Shown here: positions 1-64,000 of the stretch, piece after piece | Position numbering within the stretch: the first letter of the stretch is position 1 | How the letters are laid out: each line of letters starts with the position of its first letter | NCBI GenBank assembly: GCA_020252645.1 | Contig: JADCCN010000004.1 | Location: forward strand, 62,001 to 126,000 | From: Methylobacterium sp. | Lineage (GTDB): Bacteria > Pseudomonadota > Alphaproteobacteria > Rhizobiales > Beijerinckiaceae | DNA length: 64,000 bases | Direction: 5' to 3' | Translations under genes and position numbers: made by a program | Notes under the pieces: model-generated | The model's database searches: none | What the model was told of the DNA's origin: nothing | Seen by the model: the letters and a program-made list of their open reading frames with translations, nothing else

Positions 1-120
1 GTCGCGACGTCGACCGTGATGGTCGGCATGCTCGCCATCGGGCTTGTGGGCATGGTGATTGATGTCCTGCTGCGGCAGGGCGAGGGATGGTTGCGCCGTC
101 GGCGCGGACTGGAAGCGTGA
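1..120 (+). CDS. ABC transporter permease, C-terminal end (partial)
   Basis: The frame is open from the first base to the TGA at 118-120 and gives the last 39 residues of a protein whose start lies outside the window. The piece has a hydrophobic stretch rich in Val, Met, Leu and Ile, followed by a charged tail with four consecutive arginines. That is the usual ending of SsuC/TauC-type inner-membrane permeases, in which a last transmembrane helix is followed by a short basic cytoplasmic tail. The ATPase gene starts 9 bp downstream on the same strand, which supports the call. Too little is present to define the substrate, but the downstream genes point to a sulfonate. Confidence 0.7.
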   Translation, partial: VATSTVMVGMLAIGLVGMVIDVLLRQGEGWLRRRRGLEA

Positions 121-128
121 GGACACCG

Positions 129-926
129 ATGGGCTCGATCCAGTTCGAGAAGGTCGAAAAGGTTTTTGGCACTGCTGGTTCCGGCGTAAAAGTGCTGGAG
201 GACATCAATCTCAAGATCGCCGATCAGGAGTTTGTCGCGATTGTCGGTCCTTCAGGCTGCGGCAAAACCACCTGCCTGCGCATGGTCGCCGGGTTTGAGG
301 CGCCGAGTGCCGGGATTGTCAGTGTCAACGGCAAAGTCGTCACCGAGCCTGGGCCCGATCGTGCCGTGGTGTTTCAGCAATTTGCGTTGTTTCCGTGGAA
401 AACTGTTACCGAGAATATCGATTTCGGTTTGCGCAACAAGAACCTGCCGGCGGATCAGCGTGCCGGACTGATTGCCTCCGCCCTGAAGCTGATGAGCCTC
501 GAGACGCATGCAGATGCCTTCCCGCATCAGCTCTCCGGCGGCATGCAACAGCGTGTGGCCATCGCTCGCGCCTATGTTCTCGATCCGGAAGTGTTGCTGA
601 TGGACGAGCCCTTCGGCGCACTCGATGCGCAGACCCGCGTGGTGATGCAGGAGGAACTCGTGCGTCTCGCGCGGCGTAACCCGCGCACGGTGCTTTTCAT
701 CACTCATGCCGTGGATGAGGCCGTCTACCTCGCCGACCGCGTGGCCATCATGTCGCGACGCCCGGGGCGGATCAAGGAAGTGCTCGATATCAAGTCCGTG
801 CGCCAGAGCGAAAACTGGGACGGCCACGCCAGGATCGAGGATGTCATGGACCTCGAATCCTTCGTGCACCTGCGCACCCATATCTGGAAATCGCTGCGCG
901 AGGAAAAGGGTTTCAGGAATGTCTGA
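129..926 (+). CDS. ABC transporter ATP-binding protein, SsuB/TauB type
   Basis: This is the cytoplasmic ATPase of an importer, 265 aa, of normal length for the nitrate/sulfonate/taurine ATPase family. Visible motifs are the Walker A GPSGCGKTT, a Q-loop FQQFALFPW, the signature LSGGMQQR, Walker B VLLMDEPFGALD and the switch histidine in FITHAVDEA. I chose ATG 129, which has a GTGAGG ribosome site at the permease stop. An in-frame ATG at 87 would add a basic tail overlapping the permease. The DegT gene overlaps its end by 8 bp, so these genes are co-translated. The substrate is inferred from context to be DHPS or a related C3 sulfonate. Confidence 0.9.
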   Translation: MGSIQFEKVEKVFGTAGSGVKVLEDINLKIADQEFVAIVGPSGCGKTTCLRMVAGFEAPSAGIVSVNGKVVTEPGPDRAVVFQQFALFPWKTVTENIDFGLRNKNLPADQRAGLIASALKLMSLETHADAFPHQLSGGMQQRVAIARAYVLDPEVLLMDEPFGALDAQTRVVMQEELVRLARRNPRTVLFITHAVDEAVYLADRVAIMSRRPGRIKEVLDIKSVRQSENWDGHARIEDVMDLESFVHLRTHIWKSLREEKGFRNV

Positions 927-2169
927 GCCGCGTCGTCTGGCACGCGATCTGACGGAGCCGGAACCCATTCCGGCGGCGGGAATAGCGCGTGCGGTGGAGC
1001 TTATGCAATCAGGCCGGCTGTTTCGCTATGGCGAGATGGGCGCTGATCAACTCGACGTGTCGCTGCTCGAGCAGGAATTCGCGGCATTTGTGGGCCGCAA
1101 ATTCTGTGTGGCGGTGAATTCCGGCGGCTGCGCGATCTTCCTTGCGCTCAAGATTGCCGGTGTCGAGCCCGGTGACGCAGTGCTCGTCAATGGATTCACG
1201 CTTGCTCCGGTGCCTGGCGCCATCCTTCATGCAGGCGCACAGCCTGTCATCGTTGAAGTGACCGGCGATTACGTGATCGATCCGACAGATCTCCATGCAA
1301 AAATCCGTTCCAGCGGCGCGAAGACGCTGCTTCTCTCGCACATGCGTGGCCATATCGCCGATATGGACCAGGTCTCGCGGATTTGCGCAGGCGAGGGGGT
1401 CACGCTCGTTGAGGATTGCGCGCACGCGCTCTCGGCCTTCTGGGGTGAGCGGATGATCGGCAGCTTTGGCTTTGCCGCCGCCTACAGCGCGCAGACCTAC
1501 AAGCACCTGAATGCGGGCGAGGGCGGCTTCCTTGTGCTCGATGAGCCCGAGGCTGCGGCTCGCGCGATCCTGCATTCGGGCAGTTACATGCTGCATTCGC
1601 AGCACCTCTCGACGCCAGGGGCGGAGGCGCTGCGACGGGTCTCGAACGAAACGCCGAACTTTTCCATGCGGATGACCGCCCTTGCCGCGGCGATGCTGCG
1701 CCCGCAACTGGCAGAGCTTCCTCGCCGCGTCGCGCGGTGGAACACGATCCATCGTCGCATCGCCACGGGTTTGGCGCGTTCGCAATGGATCGCCCTGCCC
1801 AGGCCCGATGCGAAAGCTCGGTTCTCCGCGACATCGATCCAGTTTTCGATTCCCGCTCTCCCCCCTCAGGGCATCGAGATGGTTCTGGCGACCGCGAAAA
1901 GACGGGGCTTGCCCATCAAGTGGTTCGGTGCCGCCGAGCAGGCGGGTTTTACCAGCGCGCCGCGCCATTGGATTTACGCCGGTGAGCAGGGTGAACTCGC
2001 CCGGACGCACGCCGTTCTGGCAAGTCTCATGGATATCCGCACGCCCGTGACCCTCACGGATGACGAATGTGACCTCATCGCCGAGATCGTGCGGGAGGCC
2101 ATCGACGAGGCCATTGCAGCCTCTTCACAACAACCGGGCTCCAGCCCGGATCTCAAGCCATCGGCCTAA
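919..2169 (+). CDS. DegT/DnrJ/EryC1/StrS-family PLP aminotransferase
   Basis: A 416-aa fold-type-I aminotransferase of the sugar-aminotransferase family. The segment VEDCAHAL (Asp166) matches the PLP-pyridine-binding Asp, and Lys195 in TYKHLNAGEGG is the expected Schiff-base lysine. The start at 919 overlaps the ATPase gene by 8 bp, and the binding-protein gene follows 23 bp later, so it sits inside the transporter operon. Family members transfer an amino group to or from a keto group next to a hydroxymethyl or ring carbon. Within a DHPS operon an attractive inference is interconversion of cysteinolic acid (2-amino-3-hydroxypropane-1-sulfonate) and the 2-keto sulfonate. The sequence does not show the substrate. 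Confidence 0.85.
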   Translation: MSEPRRLARDLTEPEPIPAAGIARAVELMQSGRLFRYGEMGADQLDVSLLEQEFAAFVGRKFCVAVNSGGCAIFLALKIAGVEPGDAVLVNGFTLAPVPGAILHAGAQPVIVEVTGDYVIDPTDLHAKIRSSGAKTLLLSHMRGHIADMDQVSRICAGEGVTLVEDCAHALSAFWGERMIGSFGFAAAYSAQTYKHLNAGEGGFLVLDEPEAAARAILHSGSYMLHSQHLSTPGAEALRRVSNETPNFSMRMTALAAAMLRPQLAELPRRVARWNTIHRRIATGLARSQWIALPRPDAKARFSATSIQFSIPALPPQGIEMVLATAKRRGLPIKWFGAAEQAGFTSAPRHWIYAGEQGELARTHAVLASLMDIRTPVTLTDDECDLIAEIVREAIDEAIAASSQQPGSSPDLKPSA

Positions 2170-2192
2170 CGAACCAGTCAAGGGAGACAGGA

Positions 2193-3260
2193 ATGACCAA
2201 GGACAAGGGAATGAAACGCATCCTCAAGGGCTTGACCCTCGCGACCCTCATCGCCGCTTCGACACCGATGGTCGCTTCGGCACAGACGCCGATCGGCGTG
2301 AGCTATCAACCCTCGCTCTATTGGGCGCTGCCCTTCCACTATGCGAACGTCAAGGGCTGGTGGAAGGATGTGGGTCTTGCACCCAACTTCACCACCTTCC
2401 CGGCCGGTGCACCGCAAATCGCGGCCGCACCCTCGAGGTCGTGGGATGTGGGTGGCACCGGTTCGGTTCCGGCGATCTTGGGCGCAGTGCGCTTCAACAT
2501 CCTGACCATCGGCATCACCAATGATGAGTCCAAGACCAACGCCATGATGGTGCGCGGTGACAAGTTCGAAGCGATCAGGAGCAACCCGAAGCTCCTCGAA
2601 AACCAGAATATCCTGCTGACCACGAACTCCACAGTCGACTATGCAACCCGTAAATGTCTCGAGAAGATGGGGGTCTCGCAAGGATCAGTGAAATTTGTAA
2701 ACTTGGGACAGGCGCAGATCATCACCGCGCTGACCTCCAACAACGGCGATATTGCCGGGGTATGGGCACCCAATACCTACACGCTTGAAGATCGTGCCGG
2801 CGCCAAGTACCTCTGCTCGGGCGCTGATGCCGGTGCCATTGTTCCGGGAGCGCTCATCGTGCGGGCGGATTTCGCAAAAGAGCGCCCGGATGACGTGGCC
2901 AAGTTTCTTGCCGTCTATCTGCGTGGCTGGTCTTGGGCAAAGGCCAATCCTGCCGAAGCCCGCGCGCTGGCGCTTGATTTCTACAAGCAAGGCGGTCTCG
3001 AAGTCACGCCCCGCGCGATGGATCAGGAATTTGCGCTCCGCCCCACCTTCGGTCTCGACGAGCAGATCAAGATCATGGCGCGTGGTGCGAACCCTTCGAC
3101 CGTGGATGGCTGGTTCTCAGAAATCGGCAAGTTCATCAGCGATGTCGGCACGATTCCAGCCAACCCCGAAGCCCGGAACTATATCACGGACGAATTCATG
3201 AAGAAGGTTGCCGCTGATCCGAAGCTCAAGGCCTTCGCGACCGAATTCGACAAGAAGTAA
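2193..3260 (+). CDS. Periplasmic substrate-binding protein, sulfonate/taurine ABC type
   Basis: A 355-aa secreted solute receptor of the SsuA/TauA/NMT1-like family. It begins with a basic n-region, a hydrophobic core and a cleavage motif ASA before Gln31, and it has no lipobox. ATG 2193 is preceded by AGGGAG at 2181-2186. The mature part holds family-like segments such as the YWALPFHYANVKGWW region near the start, and VGGTGSVPAI, where the ligand loop normally sits. It follows the aminotransferase gene directly, and a hairpin after its stop could boost its level over the downstream enzymes. Its place with hps and suy genes suggests DHPS, sulfolactate or cysteinolate as ligand; this is inference. 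Confidence 0.88.
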   Translation: MTKDKGMKRILKGLTLATLIAASTPMVASAQTPIGVSYQPSLYWALPFHYANVKGWWKDVGLAPNFTTFPAGAPQIAAAPSRSWDVGGTGSVPAILGAVRFNILTIGITNDESKTNAMMVRGDKFEAIRSNPKLLENQNILLTTNSTVDYATRKCLEKMGVSQGSVKFVNLGQAQIITALTSNNGDIAGVWAPNTYTLEDRAGAKYLCSGADAGAIVPGALIVRADFAKERPDDVAKFLAVYLRGWSWAKANPAEARALALDFYKQGGLEVTPRAMDQEFALRPTFGLDEQIKIMARGANPSTVDGWFSEIGKFISDVGTIPANPEARNYITDEFMKKVAADPKLKAFATEFDKK

Positions 3261-3276
3261 CCGAGAGCCATCAAGA

Positions 3277-3306
3277 CCAGAGCGCATCGACACGCTCTGG
3301 TCCTTC
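3277..3306 (+). terminator. Hairpin after binding-protein gene (terminator or 3' stabiliser)
   Basis: CCAGAGCG at 3277-3284 pairs perfectly with CGCTCTGG at 3293-3300 across an 8-nt loop and is followed by a pyrimidine-rich run. A leaky terminator or mRNA stabiliser here would explain higher synthesis of the binding protein than of the enzymes downstream. Confidence 0.5.
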
Positions 3307-3312
3307 TCGCTT

Positions 3313-4749
<1,437 letters not shown>

Positions 4750-4750
<1 letters not shown>

Positions 4751-5523
4751 TGTCGTTTCGGTTGCACCAGCTCTTTGATCTCACAGGCAGGACCGCGCTC
4801 GTCACCGGTGGCAATAGCGGCATCGGGCTTGCGATGGCGCATGCGCTTGGCCTTGCCGGTGCCTCCGTTATTCTCGTGGCCCGACGGCAGGCCGAAACGG
4901 CCGATTCGATTGCCGGGCTCGCCCGCGACAATATCGATGCACGTGGCATTCTCGTCGATCTTGCTACGCCGGATTGTGCCAAGGTCTTGACCGATGCGCT
5001 TGCACGGTTGCAGGCGGAACCGGACATTCTCGTCAATGCCGCCGGCATCAATCTCCGCCAGCCTTTTTCGGAGGTGACGGCGGAAGCCTTCGATCTGCAT
5101 ATGGCCCTGCACCTGCGGGCTCCGTTCCTGCTGGCGCAAGCCTTAGCGCCATGCATGGCGGCGAAGGGGTTCGGGCGCATCATCAACCTCGCATCTTTGC
5201 AAAGCACACGCGCATTTCCGAACTCTGCGCCTTACGGCGCCGGCAAGGGCGGCATTGTCCAACTGACGCGCGCCATGGCCGAGGAATGGTCGAAACACGG
5301 TGTGACATGCAACGCGATCGCGCCGGGCTTTTTCCCGACACCGCTGACCGAGCCTGTTTTCAACGATCCCGCAAGGGCTGCAAGAAACGCCGCGCAAACC
5401 GCGATAGGGCGCAATGGCGTGCTCACCGATCTCTGGGGTGCGACGGTGTTTCTTGCTTCTCAAGCCTCAGCCTATATCTCGGGGCAAACGCTCGCCGTTG
5501 ATGGCGGATTTACAGCGAAATAG
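4750..5523 (+). CDS. hpsO: SDR-family dehydrogenase (DHPS 2-dehydrogenase, HpsO-like)
   Basis: A 257-aa classical short-chain dehydrogenase. It shows the cofactor loop TGGNSGIG at 19-26, NAAG at 96-99, and a catalytic Ser149, Tyr162 and Lys166. It starts within the stop of the hpsN-like gene, so translation is coupled. In the known DHPS pathway two 2-dehydrogenases, HpsO (SDR) and HpsP (medium-chain), together racemise DHPS through the 2-keto compound so that HpsN can use all of it. Position, order and family match HpsO. The assignment is by context; SDR substrate specificity cannot be read from the sequence. Confidence 0.75.
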
Positions 5524-5532
5524 GAGTGAGCA

Positions 5533-6525
5533 ATGAAGGCTCTTGTCTATGACGGGCCAAACAGCCTCGCCTATCGCGACGAGCCAAATCCGTCCCCCGA
5601 GGCAGATGATCTGATCGTGCGTGTGCATGCCGTGGGCATTTGTGGCTCGGATATGCATGCCTATCACGGGCATGATAACCGCCGTCCGGCGCCTCTGATC
5701 CTCGGGCATGAAGCCGCAGGGACGATTGAAGGCGGGCCGCGGCATGGGGAGCGCGTCACGATCAATCCACTCGTCGTTGATCCCGTCTGCCCCTATGCGA
5801 TGGAGGGGCGCTGGCACCTTTCGCCCACACGCCAGATACTCTCCATGCCGCCGAGACAGGGCGCATTTGCGGAATATGTGCGCATTCCACCCCGCAATCT
5901 GGTGCGAATCCCCGATCATCTTCCGTTTGAGCAGGCTGCTCTTGCCGAGCCGATTGCGGTCTCGTGGCATGCCGCCCGGATCGGCTCCGGGAAGCTTCAT
6001 CAGCCGCTGGCGGCCTGCCGCGTTGTTGTGATCGGGGGAGGTGCGATTGGCCTGACATCGGCGATTGTCGCGCGGCTTTTTGGCGCCGGGGATATCGCGA
6101 TTGGCGAGACCAATCCCTTGCGCCGCGAGACGCTGCGTCGGACAGAGGGTTTTGAGGCCTATGCCCCTGGCGAAAATGATCCGAAAGAGAACAGCGTCGA
6201 TCTCGTCATCGATGCGGTTGGCGCCGTTGGCACGCGCATCGCCGCAAGCCGGATGATACGCCCCGGCGGCGTGATCGTGCATCTCGGCCTGCTGCCCGGG
6301 CTTGAGGGGCTCGATATCCGCAAGTTGACGCTGCAGGAAGTGACGGTGAGCGGCTCCTATTGCTATACGCCGCATGATTTCGAGCACACGGTCGAGGCGC
6401 TCGCGCGGCGTCGTCTCGGCCGTTTGCAATGGTTCGAGGAGCGGCCGCTGTCTGAAGGGGCTCGCGCTTTTCACGATATCGATGCGGGCGCAACGCCCGC
6501 TGCCAAGATCGTGCTGCGCGTCTAG
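5533..6525 (+). CDS. hpsP: Medium-chain zinc alcohol dehydrogenase (DHPS 2-dehydrogenase, HpsP-like)
   Basis: A 330-aa GroES-like plus Rossmann enzyme. The catalytic zinc site is recognisable as Cys37 in GICGSD and His59-Glu60 in LGHEAAG. The nucleotide loop VIGGGAIG lies at about 167-174. The four-cysteine structural zinc lobe found in most relatives is missing: the region after NPLVVDPVC keeps only one Cys and is shortened. It follows the SDR gene by 9 bp with AGGAG at 5522-5526. It is the expected partner of HpsO in racemising DHPS. The stop codon lies inside a repeat copy, which separates this operon from suyAB. Confidence 0.75.
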   Translation: MKALVYDGPNSLAYRDEPNPSPEADDLIVRVHAVGICGSDMHAYHGHDNRRPAPLILGHEAAGTIEGGPRHGERVTINPLVVDPVCPYAMEGRWHLSPTRQILSMPPRQGAFAEYVRIPPRNLVRIPDHLPFEQAALAEPIAVSWHAARIGSGKLHQPLAACRVVVIGGGAIGLTSAIVARLFGAGDIAIGETNPLRRETLRRTEGFEAYAPGENDPKENSVDLVIDAVGAVGTRIAASRMIRPGGVIVHLGLLPGLEGLDIRKLTLQEVTVSGSYCYTPHDFEHTVEALARRRLGRLQWFEERPLSEGARAFHDIDAGATPAAKIVLRV

Positions 6526-6624
6526 AGCATGATGTGTTCAAACGGAAGCACATCATGCTCTAAGATCTCGATTTACCGAATTTTCTTTCGAAGAACCGGT
6601 ATCCAATTCTTCGGAAAATGCTCT
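6524..6624. repeat. Intergenic two-hairpin repeat, copy 2
   Basis: The first stem is a perfect 13-bp pairing of AGAGCATGATGTG (6524-6536) with CACATCATGCTCT (6549-6561). The second half carries CGAAGAACCGGTATCC and closes with AAAATGCTCT. It overlaps the stop codon of the hpsP-like gene. Confidence 0.85.
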
Positions 6625-6677
6625 GGGAATTCGGTTGCAAAGCCCGTTCGGATGCCTGTTTCTGCTGCATCGGCCGA

Positions 6678-6711
6678 TTGACAGGCCTCTCAATCTTATA
6701 TCTTATATAAG
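6678..6711 (+). promoter_or_regulatory. Promoter and palindromic operator of suyAB
   Basis: A consensus -35 box TTGACA lies at 6678-6683. The perfect palindrome CTTATATAAG (6702-6711) covers the expected -10 region 17-19 bp further on, with a second half-site CTTATA at 6695-6700 and another AATAAG just after. An operator lying on the -10 box implies repression that is lifted by a pathway intermediate. No regulator gene is in view. Confidence 0.55.
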
Positions 6712-6784
6712 AATAAGAAGCGGCGATCCTCATCGTCAGGGTTCTCCGCCATGGCAGACACAAGAGGACAGGGAGCATCTTCGT

Positions 6785-7072
6785 ATGGCGATCCCCCATT
6801 TGCTCGTTCATGAGAAAAAAGACACGGTTGGCGTGGTTGTTGTCGAAGGCCTGAAGGCCGGAACCGACATGCTCGCCGTTGTCACCCACGACAATTCGGA
6901 TTTCCGCATCATTGCCAAGATGGACATTCCCATCGGCCACAAGATCGCGCTCAAGCCGATCAAGAAGGGCGAGACGATCTGGAAATACGGGCAGGATATC
7001 GGGATTGCGAAGGCGGATATCGCCGTTGGGGAGCATGTGCATGTGCACAATGCCAAAACGAAGCGCTGGTGA
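6785..7072 (+). CDS. suyA: (R)-sulfolactate sulfo-lyase, small subunit (SuyA)
   Basis: A 95-aa protein of the SAF/UxaA N-terminal type, in which the small subunit of altronate-dehydratase-like lyases is a separate chain. It has the family pattern [12 protein letters not shown] and ends with [14 protein letters not shown] 6785 has GGGAG at 6771-6775. The large subunit follows 11 bp later. With SuyB it eliminates sulfite from (R)-sulfolactate to give pyruvate. A UxaA-type sugar-acid dehydratase is the alternative, but the hps genes and the sulfite-type exporter support sulfo-lyase. Confidence 0.85.
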
Positions 7073-7083
7073 GGAGAGCAACC

Positions 7084-8376
7084 ATGGCAAGTGCACCGAT
7101 TGTTGCGAATTTCTCGCTCAACCAGAACAAGCTGGCCTCCGTGAAGGGGCGCAAGATCGAAGCTCCGGCATTCAAATCCCCTGTTGCGCCCAAACGCCGT
7201 GGCGGGCTCGCCAAAGACAGCATCATGGCCTGGCGCCGTGAAAATGGGCGCATTGGTGTGCGCAATCACGTGGTCATGCTGCCGCTGGACGATCTCTCGA
7301 ATGCTGCCTGTGAAGCGGTTGCAAACAACGTCAAGGGTGTGCTGGCGCTGCCTCATGCCTATGGCCGCTTGCAGTTCGGCCTCGATCTCGATCTGCATTT
7401 CCGCACGCTGATCGGCATCGGCTCCAATCCGAATGTCGCGGCGGTTGTGGTGATCGGGATCGAGGATGGCTGGACCAAGATTGTCGTCGATGGCATCGCC
7501 AAGACCGGCAAGCCGGTCGTCGGCTTCGGCATTGAAGGGCATGGCGATATCGCCGTGATCGCGAAGGCCTCCTACGTGGCCAAGGAATTCTCACAATGGG
7601 CGAGCGAACTTCAGCGCGAGAAGTGCCCGATCAGCGATCTCTGGATTTCCACGAAATGCGGCGAAAGCGACACGACAACGGGTCTCTCCTCCTGCCCTGC
7701 CGTCGGCAATATGTATGACAAGCTCATCCCGCAGGGCATCCATGGCGTGTTCGGCGAAACCTCGGAAATCACCGGCGCGGAGCATCTGTGCAAGGCGCGC
7801 GCAGCGACCCCAGAAATCGGCGAACGCTGGTACAAGATGTGGAAAGCCTATCAGGATGACGTGATCGAGGCCCACAAAACCTCGGATCTCTCGGACAGCC
7901 AGCCGACCAAGGGTAACATCGCGGGCGGCCTCACGACGATCGAGGAAAAGGCGCTTGGCAATCTGGAGAAGATTGGCCGTGAATGCACCTATATCGACAT
8001 TCTCGATCCGGCAGAGGCGCCGACCAAGGGGCCGGGTCTCTACTTCATGGACACGTCTTCGGCAGCCGCCGAATGCGTGACGCTGATGGCCGCTGGCGGC
8101 TATGTGATCCACACCTTCCCGACCGGGCAGGGCAATGTGATCGGCAACCCGATTGTTCCCGTGATCAAGATCACCGGCAATCCAAAAACAATGCGGACCA
8201 TGCCGGAGCATATCGATGTGGATGTTTCGGGCATCCTGCGCCGTGACATGACCATCAGCCAGGCCGGTGATGCGCTGATCGACAATATCATGCGCACGGC
8301 GAATGGCCGCCTCACGGCGGCGGAGGCGCTCGGGCATCGCGAGTTCGTGATGACCAAGCTCTACCGGAGCGCGTGA
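7084..8376 (+). CDS. suyB: (R)-sulfolactate sulfo-lyase, large subunit (SuyB)
   Basis: A 430-aa large subunit of the UxaA/altronate-dehydratase family. The segment [20 protein letters not shown] contains Cys192 and Cys204, matching the region that binds the metal or Fe-S centre in relatives. GRIGVRNH near residue 56 and HTFPTGQGN near the C-terminus are further family marks. ATG 7084 has GAGGAGAG at 7071-7078. The product acts in the cytoplasm with SuyA. The gene precedes a SuyZ-like exporter, the order known in sulfolactate degraders, so sulfite made here would be removed at once. Confidence 0.87.
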
Positions 8377-8386
8377 TGCAAACGCC

Positions 8387-9436
8387 ATGAAAGTCGGCCC
8401 GGAAGCTGATGGCTCGGCGAAGGCCTGGAGCAGGGCTCCGGGCCTTTTTCTCTCGCTTGGCGTCGCAATGGGAGCGGTGCTGGTCGCGCCGCTGATCAAG
8501 GGCATTACCGGCGCAAGCCTGGCCTTGCCGGATATGGTGATCGCGCTTGTCATCGGCATCTTGCTGTTCCCGATCTCACAGAAGCCGATCTTCCAGCCTG
8601 GCATCACCTATGCCGTGAAAACGTTGCTGCGTTACGCGATTGCGCTGCTTGGTCTGCGCATCGCGGCTGGCGATATTGCCTTGCTGGGCTGGGGCACGGC
8701 GGCGATGATTGTTGTCGTTATGGTTCTCACGCTTCTCTCCGGCTTGTGGCTGGCGAAACTCCTTGGGCGCGATGCCGGGCTGGGCGCGCTTGCGGGGGCC
8801 GCCAACGCGGTGTGTGGTGCATCCGCGACGCTTGCGACCGCGACCGTTGTTCCGGACTACAAGAACAAATCCGCCGATATCGCCTTCACCGTGGTAATGG
8901 CCAACGCGATCTCCACCCTTGTGATGCTCGCTTACCCGCCGCTTTGCCGCTGGCTTGGCCTCTCGGACCATGAAACCGGGATCATGCTCGGACTGACCAT
9001 TCAGGATATGGCACAGGTTGTCGGGGCGGCTTACGCTGTGTCGGAGCCCGTGGGGAACACGGCGGTCATCGTCAAGCTGTTCCGCGTGCTGTTGCTGCTG
9101 CCCATGGTGCTGCTGGTGGGCTGGTATTTCACCCGCCAAGGGGGCACGGCTGGCGGTGCCAAGGTGCCCGTGCCGGGCTTCGCATTTGTGTTTATCGCGC
9201 TCGCCGCGCTCAATTCCGTGCTGCCCGCAACGCCGATCGCCGAGGCTTACCTTCCGGTCAAGGCGCTGCTCGTCGAAGCTTCGCGCTGGGGCATGCTGAT
9301 CGCGATTGCCGCCCTGGGACTTGGCACATCGCTGGGTGCGCTCCTTTCCATTGGCTGGCGCCATGGCGCGGTGTTCTGCGGTGCGGGGATAGTCATCCTG
9401 ATGCTGGCAACCGCCAGTATATTTCTCATGAGGTAG
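8387..9436 (+). CDS. suyZ: Sulfite/sulfate exporter of the YeiH family (SuyZ-like)
   Basis: A 349-aa membrane protein with about ten hydrophobic helices of the YeiH/UPF0324 'putative sulfate exporter' family. Visible family segments are ANAVCGASA near 138 and TIQDMAQVVGAAYAVS near 205, which resemble the pore repeats of that family. It begins 10 bp after suyB without a strong ribosome site and is followed after 3 bp by the slcC relic. In sulfolactate degraders the homologous suyZ is thought to export the sulfite or sulfate formed by SuyAB. The transported ion is inferred from context. Confidence 0.8.
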   Translation: MKVGPEADGSAKAWSRAPGLFLSLGVAMGAVLVAPLIKGITGASLALPDMVIALVIGILLFPISQKPIFQPGITYAVKTLLRYAIALLGLRIAAGDIALLGWGTAAMIVVVMVLTLLSGLWLAKLLGRDAGLGALAGAANAVCGASATLATATVVPDYKNKSADIAFTVVMANAISTLVMLAYPPLCRWLGLSDHETGIMLGLTIQDMAQVVGAAYAVSEPVGNTAVIVKLFRVLLLLPMVLLVGWYFTRQGGTAGGAKVPVPGFAFVFIALAALNSVLPATPIAEAYLPVKALLVEASRWGMLIAIAALGLGTSLGALLSIGWRHGAVFCGAGIVILMLATASIFLMR

Positions 9437-9439
9437 GCA

Positions 9440-9844
9440 ATGGCCGATATCGTCATGACCGAGTTCATGGATGAAGCGGCGGTCGCCGAGCGGGGCATTG
9501 CTGTCCTTCCGGCGACGGGGGCAAGTGACCTCTCCGTGGCGGAATGGGTGATTGCCAATGCGGTGATGCTTCTGCGCGGCGCTTACCATGCCACGCGCGA
9601 CATGATCGCAGGCGCCTGGCCACGCAACCGTTTGATGGGGCGAGAGCTTTCGGGGCGGATCGGCGGGGCAGCACTGGATGTCTTTCAGAACGAACCACTC
9701 TCGGCCGCGAGCGGAGCGGTGTTTGCGGGTTGCCCGCACCTGATCCTCACGCCGCATATCGCGGGTGTCGCCCTCGAATCCAATATCCGTGTCTCGAATT
9801 TGATCGCCGAGAAAGTTTTGGCGCATCTGGGAAAAACCGCATGA
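9440..9844 (+). pseudogene. slcC: Internally deleted (S)-sulfolactate dehydrogenase (slcC relic)
   Basis: The 134-aa frame is a patchwork of a D-2-hydroxyacid dehydrogenase. It starts with IVMTEFMDEAAV (an N-terminus like SlcC), jumps to RGIAVLPATGASD, which belongs near residue 90 of an intact enzyme, runs to MGRELSG, and jumps again to GGAALDVFQNEPL and LTPHIAGV near the C-terminus. The NAD-binding Rossmann core with GxGxxG and the catalytic Arg and Glu are absent. Intact members have more than 300 residues. Both joints keep frame. The stop overlaps the comC start (ATGA), so the remnant may persist as a translated leader for comC. It is very unlikely to be active. Confidence 0.75.
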
Positions 9845-10839
9845 GTGCCACCACGGTTTCGTTGTCGGAAGCTGTGGCACGCGTCAGCGCGGCGCTTGAG
9901 CGCTGCCGCACATTGCCGGAAAACGCCGCCATCGTCGCGCGGGCCCTTGTCGCGGCCGAGGCGGACGGGCTCAAGGGCCACGGGTTTTCGCGCGTGCCGA
10001 GCTACGCGGCCCAAGCCAAGGTCGGCAAGGTGGACGGCATGGCGCGGCCGGTTGTCGAGCACGCCACCCCATCCCTCATTCGGATCGACGCATGCCATGG
10101 CTTTGCCTATCCCGCGATCCAGACGGCGATCTCTGCCCTGAAAGAAGCGACTCCGATGATGGGCGTTGCGGTCGCGGCAATCCGGCGTTCGCATCATTGT
10201 GGTGTTGCGGGCCATCCGGTCGAGCGATTGGCGGAGGCGGGCCTTGTGGCCATGTTGTTCGCGAATACCCCTGCGGCGATGGCGCCCTGGGGCGGAAAAA
10301 CCGCGACCTTCGGCACAAACCCAATCGCCTTTGCTTGCCCGTTGCCGAACCAGCCGCCGATCGTGATTGATCTTTCTTTGTCGAAAGTCGCTCGCGGCAA
10401 CATCCTCGCGGCGAAGCAGAAGGGGCAGCCCATTCCCGAGGGCTGGGCGCTCGACCCGGAAGGCCAGCCCACGACGGATGCCGATGCTGCACTGAAGGGC
10501 ACGATGCTACCCCTTGGTGATGCCAAAGGAACGGCGCTCGCCTTGATGGTGGAGTTGCTGGCGGCAGGCCTGACAGGTGCCACTTTTGCGGCTGATGCGA
10601 CCTCGTTTCTGGATGACAAGGGCGGACCGCCGGGTACCGGCCAGCTGCTGATCGCATTTGATCCGAGAATGATCGGTGGGCCCGGCGCAGTGGCTCATTT
10701 CAGTCGCCTTGCCAGTCAGATCACGGCGCAGGTCGGTGTGAGGCTGCCTGGAAACCGGCGGATGGATCTGCGCGCCAAAGCGAAAACGGAGGGGCTAGCT
10801 GTCGCCTCCTCGCTGCTTGCCGAGATTGACGCGCTCTAG
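9841..10839 (+). CDS. comC: (R)-sulfolactate dehydrogenase / Ldh-family malate-lactate dehydrogenase (ComC-like)
   Basis: A 332-aa member of the malate/L-lactate dehydrogenase family, distinct from the lactate dehydrogenase fold. The segment SHHCGVAGHPVERLAEAG (from about 120) contains the catalytic His and the Gly-rich stretch, and TFGTNPIAFACP matches the cofactor region. It overlaps the slcC relic by 4 bp. In known sulfolactate degraders SlcC and ComC together racemise sulfolactate through sulfopyruvate. With SlcC broken, ComC alone would only interconvert (R)-sulfolactate and sulfopyruvate. The stop lies within a repeat copy, which ends the island. Confidence 0.82.
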   Translation: MSATTVSLSEAVARVSAALERCRTLPENAAIVARALVAAEADGLKGHGFSRVPSYAAQAKVGKVDGMARPVVEHATPSLIRIDACHGFAYPAIQTAISALKEATPMMGVAVAAIRRSHHCGVAGHPVERLAEAGLVAMLFANTPAAMAPWGGKTATFGTNPIAFACPLPNQPPIVIDLSLSKVARGNILAAKQKGQPIPEGWALDPEGQPTTDADAALKGTMLPLGDAKGTALALMVELLAAGLTGATFAADATSFLDDKGGPPGTGQLLIAFDPRMIGGPGAVAHFSRLASQITAQVGVRLPGNRRMDLRAKAKTEGLAVASSLLAEIDAL

Positions 10840-10984
10840 AGCATGATGTGTTCAGACGGAAGCACATCATGCTCTTATCTTATTATTATTGAATGCTTTT
10901 TTTAAAAAACCGGATTCCACTTTTTCGCAGCATGCTCTAGAGCATTTTCCGACCAAGTGGATGTCGCCTGATCGAAAAATGCTC
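10838..10984. repeat. Intergenic two-hairpin repeat, copy 3 (compound)
   Basis: A first stem like copy 2 (AGAGCATGATGTG paired with CACATCATGCTCT) is followed by an A/T-rich middle, a second arm ending GCAGCATGCTCT, and an extra half element AGAGCATTTTCCGACCAAG that ends GAAAAATGCTC. It overlaps the comC stop and separates the island from the convergent gene at 11063. Confidence 0.8.
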
Positions 10985-11062
10985 AAAATGCTGCCCTGGA
11001 GGATCCAACCATCCTGAAGCGCCTTGCCGAACTCTCGAGCATTGCAGCCGGGCCGCCGGCGC

Positions 11063-13501
11063 TCACGCCACCTTGAAGCGCTGCGCGGATTGCTGGAGCT
11101 GATCGGAAATCGAGCCCAGTTCCTTCGCGCGCTGATCCAGCGTTCCGGCGGAATCAAAAGACTTTGCCGCCACGTGGTTCACGGCGTTTGCATCGTTCGC
11201 AGCAGCGGAAATCGCCTGGTTCGCATCGCTCATGTAGGACGAAATCGAGCCGACCTCACCGGACATGCGATCCACGGATTGCGCCACGAACTCTACCTTT
11301 CCGGCCACTTCCTGCACGTCGTCATTCACGTGGCGGGCAAGCGCGGCCTGCGCTTCGGCGCTGTCGGCGATGATACCGATCGTCCGGTTGATGTCGCCGA
11401 GCACATCCCTCAGCATGGCAAATCCCCGGGTCGCCTGCTGGGTGCCGGCGCGCATGGCCGCCACGCGGGCCTTCACATCGGCTGTCGCCCGCTGGGTCTG
11501 GTTTGCCAGCGCCTTCACTTCGGAAGCGACCACGGCAAAACCTTTGCCCGCCTCGCCTGCGCGCGCGGCCTCGATCGTGGCATTGAGGGCAAGAAGGTTG
11601 GTGCTCGAGGCAATGCCCTCGATGAGTTCGGCGATCTCGTTGATCTGTTCGGAGGCCGCGACGAGGTTCACCATCTGGCTTTCGGAATGACCGATCACCG
11701 CATTGGCGCTTTGCGAGACCGAGCGCCCGTCGCGGGCGGCATGGGCCACGTCGTTCACCGAATGGGAAAGCTTGCCCATGCGGTCGGCGAGTTTCTGGAT
11801 GCGCTGGGTCATGTCCCGCGCGGCATGGGAAACGCGCTCGGCATCCGCGCGCAGGCCGCTGGCCTGGCCCACCGCGGCGCTGGCCCGCCCGCTGAGCGAG
11901 GTCGCGGCCATCGCCATCTTGCCGGAGGTGGAGGAAACCGCGCTCGAATCCTGCAGGAACTGGTCGGAAAGCCCGCCGATCACATGGGACGCATTGTTGA
12001 TGCGGGCCGCATGCCGGGTGATTTCCGCCTGCACGCGCTGGAACTCATCCAGAAACGGATTGATGATCTGGGCGATCTCGGCCGCTTCGTCGCCCGAGGC
12101 CGCATCGAGACGGCGGGTAAGGTCGCGCTCGAGCTGGGTGATGCGATAGAGTTCCTGCTGGAGGGTGCCCGTGCCGATCGCGGCGCCGTGCTCGGCGGCA
12201 TTCAGGCCGCGCTGTTCATCCGCTTCCGGCAGGCGGATGCCGATGGTCCGCTTCATCGCCCAGAACGTCAGGAGACCCATGCCGAAGGCCCAGAGGAAGG
12301 CCGCGCCTGCCCCCTTCGCCTGAACAAGAAAGGAACTCATCACGCTCAGCCCGTTCAGCTTCTCGGGCATCGCGAAGAAGGGCACCAGCAACGTGCCGAG
12401 CACGCCCGAAACGCCATGCACGCCCACGACGCCGACGACATCGTCGAGCTTCATCCGGTGGAGCACGAAATCCTCGACGAAAACCACGGATGCCCCGCAG
12501 ATCGCGCCGATCGCGATGGCACCCTTGGGGCCGACGGCATCACAGCCGGCGGTGATCCCGACAAGTCCGGCGAGCAGGCCGTTCACCAGGCGATTGGTCA
12601 GGTAGGTGCCATCCTTCGCCCGCCCGATCAGCATCGCGATGATGCCCCCGAAGGATGCGCCGAGCAGCGTGTTCGCAGCGATCTTGCCCACCGCGCCGCT
12701 GGCCGCCGCGGTGGAGCCGGCATTGAAGCCGATCCACCCCACCAGCAGCAGCATGGCGCCCGTGGCGCTCAGCACATGCGAATGGCCATGGATCGGCAAG
12801 GCCTTGCCATTGGCATCGAAGCGGCCGATGCGCGGACCCAGCACGATGATGCCCGCCAGCGCGATCCATGCACCGACGGAATGCACCACGGTGGAACCGG
12901 CGAAATCGATGAAGCCGCTGGCGGCAAGCCAGGGCTTGTTCTCCGTCACGAGGCCCGCGCCCCAGGCCCAATGGCCGAAAACCGGATAGATCAGCAGGCC
13001 GACAACGGCCGCCAGCACGATATAGGCCGCATAGCTCATGCGCTCGGCCACGGCACCGGAGACGATCGTCGCGGCCGTGCCGGCAAAGGCCACCTGAAAA
13101 ACGAAGAAGGTGTAGGTCCAGTCATCGAGGCCGGAATAGCCCCAGAGCGTGCCCGGCGACCCGAACAGCCCCATGACCGTGGGGCCGAACATGATCATGA
13201 AGCCGAAAACGGTGAAGCAGGCAGCGGACACGAAGAAATCCACGACGTTCTTCTGCGCCACATTGATGGAATTCTTCGAGCGGACCATGCCTGCTTCCAG
13301 CAAAAGGAAACCGGCCTGCATCAGCAGCACGAGGGCGGCAGCGGTCATCAGCCAGACATGGTTCAGATGCGCGCGCAACTGCTCGACATCGCCTGCGAGT
13401 TTCGCAAGATCCGGTGGAGCAGCGGCGAAAGTGCCGGAAGCACCCAGAACGACGAGCGCTGCGCTTGCAACCGCAAAACGGCTGAACAGACGGACGAGCA
13501 T
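11063..13501 (-). CDS. Ammonium transporter fused to a methyl-accepting chemotaxis signalling domain (Amt-MCP)
   Basis: An 812-aa fusion. A signal peptide-like start is followed by an Amt/Mep/Rh domain (about 35-445). This keeps the ammonium-binding Asp199 in DFAGSTVVH, the pore pair His207 and His362 (GVHGVSG), and the AEHG motif of the Amt C-terminus. A linker leads to long Ala/Ser-rich coiled coils (about 500-805) with the MCP hairpin tip [19 protein letters not shown] and [12 protein letters not shown]. There is no HAMP domain. ATG 13501 is chosen for GGGAGG just upstream. The architecture implies an ammonium transceptor signalling to CheA rather than a plain transporter. Pore residues are kept, so transport is possible too. 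Confidence 0.88.
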
Positions 13502-13826
13502 TCTGCCTCCCAACGCCGGAATGGTTCGATTTCGGAACCTGGCGGCGAGGAACGATGCAGTTTTTCAGTAAACGAGCGGTGAAAATTGCGCAAAAATCAG
13601 CCTGGCTTCACATGCATAAATGCAAAAGACCATGTGTTTTCTGCTTCCTGAGCAGAAATCGAATGTTTTTTTCCGTTCTCTGTCAGCCGGGTCATGCGCG
13701 GATTTCCGGAATTGCCGGTTCTGCCTCGAGGTCAAACACTTCCGCGCGCCGGACTTGCAGGCTCAAGACCGGCCCAGTAAATCGCAAAGTGCAGTTTCGA
13801 ACCATGATGCGCGCAGCGGGCAGCCC
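13502..13826. promoter_or_regulatory. Divergent promoter region between amt-mcp and the hybrid kinase gene
   Basis: 325 bp without a credible gene, more A/T-rich than its surroundings. It holds the palindrome TGCATAAATGCA (13613-13624) and an inverted repeat TCTGCT/AGCAGA (13640-13656) followed by a T-run at 13665-13671. Both transcripts should start here. I found no sigma-54 spacing match. Confidence 0.4.
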
Positions 13827-15599
13827 ATGACAGGCCAGACATCGAAGGCACAGATTGGCGGGGCGGATGACGCGGGGGAACTGGTCGAGCTGCTGGCCCG
13901 ACAGATGCCGTTCGTTCTCGGCGCGGTGCTGGTGGTGGCTCCCACGGCGGCCTATGTGCATGGCCTGCGCCTTGGCCCCAGCGCGCTGGCCTGGAACTGG
14001 CTGATCGCAGCAATCGTGCTCGCCGCCCTGCGCGGGCTTTTCGTGGTGGCCTATTGGCGCTTGCGCGCCGATATGCCGCTCTGGGTTTGGCGCAACGGGT
14101 TCATGCTCGGCAGCCTTGCTTCCGGCAGCCTGTTCGGCTGGTTCGGATGGGAGGTGACCGGCTCGGGCGATGCGCCCCTGATGCTTTTCATCATCATGAT
14201 GCTGGTGGGGCTCACGGCGGGTTCCGTTGCCTCGCTTTCAGCCGATCGGCTTGTCTATGCCGCCTTCGCGATCAGCGCGATGGGTCCGGTCGTGGCGCGG
14301 TTCGCGCTTGCCGACGACGAGACCGGCCGCTGGATGGCCCTGCTGGGCCTCGTGTTTCTCGTCACGCATCTCGGCTATTCGATGCTGCAGAACCGGACGA
14401 TGCGCGATCTCATCCGGCTTCGGAACCAGGAGAAGGCGTTCTCGCAGGAACTGGCCGAGGCGCGGGACCGGGCGGAGCGCTCGAACAGCGAGAAAACGCG
14501 CTTCCTGCTGGCGGCGGGCCATGATCTGCGCCAGCCGCTCTACGCGATCCGCCTGCTGCTCGACTCGCTGGAAAGTGCCGGGAAGGATCTGCGGGCCGAA
14601 CGCATCGCGACCATCGCGGAATCGGTCAATGCCATCTCCGATCTGCTGGAGCGCATGCTGGAAGCGGCGCGCGCCAGCTCGAAGGGCTATCAACCCCACC
14701 TCGCGCCGGTGGAGCTCGATTCGGTGTTTCGTCAGGTCGGCGTGGAATTCGCGGTGGAGGCGGCCAACAAGTCGCTCGACCTCTGCTTCGTGGGAACAAG
14801 CCGCTGGGCGCGCGGCGAGCCGACCCTTCTCACCCAGATCCTGAGGAACTTTGTCGGCAATGCCGTGCGATACACCGAAAGAGGGCGCGTTCTGGTCGGC
14901 GTCCGGCTCCGGGGCGAGAAGCTCGAATTGCAGGTCTGGGATACCGGGCCCGGCATCGCGGAGGAGAATCTGTCACGCATCTTCGAGCCGTTTCACCAGC
15001 TCGCCAATCCGGGCCGGCAGGCCGGGCGCGGGCATGGCCTGGGGCTCACCATCGCGCGCAGCATGGCCGAATTGATCGGGGGGACCATCAGGGTGCGTTC
15101 ACGGGCCGGCCGGGGCTCGATGTTCGCGATCACGCTTCCGGCCGCTGCGGCTCCGCCCCATGTCGAGGCGATGGCCGAGATGCTGGTCTCCGCTCCGCCC
15201 GAGCGGCCGGCTGCCGGCCGCCTGCTGCTCGTGGAGGATCACACTCCGGTGCGCGATATCCTGCGCGAGTTGCTGGCGGGCTGGGGCTACGCGGTCGCCA
15301 CCAGTGCCGAGGCCGAACAGGCGCTCGCCGATCTCGCGGCAGGCGGCGCGATGCCGGATGTCATCGTCTCGGATCTGCGCCTGCCGGGCGCGATGGACGG
15401 GCTCGACCTGATCCGCACCATCCGGGCGCGTGCCGGCTTCCCCATCCCCGCCCTGCTGGTGACGGCGGACCCGGCTGCGCCGAAACCGGGGGAGAACATT
15501 CTCGTGCTTCAGAAGCCGGTCGGCGCGCATGCCCTTCGCGAGAAGCTCGACGAGGCGTTTCTGCTCAGCCGATCCGCGCACGCTCCAGGAAATCCTTGA
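13827..15599 (+). CDS. Membrane hybrid sensor histidine kinase with receiver domain
   Basis: A 590-aa protein. Hydrophobic helices from about 25 to 190 form a membrane sensor without a periplasmic domain. A coiled coil rich in Arg and Glu precedes the HisKA box AAGHDLRQPLYAIRLLLDSL, whose His is the phosphoacceptor. The ATPase part shows an N-box (ILRNFVGNAVRYT), DTGPGIAEEN and a G2 box GRGHGLGL. A C-terminal receiver has LLLVEDHTPVRD and the phosphoacceptor Asp in VIVSDLRLPG. The HDLRQPL form of the H-box is typical of a subfamily of hybrid kinases in proteobacteria. It ends in a 35-bp overlap with the convergent LuxR regulator gene, the probable partner. Confidence 0.88.
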   Translation: MTGQTSKAQIGGADDAGELVELLARQMPFVLGAVLVVAPTAAYVHGLRLGPSALAWNWLIAAIVLAALRGLFVVAYWRLRADMPLWVWRNGFMLGSLASGSLFGWFGWEVTGSGDAPLMLFIIMMLVGLTAGSVASLSADRLVYAAFAISAMGPVVARFALADDETGRWMALLGLVFLVTHLGYSMLQNRTMRDLIRLRNQEKAFSQELAEARDRAERSNSEKTRFLLAAGHDLRQPLYAIRLLLDSLESAGKDLRAERIATIAESVNAISDLLERMLEAARASSKGYQPHLAPVELDSVFRQVGVEFAVEAANKSLDLCFVGTSRWARGEPTLLTQILRNFVGNAVRYTERGRVLVGVRLRGEKLELQVWDTGPGIAEENLSRIFEPFHQLANPGRQAGRGHGLGLTIARSMAELIGGTIRVRSRAGRGSMFAITLPAAAAPPHVEAMAEMLVSAPPERPAAGRLLLVEDHTPVRDILRELLAGWGYAVATSAEAEQALADLAAGGAMPDVIVSDLRLPGAMDGLDLIRTIRARAGFPIPALLVTADPAAPKPGENILVLQKPVGAHALREKLDEAFLLSRSAHAPGNP

Positions 15600-16155
15600 C
15601 CGCGCCGCGATGCGCGAGCCCGAAGCGCTTGAAAACGCTGGCGAGATGCGCGCGGACGGTGTTCTCGCTGATGCCGAGGCTGCGGCCGATCACCTTGTTC
15701 TGAAGGCCGCGCGCGCAGAGAACCAGGATATCTCGCTCGCGGGGGGTGAGAACGGGGCGGTTTGTGCCGTTGAGCGTTTCCGGCTCGCAGCTCGTCAATT
15801 CCCCCAGAGCGGACAGGATCGCCTCGGGACCATCCGCCTTCGACAGCACGCCGGCCGCCCCTTCGAGAGCCGGCGAGGCCAGGAGATCGCGCGGATCGGA
15901 GCCCGTCACGACAATGACGGGCAGACCGGGGCACAGGTGCTGGAGCGCCAGATAGGTTTCCGTGCCGCTCGAATCCGGCAGGGCGAGATCGAGGATGACA
16001 GCATCGAGCGGACCGGCCAGCAACCTTCCCCTCGCTTCGGCCAGCGCGGCGCATTCCTCGATCGCCACGCCCGGAAAGGCACATTGCAAGGCTGTCCGCA
16101 GGCCTACCCGCACAAGGGGATGATCATCGACAATCAGGATATTCATCGGACGCAT
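15565..16155 (-). CDS. NarL/FixJ-type response regulator with LuxR HTH
   Basis: A 196-aa two-domain regulator. The receiver starts ILIVDDHPLVRVG and carries the phosphorylatable Asp in VILDLALPDSSG. The C-terminal LuxR helix-turn-helix reads LTPRERDILVLCARGLQNKVIG followed by ISENTVRAHLASVFKRFG. I prefer the ATG at 16155 because GGGTGGG lies just upstream; ATG 16146 would also give a full receiver. Its last 35 bp overlap the kinase gene tail to tail. It is the likely output partner of that kinase; its target genes are not shown by the sequence. Confidence 0.87.
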   Translation of the reverse strand: MRPMNILIVDDHPLVRVGLRTALQCAFPGVAIEECAALAEARGRLLAGPLDAVILDLALPDSSGTETYLALQHLCPGLPVIVVTGSDPRDLLASPALEGAAGVLSKADGPEAILSALGELTSCEPETLNGTNRPVLTPRERDILVLCARGLQNKVIGRSLGISENTVRAHLASVFKRFGLAHRGAVKDFLERARIG

Positions 16156-16393
16156 TCGACCCACCCGAGTGATGCCTTCCGCAAAAAACGATATCCGGGC
16201 CGCGCCCAAGGCGAAGCCGCGCCACAGGCCGGATATTGCAATACATCCGGAGAGCACGCCGACGCATAGCCTCGGCGATGGACTAGTCCGTTGTCGTCGT
16301 TCCCGAAAGCCGTTGCGCCGGCACTCATCCGATCATGATGCGGCAGGGCGTGCGTTTCCGGCAAGCCCCGTTTTCTGCTCGGCTCGGGCGCGA

Positions 16394-17074
16394 TCATGGC
16401 TTCACCGCCGGCAGGCTGGCGAGCCCGAGGCCCGGGAGAATGCTGCCCGGCAAAACGCCAAGCGCGGTCAACAGCATAGGCAGCGCAACCACCGCGATCA
16501 GCGTCGCCGCCACGGTGCGGATCTGCCCTTCGCGCTTTCGGACAAATCCGCGCATGGCCGGGCGCGCCATCAGTACGGCACACCCGAACCAGAACAGGAC
16601 GGCGGCGCCGGTAACGGCGAGCACGATGGCAAGGCTTGAACCGCTTTCCGCCACATTCGCCCGCCCAATCGGAACCAGGACCGCGGCGAAATAGGCGATG
16701 GTGATCGGGTTGCTGGCGGCGGTGGAAAACCCTGCCAGAAACAGTGCCAGCCCCTGGCCGTTGCGACGCGTGCGGGCGGTTCGTTCCGCCGGCGCGAAGT
16801 TGCGCTTGCGAGAGATTGCCCAGGCGACCGTCAGCAGCATCAGCCCCGGCAGAAATTGCAGCGCGGGCGAAAGGGCTTCCACCTGCGGCAACTCACTGAC
16901 GGCGAGCATGAAGATCGCGAGCCCGCCGACCCCGCAAGCGATACCGGCAATCATGGGCAGGGCGCTGCCCAGGCCTTCCAGCGCCGCGATGGTGCCAATG
17001 GCGACCATATTCGGCCCCGGCGAGGCCATGATGAGCAGATAGCCCAGCAGAAAGGCGCCAAGTTCAGGCGGCAT
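16394..17074 (-). CDS. LysE/RhtB-family amino-acid exporter
   Basis: A 226-aa inner-membrane protein with about six hydrophobic helices. The N-terminal motif YLLIMASPGPNMVAIG matches the conserved 'PGPxxx' segment of LysE/RhtB exporters, and FSTAASNPITIAYFAAVLVP matches the second conserved segment. The start at ATG 17074 is preceded by GTGGGGTG. The usual family length is slightly above 200, so it is complete. Neighbours give no hint of its substrate. Confidence 0.82.
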   Translation of the reverse strand: MPPELGAFLLGYLLIMASPGPNMVAIGTIAALEGLGSALPMIAGIACGVGGLAIFMLAVSELPQVEALSPALQFLPGLMLLTVAWAISRKRNFAPAERTARTRRNGQGLALFLAGFSTAASNPITIAYFAAVLVPIGRANVAESGSSLAIVLAVTGAAVLFWFGCAVLMARPAMRGFVRKREGQIRTVAATLIAVVALPMLLTALGVLPGSILPGLGLASLPAVKP

Positions 17075-17130
17075 GTTGCACCCCACGGGCCGGGAAGAGC
17101 GGGGCCTGCTTTCCCCGAGCCTCCGCCCTC

Positions 17131-17251
17131 AGATCGAATTTCGCTTAAGCGCGGTTGCCGATCTGAATCGATCAGATCGGCCGCTCTAAGCTATTGATTT
17201 ACCGAATTTTCTTTCGAAGAACCGGCATCCACTTCTTCGAAAAAATGCTCT
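17131..17251. repeat. Intergenic two-hairpin repeat, copy 4
   Basis: GCCGATCTG and CAGATCGGC form the first stem around AATCGAT. The middle TAAGCTATTGATTTACCGAA is followed by CGAAGAACCGGCATCC and the closing AAAATGCTCT. It overlaps the stop codon of the small gene that ends at 17250. Confidence 0.8.
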
Positions 17252-17666
17252 AATTCGGGTTGCCGCAGCCGCACTTGGCGGGGTTGATCTGCAATTGATC
17301 CTGCGTCGCGTCATAGAGAAACTGTTCAATCGCGGTGTAGCGGTCGAACACGGCTTGCGGACGCTCGACCGCGCAGCGAAGCTCGAGGCGGTCGATCTCG
17401 CTGCGCAAACCCAGCGCCAGGGCCGGGGAGATCACCCTGAAGCGCTCCTGCAGATCGATCATCGGTGTCAGGTGGGTGCGCCAGGTGATGCAGCGCAACT
17501 GCGCCTCTGCGCGGGTCGGTTCGGAGGCAGAGGACTTTGTCTCCTGGGCCACTGCCAGCGGCGCTGCCAGAACGCAGGCGATGGTGGCCGTGTAGCGCAG
17601 CAGCGATAGAGGTTCTGCAAGCAACGACGAAAGTATTGCAGGCCGGGAGCGATTGAATCGGGGCAT
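17250..17666 (-). CDS. Small exported protein of unknown function
   Basis: A 138-aa protein I do not recognise. It has a long N-terminal signal-like segment: a basic start, a hydrophobic stretch around residues 28-42 and AVAQ as a probable cleavage site. The mature part of about 95 residues is predicted soluble and helical, with LRSEIDRLELRC, and ends in the cysteine-rich tail CGCGNPN. I chose ATG 17666 because GAGGAAG lies 7 bp upstream. An earlier ATG at 17714 overlaps the stop of the upstream gene (ATGA) and would add a polar extension before the signal. It probably forms an operon with that upstream membrane-protein gene. Confidence 0.6.
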   Translation of the reverse strand: MPRFNRSRPAILSSLLAEPLSLLRYTATIACVLAAPLAVAQETKSSASEPTRAEAQLRCITWRTHLTPMIDLQERFRVISPALALGLRSEIDRLELRCAVERPQAVFDRYTAIEQFLYDATQDQLQINPAKCGCGNPN

Positions 17667-17710
17667 CGGGTTTTCTTCCTCTGTTGGGGTGGAGCTGGCA
17701 GTCATTTCGT

Positions 17711-17974
17711 TCATGGGCGCGGCTTGGACACGTCGCGCGAAGGGATTTTTGGCCGCTCCAGCATCACCGTGATCAGGCGCATGATGTTGATCGGCAGAAG
17801 GACGCAATGCAGCGCCAGGACCGGTTTCAGGTCGAGCCCCGATCCGTAGATGATGAACAGCAGGTTGGCGAAAATCGCGGCAACCCGGAGCGTCAGCATT
17901 GACTTGCAATAGAAGGCCGTAACGGTCATTCCAGCCGCGAAAAAACCGACTATCTCGACAATTTCACGGTCCAT
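17711..17974 (-). CDS. Small three-helix membrane protein, resembling the membrane module before cNMP-binding domains
   Basis: An 87-aa protein with about three hydrophobic helices: EIVGFFAAGMTVTAFYC, LRVAAIFANLLFIIYGSGL and VLALHCVLLPINIMRL. This pattern resembles the membrane module that precedes cyclic-nucleotide-binding domains in some proteins; here it stands alone. ATG 17974 has GGAGG upstream. A longer start at 18019 has no good ribosome site. The downstream small exported protein begins near its stop, suggesting one transcript. Function unknown. Confidence 0.6.
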   Translation of the reverse strand: MDREIVEIVGFFAAGMTVTAFYCKSMLTLRVAAIFANLLFIIYGSGLDLKPVLALHCVLLPINIMRLITVMLERPKIPSRDVSKPRP

Positions 17975-18505
17975 TTCGGACGCCTCCACGGTTGCTGAGT
18001 GCTTTGAAAAAATCGTCATCAGGGCCTGACCGCCGGGCGCGTTTGCCGAACCCTCGCCCGAAGCGGTTGCTCACCAGATGGCGAGACTTAAACGATCGAT
18101 TGTTTCGGTCGCAAACCGGCTGGCGGACTAGTCCATCCAGTGCGGGGACAATGTCCGCGGAACCCGCGCGGCCGATAAGTTCGATCAACTACTTTCGGAA
18201 AACGCTTTTTATTTCATCGTTGCTGGTGTCCTTTCATATCTTCTGAAAGCCAAGGCAAAGATCCTTGTCTTGATGCTTGATATTACCTCGCCATGATCGG
18301 AATCCCCTGTGAGTTCTGTGTGAAATCGGTGTGAGCCGCCGTGAGAGCAGGTTGGCGCGCTTTAGAGCATTTTCCGAAGAAGCGGATACCGGTCCTTCGA
18401 AAGAAAATGCGGTAAATCAATAGCTTAGATCGATCGATCTGATTCAGTCAGATCGGCAACCGCTCTAATGTTCTGGAAAGTTCACGGGGTGCCAAAGCCG
18501 GACGC
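17975..18505. other. Gene-poor stretch upstream of the small membrane-protein gene
   Basis: About 530 bp with no frame that looks coding on either strand. It contains the promoter side of the gene ending at 17711 and repeat copy 5 (18364-18466). GC falls around 18180-18300. I see no tRNA or other RNA signature. Confidence 0.5.
18364..18466. repeat. Intergenic two-hairpin repeat, copy 5
   Basis: It begins AGAGCATTTTCCGAAGAAGC, contains GGATACCGG and CTTCGAAAGAAAATGCGG, then a second stem TCTGATTCAGTCAGATCGG, and ends CCGCTCT. It is in the same orientation as copies 8 and 9. Confidence 0.85.
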
Positions 18506-18713
18506 ATGGCTCACAAGTGCATCACCATTCGGCTTCATGGCGCCTGCATGATCCGGGGGCTTGCGCCGCATGCCTTCGAGATCAGCGGCGTCAAGCACAA
18601 GGCGATCCTCGCCCGGCTCGCCACCGCACGGGGGGCGGTCGCGTGCTCTCCTGCAGGAGACTTTGTGGGGCGTTACCGATCACGAGGCCGGCCGGCAGAA
18701 TCCCGGGGTCTGA
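18506..18713 (+). pseudogene. Frameshifted N-terminal fragment of a SARP-like winged-helix regulator
   Basis: From ATG 18506 the frame reads ITIRLHG, FEISGVKHKAILARLATA, resembling the start of SARP/BTAD-type regulators (short strand, then the first recognition-domain helix). After the six-G tract at 18630-18635 the similarity moves to the next frame, which reads GRSRALLQETLWGVTDHEAG, the usual second half of that domain, and stops at 18711. Removing one G would join the halves. The rest of such proteins, several hundred residues, is missing. The call rests on pattern memory and is tentative. Confidence 0.5.
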
Positions 18714-18722
18714 TTCAAACGT

Positions 18723-18919
18723 TCACGCGGCATTCCAATGCCTTGCGATCTTGCGTTTGAGCATTCGGATCGAGGCGATCTGGATGAAGGCGGCGACGCT
18801 TTCGATGGATTTTTCGAAGCCCTTGGCGGCGTCGGATCGCTTAACGATCTCGATTCTCCAGTTGCCGTTTCCGCGCGTGGCCTCGCGCAGTTTGTCGCCG
18901 GCCTGGCAGCCATCGGCTT
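18723..18919 (-). pseudogene. IS5-family transposase C-terminal remnant with internal deletion
   Basis: On the - strand the frame reads DGCQAGDKLRE, then NWRIEIVKRSDAAKGFE, joined directly to KSIESVAAFIQIASIRMLKR before the stop at 18723. In intact IS5/IS1182-like transposases the segment after KRSDAAKGFE runs through a conserved block with the catalytic Glu (WVVERTFAW-like) before reaching a second FEKSIES motif. Here that block is gone, as if recombination between the two FE-containing repeats removed it. The remnant abuts repeat copy 6, and no terminal inverted repeats remain visible. Confidence 0.65.
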
Positions 18920-19120
18920 AGAGCATGCTGTGAAAAAGTGGAATCCGGTTTTTCACAGCATGCGATAACAATAAGATAAGAGCATGATGTGCTTCCGTCT
19001 GAACACATCATGCTCTAGGGCGAAATTCGATCTGAATGAATGAGATCGACCGCTTTCTGTTATTGTTATTTATCGCATTTCCCCCGATCAACCGGAATCC
19101 GCTTGATCGAATTTCGCTCT
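18920..19120. repeat. Intergenic two-hairpin repeat, copy 6 (double element)
   Basis: A double array: AGAGCATGCTGTGAAAAAG pairing with CTTTTTCACAGCATGC-like bases across GGAATCCGG, then the 13-bp stem AGAGCATGATGTG/CACATCATGCTCT, then a full reverse element starting GCGAAATTCGATCTG and ending CGAATTTCGCTCT. It separates the IS remnant from the end of pckA. Confidence 0.8.
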
Positions 19121-19148
19121 AGGCACGGCCATGGCGCGGTCGAAGTGA

Positions 19149-20759
19149 TCACGCCGCCATCTGGTTCTTCGGGGCGGCGTTCTTCACATCCGCATCCACA
19201 TGCGCCTCGAAGCGCTTGAAGTTCGCCTCGAACATGCCGACGAGCTTCTTCGCGGTGTTGGCGAAGCCCGCCTTGTCCTGCCAGGTCTTCACCGGATAGA
19301 GGATATGCGGCTCGACCCCCGGCACGGAGGATGGCACCGCGAACCCGAAATACGGATCACGGCGGAATTCGGCCTTGGCGAGGGACCCATCAAGCGCGGC
19401 CGAAAGCAGGCGGCGCGTGACGCGGATCGGCATGCGCCGGCCCGTGCCATAGGCGCCGCCGGTCCAGCCCGTATTCACGAGCCAGCAATCGACATGGTGC
19501 TTCGCGATGAGATCGCGCAAGAGGTTGCCGTATTCCGCCGGGTGGCGCGGCATGAACGGCGCGCCAAAGCAGGTGGAGAACACCGCTTCGGGCTCCGTCA
19601 CGCCCTTCTCGGTGCCCGCCACCTTTGCCGTGTAGCCGGAGAGGAAATGATACATCGCTTCCGCCGGCGTGAGCTTTGCGATGGGCGGCAGCACGCCGAA
19701 GGCATCGCAGGTCAGCATCACGATGTTCTTGGGGTGGCCGGCGCGGCCGGTCTCCGAGGCATTCGGGATGAAATGCAACGGATAGGCGCAGCGGGTGTTC
19801 TCGGTCTTCGAGCCGTCATCGAAATCCGGCTGACGGGTGTTCGGATCGGCCACGACGTTCTCGAGCACCGTGCCGAAGCGCTGGGTTGTCGCGTAGATCT
19901 CCGGCTCGGCCTCGGCCGAGAGGCGGATGGTCTTGGCATAGCAGCCACCCTCGAAATTGAAGATGCCGGTCTTCGACCAGCCATGCTCGTCATCCCCGAT
20001 CAGCGTGCGGGCAGGGTCGGCGGAAAGGGTGGTCTTGCCGGTGCCGGAAAGGCCGAAGAACACGGCCGAATCCCCCGCCGGGCCGACATTGGCCGAGCAA
20101 TGCATAGGCATCACGCCGGCACTGGGGAGCGCGTAGTTGAGATAGGTGAAGACGCTCTTCTTCATCTCGCCGGCATAGGAAGTGCCGCCGATCAGCACCG
20201 TCTTGGAGGCGAAATCCACCGCGATGATCGTCTCGGAGCGGCAGCCATGGCGCTTCGGGTCCGCCTTGAAGGAGGGGAGATCGACGATCGTCATTTCCGG
20301 CAGGAAGTTCGCAAGATCATGCGCCTCGGGGCGGATCAGCAGGTTGCGGATGAAGAGCGAGTGCCAGGCAAATTCGGTGTAAACGCGCACCTTCACGCGG
20401 CTCGCGGGGTCCGCGCCGCCATAAAGGTCCTGCGCGAAGAGTTCCCTGCCCCTGGCATGCGCCCTGAAATCCGCGAGCAGGGTGGCGAAAGCCTCGGGCG
20501 AAAGCGCGCTGTTGTTGTCCCACCACACCTGGTTCTCGGTCGAGGCGTCGCGGACAATGAACTTGTCCTTCGGCGAACGGCCGGTGTGCTGGCCCGTATC
20601 GGCGAGCAACGCGCCGCCCGACGTCACGCGCGCCTCGCGGCGGGCGAGGGCCTCTTCATAGAGCTGCGGCGCTTCCAGGTTCAGGAAAAAGCCCGCGGGG
20701 GCCTCGAAGCCAAAGGTGTTGGGGCCAAGCGTCGGGTTGAAGCGGCCGTTCACATTCAT
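19149..20759 (-). CDS. pckA: Phosphoenolpyruvate carboxykinase (ATP)
   Basis: A 536-aa ATP-dependent PEP carboxykinase that converts oxaloacetate to PEP in gluconeogenesis. It shows the kinase-1a P-loop [14 protein letters not shown], the metal-binding IGDDEHGW and [11 protein letters not shown], and [12 protein letters not shown], all hallmarks of this family. Length is normal. ATG 20759 has GAGGAAGGAA upstream. In Hyphomicrobiales pckA lies next to chvI-chvG; here one gene (HugZ-like) intervenes. Growth on C3 acids such as the pyruvate released from sulfolactate would need it. Confidence 0.97.
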
Positions 20760-20817
20760 GGTCGAGTTCCTTCCTCAGTGACTGCGGAACTACCGAAAGG
20801 GAATTCCGCGAGCGATT

Positions 20818-20920
20818 AGAGCATTTTCCGATCTGAGCGGATCAGATCGGATGCTCTATCTCTTTGTTTAATCGCATTTTCTTCACGCGAACCGGTGCCC
20901 ACTTCGCTTGAAAATGCTCT
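20818..20920. repeat. Intergenic two-hairpin repeat, copy 7
   Basis: It begins AGAGCATTTTCCGATCTG, with GATCTGAGCGGATCAGATC as stem, then TATCTCTTTGTTTAATCGCA, and the second half CGCGAACCGGTGCCC ending AAAATGCTCT. It lies just upstream of the pckA start and may be transcribed in its leader. Confidence 0.82.
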
Positions 20921-21017
20921 AGAACCGATATGCTGCTGTTGCAACGCCTCTCTGCCGTTTTTCCTTACAAACCAGGTCAATCTTCGACGAAAGAGACAGG
21001 AAAGCTCGTGGATTTTT

Positions 21018-21032
21018 TGTAGTTAAACTACA
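21018..21032. promoter_or_regulatory. Perfect palindrome upstream of pckA
   Basis: TGTAGTTAAACTACA is a perfect 15-bp inverted repeat centred on 21025, in an A/T-rich stretch between the end of the HugZ-like gene and pckA. It could be an operator for pckA. It lacks the G/C stem of an intrinsic terminator. Confidence 0.4.
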
Positions 21033-21051
21033 TATTTCAGTAGCAATACGT

Positions 21052-21828
21052 TCAGATATTCATGTCTTTGCGTTCTGCGGCCCGCGCCATGTCCGCCAGT
21101 TGCTTCAGTCCTTTCCGCAAGGCGGTGCCATCCTGGATCGGCGGATTGAAGGCGATGCGGGCCGTGCGATCGTTCAGCCCGAGATCGAGCCCATGGGGGT
21201 CGAGGCCTGTGGCGCGCCAAGGGCCGCCGGGCATCTTGCAGAGCACGCGGGCATAGAGTTCGAGGGTTTCGGCATGGTCCTCGTTCATGTGGTCCACGGC
21301 ACCCTCCTCCAGTTCGGCAAAAGCTGCGCGGTCCTCAAGCGGCGAGAGGATATGGCTCGCCTCGCCATCGAAAGCGCGTGCGAAACCGCCATTCAGCATC
21401 ATGCGGATCGGTTCGAGCCGGTAGAAGGCGAAATCCGGGAAATCGACATAGAGCCTGGCCTTCGGGTGCCGCGCGAGGAAACGCCGGCGGATCACCGGGT
21501 CTTCGGTCAGCTTCGCTTCGGCCACCAGCGTCAGGCGCGGATGGGCGAGGGGATCGCCGCGCCCGCCCTCGCCGAGAAGCAGCGAGCAGCGCGGATCCGC
21601 CTTCAGGTTCTGCGTGTGATGCGACAGGCCCGAGACAAGCAGGATCGGCGCGCCATCGAGATCGGTCGCAACCGATGTCAGCGTCGTGATGGGATAGCCC
21701 GTGCCGGCATCGAGGGTGCCCAGAGCGCCGGCGCGGATCGCGCGCAGCAGGTGGCGCCCCAGCGCGACGGGGTCGAAATCCGCCGGCTGGCGCGGATCAC
21801 GGGGGATGTCGACAGGCGAGGTTGTCAT
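21052..21828 (-). CDS. HugZ-like pyridoxamine 5'-phosphate oxidase-family protein
   Basis: A 258-aa two-part protein. The N-terminal half is a split-barrel flavin/heme domain of the pyridoxamine phosphate oxidase clan ([21 protein letters not shown] and [17 protein letters not shown]). The C-terminal part has the DUF2470 motif [12 protein letters not shown]. This pairing is found in HugZ-type heme-utilisation proteins and in other heme-binding members of unknown role. The start at ATG 21828 has no clear ribosome site. It sits between pckA and chvI, divergent from chvI. A role in heme handling is inferred from the family only. Confidence 0.8.
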
Positions 21829-22035
21829 GCTAGAATTGTTTTTCCGAGGTTCGTCTTTTTTATGCAATACCATTGTTCTTCCCGGCCCGGAGCGAGGAAA
21901 TTCCGGGCCTACATCGCCCTTGCCATGATTGGGGCTGATTTTCCTCTGGAATTTGGTGCAATTCAGCCCCATCTGCCCGACAGGTTTCATGATGGCGACG
22001 GCTTCGCGCCGCGCTTGCGACAGGACAGAACCACG

Positions 22036-22734
22036 ATGCCGACGATTGCGCTGGTCGATGACGACCGCAACATTCTCACCTCCGTCTCGATTGCGCTCGA
22101 GAACGAGGGCTTCCGCATCCAGACCTACACGGATGGCGCCTCCGCCATTGACGGGCTGAAGCAGAACCCGCCCGATCTCGCCATCTTCGACATCAAGATG
22201 CCGCGCATGGATGGCATGGAACTGCTGCGCCGCCTGCGCCAGAAATCCGACCTGCCGGTGATCTTCCTCACCTCCAAGGATGACGAGATCGACGAATTGT
22301 TCGGTCTCAAGATGGGGGCGGATGATTTCATCCGCAAGCCGTTCTCCCAGCGCCTGCTGGTCGAGCGCGTGAAGGCCATCCTTCGCCGCGCCGGCGCGAA
22401 GGACCTGCCCGCCAGCAAGGAAGCCGATGCCAAGGCGCTGGAACGTGGCAACCTGAAAATGGACCCCGAGCGCCATGCCTGCACCTGGAAGGGCGAACCG
22501 GTGACGCTGACGGTGACCGAGTTCCTCATTCTCCAGTGCCTGGCCCAGCGCCCCGGCGTGGTGCGCAGCCGCAACGCCCTGATGGATGCGGCCTATGACG
22601 ACCAGGTCTATGTGGATGACCGCACCATCGACAGCCACATCAAGCGCCTGCGCAAGAAGTTCAAGCTTGTCGATGACGATTTCGAAATGATCGAAACCCT
22701 CTACGGCGTCGGCTACCGCTTCAAGGAAGCGTAA
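22036..22734 (+). CDS. chvI: Two-component response regulator ChvI
   Basis: A 232-aa OmpR-type regulator. The receiver begins [11 protein letters not shown], has the phosphorylatable Asp52 ([12 protein letters not shown]) and the conserved Lys in RKPF. The C-terminal winged helix contains [19 protein letters not shown] and ends [16 protein letters not shown]. Its position before chvG and hprK and near pckA is the classic arrangement of the ChvGI/ExoS-ChvI system, which responds to acid and envelope stress in rhizobia. AGGACAG precedes ATG 22036. Confidence 0.93.
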
Positions 22735-22781
22735 GGCTGGCCCCGGGGTCAGGATCCCAACGTCTTTCCCGAGGGAGGCTG

Positions 22782-24578
22782 ATGCTCGACCGGAAGCGTC
22801 CGGAGCCCGGCATGGAAGCGACGGCGTCGTCGGTCGACGCTCCGTCCCTTTGGCTGCGCCTGCGCGGCATGCTTCGGCGGTTCATCTTCCGCGCGCGGCT
22901 CACGGTGGCGCGGCGGTTCTCATCGAGCCTCACGCGGCGCATCGCGATCCTCAACCTCGCGGGGCTGGCGGCGTTGTTCCTGGGGTTCCTCTGGATGAAC
23001 CAGACCCGGCTCGGGGTGATCGACGCGCGCAGCCAATCGCTTTCGCTTCAGGCCGAACTCATCGCCGGAGCGGTGGCCGGCGCACTCACCACCGAGAACG
23101 ATAACGGGGCCTTCGATCCTGACAAGTTCCTCCAGCAGCAATTGAACGAGGGTCTCGCGCGTGAGCAGCCGGCGGCGCCATGGTTCGAGTTTTCGATCAA
23201 CCCGGCACGGGCCGCGCCCATCCTGAAGCGGCTGGTCGCGCCCACGCGGACACGGGCCCGCATTTTCGACACGGATGGCTTCCTGCTGCTCGATACGCGC
23301 GCCTTCTATGCGCCCGGCACCCTGGGCGATGCCACGCCGGAGCCGGGCGCGAGCGATGAGGAGCAAACCCTCTTCTCGCGCACCTGGAACGCCGTGAAGC
23401 AGCGCTTCGGCCGCGTGGATATCTCCCCGCCGGAAGAGGCCCCCGGCCCCCGCCAGTTCCTGGAAGTGCAGCGGGGCTTGCAGGGCCGCGCAAGTTCGGT
23501 CGTGCGGGTATCCACGGACGGACAGACGCTGGTTTACGCGGCAGCGCCGATCCAGCATGCGGGGCATGTGCGCGGCGTGCTGCTGCTTTCGACGCAGGAG
23601 GGCGATGTCGATCGCATCATCGCCGAGGAGCGGAGCGATTTCGTGACCGTCTTCCTGATCGCCGCCGTTGTGATGCTGCTGCTCTCGGCCATGCTCGCGG
23701 GGACCATCGCCGAGCCCGTGCGCAAGCTTTCGGAAGCGGCGGATCGCGTGCGCCGCGGCATTCGCGCCCGCCACGAGATCCCCGATTTCTCCGATCGTTC
23801 GGATGAGATCGGCCAGTTGTCGCTGTCGCTGCGCGAGATGACGAACGTGCTCTACCACCGCATCGATGCCATCGAGCGTTTCGCGGCGGATGTGAGCCAC
23901 GAGCTGAAGAACCCGCTCACATCCCTGCGCAGCGCGGTGGAAACGCTGCCGCTGGCCCGCAACCCGGAAAGCCGGGAGCGTCTGCTCGCCGTCATCCTGC
24001 ATGATGTGAAGCGCCTGGACCGCCTCATCACCGATATTTCGGATGCCTCCCGCCTCGATGCCGAATTGCAGCGCAGCGAGGCCGAGCCGGTCGATATCGG
24101 CGCCCTGCTGCGCACCCATGTGGATATGCGGCAGGAGGTGGCCAACGAGGGCCAGCATCGCGTGGAACTGGTGCTCGTGCCCGAGGAGAGGCCCGTGCGC
24201 GGCCTGATGGTGCGCGGGCATGACAACCGGCTGGTGCAGGTCTTCGACAATCTCATCGAGAATGCGCTCTCGTTCTCCCCGCCCGGCGGCCTGGTCACCG
24301 TCACGGCCCGGCGGCAAAGCGGACGGGTGGAGGTGATGGTCGAGGATGAGGGGCCGGGCATCCCCGATCACGCACTCGAGCGCATCTTCGAGCGCTTCTA
24401 CACGGATCGGCCGGATCAGGGGTTCGGGCAGCATTCCGGCCTGGGCCTCGCCATTTCGCGGCAGATCGTGGAGGCGCATGGCGGCACCTTGCGGGCCGAG
24501 AACCGGCCGGGCACCGAGGGTGCCGGCGGCGGCGCCCGCTTCATCGTGACGCTGCCCGCCTTCACAGGTGGCCGATGA
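22782..24578 (+). CDS. chvG: Sensor histidine kinase ChvG (ExoS)
   Basis: A 598-aa membrane kinase. Two membrane helices (about 52-68 and 290-310) enclose a periplasmic sensor of about 220 residues, followed by a HAMP domain, the H-box ADVSHELKNPLTSL, an N-box LIENALSFS, DEGPGIPD and GLGLAISRQIVEAHGG. ATG 22782 follows GAGGGAGG. The stop overlaps the hprK start (ATGA), so the kinase is translationally coupled to HPr kinase. It phosphorylates ChvI; the ligand of the sensor domain (ExoR in rhizobia) is not encoded here. Confidence 0.93.
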   Translation: MLDRKRPEPGMEATASSVDAPSLWLRLRGMLRRFIFRARLTVARRFSSSLTRRIAILNLAGLAALFLGFLWMNQTRLGVIDARSQSLSLQAELIAGAVAGALTTENDNGAFDPDKFLQQQLNEGLAREQPAAPWFEFSINPARAAPILKRLVAPTRTRARIFDTDGFLLLDTRAFYAPGTLGDATPEPGASDEEQTLFSRTWNAVKQRFGRVDISPPEEAPGPRQFLEVQRGLQGRASSVVRVSTDGQTLVYAAAPIQHAGHVRGVLLLSTQEGDVDRIIAEERSDFVTVFLIAAVVMLLLSAMLAGTIAEPVRKLSEAADRVRRGIRARHEIPDFSDRSDEIGQLSLSLREMTNVLYHRIDAIERFAADVSHELKNPLTSLRSAVETLPLARNPESRERLLAVILHDVKRLDRLITDISDASRLDAELQRSEAEPVDIGALLRTHVDMRQEVANEGQHRVELVLVPEERPVRGLMVRGHDNRLVQVFDNLIENALSFSPPGGLVTVTARRQSGRVEVMVEDEGPGIPDHALERIFERFYTDRPDQGFGQHSGLGLAISRQIVEAHGGTLRAENRPGTEGAGGGARFIVTLPAFTGGR

Positions 24579-25024
24579 AGGGCACGAGGGAAGATCCGCT
24601 TTATGTTCATGCCACCGCTGTGGTGATCGGCGATGTGGGATTGCTGATTTCCGGGCGTTCCAGGGCTGGAAAATCGCATCTGGCCGAGGCGCTCATCGCG
24701 CAGGGGATCGCGCATGGCTGGCCGAGCCTGCTCGTGGGCGATGATCGCGTGGGCCTCGTGGCCGAGGACAGACATATTCTCGTGCTGCCCCATCCGGCGA
24801 TTGCCGGGCTGATCGAGCGGCGCGGAACGGGCATCCTGCCGGTCCCGCATCAGCGGGAGGCGCAGCTGCTGCTCGAGATCGCGCTCGACCCCGCCGGGCC
24901 GGCCGAGCCGGCCCGCGATGCGGTGGAGCGGCTGCCCGGATTGTTCCTTGACCGCATCAGAACCGGGGAGCAACCGCAGGCGCAGTTCCTGTTTCCTCTT
25001 GTTGTTGCGGCGCTGACGACATAA
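24575..25024 (+). CDS. hprK: HPr kinase/phosphorylase, short alphaproteobacterial form
   Basis: A 149-aa protein corresponding to the C-terminal catalytic domain of HprK. It has the P-loop region ISGRSRAGKSHLAEALI and the following LLVGDDRVGL. The N-terminal domain of Firmicute HprK is absent, as is usual in alphaproteobacteria. It starts in the stop of chvG (ATGA) and precedes the EIIA and HPr genes. It phosphorylates HPr on the regulatory serine and so links the PTS to envelope signalling by ChvGI. Confidence 0.9.
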   Translation: MKGTREDPLYVHATAVVIGDVGLLISGRSRAGKSHLAEALIAQGIAHGWPSLLVGDDRVGLVAEDRHILVLPHPAIAGLIERRGTGILPVPHQREAQLLLEIALDPAGPAEPARDAVERLPGLFLDRIRTGEQPQAQFLFPLVVAALTT

Positions 25025-25165
25025 ATGAGCGAATTGCCTCTCAGGCGATCCGCTTCGTGGGTTTGGCCCGGCCAGATTCTCTGGCCGGATCAGATGCCGG
25101 CGAAGCGATATTCCGGGCGCGGGCGATATCCGCGTACCGGATCAGGCGAACGGTCAGGATCTTGA

Positions 25166-25567
25166 ATGATCGGATTGGTTTTGGTCAGCCACGGCCAGCT
25201 CGCGACGGAGTTTCGCGCGGCGATGGAACATGTGGTCGGCAAGCAAACCCAGCTCGCGGTGGTCTGCATCGGGCCGGATGACGACATGGATGCGCGCCGG
25301 CAGGAGATCATCGGCGCCATCCAGCATGTCGATACAGGCTCGGGCGTCGTGGTGCTGACGGATATGTTCGGCGGCACGCCGTCAAACCTCGCGATTTCCG
25401 CGATGAACGGCTCGAATGTCGAGGTCGTCGCGGGCATCAACCTGCCCATGCTCGTGAAGCTCGCGAAAGTGCGCGAGAGCCTGCCGCTTGCGGAAGTGGT
25501 GGTTCAGGCGCAGGATGCCGGGCGAAAATACATTAATGTCGCCAGCCATATCCTCGCAGGGAAATGA
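25166..25567 (+). CDS. PTS mannose-type EIIA component (regulatory)
   Basis: A 133-aa EIIA-Man domain with the phosphoacceptor His9 in LVSHGQLA and the family marks LTDMFGGTPSN and AGINLPML. No sugar permease EIIB, EIIC or EIID is present nearby, so this is a regulatory PTS element, not a sugar carrier. AGGA lies upstream of ATG 25166. The HPr gene follows after 1 bp. Phosphate comes from EI through HPr. Confidence 0.92.
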   Translation: MIGLVLVSHGQLATEFRAAMEHVVGKQTQLAVVCIGPDDDMDARRQEIIGAIQHVDTGSGVVVLTDMFGGTPSNLAISAMNGSNVEVVAGINLPMLVKLAKVRESLPLAEVVVQAQDAGRKYINVASHILAGK

Positions 25568-25568
25568 C

Positions 25569-25886
25569 ATGGACGGAAGCGAGCTTCCTTGTCCGCCGCC
25601 ACCGGTGATTGCCGGGGCGCTCGCGCGGGAAATGCCCGTCATCAATCGCAAGGGCCTTCATGCCCGTGCTTCTGCCAAATTCGTGCAGTGCTGCGAGCGG
25701 TTCGACGCCGATGTGAGCGTCACCCGCTGCGGCGAGACGGTGGGCGGCACCTCGATCATGGGCCTGCTCACGCTGGCCGCCGCCCAGGGCACGACCATCA
25801 CGGTGCAGGCTACCGGCACCCAGGCGCGGGAAGCGCTCGATGCCCTCTCCGCCCTGCTGGCGAACCGCTTCGGCGAGGACGAATAA
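25569..25886 (+). CDS. ptsH: HPr-family phosphocarrier protein
   Basis: A 105-aa HPr with an N-terminal extension of about 20 residues. His31 in NRKGLHARAS is the EI phosphorylation site, and Ser62 in GGTSIMGLLTL corresponds to the regulatory Ser46 modified by HprK. ATG 25569 lies 2 bp after the EIIA stop. It completes a small regulatory PTS together with hprK and EIIA. Enzyme I is not in the window. Confidence 0.92.
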   Translation: MDGSELPCPPPPVIAGALAREMPVINRKGLHARASAKFVQCCERFDADVSVTRCGETVGGTSIMGLLTLAAAQGTTITVQATGTQAREALDALSALLANRFGEDE

Positions 25887-25897
25887 GCGCCCGGACG

Positions 25898-26002
25898 AGA
25901 GCATTTTTTCGATCAAGCGGATGCCGGTTGATCGAATAAAATACCATAAATAACAAAAACATAGAGCGTTCTATCTCATTCATTCAGATCGAATTTCGCT
26001 CT
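25898..26002. repeat. Intergenic two-hairpin repeat, copy 8
   Basis: It begins AGAGCATTTTTTCGATCAAG, with GGATGCCGG as loop and TTGATCGAA as pairing arm, then AAATAACAAAAACATAGAGC, and the second stem around TCATTCATTC ending AGATCGAATTTCGCTCT. It closes the PTS transcript. Confidence 0.88.
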
Positions 26003-26019
26003 CATGGCCACTGACCCAC

Positions 26020-26092
26020 ATAAAGAAATCTTCTAGCCATATAAAGAAATCTTTATGTCTTTATTGCGCTTCGGTCGGGGCTCTGCTATAGC
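26020..26092 (+). promoter_or_regulatory. Tandem operators and promoter of ahcY
   Basis: ATAAAGAAATCTTTAT (26041-26056) is a perfect inverted repeat. A weaker copy, ATAAAGAAATCTTCTA, lies at 26020-26035, and the centres are exactly 21 bp apart, two helical turns. A promoter TTGCGC (26064-26069), 17 bp, TATAGC (26087-26092) follows. Motifs of this kind upstream of ahcY and met genes in alphaproteobacteria are ascribed to SahR, an ArsR-type SAH-responsive regulator; I recall this and have not checked it. Confidence 0.6.
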
Positions 26093-26166
26093 GCCGATGG
26101 AAGCGCGCGGGCAGGGGCCTGCGGCGCGTCGCGCGCGTTTTTCGCGTCGTCACCCGAGGAACTCCG

Positions 26167-27573
26167 ATGCAACACGATTACTTCGTTCGCGACATTGGCC
26201 TGGCCGGCTTTGGTCGCAAGGAAATCGAACTCGCCGAAACCGAAATGCCTGGCCTGATGGCCATCCGCGACGAATATGGCTCGAGGCAGCCGCTCAGGGG
26301 CGCGCGCATTGCCGGCTCGCTGCACATGACCATCCAGACTGCCGTGCTGATCGAGACCCTCGTGGCGCTGGGGGCGGAAGTGCGCTGGGTGTCGTGCAAC
26401 ATCTTTTCGACCCAGGATCATGCCGCTGCAGCCGTTGCGGCTGCGGGCATCCCGGTCTTCGCCTACAAGGGCGAGACGCTGGAAGAGTACTGGGATTTCA
26501 CCGCCAAGCTGTTCGACTGGCAGGGCGGCGGCGTTCCGAACATGATCCTCGATGATGGTGGCGATGCCACCATGCTCGTCCATTACGGCCTGAGGGCCGA
26601 ACAGGGCGATCTGGCCTTCCTCAACAAGCCGGGTTCGGAAGAGGAAGTGATCTTCTTCAACCTCATCAAGAAGCTCCTCGCCGTGAAGCCGAACGGCTGG
26701 TTCGCGGATGTCGCCAAGTCGATCCGCGGCGTTTCGGAAGAGACGACCACGGGTGTGCATCGCCTCTACAAGCTCGCCGAAGAGGGCAAGCTCCTGTTCC
26801 CGGCGATCAACGTGAACGACTCGGTCACGAAGTCGAAGTTCGACAACCTCTATGGCTGCCGTGAATCGCTCGTCGACGCGCTGCGCCGCGGCACGGACGT
26901 GATGATGGCCGGCAAGGTGGCCTTCGTCGCCGGCTTCGGCGATGTGGGCAAGGGCTCTGCGGCTTCGCTGCGCCAGGCCGGCGCCCGCGTGATCGTGTCG
27001 GAAGTCGATCCGATCTGCGCGCTCCAGGCCGCGATGGAAGGCTATGAAGTGGCGACCATCGAGGACGCCCTGCCGCGCGCCGACATCTACGTCACCGCCA
27101 CGGGCAACAAGGACATCATCACCGTCGACCACATGCGGCAGATGAAGGATCGCGCCATCGTCTGCAACATCGGCCACTTCGACAACGAGATCCAGGTTTC
27201 GGGCCTGAAGAACTTCAAGTGGACGAACATCAAGCCGCAGGTGGACGAGATCGAGTTCCCGAAGGGCAACCGCATCATCCTGCTCTCGGAGGGCCGCCTC
27301 GTGAACCTCGGCAACGCGATGGGGCATCCCTCCTTCGTGATGTCCTCGTCCTTCTCGAACCAGACTCTCGCGCAGATCGAGCTCTGGCAGAACCGTGACA
27401 ACGGCAAGTACCAGAACAAGGTCTACACCCTGCCGAAATTCCTCGACGAGAAGGTCGCAGCACTCCACCTCGAAAAGCTCGGCGTGAAGCTCACCAGGAT
27501 GTCGAAGGAACAGGCCGATTATATCGGTGTTCCGGAGCATGGCCCCTACAAGCCGGATCACTACCGCTATTGA
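26167..27573 (+). CDS. ahcY: Adenosylhomocysteinase (S-adenosylhomocysteine hydrolase)
   Basis: A 468-aa NAD-dependent enzyme that cleaves S-adenosylhomocysteine to adenosine and homocysteine, keeping methylation going. The NAD loop [26 protein letters not shown] near the N-terminus, [20 protein letters not shown] and the C-terminal [10 protein letters not shown] are hallmarks. ATG 26167 has GAGGA upstream. It has its own promoter and a strong terminator, so it is a single-gene unit between the PTS operon and divL. Confidence 0.97.
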
Positions 27574-27619
27574 TCCCGGCGCGGGCTCGCGCGGCCCGAG
27601 AGCTTGAAAAATTTTTCGG

Positions 27620-27653
27620 CGCGCCCGCCTCAAAACGGGCGCGTTAATTGTTT
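27620..27653 (+). terminator. Rho-independent terminator of ahcY
   Basis: CGCGCCCG (27620-27627) pairs perfectly with CGGGCGCG (27636-27643) across CCTCAAAA and runs into TTAATTGTTT. Confidence 0.85.
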
Positions 27654-27659
27654 GCTAAC
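27644..27659. promoter_or_regulatory. CtrA-like box upstream of divL
   Basis: TTAATTGTTTGCTAAC fits the CtrA consensus TTAA-N7-TTAA(C) with one mismatch (CTAA for TTAA). It overlaps the T-tract of the ahcY terminator and lies 114 bp before the divL start. CtrA control of a CtrA-pathway gene would make sense, but one match proves little. Confidence 0.4.
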
Positions 27660-27772
27660 CTCTTCCAGCCGGACTCTTCGCCTGCTTAAAGTGCCCGTCA
27701 TTGGGGCACTGAAACTGATTCGCTTCCTGGTCTCGCGTTTTGGGCGGATGAACGCGAAGGGGATACCGGGGC

Positions 27773-30259
27773 ATGCATGGGGCATCTGTGCGGAGCGGAA
27801 TGTCGGGCGTTTTCGCGCGCCGGCTGGCCAGCGCCGGTCCGCTGCTGCCGGCCCTTCCCGGCCAGGCCCTCGCCATCCCGGATCCGGCGACGGGCCTGCG
27901 CCTGTCCGGCCTCTCGAATGGCGGGCTGGACCTCACCAGCGCCGCGATGGCGCTCTCCTTCGCGCTGATGGTCGTGGCGATCTATGCGACCTTCATTTCC
28001 ATCCTGCATATCCGCGCGCGCAAGGCCTGGAGCGACCACGCCGTGGAGGCCACGCGCGCCTTGCATGAGGCGCAAGGGCAGGCGACCCGGCTCGCGACCT
28101 TCCTCGCCGCGGACCGGCAGGTGATGGTCGCGTGGGGCGGTGCTTCCGGCGAGCCTGAGATCGAGGGTGATCCCGGCGTTCTGCTCGATGCCAATGCGAG
28201 CTCGCGCGTGCTGGCCTTCTCCGAATGGCTGGCTCCCGAGGATGCGCAGAACCTCGAACGCGATGCTTTCCGGCTGCGGCAGGAGGGGCATTTCTTCAGC
28301 ACCACCTTGCGCACCCTGCGCGGTGAACGTGTCGAGATCGAGGGACGCCCGGTTGCGGGGCGCGCGGTGATGGTCATGCGCCAGCTGCGGGGCGAGAGCC
28401 TTCAGATCGCGAAGCTGCAGGATGAGCGCCGGGCAATCGACCGGATGTTCTCCCAGATGCGCGGCATGCTGGATGCCATTCCCCAGCCTGCCTGGCTGCG
28501 CGACGCCGCTGGCCGGCTGCTCTGGATGAACGCGGCCTATGCGCGGGCGGTGGATGCCCGCAACGAAGCCGAGGTGCTCGAACGGCAGGTGGAACTGCTC
28601 GACAGCGCGGATCGTGCGGCCATTCGCGAGGAGACGGAGCGCTGCGGCCAGTTCCGCGGCGCGCTGACCGCTGTCCTGGCGGGGGAGCGCCGCCGGCTGG
28701 ATGTCGTGGAAGTGCGCGGCGAGCAGGGCGGCGGCGGCTTCGCCCTGGACATCACCGATCTCGAGGCGGCGCGCGAGGCGCTGGGTCGCCAGATGGATGC
28801 GCATGTCCGCACGCTGGATGAATTGCCCACCGCCGTCGCGATGTTCGATCCGCGCCAGCAACTGACCTATTCCAACAAGGCGTTCCGCGATCTCTTCGCG
28901 CTCGACGCGGCCTATCTCTCGACCCGGCCGACCAATGGCGAGATTCTCGATCGTTTGCGCCTCAACGGGCGCCTGCCCGAGGCCACGGATTACAAGGCCT
29001 GGAAAGCGGAGCTGCTCGCGCAATTCGCGAACGTCGAAAGTGTCACCCATGCCTGGGCCCTGCCGAATGGCCGGGCCTTGCGCGTGGTGATCTCGCCCAA
29101 TCCGCAAGGCGGCGTCACCTATCTCTTCGAGGACGAGACCGAGCGCTTCACGCTCGCCGCCTCCTATGATCGCCTCAAGGATGCCCAATGGGAGACGCTG
29201 ATGGCGCTCTCCGAAGGTGTCGCGGTGTTTGGGTCCGATGGCTGCCTGCAACTGTCGAATCCGGCCTTCGCGCGGCTCTGGCACATGCAGCCCGAGGTTC
29301 TGCAGGGCAATCCGCATATCGAGGAGGTCGCCCGTGCCGGCGAGGCGGGCCTTTCGCGCCTGTGGCAGGAAATCGCGGCGCAGGTCTGCAGTCTCGCCGA
29401 TGCGCGTTCCGAGCAACAGGCCGAGGTGGTGACGGCGGAGGGCCGGACCCTGATCGTGACAACGACCCCGCTGCCCGACCACGCGACCCTCGTGGCCGCA
29501 AGCGACGTGACCGACACGGTCGAGGCCGAAAAGCGCCTGCGCGAGCATAATCAGGCGCTGGAAGATGCCGCGCGCCTGCGCACGCAGTTCATCCGCTCGG
29601 TATCCTTCGAATTGCGCTCGCCGCTGCAGGTGGTGGTGGGCAATGCGCAGGCCCTGGCGGGCGGCGTGTTCGGGCCGCTGAGCGAGCGCCAGCAGGGCTA
29701 TGCGCAGACGCTTGCGCAGGCCGCCGATGCGGTGCTCGCGCTGACCGATGACATCCTCGACCTCGCCAGCGTCGAGGAACGTTCGATCGAACTTGCGCTG
29801 GAGCCGGTGGATATGGCGCAGGCCATTCAGGATGCGATGGAAGGCCTGAAGGACCGGCTCGGCGAGGCCAGGGTGCGCGTGGCGCTCAACATGGCCAATG
29901 GCCTGCCAGCCATCATCGCCGACCCGAAACGCATGACGCATATCCTCTTCAACCTCATCGCCAACGCCGTCTCCTATTCCGCGACGGGCGACACCGTGCG
30001 CCTCGCCGTGCGCCGCGAGGGCGAGAAGACCCTGATCGAGGTCTCGGATTCCGGCCGCGGCCCCGGCCTCGGCGACATGGCCGGCCAGCCGGGAATCGAG
30101 CGGCAGAATGCGCTGCGCTATTCCATGGCGCGCGCGCTGGTCCAGCTCCATCGCGGCAGCATCGCCTTCGGGGATGATCCGCGCGGCGGGCAGGTCACGA
30201 TTGTCGCGCTGCCCGATCTGGGCCCGGTCGAGACGCAAAGCGGACGGCGTTCGGCATGA
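27773..30259 (+). CDS. divL: DivL-like PAS-rich histidine-kinase homologue with Phe at the phosphoacceptor position
   Basis: An 828-aa protein. One membrane helix (about 62-85) is followed by several PAS-like segments (for example AIPQPAWLRDAAGRLLWMN and LPTAVAMFDPRQQLTYSNKAF), then a dimerisation helix FIRSVSFELRSPLQ and a degenerate ATPase domain. At residue 612 the His of the H-box is Phe (TTC, 29606-29608). Caulobacter DivL has Tyr there. The ATPase part keeps the N-box NLIANAVSYS but has DSGRGPGLG and lacks a clear G2 box. Both features suggest a pseudokinase that relays signals by contact, as DivL does to CckA. The next gene, tsaE, starts in its stop (ATGA). Confidence 0.82.
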   Translation: MHGASVRSGMSGVFARRLASAGPLLPALPGQALAIPDPATGLRLSGLSNGGLDLTSAAMALSFALMVVAIYATFISILHIRARKAWSDHAVEATRALHEAQGQATRLATFLAADRQVMVAWGGASGEPEIEGDPGVLLDANASSRVLAFSEWLAPEDAQNLERDAFRLRQEGHFFSTTLRTLRGERVEIEGRPVAGRAVMVMRQLRGESLQIAKLQDERRAIDRMFSQMRGMLDAIPQPAWLRDAAGRLLWMNAAYARAVDARNEAEVLERQVELLDSADRAAIREETERCGQFRGALTAVLAGERRRLDVVEVRGEQGGGGFALDITDLEAAREALGRQMDAHVRTLDELPTAVAMFDPRQQLTYSNKAFRDLFALDAAYLSTRPTNGEILDRLRLNGRLPEATDYKAWKAELLAQFANVESVTHAWALPNGRALRVVISPNPQGGVTYLFEDETERFTLAASYDRLKDAQWETLMALSEGVAVFGSDGCLQLSNPAFARLWHMQPEVLQGNPHIEEVARAGEAGLSRLWQEIAAQVCSLADARSEQQAEVVTAEGRTLIVTTTPLPDHATLVAASDVTDTVEAEKRLREHNQALEDAARLRTQFIRSVSFELRSPLQVVVGNAQALAGGVFGPLSERQQGYAQTLAQAADAVLALTDDILDLASVEERSIELALEPVDMAQAIQDAMEGLKDRLGEARVRVALNMANGLPAIIADPKRMTHILFNLIANAVSYSATGDTVRLAVRREGEKTLIEVSDSGRGPGLGDMAGQPGIERQNALRYSMARALVQLHRGSIAFGDDPRGGQVTIVALPDLGPVETQSGRRSA

Positions 30260-31872
30260 AGGGGCCGGCGCAATGGGTGATCGACCTGCCGGACGAGGCG
30301 GCGACCATCCAGGCGGCGACGCGGCTCGCGGGCGAGTTGCGTGCCGGCGATCTCCTGACACTCGGTGGTGATCTCGGCGCGGGAAAGACGACTTTCGCCC
30401 GCGCCTTGATCCGGACCGTTCTGGCCGATCCCGCAGCCGAGGTTCCGAGCCCCACCTACACCCTGCTCCAGACCTATGAGGGCCCGCGTTTCAACATCGT
30501 CCATGCCGATCTCTATCGAATCGCGGACCCTGCCGAACTGGCCGAACTGGGCTGGGAGGAAGCCGCCGAGAATGCGCTGGTGCTGGTGGAATGGGCCGAG
30601 CGCGCGGGTGAAATCCTGGCCGAGGATCGTCTTGAGGTGCATCTCGCCACGACCGGGCGCACCGGGGCCGGCCGCCGGCTTACCCTCACGGGCCATGGCG
30701 GTTTTGCGGGGCGCCTCGCACGCGCGCGGCAGATCCAGGCCGTACTCGACCGCTCCGGCTTCGGCGAGGCGCGCCGCGACTACATGCTGGGAGATGCCTC
30801 TGTCCGCGCCTATGAGCGGCTGACCGACGAGGCCACCGGCCGCAAGGGCATTCTGATGATCGCGCCGCGCCGCCCGGATGGCCCGCCGATCCGCCTCGGC
30901 AAGCCCTATTCGACACTCGTGCATCTGGCCGAAAGCGTCCATGCCTTCGTGGCGGTGGGCGAGGCGCTTCGGCGCGAGGGTTTCTCCGCGCCCGAAATCT
31001 ACGGCGCTGATCTGGATGCCGGCTTGCTCGTCATCGAGGATCTGGGCCTCGAAGGGGTCGTCGACGGAAACGGCCCGATCCCCGTGCGCTACCGCGCTTC
31101 GGTGGAGATGCTGGCAGCGCTCCATGGGCGCAAATTGCCCGCAATCCTGCCTGTGGAGCCGGGACAGCAGCACAAGCTTCATCGTTATGATCTCGAGGCG
31201 CTGACCATCGAGGCGGAACTGCTGCTCGACTGGTATTTCCCCTATGCCGCGAAGCGCTCTCCCAATGCCAGCATTCGCCTCTCCTTCGTCGATCACTGGG
31301 TTTCGGCGCTGGAACCGGTGGTGTCGGGCCCGAAGACCTGGACCTTGCGCGATTTCCATTCCCCCAACCTCATCTGGCTCGCGGAACGCGAGGGGCACCG
31401 GAAGGTGGGGCTGCTCGATTATCAGGATTGCGTGCTGGGTCATCCGGCCTACGATGTCGTCTCGCTCACGCAGGATGCGCGCGTCACGGTGCCGGAGGCA
31501 CTCGAATTGCAGTTGATCACGGCCTATGTCCGCGCCCGGCGCATGGCCGAACCGGCTTTCGATATCGCAAGCTTCACGGCCGCCTATGCCCTGCTCGGCG
31601 CCCAGCGCGCGACCAAGATCCTCGGCATCTTCATCCGCCTTGACCGGCGCGATGGTAAACCGGCCTACATGAAGCATCTGCCGCGCGTGGAGACCTATCT
31701 CAGGCGTTGCCTTGCGCATCCGGCCTTGGCAAAGCTGAGGGGATGGTACGAAGCAAATCTTCCCGGATTCGCAGCCCCTTCCGAGGCAATCCATGAACGC
31801 AACCACGCGCATCACCCACGCGATGCTGCTGGCGGCGGGCCTCGGCACGCGGATGCGCCCGCTGACGGATGA
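30256..31872 (+). CDS. TsaE fused to AmgK-type sugar kinase
   Basis: A 538-aa fusion. Residues about 1-150 are TsaE, the ATPase needed for tRNA t6A37 formation (GGDLGAGKTTFARAL, VPSPTYTLLQTY, HADLYRI). From about 180 on it is an aminoglycoside-phosphotransferase fold with LRDFHSPNLIWL (Asp366) and LLDYQDCVLGHPAYDVVSL, as in AmgK, the anomeric MurNAc/GlcNAc kinase of peptidoglycan recycling. The fusion is seen in many alphaproteobacteria. The following murU supplies the next step. Its last 80 bp overlap murU in another frame, so the C-terminal 27 residues are probably not conserved. Confidence 0.9.
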   Translation: MKGPAQWVIDLPDEAATIQAATRLAGELRAGDLLTLGGDLGAGKTTFARALIRTVLADPAAEVPSPTYTLLQTYEGPRFNIVHADLYRIADPAELAELGWEEAAENALVLVEWAERAGEILAEDRLEVHLATTGRTGAGRRLTLTGHGGFAGRLARARQIQAVLDRSGFGEARRDYMLGDASVRAYERLTDEATGRKGILMIAPRRPDGPPIRLGKPYSTLVHLAESVHAFVAVGEALRREGFSAPEIYGADLDAGLLVIEDLGLEGVVDGNGPIPVRYRASVEMLAALHGRKLPAILPVEPGQQHKLHRYDLEALTIEAELLLDWYFPYAAKRSPNASIRLSFVDHWVSALEPVVSGPKTWTLRDFHSPNLIWLAEREGHRKVGLLDYQDCVLGHPAYDVVSLTQDARVTVPEALELQLITAYVRARRMAEPAFDIASFTAAYALLGAQRATKILGIFIRLDRRDGKPAYMKHLPRVETYLRRCLAHPALAKLRGWYEANLPGFAAPSEAIHERNHAHHPRDAAGGGPRHADAPADG

Positions 31873-32518
31873 CCGCCCGAAACCGCTGATCCGCGCGGGC
31901 GGAAAGACCCTGCTCGACCATAATCTCGACCAGCTCGTCGAGGCAGGAATCGAAACCGTCATCGTCAATGTCCATTATCTCGCCGAGCAGATCGAGGCGC
32001 ATTGCGCTGCCCGTGCCGCGCCGAAGATCCTGATCTCGGACGAGCGAGCGGCCCTGCTCGATTCAGGGGGTGGCGTGAGGAAGGCCTTGCCGATGCTCGG
32101 CAAGGCCCCGTTCTTCTGCCTCAATGCCGATACGATCTGGCTCGATGGACCCCGCTCGAACCTCTTGCGGATGATGGAGCATTTCGATCCGGAACGGATG
32201 GATATCCTGTTGATGGTCGCGCCCACGGTGACAACGATCGGCTGGGGCAATCGCGGCGATTTCCGCCTGCTGCAGGACGGAAGGCTCGAACGCGCCGGCC
32301 GCCATGAGGTGGTGCCCTTCGCCTATTGCGGCGTGGCGATCCTGAAGCCCGAACTCCTCGCGGATCGCCCGGAGGTTTTTTCGCTCAACCGCCTTTTCGA
32401 TGAAGCGCAGGAGGCGGGGCGGCTTTACGGACTGAGGCTCGACGGGGTCTTCATGCATGTGGGGACGCCGGATGCGCTGGTCCAGGCGGAAGCCGCCTTG
32501 CGCCTTGGCGTATTCTGA
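31793..32518 (+). CDS. murU: N-acetylmuramate-1-phosphate uridylyltransferase (MurU-like)
   Basis: A 241-aa nucleotidyltransferase with the signature LLAAGLGTRMRPLTDDRPKP at residues 12-31. The start codon lies 80 bp inside the preceding kinase gene. The conserved motif begins so early that even the next ATG (31823) would leave a 50-bp overlap, so the overlap is real. GAGG precedes ATG 31793. With AmgK it makes UDP-MurNAc from recycled MurNAc, a route that bypasses MurA and in other Gram-negatives gives intrinsic fosfomycin tolerance. General sugar-phosphate nucleotidyltransferase is the weaker alternative. Confidence 0.87.
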   Translation: MNATTRITHAMLLAAGLGTRMRPLTDDRPKPLIRAGGKTLLDHNLDQLVEAGIETVIVNVHYLAEQIEAHCAARAAPKILISDERAALLDSGGGVRKALPMLGKAPFFCLNADTIWLDGPRSNLLRMMEHFDPERMDILLMVAPTVTTIGWGNRGDFRLLQDGRLERAGRHEVVPFAYCGVAILKPELLADRPEVFSLNRLFDEAQEAGRLYGLRLDGVFMHVGTPDALVQAEAALRLGVF

Positions 32519-32530
32519 GAGGACCGGGGC

Positions 32531-35500
32531 ATGGCTCGTGCGCGGCCCAATGTCTTCACCTTGCCGCCGGGGCTCGATTTTGCCCGCGCCACGGTGGAGG
32601 CCCTGCTTGCCGGCCATCTCTTCCCGCCGGGCTCACGGAGCGACCCGTTCCACCTTGCGGATCTCGTGCTCTACGTGCCGACCCGGCGCGCGGGCCTTGC
32701 CTTCCAGCAGGCCTTCCTCGCGGTGGCGGGGCGGCAATCGGTGGTGCTGCCGGAAATCCGCCCTCTGGCCGAGCCTGGCGATGCCCTCGAACAATTGCTC
32801 GCGGAGGCGGGCGATGACGGTTTCATCGCGGGCGAGAAGCGCCGCATCGCCCCGCTGGAGCGGGCCTTCCGCCTGCGGCCGGCCGTGGCCGAATGGCAGG
32901 CGCGGATTGTCGAGCGCCGCCGGGCGGATGACGAGAATCCGCCGCCTCCCGCGCTGGCCGAGACGCTCCACCTCGCCGAGGCGCTGGGGCGGCTGATCGA
33001 CGAAATGGCGATCGAGGGGCAGGATCTCGCGCGCCTCGCCACCATCACGCCGGATGAGTTCGACCCTTCCCGGTTCGACGATTACTGGTCGCTCACCCGC
33101 GACTTCCTCCGCGTGGCGGCGCGTGATTGGCCGGAGATCTGCGCCCGGCTTTCGGTGGAAGACGAGATGTCTGCACGCCTGCGGCGCATCCGGCAGGAGG
33201 CGCGGCGTCTCGCGCGGGAAGAGCGGGGCAGGCCCGTCCTGGTTGCCGGCTCCACCGGCTCGGTGCGCGCCACGGCCGAGCTGATGCGGGTCGTGAGCCG
33301 GCTCGATCAGGGGGCGGTGATCCTGCCGGGGCTCGACCAGCGGCTCGATGCGCAATCCTGGGCGCTGGTGGGCTCGGATGAGGCGCGATTGCCGACGCGT
33401 TTCGCGCATCCGCAGGCGGTTCTGAAGCGCACGCTCGCGCTGCTGGGCGTCAACCGCGAGGATGTGAAGCTGATCGGGCAGGAGCCCCCGGCGCTGGCGG
33501 CGCGGAACGCGCTGGTTTCCGAGGCCATGCGCCCGGCTGAAACCTCCGCGCGCTGGCTCGAGACCCGCTCCCATCTGCCCATCGCCAAGGCGCTTGATGG
33601 AATGATGCTAGCCGAGGCGCATGACGAGCGCGAGGAAGCCCGGCTGATCGCCATCCTGATGCGCCAGACGCTGGAAAAGCCGGATGCGCAGGCAGCACTC
33701 GTCACCGCCGACCGCGCACTTGCCCGGCGCGTGGCACTGGAACTCGAAACCTTCGGCATCACGCCGGACATCTCGGATGGCGCGACGCTGGCCGGCAGCG
33801 AGGCGGGGCTCTTCGTGAGGCTGTTCCTTGCCGCGGCGGGGAGCGGAGGCTCGGCGGAGCTTCTGGCCTTGCTGCGGCACCCCGCCAGCCGCTTCGGGTT
33901 CGAATTCGAGGAACTGCGCAGCCTGGTCCACCGGCTGGAAATCGTTGTCGCCCGCCAACATCGGTTCGATCCGGCTTTGCCCTGGGCCGAACGCGTGCGC
34001 AGGGTGATGGAAGGCCAGCCGCCCCTCTGGCCCTGGGGCAAGCCCGCATCGCGCGAGGAGCTTGAACCGCTCGCCACCCTTGCCGCGACGCTCGACCGGG
34101 CCTTCGCGCCCTTCCGCCCGCAAGCCGGCACCCGTCCCCTGGCCGATCTCGTGCGGGATCTCTGCGCGACCATCGATGCCGGCTCCGACGCGCTCACCGA
34201 GGCCTTTTCCGGCGCAGAAAGGCTGGAAGATGCCCTCTCGACGCTGATCCGCCTCGGCGGCGACCTGCGCATGATGACAAGTGAACTCCCCGCCCTCATC
34301 GAGCAGCGCCTTGCCGCGACGCCGCTGCCGCCCACCCCGGCCATCGGGGCCCGAGCGCGCATCCTCGGCTTTCTCGAAGCGCGCCTCATGCAGTCGGATC
34401 GCATCATTCTTGGCGGGCTCAATGAGGGCTCCGTGCCGCCGGCGGTGGCGGGCGATCCGTTCCTGAACCGCTCGATGCGCCTCGGGCTCGGCATCCAGCC
34501 CGGCGAACGCCGCATCGGCCAGGCCGCGCATGACGTCGCGATGCTCGCCGGCACGCCGGATCTCGTGCTGACCCGCGCGAAAAGGGTAGGCACGGCACCG
34601 AGCCTGCCATCGCGCTTCCTGCTGCGCCTCGCGGCCTTTGCCGGGCCGGATCTGTGGAAGGGCGCGGTGGTGGCGCGTGGCGAAGCCTGCCTCAAGGCCT
34701 TGCGTGCGCTGGATGATCCCGGCCTGCCTTTGCCGACAGAGCCGCCACGACCGGTGCCGGAAGGACGGCGCATTCCCGAGCGCCTCGGCATCACCGAGGT
34801 TGAAACCCTCTTTGCCGATCCCTATGCGCTTTATGCCCGTCGCATCCTCCATCTCGAACCGCTGGAAGCCATTGATCCGCCGCCGGATGCGCGGGATCGC
34901 GGCACGATCCTGCATCGCGTGCTCGAGCGCTTCACGAGGGAGCTTCCCGCCCCCGATGCCGAACAGGCCGCACAGCGCCTGCGCGCGATGGCTGCCGACG
35001 AGTTGCGCATGCTCGCCGCCGAACCTGAATTGCAGCTTTTCTGGGAGCGCGCCTTCGAAGCCATGCTGCCGGGCTTCCTCGCCTATGAGGCCGAATCGCG
35101 AGCCCGCGCGAGGCACATCATCCCCGAAGCGCGCGCCGAGAAAACCCTGCACCTGCCCTCCGGCGCGCGGCTGAAACTGACCGGCAAGGCCGATCGCATC
35201 GAGATCGATGCGCAGGGCTTCGCCCGTATCGTGGATTACAAGACGGGCAAGCCGCCGAACTGGCCGGCCATCGAGACCCACTCATCCCCGCAACTCACGT
35301 TGACGGCCCGCCTGCTGCAGGACGGGGCCTTCGCGGGGCTGCCCGATATCGCCGGTGTCGCCGGCATCGCCTACCTGCCGATCGGGGGGCGCGAGCCCGT
35401 GCTGCCGGTGCATGCCGACAAGGCACCCGCCGATTTCACGGCCTTGGTGGATGGCATCCTGCCTCGCCTTGTGGCGGAACTTGATTCGCTGGCAACGGGC

Positions 35501-35629
35501 CGCAAGGGCTATGACGCGAGCCTGCGACCCAGGCACAATCGCGGGGAGGAGGGGCATTACGATCATCTCGCCCGGGCGGGCGAATGGTCGATCAGCGGCG
35601 CGCAGGACGAGGGCGGAGACGAGAGGTGA
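32531..35629 (+). CDS. addB: Double-strand break repair protein AddB
   Basis: A 1032-aa alphaproteobacterial AddB. It has an inactive helicase-like body with no usable Walker A and a C-terminal PD-(D/E)XK nuclease domain recognisable in ADRIEIDAQGFARIVDYKTGKPP-like residues (Asp and Lys of DYKTG near 900). GAGAGGAC lies before ATG 32531. The stop overlaps the addA GTG start. Together with AddA it processes DNA ends for RecA and recognises Chi-like sites. The iron-sulfur cysteines of the Bacillus protein are not seen, as is common for this group. Confidence 0.93.
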   Translation: MARARPNVFTLPPGLDFARATVEALLAGHLFPPGSRSDPFHLADLVLYVPTRRAGLAFQQAFLAVAGRQSVVLPEIRPLAEPGDALEQLLAEAGDDGFIAGEKRRIAPLERAFRLRPAVAEWQARIVERRRADDENPPPPALAETLHLAEALGRLIDEMAIEGQDLARLATITPDEFDPSRFDDYWSLTRDFLRVAARDWPEICARLSVEDEMSARLRRIRQEARRLAREERGRPVLVAGSTGSVRATAELMRVVSRLDQGAVILPGLDQRLDAQSWALVGSDEARLPTRFAHPQAVLKRTLALLGVNREDVKLIGQEPPALAARNALVSEAMRPAETSARWLETRSHLPIAKALDGMMLAEAHDEREEARLIAILMRQTLEKPDAQAALVTADRALARRVALELETFGITPDISDGATLAGSEAGLFVRLFLAAAGSGGSAELLALLRHPASRFGFEFEELRSLVHRLEIVVARQHRFDPALPWAERVRRVMEGQPPLWPWGKPASREELEPLATLAATLDRAFAPFRPQAGTRPLADLVRDLCATIDAGSDALTEAFSGAERLEDALSTLIRLGGDLRMMTSELPALIEQRLAATPLPPTPAIGARARILGFLEARLMQSDRIILGGLNEGSVPPAVAGDPFLNRSMRLGLGIQPGERRIGQAAHDVAMLAGTPDLVLTRAKRVGTAPSLPSRFLLRLAAFAGPDLWKGAVVARGEACLKALRALDDPGLPLPTEPPRPVPEGRRIPERLGITEVETLFADPYALYARRILHLEPLEAIDPPPDARDRGTILHRVLERFTRELPAPDAEQAAQRLRAMAADELRMLAAEPELQLFWERAFEAMLPGFLAYEAESRARARHIIPEARAEKTLHLPSGARLKLTGKADRIEIDAQGFARIVDYKTGKPPNWPAIETHSSPQLTLTARLLQDGAFAGLPDIAGVAGIAYLPIGGREPVLPVHADKAPADFTALVDGILPRLVAELDSLATGRKGYDASLRPRHNRGEEGHYDHLARAGEWSISGAQDEGGDER

Positions 35630-38600
35630 TCGAACGGGCCGTCATCTCCGAAGAACTGAAGCGTCGCCGCTGGCTCGCCATCCAGCCGAAGGAAAGCGCG
35701 TGGGTGGCGGCCAATGCCGGCGCGGGGAAGACCTCGCTGCTGCGAGACCGCGTGCTGCGCCTGCTGCTCGAGGGTGTGCCGCCCGACCGCATCCTCTGCC
35801 TCACCTTCACCAAGGCGGCGGCGGCGGAGATGCAGGGCCGCATCTTCGATACGCTCTCCTTTTGGGTCTCGGCCAGCGAGCCCGCCTTGCGCGAGAGCAT
35901 CGGCGAATTGCTGGGTGCCGATGCGAGTCCTGCCCAGCACCGCGCCTGCGAGGCGCGCGCCCGCCAGCTTTTCGCGGAGGCGGTGGAGACGCCAGGCGGC
36001 CTGAAGATCCAGACCATCCATGCCTTTGCGGAAAGGCTGCTGCACCTCCTGCCTGTGGAATCCGGGGTGCCGGTCCATTTCACGGTGCTGGATGATGCCG
36101 AACATGCCAGCCTTTGCGAGGAGGCGCGCCGGCAGGTGGTGCTGGAAGCGACCCGCAAGCCACGCTCGCGTCTCGCGCAGAGTTTCGTGACGCTCACGGA
36201 CGTTCTGACCACGCAAACCTTCGGCCCGGCGGCGGAAGCGGGCATGCGCGCCTGGCGGAAGCTTTCCAGGGCTGGCGAACTGGCCCCGCCCGAGAGCCTT
36301 GATGTGGAACTCGAGCGCGTGCTCGGTTGTTCGGTCGATCTCGACGAACGCATGTTGGAGGAGCGCCTTCTTGATTCGCTGCCGCCCTCCGGGGAGGCGC
36401 AGGCCTTCGCATCCCTGATGCGTACCAGCAGCCGTGCCGTGAAAACGACAGCTGCGGCGGCGGCACGTCTTGAGGCTTATGGGCGCGCAAAGGGCGCGGC
36501 GGCTGTGCAGGCCGCTTTGGATTTCGGCCTGACGGACAAAGGAAAGCTGCGGGCCGAACTGGTTCCGAAATCGACCGTGAGCCAATTCCCCGGCCTTGAT
36601 TGCTTTGTTGCCCGCTGGGCGGAAGTGGTTGGAACCTTCATGGCCAACCGCCGCTCCCTGCGCACGGCCCGGCAATCCCGCGCGCTGGGCGATTTCAGCC
36701 GCGCCATGCTGGCCGCCTATGAGGCACTGAAAGCCGAACGCAGGGCGCTGGATTTCGACGATCTCATCGACCGCCTGCGCCGGCTGCTCCTGTCGGGCCA
36801 CGCCTCCTGGGTGATGCTGAAGCTCGATGCCGCGATCGAGCATATCCTGGTCGATGAGGCGCAGGACACATCCTCGGCCATGTGGGACATCGTGGGGCAA
36901 CTTGCGGATGATTTCTTCTCCGGCGAGGGACAGGTGAACCGCCCGCGCAGCCTTTTCGTCGTGGGCGACCAGAAACAATCGATCTTCTCCTTCCAGGGGG
37001 CCGAGCCGCGTATCTTCGAGGAACGGCGCGTGGAATTCGCCCGGAGGATCATCGCGCGCCCCAATCTCGTGGCCGATCCCGTGCAGCTCAACGTGTCGTT
37101 CCGCTCGGCGGAAGAGGTGCTGGAGGCGGTGGATGCGGTGTTTGCCGATCCGCAGCGCCGGCTGGGCCTCACCAGCACGGGGGTCGCCGAAACCCACCAT
37201 GCCGCCTTTCCGCTCCGCCCGGGGCTGGTGGAATGCTGGGCGCTGGAGGCCAAGTCCGACAGCGAACCGTCCCATCCCGAACAGCGCCTGGCCGAGCGCA
37301 TCGCCCGCAGAATCGCGGGCTGGCTGCGCGATGGCGAGACAAGCCATGTGACAGGCAAGCCCATCCGGCCGGGGGATATCCTCATCCTCGTGCGCACGCG
37401 CGGCTCGTTCTTCAGCCATCTCATGCGGGCGCTCTCGGCCGCGGGCGTGCCGGTGGCCGGTGCGGACCGCATCAAAATCCAGAGCGAGATCGGCGTGCGC
37501 GACCTGCTGGCCATCGCGCAGGCCGCCCTGCTGCCGCTGGATGACCTGACCCTCGCGACCGTGCTGAAGACGCCGCTTTTCGGCCTCGACGAGCCGGCGC
37601 TCGAGCGGCTCTGCCGGGCGCGGGAGGGAAGCCTGCGGGCGGAGATCACGCGGCGTGCCGGCGAAGACGTGGCTCTCGCCCGGATCGACTCGGCCCTTTC
37701 CCGCTGCGAGGCCCGGGCGCTCGACATGAGCCCGCATGATTTCTTCGCCCGGCTGCTGCTGGAGGAATGCCCGGCCGGGGCAGGCCTTTCCGGCCGCATG
37801 GCCCTGATGAAGCGGCTGGGGGCGGATGTGGCCGATGCGCTCGACGCCTTCCTCACCGATGCGCTCGCCTTCGAAGAGCGCCACCCGGCATCGCTGGCCC
37901 TGTTCCTTGCCGCGCAGGAAGCGCGCTCCCACGAGATCAAGCGCGACCCCGAGGCGGGAGGCGATCAGGTCCGCATCATGACCGTGCATGGCGCGAAGGG
38001 GCTCGAGGCGCCGATCGTGTTCCTCACCGAGGCCGGCATCACGCCAGCCGACGGGAAGGACACGAATATCCGCGAGGAACAGGGCTCATCCGGCCGCTTC
38101 TTCCTCTGGACGGCGCGCAAGGAGGATGAGGCCGAGCCCCTGGCCCTGGAGCGGCAGGCCAGAAGGGCCCGGCAATACGAGGAATATCGCCGGCTTCTTT
38201 ATGTGGGCCTCACCCGGGCGCGCGAGCGGCTCTATGTCACGGGCCATCTTGCGACGAACGCCAATGCGCGCGCCGTGGAGGTTCCCCCGAAAGACAGGCC
38301 CGTGGAGGAATGGCCATGGCATGCGCTCGTGGCGGCGGGCCTCTCGGAACGCCAGGGCCTCGTCCAGCGCATCACGGCGGAGGATGGCACCACGACCGCC
38401 CTGCGCTGGCCGCCGAGGGCACGCGACCAGCACCCGGAACACCCGGCCGAAAAGCCGCCTCAACAGGCATGGCCTGCCCCGGATTGGGTGCTCGAGAGGC
38501 TGGCAAGCGAAACAAGGCCGGCCCTGGCCGTGCCGAGCCACGTGATCGCTGCCGCGCGCGAGCCTGACCGGGACAGGCCGGACCAGCGGGCCGATGCCCG

Positions 38601-39099
38601 GCGCGAGGGCATCTTCATCCATCGCCTGCTCCAGTTCCTGCCGCGTTTTTCGCAGAACGAGCGGCGATCGCTGGCGCTTGATCTGCTGCGGCAGGAATTT
38701 GGCGATGGTGCCAGGGATCGCGAGGCCAAGCTGGTGGATGAGGTGCTCTCGCTCTTTGCGCACCCGGAATTCGCGCCCTTCCTCACGCCGGATTGGCGTG
38801 CCGAGGTCGCGCTGGCCGGCCATGTTCGCCTGCCTTCCGGCGAAAGGCGATTCGTGCCTGCGCGGCTCGATCGCCTGCGCTGGCGGGATGGCAGGATCGA
38901 GCTTCTGGATTTCAAGACCGGCTTTCGCCCGCCGGGTGGCCCCGATGCGAGGGTTCTCATGCAGATGGCGCTCTACCGCGCCTTGCTGGCCGATCTGTTA
39001 GGTGTCACCGAAGTGCGCTGCCATCTCGGCTGGCCCCGCCTGCGGCATGTCGAGATGCTTGCCGATGCGCAACTTGACGCGGCCATCACCAGCCTGTGA
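35626..39099 (+). CDS. addA: Double-strand break repair helicase-nuclease AddA
   Basis: A UvrD-like helicase with nuclease domain, 1157 aa. Motif I is [11 protein letters not shown], motif Ia [11 protein letters not shown], motif [11 protein letters not shown], motif [16 protein letters not shown], and motif V includes [12 protein letters not shown]. The C-terminal nuclease core ends in LLDFKTG. I chose GTG 35626 because it overlaps the addB stop (GTGA) with GGAG 8 bp upstream; ATG 35584 would overlap addB by 46 bp. Both subunits carry nuclease motifs, as in other AddAB enzymes. Confidence 0.93.
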
Positions 39100-39188
39100 G
39101 CGGGGCTGCACTTGCCTTGATTCCGGCGCTCTCGGTCACTAGGTTTTCGATCGGCTTTTCCAACTCACCCAAGTCAGGAACCAGATCC

Positions 39189-39515
39189 ATGGGCACGAAC
39201 ACCCACGCCGTCACCGACAAGAGCTTCGCGACGGATGTCCTCAACTCGGCCGAGCCGGTCGTGGTCGATTTCTGGGCGCCGTGGTGCGGCCCCTGCCGCA
39301 TGATCGCCCCGGCGCTCGAGGAGATCGCGATGGAGATGGCGGGCAAGGTCAAGATCGCGAAGGTCAATGTCGACGAGAACCAGGATGTCGCCGCGCAATA
39401 TGGCATCCGCTCCATCCCGACGCTGATGCTCTTCAAGGGCGGCAAGCTTGCGGCCACCAAGGTGGGCGCGGGTTCCAAGGGCGATCTCGTCAAGTGGATT
39501 CAGACCTCGGCCTGA
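39189..39515 (+). CDS. trxA: Thioredoxin 1
   Basis: A 108-aa thioredoxin with the active site [10 protein letters not shown] and the cis-proline loop [20 protein letters not shown] lies upstream of ATG 39189. It reduces cytoplasmic disulfides and supplies ribonucleotide reductase and other enzymes. It follows addA by 89 bp and is closed by a clear terminator. Confidence 0.97.
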
Positions 39516-39540
39516 ACTCTCTTTCCCCGGCGGATTTCAC

Positions 39541-39567
39541 GGCCCGCGGCTCAGATGCGGGCCTTTT
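39541..39567 (+). terminator. Rho-independent terminator of trxA
   Basis: GGCCCGC (39541-39547) pairs with GCGGGCC (39557-39563) and is followed by TTTT. It ends exactly where the convergent folC stops. Confidence 0.85.
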
Positions 39568-40868
39568 CATCTGGGCAGGGAGCCATCCGCCGCAAGCACC
39601 TCGCCCGCGAGATAGAGCGAGCCGCCGATGACGACGCGCGGCGGCGTGGCCCAATCCCGCGCGCAGAGGAAGCGCAAGGTCTCCTCCACCGTGCCGGCCG
39701 AAGCGGCGGGCAGGCCCTGCGCGCGGGCCTCTGCCATCAGTTCCGCCGCCGGGCGGGCACCCTCCTGATCGAAGCGGGCCGCGTAGAATTCCTGCACCAG
39801 CCCCGCGAAGGGCGGCAGCAATTCCTTCGGGTTCTTCCGCGCCATCGTCGCCATGATCAGGATCAGCGGCCGCGGGCTTTTCTCCTCCAGCGCGGCGAGC
39901 ATTTCGGCGAGCGCGCTTGCGCCGTCGGCATTATGCGCGCCGTCGAGCCAGAGCTCGCTGCCAGGCGGTGCGAGCCTTGTCAGCGCGCCGGTGAGGCGCT
40001 GGAAACGCGCGGGCCATTCGACATTCTGCAAACCGGTTTCAATGGCCGGAACCGGGATGCTCTCGCCCAGAAAACGCCGCAGGGCGGCAATCGCAGTGGC
40101 GGCATTGCCATGCTGGTGGCGGCCCAGAAGGCGCGGCAGCGGCAGATCGAGCAGCGCATCCCGATCCTGATAGACGAGCCGGCCATTCTCCTCGAAGGCC
40201 TGGAAATCCTGCCCGCCAACGAATGCCTCCACGCGCAGCTTCTCCGCCACCTCCAGACAGACCTTCACCGCGCGCTCATCCTGCTGGGCGATGACCAGCG
40301 GGCTGCCCCGCTTGATGATGCCGGCCTTCTCGAAGGCGATCTTCTCCACCGTGTCGCCGAGGAATTCGCGGTGATCCATGGAGATCGGCGTGATGACGCT
40401 CACCGCCGGCCTGGGGACGACATTGGTGGAATCGAAGCGTCCGCCGAGGCCCACTTCCAGCAGCACGGCATCGGCCGGCACGCGCGCGAAAAGATCGAAG
40501 GCCACAGCGGTCGTGATCTCGAAGAAGGTGATGGGCTCGCCCGCATTCGCAGCTTCCACGCGCTCGAACGCACCCACCAGTTCCGCCTCGCTCACCAGCG
40601 TGCCGGCGAGGCGGATGCGCTCATGGAAGCGCACGAGATGCGGGGATGTATAGACGTGCACGCGCTTGCCCGCCGCCTCCAGCATGGCGCGCAGGAAGGC
40701 GATGGTGGAGCCCTTGCCGTTGGTGCCCGCGACATGGAACACCGGCGGCAGGCGCGCCTCGGGGTTGCCGAGTTTCGCGAGCAGCCGCTCGGTGCGCCCG
40801 AGGCTGAGATCGATCAGCTTCGGATGCAGGGCGAGAAAGCGTTCGAGATAGGCTTCCGATATGCGCAT
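39567..40868 (-). CDS. folC: Dihydrofolate synthase / folylpolyglutamate synthase
   Basis: A 433-aa Mur-ligase-like enzyme that adds glutamate to dihydropteroate and folates. The ATP loop FHVAGTNGKGSTIAFL, the segment YTSPHLVRFHERIRL and ALLEVGLGGRFDSTN are diagnostic. The start at ATG 40868 has GAGGG upstream and gives the usual length; a longer frame up to 40964 lacks support. It follows accD in the same direction, the usual accD-folC pair of proteobacteria. Confidence 0.94.
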   Translation of the reverse strand: MRISEAYLERFLALHPKLIDLSLGRTERLLAKLGNPEARLPPVFHVAGTNGKGSTIAFLRAMLEAAGKRVHVYTSPHLVRFHERIRLAGTLVSEAELVGAFERVEAANAGEPITFFEITTAVAFDLFARVPADAVLLEVGLGGRFDSTNVVPRPAVSVITPISMDHREFLGDTVEKIAFEKAGIIKRGSPLVIAQQDERAVKVCLEVAEKLRVEAFVGGQDFQAFEENGRLVYQDRDALLDLPLPRLLGRHQHGNAATAIAALRRFLGESIPVPAIETGLQNVEWPARFQRLTGALTRLAPPGSELWLDGAHNADGASALAEMLAALEEKSPRPLILIMATMARKNPKELLPPFAGLVQEFYAARFDQEGARPAAELMAEARAQGLPAASAGTVEETLRFLCARDWATPPRVVIGGSLYLAGEVLAADGSLPR

Positions 40869-40983
40869 CAGGCCCTCGAAAACCGGGTAGGAAGCATTTT
40901 CAAGCGAAGCATGTCCCTGCGAAGGCGGGGATGGGAACCGGTTCGCGGCAAGAAAATGCGACAAACGAAAAAAGTCCTGGGAA

Positions 40984-41838
40984 TCACGCCGCTTCGCGCT
41001 TCATCAGCAGGCGGCAAAGTCGCGATATGGTGGGGCGGATTTCCTTGCGATGAAGCACCATATCCACCATGCCGTGGTCGCGCAGATATTCCGCGCGCTG
41101 GAAGCCCTCGGGCAGCTTCTCGCGGATGGTCTGCTCGATCACGCGCGCGCCGGCAAAGCCGATCAGCGCGCCGGGCTCCGCGATATGCACATCACCGAGC
41201 ATGGCGTAGGAAGCGGTCACGCCGCCGGTCGTGGGGTTCGTGAGCACCACGAAATAAGGCAGCCCCGCGTTTCGCAGCCGGCGCAGAGCCACGGTGGTGC
41301 GCGGCAATTGCATCAGCGAGAGAATGCCCTCCTGCATGCGTGCGCCGCCGGAAGCCACGAACAGCACCAGAGGCGTCGCGCGCGCCAAGGCGGTTTCGAA
41401 CGCGAGAATGATGCCCTCGCCGGCCGCCATGCCGAGTGAACCGCCCATGAAGGCGAAATCCTGCGCGGCGATGGTTATCGGCAGGTGATCGAGCGTGCCG
41501 GTGGCGACGGTCACGGAATCCTGCAGGGAGGTCTTCGCCTTCGCATCCTTCAGGCGATCGGTGTAGCGCTTCTCATCCTTGAATTTCAGCGGATCGAGCG
41601 GAACCTCGGGCAGCGGCACAATGTCGTAAACGCCGCCATCGAACATATGCGCGAGCCGCTCCTTCGTGCCCATGCGCAGGTGATGTTCGGAGCCGGGGAT
41701 CACCATCAGGTTGTCCTCGACCTCCTTGTGGAAGACGAGCTGGCCCGATTCCGGGCACTTGATCCAGAGGTTCTCCGGGCCCTCGCGCCGCAGCAGCGAG
41801 CGGATTTTCGGGCGGACGAGGTTGGTGATCCAGTTCAT
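40984..41838 (-). CDS. accD: Acetyl-CoA carboxylase carboxyltransferase beta subunit
   Basis: A 284-aa carboxyltransferase subunit that works with AccA to make malonyl-CoA. The crotonase-type core has [21 protein letters not shown] and [16 protein letters not shown]. The N-terminal zinc ribbon is degenerate: [18 protein letters not shown] keeps only one of the four cysteines found in E. coli AccD. I believe this loss is common in alphaproteobacteria. AAAGGG precedes ATG 41838. It lies between trpA and folC, a standard order. Confidence 0.95.
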
Positions 41839-41848
41839 GGGAAACCCT

Positions 41849-42688
41849 TTATTCCGCCGCCCGCCTGGCGACCGCATGCACCGCGCGCGAGAGGCTCGAC
41901 ACCAGATCCGTGACGGCCGAAACCGTCTTTTCCGTGGCCTTGCCTTCGGCATCGAGCGAGGTGCGGATGGCTTCCACCAGCGCCGAGCCCACGACCACGC
42001 CATCAGCACCCTGTGCGATGGCGGAAGCATGTTCCGGCGCCTTCACGCCGAAACCCACCGCGACCGGCAAATTCGTATGCCGCTTGATGCGCGCCACCGC
42101 GCCCGCAACGCGCGAGAAATCCGGCGTCGCCGTGCCGGTGATTCCGGTGATCGAGACGTAATAGACAAAGCCCGAGGTGTTCGCGAGCACGGCTGGCAGG
42201 CGCTTGTCATCGGTTGTCGGCGTGGCAAGGCGGATGAAGTTCAACCCCGCCTTGATCGCCGGCAGGCAGAGTTCGGCATCCTCCTCGGGCGGCAAATCCA
42301 CCACGATCAGCCCATCGACGCCGGCTTCCTTCGCGTCGGCCAGGAATTTCTCGACGCCATGGACATAGATCGGGTTGTAATAGCCCATCAGCACGATGGG
42401 CGTATCAGCATTGCCGGCGCGGAAATCGCGCACCATTGCAAGCGTGCCAGCCAGAGACATGCCCGATCTCAGCGCGCGCATCGACGACCACTGGATCGCC
42501 GGGCCATCCGCCATCGGGTCGGAGAAGGGCATGCCGAGTTCGATCACATCGGCACCCGCCGCCGGGAGCGCCTTCAGGATCGCGAGGCCGGTCGCGGGGT
42601 CGGGGTCGCCGGCCGTGATGAAGGTCACGAGCGAGGCGCGGCCCTTGGCGGCGTTGCTGGCGAAACGGGCGGGGATGCGGGAGGTCAT
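41849..42688 (-). CDS. trpA: Tryptophan synthase alpha subunit
   Basis: A 279-aa TIM-barrel enzyme that splits indole-3-glycerol phosphate. The start carries [11 protein letters not shown], the catalytic Glu and Asp regions are [16 protein letters not shown] and [14 protein letters not shown], and [11 protein letters not shown] and VVGSALVE bind phosphate. The ATG overlaps the stop of the inserted ATPase gene (ATGA), so its translation is coupled to that gene and not directly to trpB. Confidence 0.96.
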
Positions 42689-43911
42689 GAATGTGGCTCC
42701 AGAGAAGGGGAGCGGGAACGCCGCTTCGGGATATGACGTTCAAAGACAGGCATTTGCCGCCGCATGAAGGCATCGAAAAGGGGAACGGTAAAAGCCGTTT
42801 CACCGTGGCGCTGGGTCCAGACCATGCCCTTATCGATCAATTGCTTGCGAACTGGCGCGACGGTCGTCGCCTCCACTTCGAGGATAGCCGCGATATCGCC
42901 GGTCTTGAAGGGGCCCTTCCCGAGTTCCGCCATGGCGCGAAGATATTTCTGTTGAAGCGCGGTCAGCCGATCGAACCGCACGCGGAAGAAATTCGCATCA
43001 AGATGGCGGATGATGGCGGCTTGTGTCGCTTCCACATCTGCCGCGCTGATCGGCGTTACTTCAGCATAATTCCAGACGTGAAAGCCCCATTCCTGAATAA
43101 AATAAGGGTAACGCTCGGTGATCGCAAGGATGGAATCGGCGGCATCTTCCCCATATTCCACACCCGCCCGCCGGGCTGGGGCGACCAGGGCCCGACGGGC
43201 GGCTTCGGGATCAAGTGGGCCGATTTCCGGATAATCAAACAGCCGTTCCGCATAGGATTTCGCGTTCCCGGCCAGAGCCGCGATCTGCGGCAGACCGGCG
43301 CCGACGAAGAAGAGCGGGAGCCCCATCTGCGCAGCCTGATGACATGCAACAATGATGGCAGAAAGCTCGGATGGCGAAAGGTATTGAACCTCGTCGATGA
43401 AGAGGGCTACAGCCGTATTCGCCTCCTTGGCCACACGGGCGACCGAGAGGAGCAAAACCGGCACATCCTGCTCGATATCGCCCGTATCGCCCTCACCCGG
43501 GGTCAATTCGATACCGAAATCGACATCCCCCACCGATATCTTGAAGGCTTTGACGAAGTTGCGCAGGATGCCGAAGCTGCGTTTCAGCGCGGCCTTCGTC
43601 GCCAGCAAAAGATCGAGACCATGGAGGATACGCCGGATCTCCGGCACCATGAGCCGGGCCAATTGCCCGCCTTCCGGAGCCTCAATCTTGATGGCCTGGA
43701 AGCGCAGATCGACCGCGATCGTGTGCAGGCGATTGAGGAGAACCGTTTTGCCGACCCCGCGCAAACCCAGCAACATCAGGCTCTTGGTGGGCTTGCCATC
43801 CCGGATGCGCTGGAGATCGATCTGCGCATCGCGTAACAGCACGTCGCGCCCCGCCAATTCTGGAGGCTGATAGCCCGCGCCGGGCGCATAAGGATTTTGC
43901 GTTCTGTCCAT
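42685..43911 (-). CDS. Stand-alone AAA ATPase with C-terminal winged helix, inserted between trpB and trpA
   Basis: A 408-aa AAA/Orc1-like ATPase of unknown role. The N-terminus [18 protein letters not shown] is a recurring mark of a widespread stand-alone family. It has Walker A GLRGVGKT (49-56), Walker [12 protein letters not shown] (169-179), an Arg-rich lid and a C-terminal winged helix-like part (about 318-385: [40 protein letters not shown]). It has no membrane segment or nuclease motif. Its own promoter lies in a perfect 17-bp inverted repeat, and the predicted transcript begins at or near its ATG. GC is lower than in its neighbours. Insertion into a trp operon points to horizontal acquisition. 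Confidence 0.85.
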
Positions 43912-43917
43912 CAGCAA

Positions 43918-43965
43918 AATTTAATTTATCAAATTTATCATGTCAATCGATAAATTTGATAAATT
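43918..43965 (-). promoter_or_regulatory. Promoter with perfect 17-bp inverted-repeat operator for the AAA ATPase gene
   Basis: Arms 43923-43939 and 43949-43965 are exact reverse complements (AATTTATCAAATTTATC on the + strand), spaced by 9 bp. Each arm is itself a doubled ATTTATC. On the - strand TTGACA (43946-43941) sits in the spacer and TAAATT (43923-43918) overlaps the arm 17 bp further. The start point predicted from this is about 43911, the A of the ATG, so the mRNA may be leaderless. Confidence 0.7.
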
Positions 43966-43967
43966 GA

Positions 43968-45218
43968 TTATCCCATCCCCCCGAGATGCTCGGCGACGGT
44001 GAAGATATCCTTGTCGCCGCGGCCGCAGAGATTCATCACCATCAAATGGTCCTTCGGCAGCTTCGGCGCGAGTTCCATCACCTTCGCGAGGGCATGGGCC
44101 GGCTCCAGAGCCGGGATGATGCCCTCGAGCTTCGAGCACAACTGAAAAGCCGCAAGCGCCTCGTCATCCGTGGCGGAGAGATATTGCACGCGGCCGATGT
44201 CGTGCAGATAGGAATGCTCCGGCCCGATGCCGGGATAATCGAGCCCGGCGGAAATCGAATGCGCGTCCTTGATCTGCCCGTCCTCGTCCATCAGCAGATA
44301 GGTGCGGTTGCCGTGCAGCACGCCCGGCCGCCCGCCCGTGAGCGAAGCCGCATGCAGGCCGGATGAGAGGCCGTGGCCCGCTGCTTCCACGCCAAAGATT
44401 TCCACGGAAGGATCATCGAGGAAGGGGTGGAACAGGCCGATGGCGTTCGAGCCACCGCCAATCGCCGCGATGAGGCTATCCGGGAGACGGCCTTCGGCTT
44501 CCATCATCTGGGTCTTCGTCTCGTTGCCGATCACGCACTGGAAATCGCGCACCATCATCGGGTAGGGGTGCGGGCCGGCCGCCGTGCCGATGCAGTAGAA
44601 GGTGTTCCCGACATTCGTCACCCAGTCGCGGAGCGCGTCGTTCATCGCGTCTTTCAGCGTTTTCGAGCCGGATTGCACGGGGATCACCTCGGCGCCGAGC
44701 ATCTTCATGCGGAAGACATTGGGCTTCTGCCGCTCGACATCCACCGCGCCCATATAGACCACGCATTCGAGGCCGTAGCGCGCGCAGAGCGTCGCCGTGG
44801 CCACGCCATGCTGGCCGGCACCCGTCTCGGCGATGATGCGCTTCTTGCCCATGCGACGCGCGAGCAGAATCTGCCCCAGCACGTTGTTCACCTTATGCGC
44901 GCCGGTATGGTTGAGTTCGTCGCGCTTGAAGTAGATTTTCGCGCCACCTGCCAGGCCGGCGGCCGCAGAAACCTCGCGAAGATGCTCGGTCATGCGCTCG
45001 GCGAAATAGAGCGGGGAAGGCCTTCCCACATAATGGGTCAGCATGTGCTTCATTTCAGCGGCGAAGGCGGGGTCGTTCTTTGCGTCCTCATAGGCCTTCT
45101 GCAAATCGAGGATCAGCGGCATCAGCGTTTCCGCCACGAAGCGGCCGCCGAACAGGCCGAAGCGGCCATTCTCGTCCGGGCCGGAGCGGAAGGAATTCGG
45201 CCGTTCCTGTAGGGTCAT
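43968..45218 (-). CDS. trpB: Tryptophan synthase beta subunit
   Basis: A 416-aa PLP enzyme that joins indole and serine. The PLP lysine lies in [14 protein letters not shown], the phosphate loop in [15 protein letters not shown], and [12 protein letters not shown] near the C-terminus is characteristic. ATG 45218 has GGAG upstream. It ends 3 bp before the operator of the inserted ATPase gene. It is the chain partner of TrpA. Confidence 0.97.
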
Positions 45219-45231
45219 TCCCGAAGCTCCG

Positions 45232-45897
45232 TTACGTTTGATCCGCCTCGCGCGCGGCGGCGATAAAGGCCCTGATCTTGCCAAGGTCCTTTACGCCGGG
45301 CGCGCTCTCGACGCCAGAGGAGACATCGACGCCGAGAAGGTTCAACCCCATGCCCCGGATGGTGCGGATCGCCTCGCCGACATTCTCCGGCGTGAGCCCG
45401 CCCGAGACCATGAAAGGCAAATCGGGGGAAAGCGCGGAGAGGATCGACCAATCGAAGACCTTGCCATGCCCGCCGGGATAGGCGGCATCCTTCGGCGGTT
45501 TCGCATCGAGCAGGATGCGATCCGAAACCCGCGCATAGGCCGCAGCACCGGGCAGATCGGCCGCCTCCGCGACACCGACAGCCTTCATGACGGGGAGGCC
45601 GAAGACCGCGCGCACATCGCGCAGGCGCTCATAACGCTCATGTCCATGGAACTGCCAGAGATCGGGAGAAACCGCCGAATTGATTGCGGCGAGTTGATCG
45701 TCGCCGGGATCGACCACGAGGGCAGCGATCTTCGCGCGGCCTGCCGCAGCATCAGCCAATGCCGCCGCCAGCCTTGTCGTGATGAAGCGCGGGCTCTTGG
45801 GGTGGAACACGAAGCCGATCATGTCGGCGCCGGCCGTCAGTGCGGTTTCGATGCTCTCCACGGTCTTCAGCCCGCAGATCTTGACGAGCAGGCTCAC
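45232..45897 (-). CDS. trpF: Phosphoribosylanthranilate isomerase
   Basis: A 221-aa TIM barrel of tryptophan synthesis. The catalytic Cys is in VKICGLK near residue 8, the general acid Asp in LLDAKP near 131, and [10 protein letters not shown] and GVDVSSGVE are family marks. It uses a GTG start (45897) that overlaps the stop of the upstream gene (GTGA). trpB follows after 13 bp. Confidence 0.95.
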
Positions 45898-46844
45898 GGC
45901 AACACCTTCGCGGCCTTCGCCACGAGTGCCGCCGCCGCGAGGTCGAAGATCGCGCTGCCCGTGGATTTGTAGAAGGTGATGTCATCCGGCTTGCGGCTGA
46001 AAGTCACGCCCCCCCGCGCGAGATCGAACAAATCGGCCTCGATTTTCGTTTCGAAGATCACCCCGGCCTGGATGGGCTGAACGAAATCGCCGCCTTCCTT
46101 CAGCACGCTCGCACGCACATCGGCGAAGAGGCGGGCGCGGGTCACGGCTTCATCATCCGTCTCGCGCATGGAAGCCGAGAAGGCGCCGACGCAATCGAGA
46201 TGCGCGCCCGGCTTCAGCCAGGCGCCGCGCACCAGCGGGGTGGTGGAAAGCGTCGCGGTGGAGATGATGTCCGCCTGCCGCACTGCCGCTTCGAGATCGT
46301 CAGCGACCTCCACCGCGATGCCCTGCGCGGAAAGCGCGGCCGCGAGCGCCTCGGCATTGGCCCGCGTCTTGTTCCAGAGGATCGTGCGCGTGATGGGGCG
46401 CACCGCGCGATGCGCACGGATGAAGAAGGGCGCCAGCGCGCCGGCCCCCACCATCAGATGCACGCTCGCATCCGGCTTCGCGAGGAAGCGCGCGGCCAAG
46501 GCCGAGGCGGCTGCAGTTCTCCAGAGCGTGAGGCGCGTGCCGTCGATCACGGCGAGGGGTGCCCCGGTATCGCCATGCATCAGCACATAGGTGCCCATCA
46601 CCGAGGGCAGGCCGCGCAGGGAGTTTCCCGGAAAGACATTGACGATCTTCACGCCGAGGAAGCCGCCGACGTTCCTGTGCCAGGCCGGCATGATGAGATG
46701 CGTCGCATCGCCATCGGCGCGCGGCACCGCGTGGTGATGCCGCACGGGCAGGGTGATTTCAGCGCGCAGGGCATCCTCGATCGCCGCGATGAGATCGGGG
46801 AAATCGAGCGCCGCATCCACGCCCTCGCGATCGATGACGCGCAT
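45894..46844 (-). CDS. Ornithine cyclodeaminase / mu-crystallin family protein
   Basis: A 316-aa NAD(P)-binding protein of the OCD family. Visible marks are HLIMPAW and GVKIVNVFPGN in the substrate half, a nucleotide loop LMVGAGALAPFF and ISTATLSTTPLV. Family members are ornithine cyclodeaminases, alanine dehydrogenases or ketimine reductases; which one this is cannot be told here. It is coupled to trpF by a GTGA overlap, an unusual partner for the trp genes. Confidence 0.85.
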   Translation of the reverse strand: MRVIDREGVDAALDFPDLIAAIEDALRAEITLPVRHHHAVPRADGDATHLIMPAWHRNVGGFLGVKIVNVFPGNSLRGLPSVMGTYVLMHGDTGAPLAVIDGTRLTLWRTAAASALAARFLAKPDASVHLMVGAGALAPFFIRAHRAVRPITRTILWNKTRANAEALAAALSAQGIAVEVADDLEAAVRQADIISTATLSTTPLVRGAWLKPGAHLDCVGAFSASMRETDDEAVTRARLFADVRASVLKEGGDFVQPIQAGVIFETKIEADLFDLARGGVTFSRKPDDITFYKSTGSAIFDLAAAALVAKAAKVLP

Positions 46845-46853
46845 GGCCGAAGC

Positions 46854-47186
46854 TTACTTCTGGCTGAGGAGCGCCGGGGCTGTCACCGGCAGGGCCGCGC
46901 GCAGTTCGCTGCGTTCAGCCGAAAGCTTCTCGCATTCGCGCTTGTAACTGCGGGCCGCGCGGCGATGCTTGCCCTGCGCGAGCCAGGCGGCGGAATAACC
47001 CAGCACGATGCCGATACACAGCACGACGAAGGCAAGCACGAAGAGCGGCAGCGTGATGCTCGCGGCATCCGTCCCGCGCGAGAAAGGGTCGAACACGAAG
47101 GTCACGATCTGCCGGTTCGCCAGCGCGAGGAGCACGAGCACCAGCGCGATCGGCGCAAGCAGCAGGAGCTTCAGATAGCGCATCAT
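46854..47186 (-). CDS. LapA-domain membrane protein (DUF1049)
   Basis: A 110-aa protein with two membrane helices (LKLLLLAPIALVLVLLALAN and ITLPLFVLAFVVLCIGIVLGY) and a charged C-terminal coiled coil. The segment NRQIVTFVFDPFS between the helices is typical of the LapA domain. Its place after ihfB is common in alphaproteobacteria. LapA-type proteins take part in lipopolysaccharide homeostasis in enterobacteria; the role here is inferred. Confidence 0.85.
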   Translation of the reverse strand: MMRYLKLLLLAPIALVLVLLALANRQIVTFVFDPFSRGTDAASITLPLFVLAFVVLCIGIVLGYSAAWLAQGKHRRAARSYKRECEKLSAERSELRAALPVTAPALLSQK

Positions 47187-47205
47187 GCCAATGGGGCCCC
47201 CGGCT

Positions 47206-47523
47206 TCAGGCCTTTGCCTTCGCCTTGGCCTTGCCCTTCACGGGCTTCACGTTCAGCCGCTCGCGGATTTCCTTGCCGGCCTTGAAATAGGGCACGCGCT
47301 TCTCGTCAACGTCGACCTTCGCGCCGGTGCGGGGATTGCGGCCGAGGCGCGCATCGCGCTCCTTGGTCGAGAACGTGCCGAAACCGCGCAATTCCACGCG
47401 ATCGCCACGCGACAGCGCGGTGGTGATCTCATCCAGGATGGCGTTGACCAGAATTTCGATGTCGCGCTGGTAGAGATGCGGATTCATTTCCGCCATCTTC
47501 AGAACGAGTTCGGACTTGATCAT
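47206..47523 (-). CDS. ihfB: Integration host factor beta subunit
   Basis: A 105-aa DNA-bending protein of the HU/IHF family. It starts [12 protein letters not shown], carries [11 protein letters not shown] and the DNA-intercalating arm [11 protein letters not shown], and ends with a KAKAKAKA tail. GAGGCGGGGA precedes ATG 47523. With IhfA it binds specific sites in promoters and recombination sites. Confidence 0.95.
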
Positions 47524-47540
47524 GTTCCCCGCCTCACGTG

Positions 47541-47643
47541 AGAGCATTTTTTCGATCAAGCGGATACCGGTTGATCGAAAAAATGCGATAAATAACAAAA
47601 CTATAGAGCGGTCGATCTCATTCATTCAGATCGAATTTCGCTC
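47541..47643. repeat. Intergenic two-hairpin repeat, copy 9
   Basis: Nearly identical to copy 8: AGAGCATTTTTTCGATCAAG, GGATACCGG, TTGATCGAAAAAATGCG, AAATAACAAAACTATAGAGC, and the second stem ending AGATCGAATTTCGCTC. It lies between ihfB and the end of sppA. Confidence 0.9.
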
Positions 47644-47756
47644 CCGCCGGCTTCCGCCCGCCGCTCCAAAGCATGAATCCGACGATCATTTCAACAAGAA
47701 TAGACCGGAATTGACCTCGCCGAAAGGAAGAAACGCGCTTCGCCGGCACTGGTTTC

Positions 47757-48719
47757 CTATTCCGTGGGCATTTGCCAGACCGAAACCAGCCCCTCCAGGG
47801 CCTTCGGACCCAGCAGGCGATAGGCTGCTTCATCCACCGCTTCGGGCACCGGCAGGCCCAGCAGGCGCGCGGCCCGATGCAGCGAGCCCAGGGCTGGCAG
47901 GCTTCCGCGCTGGCTTTTGGGCTTGTAATCCACCACGCCGAGGTCGCGCGTTACGTTCTTCTCGCGCTCGAGCCAGGCAATCGCTTCCTTCTCGCCACCC
48001 AGCTCGTCGATCAGCTTCAGGCCAAGCGCCTGCCGGCCTGTGAAGACCCGGCCATCGGCCACCACATTCAGGGCATCGTTCTGCAGGTTGCGGCGCGCGC
48101 CCACGAGATCACGAAACCAGCGATAGGTATCGGCCACGGTGGCTTCCAGGGCAGCGCGCGCTTCGGGCGTGGTGGGCTCGACGCCCGAGGGCATCGCCTT
48201 CAGCGGCGTGGAACGCACGGCCTCGACCTTCACGCCCAGCGTTTCAAGAAGCTTCGAGACATTCGGAACCTGCGCAATCACGCCGATCGAACCGATGAGC
48301 GCGCTGCCATTCGCCACGATGCGCTCGGCACCGAGCGCGGTCATGTAGGCACCCGAGGCGCCGATCCCGTCGATCACGGCCACGACCGGCTTTTTTGCAG
48401 CCAGCGCCTTCACGGCGTGGTGCAGCGCTTCCGAACCCGAGGTCGTGCCTCCCCCGGAATCGATGCGCAGGATGACCGCGCTTGCCTGCGATTTCTCGAT
48501 CTCGCGCAGCAGGTCGAGCGTTTCCTGCCGCCCGGTGATCAGGCCTTCGATGCTCATCCGCGCGATGTGGCTGCGGCCACTCGACATCCCGAGCCGCCCA
48601 AAAGCAATGGCCGCGCCGATCAGCGCGAGAATGAGGATCAGAACGCTCGCCACACGCCAGAAGGTGAGCTGGCGACGCAGGCGGCGGCGGTCCACAAGCA
48701 TGTCCGAGGTGAGGCTCAT
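47757..48719 (-). CDS. sppA: Signal peptide peptidase SppA, 36K type
   Basis: A 320-aa membrane-anchored serine protease of the S49 family. A single helix follows the basic N-terminus (VASVLILILALIGAAIAFG). The nucleophile Ser lies in GIGASGAYM and the general base Lys in STPLKAMPSG. LRIDSGGGTTSGSE is a family mark. I chose ATG 48719 with GGAAAG upstream over a longer frame beginning at 48782. It degrades cleaved signal peptides in the inner membrane. Confidence 0.9.
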   Translation of the reverse strand: MSLTSDMLVDRRRLRRQLTFWRVASVLILILALIGAAIAFGRLGMSSGRSHIARMSIEGLITGRQETLDLLREIEKSQASAVILRIDSGGGTTSGSEALHHAVKALAAKKPVVAVIDGIGASGAYMTALGAERIVANGSALIGSIGVIAQVPNVSKLLETLGVKVEAVRSTPLKAMPSGVEPTTPEARAALEATVADTYRWFRDLVGARRNLQNDALNVVADGRVFTGRQALGLKLIDELGGEKEAIAWLEREKNVTRDLGVVDYKPKSQRGSLPALGSLHRAARLLGLPVPEAVDEAAYRLLGPKALEGLVSVWQMPTE

Positions 48720-48828
48720 CGCGCTTTCCGGGGCCCTCAGGACCCCGCCCTGTCGATTGCTGTTCGGCGAGTGGGGTGCCATGCCAAAGGCACCCCGGCA
48801 AGTGTTATCATGCGTCCGTTCTTGTCGG

Positions 48829-50094
48829 TCAGGCGAGGCCCTGCGGCCGCCCCGTTACCACCACGAGCGGTTCGATATCCGCATAGAGCCGCCGCGCGGC
48901 AGCCTTCACGGCATCGAGGGTTGCCGCTTCCACATCCTGGTTGCGGCGGTCGATGTAGTCGATCGGCAGCCCATCCACGCGCAGCGAGAGCAGGTGATCG
49001 GCGATCTTGCGCGAGGTATCGAATTGCAGCGCATAGGAGCCGGTGAGATAGCTCTTCGCCTTTGCGAGTTCTTCCCCGGTCGGTCCTTCGGCTCCCATCC
49101 GGCTGATCTCGGCCCGCATCACGCGCAGCGATTCCGCCACCCGCTCATTGCTGGTGGCGGTGCCGGCCATGAAAAGCTTGGTATGCGCCGACCAGCGCAG
49201 GCTGCTCCACACGGAATAGGCGAGGCCGCGCGTCTCGCGCACCTCATGCCAGAGGCGCGACGTGAAGGCGCCGCCGCCCAGCACGTGATTGGCCAGATAG
49301 GCCGCCATGAAATCCGGATCGCGCCGCGAAACGCCGGGCAGCGCGAGGAAGAGCGTCGATTGCGGGACATCGAGATCAACGATCTCGATATGCCCGGCCG
49401 ATTGCATCGCGATTTCGGGCACAGGTGCCAGCTTGGCCTCCGGCGAAAGATCGCTGAAGACACGATCCACGCCGGCCGCAAGGGCCTCCGCCGAGATCGC
49501 GCCCACCGAGACGATCCGCAGGACGTCGCGCCCGAAAAGGCGCGCATGCTGGTTCCTCAGTTCATCCCGGGTGATCGCCTGGACATCGGGGATACTGCCA
49601 TCCGTCGGAAGCCCGTAGGGATGGTTCGCGAAAGCGAGACGGTTCAGCGCGTCGCGCGTCAGGCTTTGCGGGTCGGTCTCGTCGCGCTTCAGGCCGGAGA
49701 TGATCTGCGAGCGCACGCGTTCGATGGCATCGGGGTCGAAGCGCGGTTCACGGATGGCGAGCGCCAGAAGGTCGAAGGCGGAATCGGCATGTTCCGTCAG
49801 GGTGCGCATCGAGCCGGTGAGACGGTCGCGCGAAGCGCCGAACGCAAGTTCGATCGCCTTCTCCTCGAGCGCCTCCTGGAAGGCCTCGGCCTTGAGCGGG
49901 CCGGCGCCCTCATCGAGCAGCCCCGCAAGGAAGCTCGCGAGCCCCGCGCGCCCGGCCGGGTCCTGCGCCGCGCCACCGAGCACGGCGAATTCCATGGAGA
50001 CGAGCGGCACGGTGTAGTCCTCGGCATGCCAGATTTCGAAACCGGCCGGCGAGGTGACGCGGGAGACCCGCGTGCGATGCGAGGAAGACGTCAT
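48829..50094 (-). CDS. M16-family peptidase homologue without zinc site (non-catalytic partner)
   Basis: A 421-aa pitrilysin-like protein. The position of the HxxEH zinc motif reads GLASFLAGLLDEGAG, so zinc cannot be held. The C-terminal part keeps the R/Y pair region (LWHEVRETRGLAYSVWS) seen in M16 subunits. It directly follows the active M16 gene on the same strand. Such pairs form heterodimers of one catalytic and one structural chain. ATG 50094 is preferred over a TTG further upstream. Confidence 0.88.
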   Translation of the reverse strand: MTSSSHRTRVSRVTSPAGFEIWHAEDYTVPLVSMEFAVLGGAAQDPAGRAGLASFLAGLLDEGAGPLKAEAFQEALEEKAIELAFGASRDRLTGSMRTLTEHADSAFDLLALAIREPRFDPDAIERVRSQIISGLKRDETDPQSLTRDALNRLAFANHPYGLPTDGSIPDVQAITRDELRNQHARLFGRDVLRIVSVGAISAEALAAGVDRVFSDLSPEAKLAPVPEIAMQSAGHIEIVDLDVPQSTLFLALPGVSRRDPDFMAAYLANHVLGGGAFTSRLWHEVRETRGLAYSVWSSLRWSAHTKLFMAGTATSNERVAESLRVMRAEISRMGAEGPTGEELAKAKSYLTGSYALQFDTSRKIADHLLSLRVDGLPIDYIDRRNQDVEAATLDAVKAAARRLYADIEPLVVVTGRPQGLA

Positions 50095-50125
50095 CGTCAG
50101 GAACCAATCAAACAAAGCGAAAAAA

Positions 50126-51403
50126 TCAGGCCGCAGCCTTGGTGAGATGGCCGGTCACGGCCTTGCCCGGCAGCAGGTAGCGGTTCGCGACCCGGCGAAC
50201 ATCCGCCGCCTCCACGTTGCGGATGCGGTCGGACCATTGCGCGAGATCGTCGATCTTGCCGCCGGTCGTCAGCGTCGACCCGACCATCCGCGCAAGATGC
50301 GCCTGGCTGTCCTGCGCGTAGACCATGTCGGCGATGAGGCGCGTGCGTGCGCGGGCCAGTTCCTTGCCGCCCACATCCGTGTTGCGCAATTCGGCGATGA
50401 CCTCCTCCGCGGCGGCATCGAGGTCCGGCAGGGCCACGCCATCCATCGGCACCGCATAATGGCCGAACTGGCCGATATCGAGCGCATCGCTCCAGTACCA
50501 GGAGCCTGCAGCGACCGCGAGCGGCCGGCTGACCACCAGCGCACGGTAGAGCCGGCTCGTCTGCGAGCCGCCGAGAATCTGGCTCAGCACTTCCAGGGCC
50601 GCCGCATCATTCTCCGGGGCGCACATGTAATTCGGCACGATATAGAGCTTCTGCGTCATGGGCTGCTCGACCTTCTGGTCGGCGAGGCTGACGAAGCGGC
50701 TGGCCTTGATTTCCGGCTCGCGCACGCGGCGGCGCTCCGGCTTGCCGCTGTTGCCGGGGCGGATCTTGCCATAGGTCTCCTCGGCGAGACGGCGCACTTC
50801 CGCTTCCTCGACATCACCCGCCACGATCAGGATCGCGTTGTCCGGGCGGTAGAAGCGGCGGTAATAGGCGAGGGCATCCTCGCGCCCCAGTTCCTCGATC
50901 TCGTGGCCCCAGCCAATCACCGGCGTTCCATAGGGATGGTGCACGTAGAGGGTCGCCATCAGGCTTTCCTGAAGCTGCGCGGCCGGGTCGCTGTCGGTGC
51001 GCATCTTGCGCTCCTCGATCACCACATCCCGTTCCGAGAGCACTTCCGGCCCTTCGAGCACGAGGCCCATCATGCGATCGGATTCGAGCGCCATCATCCG
51101 CCCGAGATGCTCCTTCGCCACGCGCTGGTAATAGGCGGTGTAATCATAGGAGGTGAAGGCGTTTTCCTGCCCGCCCACAGCCGCGACGATGTTCGAGAAC
51201 GAGCCTTTGGGGTTGGTCTCGGTGCCCTTGAACATCAGGTGCTCGAGGAAATGCGCGATCCCGGACTTGCCCGGCGGATCATCCGCGGCGCCGTTCCGGA
51301 AATAGATCATGTGGGTGACCACCGGGGCCCGATGATCCGGTATGACGACGACCTCCAGGCCATTCTCGAGATGGAAATGCCCGAAAGCGGGAAGCGTGGA
51401 CAT
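50126..51403 (-). CDS. M16-family zinc peptidase, catalytic subunit
   Basis: A 425-aa processing-peptidase-like enzyme with an intact inverted zinc motif His51-Phe-Leu-Glu54-His55 (GIAHFLEHLMFKGTE) and the downstream Glu region VAAVGGQENAFTSYDYTAYY. AGGAG lies before ATG 51403. A terminator just upstream isolates it from the small exported-protein gene, so the M16 pair has its own promoter. No signal peptide is evident. Confidence 0.92.
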   Translation of the reverse strand: MSTLPAFGHFHLENGLEVVVIPDHRAPVVTHMIYFRNGAADDPPGKSGIAHFLEHLMFKGTETNPKGSFSNIVAAVGGQENAFTSYDYTAYYQRVAKEHLGRMMALESDRMMGLVLEGPEVLSERDVVIEERKMRTDSDPAAQLQESLMATLYVHHPYGTPVIGWGHEIEELGREDALAYYRRFYRPDNAILIVAGDVEEAEVRRLAEETYGKIRPGNSGKPERRRVREPEIKASRFVSLADQKVEQPMTQKLYIVPNYMCAPENDAAALEVLSQILGGSQTSRLYRALVVSRPLAVAAGSWYWSDALDIGQFGHYAVPMDGVALPDLDAAAEEVIAELRNTDVGGKELARARTRLIADMVYAQDSQAHLARMVGSTLTTGGKIDDLAQWSDRIRNVEAADVRRVANRYLLPGKAVTGHLTKAAA

Positions 51404-51475
51404 GTCGTCAAATCTCCTGCGGGCGCGGCAAGACGGCGGTGCCGGTTGCCAAGGCGGGACAAGCCCAAGATGGGC

Positions 51476-51504
51476 AAAGAAAAGGCCGGGAACAAGTCCC
51501 GGCC
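51476..51504 (-). terminator. Rho-independent terminator after the small exported-protein gene
   Basis: On the - strand GGCCGGGA (51504-51497) pairs with TCCCGGCC (51491-51484) around a 5-nt loop and is followed by TTTTCTTT. Confidence 0.85.
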
Positions 51505-51531
51505 GGATGGTTCTTTCAAACCCGGGGGCAA

Positions 51532-52179
51532 TCAGTCCAGGCGGCGCCAGGTATCCTCGGGCCGGTTGTTGTCGAAACCCTGCGGGGCTTCCTGGGTCCG
51601 GCGCATCGGCGCGCCGGTGGCGGCCTGGCGCAAACCCTTCGGCGGATCCGTGAGATAGCGGCGCGGTGGTTCGGTGCCAGGCGCATAGGTCGGCTGGTTG
51701 ACCGGCGTGCCCGCGGCCCATTCCGACGGCGAGAGGCGAATGCCCGTCTTGTCGTTGCCCCAGGTGCCCTCGGTCATCTGGGCACCGGCCGGCGCACGAC
51801 CGGCGCGGATCTCTTCCATGGAGACGCGGCGACCATCCACCGACTGGCCGGCGAGCAATTCGGGCGCCGGGGCGCGGCGACGCGCCTGCTCCTTCTTGCG
51901 CTCGGTCACATCCGGATCGACCGGCCAGGACGGTTTGCGCTCATGCGCTTCGGGATCTTCCGGGTTGCGCAGGAGGGTTGTATCCTTTGGGACAACCAGC
52001 GTCGGGCGGTCGCGATATTCGATCGGCTCACGATCGGTCCTTGGCAGGATGCCGATTGAACCAAGGATCTGCCGCATGCCGATGCCATCCTGGGCCGAAG
52101 CCGGCACGGCCGGCAAAAGGCCGAGCACCAAGCCCGCCAGGGCAACACGCATCATCAATCTTGTCGAATGGATCCTCAT
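51532..52179 (-). CDS. Exported proline- and arginine-rich protein of unknown function (DUF3035-like context)
   Basis: A 215-aa protein with a clear signal peptide (VALAGLVLGLLPAVPASAQ) and a mature part rich in Pro, Arg, Glu and Gly, probably disordered. A small exported protein of this kind lies between lspA and the M16 pair in many alphaproteobacteria, where it is called DUF3035 or hypothetical. I see no enzymatic motif. ATG 52179 has GGAAGAG upstream. Confidence 0.75.
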   Translation of the reverse strand: MRIHSTRLMMRVALAGLVLGLLPAVPASAQDGIGMRQILGSIGILPRTDREPIEYRDRPTLVVPKDTTLLRNPEDPEAHERKPSWPVDPDVTERKKEQARRRAPAPELLAGQSVDGRRVSMEEIRAGRAPAGAQMTEGTWGNDKTGIRLSPSEWAAGTPVNQPTYAPGTEPPRRYLTDPPKGLRQAATGAPMRRTQEAPQGFDNNRPEDTWRRLD

Positions 52180-52215
52180 CGGAAACTCTTCCTTCCACGC
52201 GAGACGACGTTCTCT

Positions 52216-52318
52216 AGAGCATGCTCTCGCAAAAGTGGATACCGGTTTTGCGTGACAACATGCGACAAAACAAAAAGATAGAGCACGGTTTTGATCTCAT
52301 CAAAACGAGACGTGCTCT
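52216..52318. repeat. Intergenic two-hairpin repeat, copy 10 (divergent arms)
   Basis: The first stem uses CTCGCAAAAG and TTTTGCGTG around TGGATACCGG. The middle ACAAAACAAAAAGATAGAGC is kept, and the second stem is CGGTTTTGATCTC/AAAACGAGACG. The arms differ from all other copies yet pair. Confidence 0.82.
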
Positions 52319-52353
52319 AGCACCAATCACCCTTTCGCGCCAGATCGCGGCAA

Positions 52354-52869
52354 TTACGAGGCATCACCCCGGTTGCCAAAGGTCAAAAACGGGCTCGCGA
52401 CCATGAGGATCACGCCGATCACGATCGCGGCGTCCGCCACGTTGAACACATACCAGCTGAAATCGCCCACATGGAAATGCACGAAATCGAACACGGCGCC
52501 GTGCCAGATGCGGTCGATGGCGTTGCCGATGGCCCCACCGATGATGAGCCCGATGCCGACGGCCTCGATGCGGTTCTCCGCGCGCTTCAGCCAGAAGAAC
52601 AGGATCACGGACGCCACAAGCTTCACGCTGGTGAGAATCCAGCGCCCGGTCTCCGTCTCCTGCTGGAAGAGCCCGTAGGAAATCCCCCGGTTCCAGACCA
52701 CGGTGAAATCAAGAAACGGCGTGATGTGCCAGGGCCAGGTGAGGCGCAGGTTGGTGCCGAAGATCAGGGTGAGCTTCGTTGCCTGATCCACGGCCAGAAG
52801 CAGCGCGGCAACGAGGAGGCCCAATCGCAGGAAGCGGCCGGGCTCGGTTGGAAGGCTCGTCTCGCTCAC
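52354..52869 (-). CDS. lspA: Lipoprotein signal peptidase (prolipoprotein signal peptidase II)
   Basis: A 171-aa inner-membrane aspartic protease with four helices. The two catalytic Asp are in [10 protein letters not shown] and [11 protein letters not shown], and [14 protein letters not shown] is the first conserved box. I chose GTG 52869, which overlaps the ileS stop (GTGA) and has GGAAGG just upstream; ATG 52884 would overlap ileS by 19 bp. ileS-lspA is a common operon. Confidence 0.93.
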
Positions 52870-55800
52870 GCGCGCGCCTTCCATTCAGCCATCGCCGCAG
52901 CGTCGCGCGGGGTGATGTCGGGATAGGCCGGGTTGGCGGTCGCGGGGTCGAAATAGCGCCAGGAACGCGCACATTTCACGAGGCCCTTGTCTGACGCCGA
53001 TTCTACGACCACACCACTCACTTCGTTCTCAAGAACAAGATGAATTTGCTCATTTTGGCTCAAGTGATCAGTCAGGCCTTCGCTATCGGTATCTGACCAT
53101 TTCGCCTTGAATGCGTCTAGAGGTGGCGCATACCAATGAATGGCCGCGCGAGACACGATGCAAAGCTCTGCAAAATCTTGACCTTTGAGCGCTTCAAAAA
53201 GTGTCTCACTGCGCGTGAAGAACTCGATGCTGGCTTGCAGGGAAGACCCAATCTCTTTTTCAACACGCTTTTTTTCGAGAGCTTCTGTCACGATTTTTCG
53301 CGCAACGCGGATTTTCCGCCATTTTTTGGCCAGTTCCTCATCGCGCCATGCCTCGGGCACCTTAGCGAAGCCTTCCTCATGGATGGAGCCTTCGATGCCC
53401 GGATGGCGCGCGAGCCAGGCTTCCTCAGATGTGAAGACGAGGATGGGGGCCAGCCAGCGCAGCACGCAATCACACAGGCGATCCACCACATTCAGCGCCG
53501 CGCGGCGCTTCAGGCTGGAGGCCGGCTCGCAATAGAGCGTGTCCTTGCGGATATCGAAATAGAAGGCCGAGAGATCGGTGTTCAGGAACAGCGCGAGTTC
53601 GGAAACCACGCGCTTGTAATCATAATCCGCATAGGCCTTGCGGATGACCGGATCGAGTTCCGCGAGCCGGTGCAGCATCAGCCGCTCCAGCTCCGGCATG
53701 TCGCCTTCCGCCACCGGCTTGCCGTCGAAATGCGCCAGCGCGCCGAGCATCCAGCGGATGGTGTTGCGCAGCTTGCGGTAGTTCTCGGCCATGCTCTTCA
53801 GGATTTCCGGCCCGATGCGCTGGTCATCGCCGTAATCGGAACTCGCGACCCAGAGGCGCAGGATATCGGCACCGGATTGCTCGATGACGCTCTGCGGCGC
53901 GGTGACATTGCCGAGCGATTTGCTCATCTTCCGGCCCTGCTCGTCGAGCGTGAAGCCGTGGGTCAGCACCACATCGAAAGGCGCGCGGCCGCGCGTGCCG
54001 CAGCTTTCGAGCAGGCTCGACTGGAACCAGCCGCGATGCTGGTCCGAGCCTTCGAGATACATCACCCGGTCCTCGCCGCCATCGACAACGCGCTTCACGC
54101 CCGCGAGGCCGGGGAAATTCACCGGGTCTTCCAAAGTGTAGGTGTGGGTGGAACCGGAATCGAACCAGACGTCGAGAACATCGGTCACCATCTCGTATTG
54201 CGCGGGGTCATGGCCGAAGGGCGCGAGGAACCGCTCCTTCGCGCCATCCGCGAACCAGGCATCGGCGCCCTCGGTCTCGAAGGCTTGCGCGATCGCCTCG
54301 TCGACGCGGGCGTCGCGCAGCATTTCTTTCGTGTCGTGATGCACGAAAACGGTGATCGGCACGCCCCAGGCGCGCTGGCGGCTCATCACCCAATCGGGCT
54401 TGTTCTCAACCATGCCGCGGATGCGGTTTTCGCCCGAACCCGGCACCCATTCGGTGTTGGAGATCGCCTCAAAAGCCCGCTGGCGCAACGTTTTGTCATT
54501 CCCGACGGCCTGCAAGGCCGGGCGGGAATCCATGGAGACCGCGAACGGCTTATCCATGGCAATGAACCATTGCGGCGTGTTGCGGAAGATCACCGGCTTC
54601 TTCGAGCGCCAGGAATGCGGATATTGATGTTTGAGGAAGCCTTTTGCGACGAGCATCTTGGCTTCGATTAGGGCCTCGATCACCGCTTTGTTGGCATCAC
54701 CCTTCTCGCCGTTCTCCTGGATGACGCGCTTGCCGGTGAAGCCGGGGGCCTCGTCGGTGTAGATGCTGTCATCGTCGATGGTGAAGGGGATTTTCGTCTC
54801 GATGCCGCGCGCGCGAAGCTGCTGCTGCACATCCGCGCGGGTCCAGATTTCAAAGTCCTCGCGGCCATGGCTCGGCGCTGTATGGACAAAGCCCGTGCCT
54901 GCATCGTCGGTGACATGATCGCCATCGAGAAGCGGCACATCGAAAGTGTAGCCGAGGGAAGCGAGCGGGTGGGTGCAGGTCACCTTTACGAGAACGGCTC
55001 CGGGCACATCGTCGCGGCGCTTCAGCGTGATCTTGGCCGAGCTTCCAACCGCCTCCGCCAACTTGTCGGCGATGATGTAACGCTCACCCGGCTTCGGCCC
55101 GAAATCGCGCTCGTTGGCCGTTACCTCATAAAGGCCATACGCGATCTTGGACGAGAACGAGATCGCCCGGTTGCCGGGCAGGGTCCAGGGTGTCGTCGTC
55201 CAGATCAAGATTGACGTTCCAGTGCTGGCCAATGCACCCAGCATGGCGCCGAAGGACTCAACTCCCATTTCCGAGGAATGAGCCTGTGCTATTGGAGATA
55301 AACGTCTCACCGGAAACTTCACCCAGACCATATCACTCGTATGGTCGTGATACTCGATCTCGGCTTCGGCGAGCGCGGTTCTCTCCACCACGCTCCACAT
55401 CACGGGCTTGGAGCCGCGATAGAGCAGCCCGTTGTCCTTGAACTTCATGATCTCGCGGGCGATCTGCGCTTCGGCATGGAAGGCCATGGTCGAATAGGGC
55501 CTGTCCCAGTCGCCGGTGACGCCCAGCCGCTTGAATTCCTCGCGCTGAACATTCAACCAATGCGTGGCATAGGCCCGGCATTCGGCGCGGAAGGCATTGA
55601 TCGCCGCGCCCGAATTCAGCTCCGGCTTCGCCTTGCCTTTGGCGCGATATTCCTCCTCGATCTTCCATTCGATCGGCAGGCCGTGGCAATCCCAGCCCGG
55701 AACATAGTTGGAATCGAAGCCCAGCATGCTCTGCGAACGCGTGACCAAATCCTTGAGGATCTTGTTCAGCGCATGCCCGATATGGATGTTGCCGTTGGCG

Positions 55801-55994
55801 TAGGGCGGGCCATCATGCAGCACGAATTTCGGCTTGCCGGCGGAAGCCTTGCGGATGCGCGCGTAAAGGTCGATCTCCGCCCAGCGCTTCAGGATTTCGG
55901 GCTCCTTCTGCGGCAGGCCCGCACGCATGGGGAAGGGCGTTTCAGGCAGGAAGAGGGTCTGGGAGTAATCGAACGGGGCGTTCTCGGCGCTCAT
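52866..55994 (-). CDS. ileS: Isoleucyl-tRNA synthetase
   Basis: A 1042-aa class I synthetase with the HIGH box at 71-74 ([10 protein letters not shown]) and the KMSKS loop ([10 protein letters not shown]). The editing domain contains [16 protein letters not shown]. Length is normal. Two segments are clearly lower in GC than the rest: about 55205-55315, just before the editing domain motif, and about 52985-53330, in the C-terminal domain. The frame stays open and the sequence remains protein-like in both. It is translated from ATG 55994 behind a sigma-70 promoter. Confidence 0.96.
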
Positions 55995-56142
55995 GATGGG
56001 CGGCTCACGACAGGGCTGGAAGGAACAAGCGGGCGGGCGCGAAATCGACGGATGAGCAGACCGGCCGCACCTCGCGCTTCAGCGCGGGGCGACCGGGGTC
56101 GTAATTCGCGTGCGTGACCAGACGGCGCTTGTCATGCCACGG

Positions 56143-56170
56143 GCTATAGCAAGCCGTCGCGGCCAGGCAA
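56143..56170 (-). promoter_or_regulatory. Sigma-70 promoter of ileS
   Basis: On the - strand TTGCCT (56170-56165), a 16-bp spacer and TATAGC (56148-56143) form a good promoter about 150 bp before the ileS ATG, just past the ribF stop. Confidence 0.6.
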
Positions 56171-56174
56171 AGCA

Positions 56175-57137
56175 CTATTGCTGCGAGAGAATCCGCCGCG
56201 CTTCGGCCTGGTCGGCATCCATCTGGCGGATCAGTGCCTCCAGGCTGTCAAAGCGCTCCTCGCCGCGCAGGAAGGCCTCGAAGGACACCGTCACCCGCTT
56301 GCCGTAGAGATCACCCGAAAAGTCGATCACGAAGACTTCCAGCAGCGGCGCGCCATTATCGAACATCGGGCGGCGGCCGAAACTCGCGACGCCGGCGCGC
56401 GGTTCGCCGTCGATCTCGATCCCTACGGCATAGATGCCATGACGCAGGCCATTCCCGCGATCAAGGGCGATATTCGCGGTGGGATAGCCGAGTTCCCGGC
56501 CCCGCTTCGCCCCGTGAATGACCTCACCGGAAACTGCATAGGCATAGCCGAGCATGCGATTGGCCGTTGCGACATCCCCTTCGGACAAGGCCTGCCGGAT
56601 GGCGCTGGAGGAGACAATCGCGCCCGTCTCGTCGCGGAAAGGCTCCACAAAATGCACGGCAAAGCCATGGCGCCGGCCGGCTTTCGCCAGGAATTCCGGC
56701 GTGCCCTGCCTTCCCCTGCCGAAGTGGAAATCATGCCCCACCACCACGCCAGCCGCACCCAGGCGCTCAACGACAAGATGCTGAACAAAATCTTCCGCGC
56801 TGGTGCCGGCGAGCGTGGCATCGAATTTCAGCAGGGCAAGCACCTCAAATCCGATGGAGGCGAGCCTTTTCGGCCGCTCTTCCGGCGAATTCAGCCGGAA
56901 AAACAGGCGATCGGGCTGGAAGAAGGTGCGGGGATGGGGCTCGAAGCTCAGCGCCGTCACGGGGCCGGCCTGCCGCAGGCCGGCGGCCATTCTGCGTGCC
57001 GCCTCCGCAACCGCCTCATGCCCGCGATGGGCGCCATCGAAATTGCCGATGGCGAGAACCGGCCGCACAAGCGGAGCGCGATCTTTCCCAAGAAAAATCA
57101 GATTGATCGCCAGGGATCCGCTGGAAGGCTCGATCAT
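56175..57137 (-). CDS. ribF: Bifunctional riboflavin kinase / FAD synthetase
   Basis: A 320-aa enzyme that makes FMN and FAD. The N-terminal adenylyltransferase has AIGNFDGAHRGHEAV and FEPHPRTFF. The C-terminal riboflavin kinase has GYPTANIALDRG and the RRPMFDNGAPLLEVF region. I chose ATG 57137 because it gives the family length; a longer frame begins at 57308 without support. It precedes ileS in the same direction, as in many proteobacteria. Confidence 0.93.
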   Translation of the reverse strand: MIEPSSGSLAINLIFLGKDRAPLVRPVLAIGNFDGAHRGHEAVAEAARRMAAGLRQAGPVTALSFEPHPRTFFQPDRLFFRLNSPEERPKRLASIGFEVLALLKFDATLAGTSAEDFVQHLVVERLGAAGVVVGHDFHFGRGRQGTPEFLAKAGRRHGFAVHFVEPFRDETGAIVSSSAIRQALSEGDVATANRMLGYAYAVSGEVIHGAKRGRELGYPTANIALDRGNGLRHGIYAVGIEIDGEPRAGVASFGRRPMFDNGAPLLEVFVIDFSGDLYGKRVTVSFEAFLRGEERFDSLEALIRQMDADQAEARRILSQQ

Positions 57138-57349
57138 TTTGGTCCGGTCGGGCAGGCAGGGGTGAACGATGGATGCCGAAAGCATCACGAAATTGGTTCG
57201 CAGTTGAACCGCATTAACATAATCGCAAGAGGCCGCGACATAGTGTTCGTTCCGGTGGGTTCTCAACTCCAGGTTCAAAGGACAGGAGAAGCCTCTGCTG
57301 CGCGGCACCGGTAGGGCTTCGGAGCGGATCGCCTCAGGTGGAGTAAAAC

Positions 57350-57736
57350 ATGGCTTTCGATGCAGGCACGTCCATTCTCGTTGTGGATGATTATCAGACG
57401 ATGGTCCGGATCATCCGGAATCTTCTGAAGCAACTCGGTTTCGAGAATGTCGACGAGGCGTCCGATGGTTCCGAAGCGCTCGCGAAGATGCGCGAGAAAC
57501 GCTACGGCCTTATCATTTCGGATTGGAACATGCAGCCGATGACGGGCTACGAACTGCTCAAACAGGTGCGTGCCGACCGCGATCTGCACTCGACGCCGTT
57601 CATCATGGTCACGGCTGAATCCAAGACGGAAAACGTGATCGCCGCCAAGCGGGCCGGCGTGAACAACTACATCGTGAAGCCGTTTAACGCCCAGACGCTG
57701 AAGGCCAAGATCGACGCGGTCGCCGCCTCGACCTGA
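57350..57736 (+). CDS. CheY-like single-domain response regulator
   Basis: A 128-aa receiver with Asp13-Asp14, the phosphoacceptor Asp58 (IISDWNMQPMTG), Thr in VTAES and Lys in VKPF. No output domain follows. The sequence resembles chemotaxis CheY closely (DWNMP-like motif). GGTGGAG lies before ATG 57350. No che cluster is nearby; together with the Amt-MCP fusion and the TipF-like protein it hints at motility control, but it may serve another pathway. Confidence 0.92.
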   Translation: MAFDAGTSILVVDDYQTMVRIIRNLLKQLGFENVDEASDGSEALAKMREKRYGLIISDWNMQPMTGYELLKQVRADRDLHSTPFIMVTAESKTENVIAAKRAGVNNYIVKPFNAQTLKAKIDAVAAST

Positions 57737-57758
57737 TTTCCCCTGAGGTCCTGCGAGT

Positions 57759-58628
57759 TCAATCGACGAGGCTGACCATGCAATAGGTCGGCCTTTGTCG
57801 CGTGTTGGTGGCGAGCTTTTCCAGCCGGTCCAGGTCGTAGTTGCCGCCGCTCAGCCCGATTTGATGGCCATGGATGCCCGCGAGCGTCATGATCACGTCA
57901 TGTCCTTCGGCATTGGCGCCGGCGATATCGGTGCGGAACGCATCTCCGATGCACAGCACCCGGTTCAGCGCGAGCGGCCGGCCCAAGGCCATCTCCAGCG
58001 CCTGGCGTGCGCGTTCATAGACCATCGGCTTCGGCTTCCCGACCCAGATCACGGCCCCCCCCATCTTCTCGTAGAGGTCCGCTATCGCGCCCGCGCAAGG
58101 GATCAACCGATCGCCCCGCTCGACAACGAGATCGGGGTTGGCGCAATAGAGCCGAAGCCCGGTGGCGCGCGCCGCTTCCAGCATGGGACGATATTGTTCC
58201 GGCGTGTCGGTCTCGTCATCGAAAAGGCCTGTGCAGAGCATCAGCTCGGCTGCCTCCAGCGGGACGGGCCGCGCTTCCAGGCCTTCGAACAAACCGGAAT
58301 CACGCGCCGGCCCGATATGGTAGAAGGCCTTGGCGCCCTCGCTTTCCAGCAACTCGCGCGTCACACCACCGGAGGAGACGAGCGCGTCATAGCAGGGCTC
58401 GACGACGCCAAGATCGCGCAACTGATCCGCCACCAGATGCGGCAGGCGCGGGGAGTTCGTCAGCAATGCGACCGGCTTGCCGGCCCGGCGCGCGCCGGCC
58501 AGTGCCTGCTGCGCCCCTGGCGTGGCCATGACGCCATTATGGAGCACCCCCCAGACATCGGAAATGATCGCGTCATAGCGATCGATGACATCGGAGAGGC
58601 GCGCGATGGGCTGAATGCGGGCAGACAT
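57759..58628 (-). CDS. HAD-IIA-family phosphatase (TIGR01459 type)
   Basis: A 289-aa HAD hydrolase. Motif I is AIISDVWGVLHNG, motif II LLTNSPR, motif III the Lys in WVGKPKPMVYERA, and motif IV GDAFRTDIAGAN. This matches the HAD-IIA (NagD-like) group, in which one alphaproteobacterial subfamily is annotated TIGR01459. The substrate is unknown. GAAGG precedes ATG 58628. Motif I has Val between its two expected Asp positions (DVWG), a normal feature of this subgroup as far as I recall. Confidence 0.87.
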   Translation of the reverse strand: MSARIQPIARLSDVIDRYDAIISDVWGVLHNGVMATPGAQQALAGARRAGKPVALLTNSPRLPHLVADQLRDLGVVEPCYDALVSSGGVTRELLESEGAKAFYHIGPARDSGLFEGLEARPVPLEAAELMLCTGLFDDETDTPEQYRPMLEAARATGLRLYCANPDLVVERGDRLIPCAGAIADLYEKMGGAVIWVGKPKPMVYERARQALEMALGRPLALNRVLCIGDAFRTDIAGANAEGHDVIMTLAGIHGHQIGLSGGNYDLDRLEKLATNTRQRPTYCMVSLVD

Positions 58629-58666
58629 CGGGACAGCGGAACCTTCAGGGCAGGAGACGGAGCAGC

Positions 58667-58738
58667 CCGCTCGCCAAGTGACCCGCTCGCGAGGTGACCC
58701 GATCGCGAGGTGACCCGCTCGCGAGGTGACCCGCTCGC
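58667..58738. repeat. 16-bp tandem repeat, 4.5 units
   Basis: Unit CCGCTCGCGAGGTGAC repeated 4.5 times, with two changes in the first unit and one in the third. It lies upstream of the HAD gene, between it and the TipF-like gene. The unit length is not a multiple of three and no gene covers it. It contains CTCGCGAG, an 8-bp palindrome, in each perfect unit. Confidence 0.9.
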
Positions 58739-58779
58739 TGACGGCTCGTTTTCCCGGAAACAACCCCCGGGAGCGAATC

Positions 58780-60234
58780 TCAGGCGCGGCGCGCAAGTTC
58801 ACGCAGGCCGCGACGCTCGGCCCTCGACGGGGTCTCGCCCGCTCTCAGACGCGATTCCTGCGGCAGCGGCGCGGAATCACCGTCATCCAGCGCTTCAGGA
58901 CGAACCGCCTGCGGCGGCGCGAAAATGTGACCCTGGGCATAGGCGATGTTGAAATCGATGAGTTCGGCGACGGCCGCCTCTTCGTTTACGCCCTCGATGA
59001 GAAGCGAAATCTGGCGACGAGCGAGAAGAGCGGCAAAATCCGCCGCAGCCACGTCGAGGACCTGTTCCTCGCTCTGGCTCGCCGCGAGTAGCCGGTTTGC
59101 ATCCATGCGCATCCAGCGGACATTCGACTGCTGCAGCCGCGGCAGTTCGAAGTTGTAATCCGTCACTTCGCGCACCATGAAGCGGAAGCCCATCTCGGAA
59201 AGCTGGTGCAGCGCCTCGTTCTCCACCGCAATCGCCTTCTTGAAAAAGCGTTGAGGCAGCGAAAGCACGATGCGGCGCGGCGCGTTCGGCGCGTCGGCGA
59301 CCAGCGCGCGCAATTCATCGAAAGCCGGCTCGCTGAGAAGATAGCGCTGCGAGATATCCGCAACGAGGGTCACGTCACGCTGGCGCTGCTGGAACATCCG
59401 GGCCAGGCGCATGGCCTGAACCATGAGCTTGCGATCAAAAGCCAGCTGGTGGCCGACATGCTCGACAGCCGTGCGGATCTCGCTCGTGGAGATTCGAGGG
59501 TCGCAGCCGTCCGGGCGCAGGCTGACCTCATAGGCCCGGGTCTTGCGCTGCGGCAGGCTGACGATGCGCTGGAGATAGAGTTCGAAACGGTCTGCCGCGA
59601 TAGCGGCTGCAACAAATTGTCGCACCGCGCGCGGCGGCTCCCCGGAGGTCGCCAGGTCCGGAACGCCCGGAATCTCGCGCAGGCCGGCCGCGGAAGCACG
59701 CGCCGCCGGCTCGACCATTTCATCACGCCGGCTGTTGCGAGAGGCCGGCACAGAGACACCCGAAGCGGAGGCACCCGAAGCGGAGGCCGGCGTCGACCAG
59801 GCCGAAGCCCCGGGGCGCGGCGTGGTTCCGTCGCGGCGAAGGGCGGAAAGCTCGCCTTCCACCTGTTCGGTCCGGCGATCGAGTTCGGCCATTTCGTCGG
59901 CGATGTCGCACACGATCTCGCTGAGAGCGGCCCATTCCGCCGAGCGATCGGGCGCGGCTGCAGTCTCATGCTGCACGACCGCATCGCGCATCTCACGCGT
60001 CATGCGGGCGAGCATCGCGGCCTGCTGCCGGGTGGTTTCGAGGTGATCGCGCAGCAGCGCGAGCTCCTCCTGCATGAATGTGCCGCTGAAGCGCAGCGAG
60101 AAGGCGCATGCCACCACCGCCACGGCGAGCAGCGCCACCATGAGCACCAGCAGATCGTACCGCTGTGCGACAAACGTCAGACCCGCGGCCAGAACCGCGA
60201 CTGTCATGACCTTCAGGAGAGATCGAAATTCCAT
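58780..60234 (-). CDS. Degenerate EAL-domain membrane protein (TipF-like)
   Basis: A 484-aa protein. Two membrane helices at the N-terminus (about 10-55) are followed by a coiled coil (EELALLRDHLETTRQQAAML), a low-complexity Ser/Ala linker and a C-terminal EAL domain. The EAL box is YEVSLR. The Asn of the NLS-type motif is Asp (VADIS), the paired Asp of the DDFGTG loop and the catalytic Lys are missing, while IEGV and AQGHIF remain. It is therefore probably a c-di-GMP receptor rather than a phosphodiesterase. The architecture matches TipF, the flagellum-positioning factor of Caulobacter. The start is ATG 60234. Confidence 0.72.
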   Translation of the reverse strand: MEFRSLLKVMTVAVLAAGLTFVAQRYDLLVLMVALLAVAVVACAFSLRFSGTFMQEELALLRDHLETTRQQAAMLARMTREMRDAVVQHETAAAPDRSAEWAALSEIVCDIADEMAELDRRTEQVEGELSALRRDGTTPRPGASAWSTPASASGASASGVSVPASRNSRRDEMVEPAARASAAGLREIPGVPDLATSGEPPRAVRQFVAAAIAADRFELYLQRIVSLPQRKTRAYEVSLRPDGCDPRISTSEIRTAVEHVGHQLAFDRKLMVQAMRLARMFQQRQRDVTLVADISQRYLLSEPAFDELRALVADAPNAPRRIVLSLPQRFFKKAIAVENEALHQLSEMGFRFMVREVTDYNFELPRLQQSNVRWMRMDANRLLAASQSEEQVLDVAAADFAALLARRQISLLIEGVNEEAAVAELIDFNIAYAQGHIFAPPQAVRPEALDDGDSAPLPQESRLRAGETPSRAERRGLRELARRA

Positions 60235-60428
60235 CGGAGAGCGCGCGCCCCAGCACAGCGAATCACTTGTTATGAACCTATTGATTCGCAACGGCGCTGG
60301 CGAGTGCCCAATCGGCAAACGGGCTGTGGAAAGTGCGCCCGGCGCAAAAAATTTTCTCGGATCGCTCTTTTGGAACAGCGATGGCTCGCGATACGAAAAG
60401 GGATCGTCCTGCCGTGGGGATCTTGATC

Positions 60429-60905
60429 ATGCCGAGAGCCATCAATCCGCGCGGCATCGCGCCTCCGGGGTCGCGCTATGCGCATGGCGTGGTGCATTCG
60501 GCCCGCGCCCGCCGGCTGGTGATCTCCGGGCAGGTCGGCCAGCGGCTCGACGGCTCCGTGCCGGATGATCTGGCCGAGCAGATGGAGGCCGCGTGGGACA
60601 ACCTCACCGCGATTCTTGCCGAAGCCGGAATGAGCATCACGGATCTCGTGAAGATCAGCGCCTTCGCCACGGTTCCGGGCTCTGTGGCGATGTATCGCAC
60701 CATCCGTGACCGGCGGCTGGGCGGGCATCTCTGCGCGGCGACCTACCTCGAGGTGGCCGGCCTCGCAACGCCCCGTTTCCTGTTTGAAATCGAGGCGGAA
60801 GCGGTTTGCGAGGAGCCTGACCAGGCCTTTCTCGAGCTTCCGCAATCGGACGAGGAATTCGCGCTGCCGCCGGCGCTTCAGCCCGGCGCCCGGGCCGATC
60901 GGTGA
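60429..60905 (+). CDS. RidA-family protein (enamine/imine deaminase-like)
   Basis: A 158-aa YjgF/YER057c/UK114 protein. It has RAINPRGIAPPGSRYAHGV, LVISGQVGQRLDGSVPDDLAEQ, and an Arg in LATPRFLFEIEAEAV in the position of the catalytic Arg of RidA. It has a C-terminal extension of about 25 residues. ATG 60429 has GTGGGGA upstream. It precedes an aminotransferase gene in the same direction; clearing reactive enamines from PLP enzymes would fit, although no operon is proven. Confidence 0.83.
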   Translation: MPRAINPRGIAPPGSRYAHGVVHSARARRLVISGQVGQRLDGSVPDDLAEQMEAAWDNLTAILAEAGMSITDLVKISAFATVPGSVAMYRTIRDRRLGGHLCAATYLEVAGLATPRFLFEIEAEAVCEEPDQAFLELPQSDEEFALPPALQPGARADR

Positions 60906-61033
60906 TTTCCACGCCATAAGGCACCCAGCCCCGCGAGAAATTGCAGCATCTTGGCCCTCAAGCGGGGTTGTTTCGCGCGCGCGTCGGCGTATCCTTCCCG
61001 TGTCATCAAGCCTGACGGGGGAGAAAAAAGTTC

Positions 61034-62389
61034 ATGTCGAAATCCAGCGCCGCGACGCCGATCACCACCTTCTCCCAGCCGAACGACCTTGAGGCGTTCT
61101 GGATGCCCTTCACCGCCGAGCGCGCGTTCAAGAAAAACCCGCGTATCGTCTCCCGCTCGAAGGACATGCATTATTTCACCTATGACGGCCGCGCGATCCT
61201 GGATACGACCGCAGGCCTCTGGTGCTGCAATGCCGGCCATAACCGCGATCCCATCGTCGAGGCCATCAAGGCGCAGGCCGAAACGCTCGATTACTCCCCG
61301 CCCTTCCAGTTCGCGCATCCCCTCGGTTTCCAGCTGGCCTCGCGCATCGCGCAGATGGCGCCGGGCGATCTCGATCACGTCTTCTTTGTCAATTCCGGCT
61401 CGGAGGCGGTCGATACCGCGCTGAAAATGGCCATCGGCTATTTCCAGGCGAAGGGCGAGGGCAATCGCTGCCGCCTGATCGGCCGCGAGCGCGGCTATCA
61501 CGGCATCGGCTTCGGCGGCATCTCGGTCGGCGGCATGGTGGCGAACCGCAAGGCTTTCGCGACCCAGCTCCTGCCGCATGTCGACCACCTGCCGCATACC
61601 TATAATCGCGCCGAGCAGGCCTTCACCAAGGGCGAGCCGGAATGGGGCGCGCATCTCGCGGATGATCTCGAGCGCATCGTCGCCCTGCATGATGCCTCGA
61701 CCATCGCCGCCGTGATCGTGGAGCCGATGGCGGGTTCGACCGGCGTTCTCCCCACGCCGAAGGGCTATTTGAAGCGCCTGCGCGACATCTGCGACAAATA
61801 CGGCATCCTGCTCATCTTCGACGAGGTGATCTGCGGCTTCGGTCGTCTTGGCACCTCCTTCGCGGCCGAGCGCTATGGTGTCACGCCGGATCTCATCACC
61901 TTTGCGAAGGGCATCACCTCCGGCACGGTGCCGATGGGCGGCGTGATCGCGAGGAAGCATATCCATGATGCCTACATGAAGGGCCCGGAGCATATGGTGG
62001 AGTTCTTCCACGGCTACACCTACTCGGCGCATCCGCTGGCCTGCGCGGCGGCGATGGCGACGCTCGACGTCTATCGCGACGAGGATCTCTTCGAACGCGC
62101 CAAGAGGCTCGAGCCCATCTGGGCCGATGCGATCCACGCGCTGAAGGGCCTGCCGAATGTGCTCGACATTCGCACCGTGGGCCTCACGGCGGCGATCGAC
62201 CTCGCCTCCATGCCCGATGCCTTCGGCAAGCGCGCCTATACGGCCATGCATCGCGGCTTCGAGGATTACGGCTTCATGGTGCGCAACACCGGCGAGACGC
62301 TGGCGCTCACCCCGCCGCTCGTCATCTCCGAAACGCAGATCGACGAGACCGTGGACAAGCTCGGCAAGCTCATCCGCGCCGTGGCGTGA
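61034..62389 (+). CDS. Class III omega-aminotransferase (beta-alanine:pyruvate type)
   Basis: A 451-aa PLP aminotransferase of the class III family. Marks are WMPFTAERAFKKNPR at the N-terminus, VNSGSEAVDTALKMA, GYHGIGFGGISVGG, IFDEVICGFGR and the PLP lysine in TFAKGITSG. The beginning and FHGYTYSAHPLACAAA match the beta-alanine:pyruvate and taurine:pyruvate group. GGGGGAG lies before ATG 61034. The donor is uncertain. Taurine would match the sulfonate theme but lies 50 kb away, so I regard beta-alanine as more likely. Confidence 0.88.
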   Translation: MSKSSAATPITTFSQPNDLEAFWMPFTAERAFKKNPRIVSRSKDMHYFTYDGRAILDTTAGLWCCNAGHNRDPIVEAIKAQAETLDYSPPFQFAHPLGFQLASRIAQMAPGDLDHVFFVNSGSEAVDTALKMAIGYFQAKGEGNRCRLIGRERGYHGIGFGGISVGGMVANRKAFATQLLPHVDHLPHTYNRAEQAFTKGEPEWGAHLADDLERIVALHDASTIAAVIVEPMAGSTGVLPTPKGYLKRLRDICDKYGILLIFDEVICGFGRLGTSFAAERYGVTPDLITFAKGITSGTVPMGGVIARKHIHDAYMKGPEHMVEFFHGYTYSAHPLACAAAMATLDVYRDEDLFERAKRLEPIWADAIHALKGLPNVLDIRTVGLTAAIDLASMPDAFGKRAYTAMHRGFEDYGFMVRNTGETLALTPPLVISETQIDETVDKLGKLIRAVA

Positions 62390-62406
62390 GGTGAGGGCAA
62401 CCGGCG

Positions 62407-62454
62407 CTGCAATCGGGGACAAGCTCCGATTGCAGAATTCCCAAGCGCGGGAAT
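62407..62454. other. Two hairpins between the aminotransferase gene and the small gene
   Basis: CTGCAATCGG (62407-62416) pairs perfectly with CCGATTGCAG (62426-62435). ATTCCC (62437-62442) pairs with GGGAAT (62449-62454) directly after. No T-tract follows, so this may be mRNA 3' structure or a binding site rather than a terminator. Confidence 0.5.
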
Positions 62455-62473
62455 CGCCTCTAGTATACGGTTT

Positions 62474-62701
62474 ATGAATCGCTCCGATTGCCTGCAGCAG
62501 GCCTTCAACCGTTTCGGCGTCACCATCAGTGCCGCCGAGGTTGCAGGTGTCTCCCGGCATGCGCCGCATGAGGCGATCCTGGTGCTGCTCGCCAATCGCG
62601 AGATCGCCGCGCGCTTCGATGCCGCGCATGGCCACCCGCCGGAAGAGGCGGATCTCGAAGCCTTGCTCGAAGTTTACGAGGCGGCCGCGCGGAAGGCGTG
62701 A
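62474..62701 (+). CDS. Small acidic helical protein of unknown function
   Basis: A 75-aa protein I do not recognise. It is mostly helical and Ala/Glu-rich: VTISAAEVAGVSRHAPHEAI, then EEADLEALLEVYEAAARKA. There is no ribosome site before ATG 62474. TATACG lies 5 bp upstream (62464-62469), so the mRNA could start at or near the ATG. It lies 33 bp before hisS on the same strand and may be co-transcribed with it. Confidence 0.55.
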   Translation: MNRSDCLQQAFNRFGVTISAAEVAGVSRHAPHEAILVLLANREIAARFDAAHGHPPEEADLEALLEVYEAAARKA

Positions 62702-62734
62702 CAAGAACCGCGCACGAGGCTAAAGCCCCGCTGC

Positions 62735-64000
62735 ATGAGCACCGAGAAGACCGGCACCGAAACGCCGAAACCCGCCCGTACCGAAGCCCGCCGACCCCGC
62801 GGCCTGCCTGATCGTTCGCCCGCCGATATTCGCGCGACGAACGAGATGATGGAGAAAATCCGTCGCGTCTATGAGCTTTACGGCTTCGAGCCGGTGGAAA
62901 CGCCCTTCCTCGAATACACCGATGCGCTCGGGAAATTCCTGCCGGATCAGGACAGGCCCAATGCCGGCGTGTTTTCGCTCCGGGATGACGACGAGCAATG
63001 GATGAGCCTGCGCTACGATCTCACCGCTCCGCTCGCCCGCTATGCGGCCGAAAACTGGCAGAACCTGCCGAAACCCTATCGCAGCTATCGCGCGGGCTGG
63101 GTGTTCCGCAACGAGAAGCCCGGACCGGGGCGCTTCCGCCAGTTCATGCAGTTCGATGCGGATACGGTTGGATTGGGTTCCGTCGCCGCCGATGCCGAGA
63201 TCTGCATGATGGCGGCGGATACGCTTGAAGCTTTGGGCATCCCGCGCGGCCAATATGTCATCAAGGTCAACAACCGGAAGATCCTCGATGGGGTGATGGA
63301 GGCCATCCGCCTCGGCGGCGAAGAGAACGCCGCGCGCCGTCTCATCGTGCTGCGAGCGATTGATAAGCTGGATAAGTTTGGCCCTCTTGGGGTTAGTCTA
63401 CTGCTTGGCTCGGGGCGAAAAGATGAAAGTGGTGACTTCACCAAGGGAGCCGAATTGGACGACCTCCAAATTCAAGTTATCCTTACTGCAATACTCAACG
63501 AGCCGGGTACATTTGCAAGCACCGAAGCAGAGCAAATGATCCTTAATGAGTGGAGCACGCAAGTTAAGTCGCACCCGATTGTTGCAGACGGTTTTGCTGA
63601 ACTGGATCAGATTTATGAATTAATTCGCGCGGCCGGCTACGGCCCGGACCGCATCCGCATCGATCCTTCCGTCGTCCGCGGCCTTGAATACTATACCGGC
63701 CCGGTTTTCGAAGCCGAACTCCTGTTCGAGGTGAAGGACGAGGAGGGCCGGCCCATCCGCTTCGGCTCTGTCGGCGGCGGCGGGCGCTATGATGGCCTCG
63801 TATCGCGCTTTCTCGATGAGCCCGTGCCGGCCACGGGCTTTTCCATCGGCGTCTCGCGCCTGCGCGCGGCGCTCGACAAGCTCGCGGAAATGCGTGGTGA
63901 GAAGACCGGCGAGGTCGAAGGCCCGGTCATCGTGCTCGCGATGGACAAGACCCCTGAGGCTTTTGCCAGCTACCAGCAGATCGTGGCAAGCCTTCGCGCG
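62735..64000 (+). CDS. hisS: Histidyl-tRNA synthetase (partial, C-terminus beyond window)
   Basis: The frame from ATG 62735 is open to the window end and gives 422 residues of about 490-500 expected. Class II motif 2 is [19 protein letters not shown], motif 3 lies in [16 protein letters not shown], and the histidine site is [14 protein letters not shown]. The motif 2 form [13 protein letters not shown] is that of the alphaproteobacterial enzyme, whose tRNA-His lacks the extra G-1. Codons from about 63341 to 63630 are distinctly A/T-richer than the flanks, although the encoded insertion domain looks normal. Confidence 0.95.

Follow-up and report, generated by a model that had tools for sequence, protein, structure and literature searches.

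A DegT-fold aminotransferase in a C3-sulfonate catabolic island of Methylobacterium sp.: a candidate for cysteinolate conversion

What does an aminotransferase do in an operon for the degradation of C3-sulfonates? The question is raised by a stretch of 64,000 nucleotides from Methylobacterium sp. (the window), which carries a predicted island for uptake and breakdown of small sulfur compounds of algal origin. The island includes the gene of an uncharacterised DegT protein. In distant bacteria, too, this protein is encoded next to the same sulfonate genes, and it may be the enzyme still missing for cysteinolic acid conversion. Characterised DegT-fold enzymes act mostly on ketoses or cyclitols. 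Cysteinolic acid is described as an abundant microalgal solute (PMC8703288); the literature passages on it name no gene for its breakdown, prior proposals being possible and a 2022 review lying outside their scope. The island extends beyond the window: it starts approximately 1.5 kb upstream, where two permease genes come first in the operon; LacI and GntR genes are located upstream of the operon in divergent orientation. The features are:

directly upstream of permease 2, outside the window: ABC permease 1 (PF00528)
1..120, + strand: 3′ end of ABC permease 2 (whole gene L003:11305-12120; PF00528)
87..926, + strand: ABC importer ATPase (PF00005; 72% to P. versutus PvATP; alternative start 129)
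919..2169, + strand: DegT/DnrJ/EryC1/StrS-fold aminotransferase, predicted C3-aminosulfonate (cysteinolate) aminotransferase (PF01041, 185.8 bits, above cut-off)
2193..3260, + strand: periplasmic substrate-binding protein (SBP; PF09084, NMT1/THI5-like, SsuA/TauA superfamily; 57% to P. versutus SBP)
3437..4750, + strand: HpsN, (R)-DHPS 3-dehydrogenase (70% to C. pinatubonensis HpsN; phmmer 1.6e-207 to 8v35)
4750..5523, + strand: HpsO, SDR-type DHPS dehydrogenase (58% to CpHpsO)
5533..6525, + strand: HpsP, zinc-dependent DHPS dehydrogenase (1e-109 to solved HpsP 8wwd)
6785..7072, + strand: SuyA, small subunit of (R)-sulfolactate sulfo-lyase (SAF domain; 68% to P. versutus, 49% to C. pinatubonensis)
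7084..8376, + strand: SuyB, large subunit of sulfolactate sulfo-lyase (PF20629/PF04295; 78% to P. versutus, 68% to C. pinatubonensis; start codon uncertain, searches run with 7087-8373)
8387..9436, + strand: YeiH-type putative sulfite/sulfate exporter (PF03601)
9440..9844, + strand: slcC remnant (S-sulfolactate dehydrogenase), matching P. versutus SlcC only at 75-143 and 249-310
9841..10839, + strand: ComC-like (R)-sulfolactate dehydrogenase (PF02615; 67% to P. versutus ComC)

The first-pass annotation had read a 2,3-dihydroxypropane-1-sulfonate (DHPS)/sulfolactate route here, and all genes it named (hpsNOP, suyAB, the exporter, comC, the ABC importer and DegT) were recovered at their positions, including the 8-bp overlap of DegT with the ATPase gene, which is exact (DegT ATG at 919-921, ATPase stop at 924-926). 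The ABC importer would take in DHPS-like sulfonates; by homology to characterised enzymes, DHPS would be converted to (R)-sulfolactate by HpsO, HpsP, and HpsN, (R)-sulfolactate would be cleaved to pyruvate and sulfite by SuyAB, and the sulfur would be exported by the YeiH protein. HpsN retains His126 of the sulfonate motif G-R-Y-A/S-H defined in PMC11382572 and the catalytic residues Glu318, His319, and Asp352. With catalytic residues taken from PMC11131964, HpsP retains His59/Glu60/Glu139, and the Ser/Gln/Tyr/Lys spacing of HpsO matches that of the solved enzyme (a comparison of motif spacing rather than an alignment). SuyAB is the lyase expected downstream of hpsNOP in an HpsNOP-type cluster; a Pfam/NCBIfam profile search of the island genes found no CuyA or CuyB. 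ComC scored 189.9 bits against the curated model NF040650, below its cut-off of 500. The SBP satisfied the superfamily model PF09084 and stayed below the curated SsuA/TauA models (TIGR01728, 95.6 versus a cut-off of 163.5; taurine model, 51.5 versus 304.25); its predicted structure was set aside at a pLDDT of 48. The slcC remnant, overlooked in the earlier annotation, lacks most of the N-terminal part as well as the NAD-binding core; in locus L050, slcC is absent between the exporter gene and comC.

The sulfonate-type ABC importer had been regarded as an unusual trait, a view that we abandoned because Paracoccus versutus pTAV3 (L126) carries an orthologous ABC system (57-72%) together with hpsNOP, suyAB, the exporter, SlcC, ComC, and LacI. 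This cluster differs from the window in that its ABC genes form an operon of their own in divergent orientation, slcC is full length, a TTT carrier is present in addition, and DegT is lacking in the stretch read. Since P. versutus runs ABC, hpsNOP, and suyAB without it, DegT is dispensable for DHPS; the importer is already known, and DegT is the interesting part of the island. The hpsRNOUP-suyAB cluster of C. pinatubonensis (HN-2 plasmid p2, L123) shares with the window the LacI-type regulator and the pathway (HpsN 70%, HpsO 58%, HpsP 44%, SuyB 68%), whereas its importer is of the MFS instead of the ABC type, encoded between hpsO and the presumed hpsP, and no DegT was present within the stretch read. 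Roseobacter-type Leisingera (L125; HpsN 55%, HpsO 57%, and HpsP 55% to the window proteins; with ComDE) and Rhodovulum (L124) have a TRAP importer and no DegT in the stretch read.

The AlphaFold model of DegT (pLDDT 88.4) is closest to the solved folds of AHBA synthase and sugar aminotransferases, with 18-27% identity over the fold among the best 50 matches. Fold, Schiff-base lysine (Lys195, assigned by motif), and GEGG motif are common to AHBA synthase 1b9h and BtrR 2c7t; what sets the window protein apart from known DegT/DnrJ/EryC1/StrS enzymes is its genomic context of sulfonate catabolism. Seven NCBIfam models matched DegT, all far below cut-off, and it failed every sugar-nucleotide aminotransferase equivalog model (PseC, ArnB, DesI, and others), with PseC scoring best (114.3 versus 423.5). 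No Pfam or NCBIfam model named cysteinolate aminotransferase matched. In a quick tree with midpoint root, the window type formed one clade (99) and the remaining settings were intermixed. The ros tag was given by locus range rather than taxonomy and so also covers a few rows of other families; seven ros rows fall in a distant clade. Several candidate binding residues (R36, Y37, R143, K195, and R374) are also kept in the more distant eight-sequence clade and are therefore not by themselves indicators of a sulfonate substrate.

In all 32 window-type loci, DegT comes after the importer ATPase; in 31 of them it has SBP on its other side, and the 32nd (L057) ends inside DegT. In 27 loci the full set of nine genes is present (LacI, the two permeases, ATPase, DegT, SBP, and HpsN-O-P); the remaining five are broken by contig ends. 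Among 61 genomes including that of the window, 17 had both DegT and HpsN, one DegT only, two HpsN only, and 41 neither (p = 5e-12, kinship ignored); DegT adjoins HpsN in 13 of the 18 genomes that have DegT. More distant DegT relatives (44-52%) recur beside HpsN elsewhere, in particular with CuyA and CuyB. The 14 CuyA-type loci all contain a CuyB-like racemase, CuyA is present in 13 (not L065) and HpsN in 11 (not L065, L069, L139); curated cut-offs were passed by CuyA of L059 and L062 and by the racemase of L059. TauABC, HpsN, and DegT occur together in L127 and L131, and HpsN adjoins DegT in L051, L067, and L068; no HpsN was seen beside DegT in the relatives G053, G054, G043, and G060 (in G060 and G043 on short contigs). 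DegT and HpsN are linked in several unrelated arrangements, and the same DegT residues are invariant in 90 sequences, whether from window-type loci, CuyA-type loci, or stand-alone genes. The assignment of DegT to the sulfonate unit, proposed earlier from the overlap, is supported by its slot between ATPase and SBP, the co-occurrence with HpsN, and the HpsN neighbour in unrelated gene orders.

HpsP was absent (E<=1e-40) in seven of nine non-window-type genomes with HpsN in the DegT stretch (G516, G207, G384, G088, G138, G284, G047; G284 is 70% complete), and the other two (G057, G042) carry a second HpsN copy adjoining HpsP, so that the HpsN beside DegT does not serve plain DHPS conversion. HpsN residues were rejected as discriminators of cysteinolate-type and DHPS-type copies, the four catalytic/sulfonate residues being kept in 55 of 55 aligned sequences. 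Seven positions (135, 139, 191, 205, 226, 228, 370) set CuyA-type apart from most DHPS-type HpsN; among three Roseobacter/Paracoccus-type HpsN from HpsO+HpsP clusters, the CuyA-type residue occurs in all three at 135, 139, 226, 228, and 370, in two at 191, and in none at 205.

An unrelated neighbourhood in relatives would have spoken against a sulfonate role; hps linkage recurs and the idea is not refuted, but many Rhodobacteraceae copies stand alone. In 18 such loci (Rhodobacteraceae-like, f48), whose ORFs came from a simple caller and were judged by eye, a glmS-like gene was nearby in 13, other neighbours were a glmU-like gene and general metabolism, and neither SalA nor any sulfonate gene was recognised. 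SalA is the acyltransferase of a marine bacterial lipid with a cysteinolic acid head group; according to PMC11631085, the gene that carries out the first step towards this lipid is still to be identified. With SalA called by HX5D and Arg at His+26 (L177, L178) rather than by comparison with a published SalA sequence, 106 of 149 Rhodobacteraceae-like genomes had both DegT and SalA, 14 DegT only, five SalA only, and 24 neither (kinship ignored). Eight DegT matches adjoin CuyA, and dropping the six genomes with only such DegT changed the table to 103/11/8/27. The DegT-CuyA link is weaker (both 47, DegT only 73, CuyA only 4, neither 25): 73 of 120 DegT-positive genomes lacked CuyA at the chosen cut-off, and 65 of these 73 carry SalA. 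The SalA association joins two genes that are common within a single family and may stem from shared marine ancestry.

From gene content and context, we assign a probability of about 0.5 to the reading that the island is one C3-sulfonate catabolic unit to which DegT adds the amino series, most likely cysteinolate; this role would be the best single explanation of the DegT context. DegT would remove the C2 amine of cysteinolate (2-amino-3-hydroxypropane-1-sulfonate) to yield 3-hydroxy-2-oxopropane-1-sulfonate. Two exits would be open to this ketone: HpsO/HpsP might reduce it to DHPS, or HpsN might oxidise it to sulfopyruvate, from which ComC would make (R)-sulfolactate. We infer substrate, direction, stereochemistry, and the choice of exit. 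The earlier proposal that DegT links cysteinolate with DHPS is kept as the most likely reading in its cysteinolate part, whereas the 2-keto link through HpsO/HpsP conflicts with PMC11131964, according to which oxidation by Ruegeria pomeroyi HpsO and HpsP takes place at the C3 hydroxyl and yields sulfolactaldehyde, not the 2-ketone; the simplest exit for the 2-ketone is thereby removed. PMC11382572 still names them DHPS 2-oxidoreductases. In that work, CpHpsN was solved with L-cysteate bound in the same manner as R-sulfolactate, which we count for the cysteinolate reading, the pocket admitting a 2-amino analogue.

A point against this reading is that CuyA-type clusters have a vacant place for a sulfopyruvate-to-cysteate aminotransferase, which DegT could fill too. 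As a cysteate/sulfopyruvate aminotransferase ('CoA'), the main rival and a serious one, which we consider possible though less likely, DegT would convert imported cysteate to sulfopyruvate in the window, with ComC delivering (R)-sulfolactate to SuyAB, and would form cysteate for CuyB and CuyA elsewhere. The gene for this step is given as unknown in R. pomeroyi in passages of PMC11382572, and many DegT relatives outside the window clade lie near CuyA and the CuyB-like racemase of the cysteate desulfonation route; the window uses SuyAB. The intact ComC beside the broken slcC of the window, with slcC missing in L050, suits a supply of sulfopyruvate and therefore this rival as much as the cysteinolate reading. 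However, no ComC, SlcC, or SlcD reference matched in the 14 CuyA-type loci (only the loci being searched), so that sulfopyruvate would have no local source unless from HpsN; HpsN as constant partner would be left unexplained, most DegT-positive genomes among the 149 lack CuyA at the chosen cut-off, and the closest solved relatives are ketose/cyclitol-type enzymes. Transamination of 3-amino-2-hydroxypropane-1-sulfonate to sulfolactaldehyde, from which HpsN would form sulfolactate directly, would explain the bare HpsN-DegT pair in L127 and L131 because CpHpsN prefers sulfolactaldehyde over R-DHPS (PMC11382572); it does not account for CuyA and CuyB, both of them cysteate enzymes, and is unlikely. 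Fold, family, and the glmS-like neighbour of stand-alone copies would suit a sugar-nucleotide aminotransferase carried as a passenger in the operon, but the failed NCBIfam models and the HpsN linkage conserved across unrelated gene orders make this highly improbable.

We tentatively extend the cysteinolate reading, at well below even odds, to the whole DegT clade, which would then provide the C3-sulfonate network with its missing cysteinolate aminotransferase and have three uses. DegT might feed the oxygen series and SuyAB in the window type; in CuyB/CuyA clusters it might transfer the amine from cysteinolate to sulfopyruvate regenerated by HpsN; and in Rhodobacteraceae it might work biosynthetically and supply the SalA aminolipid with its cysteinolic acid head group. 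The family is tied to sulfonate catabolism by gene order and to the lipid by co-occurrence. In the two genomes with L177 and L178, a second HX5D family (L175, L176) was set aside as SalA because it has His at His+26; position His+80 is Val in L177 and Ala in L178.

All genes that the first-pass annotation had assigned to the sulfonate island were found in place in the window (bases 62001–126000 of contig C20, genome size 3.05 Mb). HpsN, HpsO and HpsP closely matched characterised proteins and have retained the catalytic residues, SuyA and SuyB matched their counterparts in C. pinatubonensis and P. versutus, and ComC matched that of P. versutus. The transcription unit starts outside the window with two permease genes, with divergent LacI and GntR genes upstream of it. 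The proposed 8-bp overlap between the genes of the importer ATPase and the DegT-fold aminotransferase (DegT) was exact, as DegT starts at 919 and the ATPase stop codon occupies 924–926. At this junction, 29 of 31 related loci showed either an overlap (8 or 11 bases) or a 1-base gap; for this scoring, the DegT start codon nearest to such an overlap was chosen, and the script left L023 and L041 unresolved. The pathway backbone of the island is ordinary, and it includes one gene remnant:

9440–9844, remnant of slcC between the exporter gene and comC, matching P. versutus SlcC at residues 75–143 and 249–310 only

The adjoining ComC is full length. A full-length slcC is present in the related locus L056 and in P. 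versutus; in another relative, L050, the exporter gene is directly followed by comC.

The ABC importer had been regarded as an unusual feature of the island, a view that did not hold since plasmid pTAV3 of P. versutus encodes an orthologous system, matching that of the window at 57% (binding protein, SBP), 72% (ATPase) and 68–70% (permeases). The importer is thus ordinary. The pTAV3 stretch also contains hpsNOP, suyAB, SlcC and ComC, whereas DegT was absent from the part read; the remaining hps clusters read had MFS or TRAP carriers. In the simplest scenario, a DHPS-type operon that already existed would have gained DegT, or Paracoccus would have lost DegT from such an operon.

A peptide-pattern scan of a collection of 84,980 species genomes yielded 57 stretches, 36 of them encoding a DegT relative. 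The window type accounted for 32 of these 36 loci, and LacI, two permeases, ATPase, DegT, SBP, HpsN, HpsO and HpsP were all present in 27, confirming that DegT is linked to the unit; contig ends truncate the remaining five (L033, L040, L041, L045, L057). Among the other four loci (L051, L052, L054, L055), HpsN was in the stretch only in L051. By contrast with hpsN, suyB was within the stretch in just two of the 32 window-type loci (L050, L056), and the suy module therefore lies outside the conserved core. Among 61 relatives including the own genome, 17 carried both DegT and HpsN, one only DegT (G043), two only HpsN (G036, G045) and 41 neither; the values for DegT and SuyB were 16 (both), 2 (DegT alone), 10 (SuyB alone) and 33 (neither). 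Nevertheless, every one of the 11 genomes in this sample that carry DegT and belong to the family of the window encodes SuyB at some position. DegT and HpsN adjoin in 13 of its 18 DegT genomes; they are on separate short contigs in G010, and no neighbouring HpsN was seen beside DegT in G043, G053, G054 and G060.

A second setting emerged from a tblastn search over 72,556 plasmid records, which detected DegT in 11, seven of which were read. Five (L059–L063) carried CuyA, DegT, an amino-acid racemase and HpsN together, the adjoining carrier being TauABC, another ABC system, TRAP or none. The set also occurred in L058 (Polaromonas) with HpsN in two pieces; no CuyA/racemase/HpsN neighbourhood was found in L064 (Roseovarius, DegT 36% identity). 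The L059 proteins passed the curated models for D-cysteate sulfo-lyase (CuyA, 546.9 versus a cut-off of 450) and cysteate racemase (280.9 versus 190), and L062 CuyA scored 562.2 on the former. Across 14 plasmid and genome loci labelled CuyA-type, the racemase was present in 14, CuyA in 13 and HpsN in 11, and none contained HpsO, HpsP, SuyB, ComC, SlcC or SlcD. Two further loci (L127, L131) combine TauABC, HpsN and DegT without these genes. On contig C1 of G057, an HpsN-HpsP-SuyB cluster (376912) and a CuyA-DegT-racemase-HpsN cluster (417804–422345) lie ~40 kb apart. Close to the DegT-HpsN pair, a gene for a PLP enzyme (PF00291, threonine-synthase-like by eye) was seen in L051 (6780–7997; an Acidimicrobiales MAG) and in L127 (11963–13189; a genome of the window's class); it is possibly an alternative cysteate lyase.

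HpsP was sought across 14 whole genomes: two window-type, eight CuyA-type and four pair-type (DegT/HpsN). It was present in both window-type genomes (G007, G018), in three CuyA-type genomes (G057, G053, G235; not in G043, G516, G207, G384, G088) and in one pair-type genome (G042; not in G138, G284, G047). G053 was grouped as CuyA-type by its racemase and TauABC, with no CuyA seen there. HpsN was located in the DegT stretch in nine of the 12 CuyA- and pair-type genomes. Seven of these nine were devoid of HpsP, and the other two, with HpsP, carried a second HpsN beside it. Of all the evidence, this distribution points most strongly to a DegT-paired HpsN that is not simply there for DHPS.

In the third setting DegT stands alone. 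DegT was found in 22/385 class genomes and 29/398 phylum genomes (own included), and 24 of the 29 belong to a single family, f48, presumed to be Rhodobacteraceae on the basis of genome content and roseobacter plasmid relatives. In these genomes, the best-matching copy of each stands without reference sulfonate genes. A glmS-like gene was observed near stand-alone DegT orthologues in 13/18 f48 loci (among L140–L166). Cysteinolic acid is reported as the head group of an aminolipid of roseobacters, the last step of its synthesis being catalyzed by SalA, and the first-step gene awaits identification (PMC11631085, PMC8319176). A SalA candidate was recognised by published residues. Among 149 f48 genomes, DegT was present in 120 and SalA in 111 (both 106, DegT alone 14, SalA alone 5, neither 24). 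CuyA was present in 51 of the 149, and SalA in 65 of the 73 genomes with DegT but without CuyA. In the class sample, 4/4 SalA genomes carried DegT, and 18 DegT genomes were without SalA. All these counts ignore kinship and single-genome completeness.

Across the three settings (90 sequences), a common set of residues was invariant or nearly so. R36, Y37, R143, K195 and R374 are conserved as well in eight sequences that form a more distant clade and are mostly second copies within the same genome family, whereas R33, N91, P97, C167, H196, W274, K334, W335, T345, S346 and Y353 differ there. Copies of this distant clade, 35–40% to the window and often second copies, were noted in f48 (L096–L098, L141, L144:99) and elsewhere (L064, L145, L161). 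In the tree, the window type formed one clade, with the other settings mixed in its sister group. The AlphaFold model (27 sequences, pLDDT 88.4) showed the DegT fold, with AHBA synthase and sugar aminotransferases as the closest structures; the window DegT passed none of the curated sugar-aminotransferase models.

Amine exchange at C2 of cysteinolate, a hydroxymethyl compound, would be one DegT reaction covering all three settings. The simple version of the earlier proposal, in which HpsO/HpsP reduce the 2-keto sulfonate, is disfavoured by their reported product, which is sulfolactaldehyde, not the ketone (PMC11131964). If that product is right, the ketone would leave via HpsN and then ComC; the intact comC kept beside the broken slcC fits this exit and cysteate transamination equally. 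The alternative that DegT is the aminotransferase of the cysteate/sulfopyruvate route is less likely but a serious rival, because no gene has been assigned to that aminotransferase in R. pomeroyi (PMC11382572). An action of HpsN on cysteinolate would be chemically reasonable since the active site of C. pinatubonensis HpsN holds L-cysteate as R-sulfolactate is held (PMC11382572).

In the open-licence literature, no paper was found on 'cysteinolate', on DHPS with cysteinol and transaminase, or on DegT with sulfolactate; DegT and cysteate were co-mentioned only in an osmoprotectant database paper. Cysteinolic acid is named in 13 papers there and cysteinolide in one. The first-pass observation is confirmed and extended: DegT is a real, conserved component of C3-sulfonate metabolism, unnamed in the libraries searched, and carries a specific, testable assignment there. 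Downstream of the island, the following genes were noted:

11063–13513, minus strand, fusion protein of an ammonium transporter domain (PF00909) and a methyl-accepting chemotaxis signalling domain (PF00015)
13620–15599, plus strand, hybrid histidine kinase with a receiver domain
15565–16257, minus strand, LuxR-type response regulator, convergent with the kinase gene
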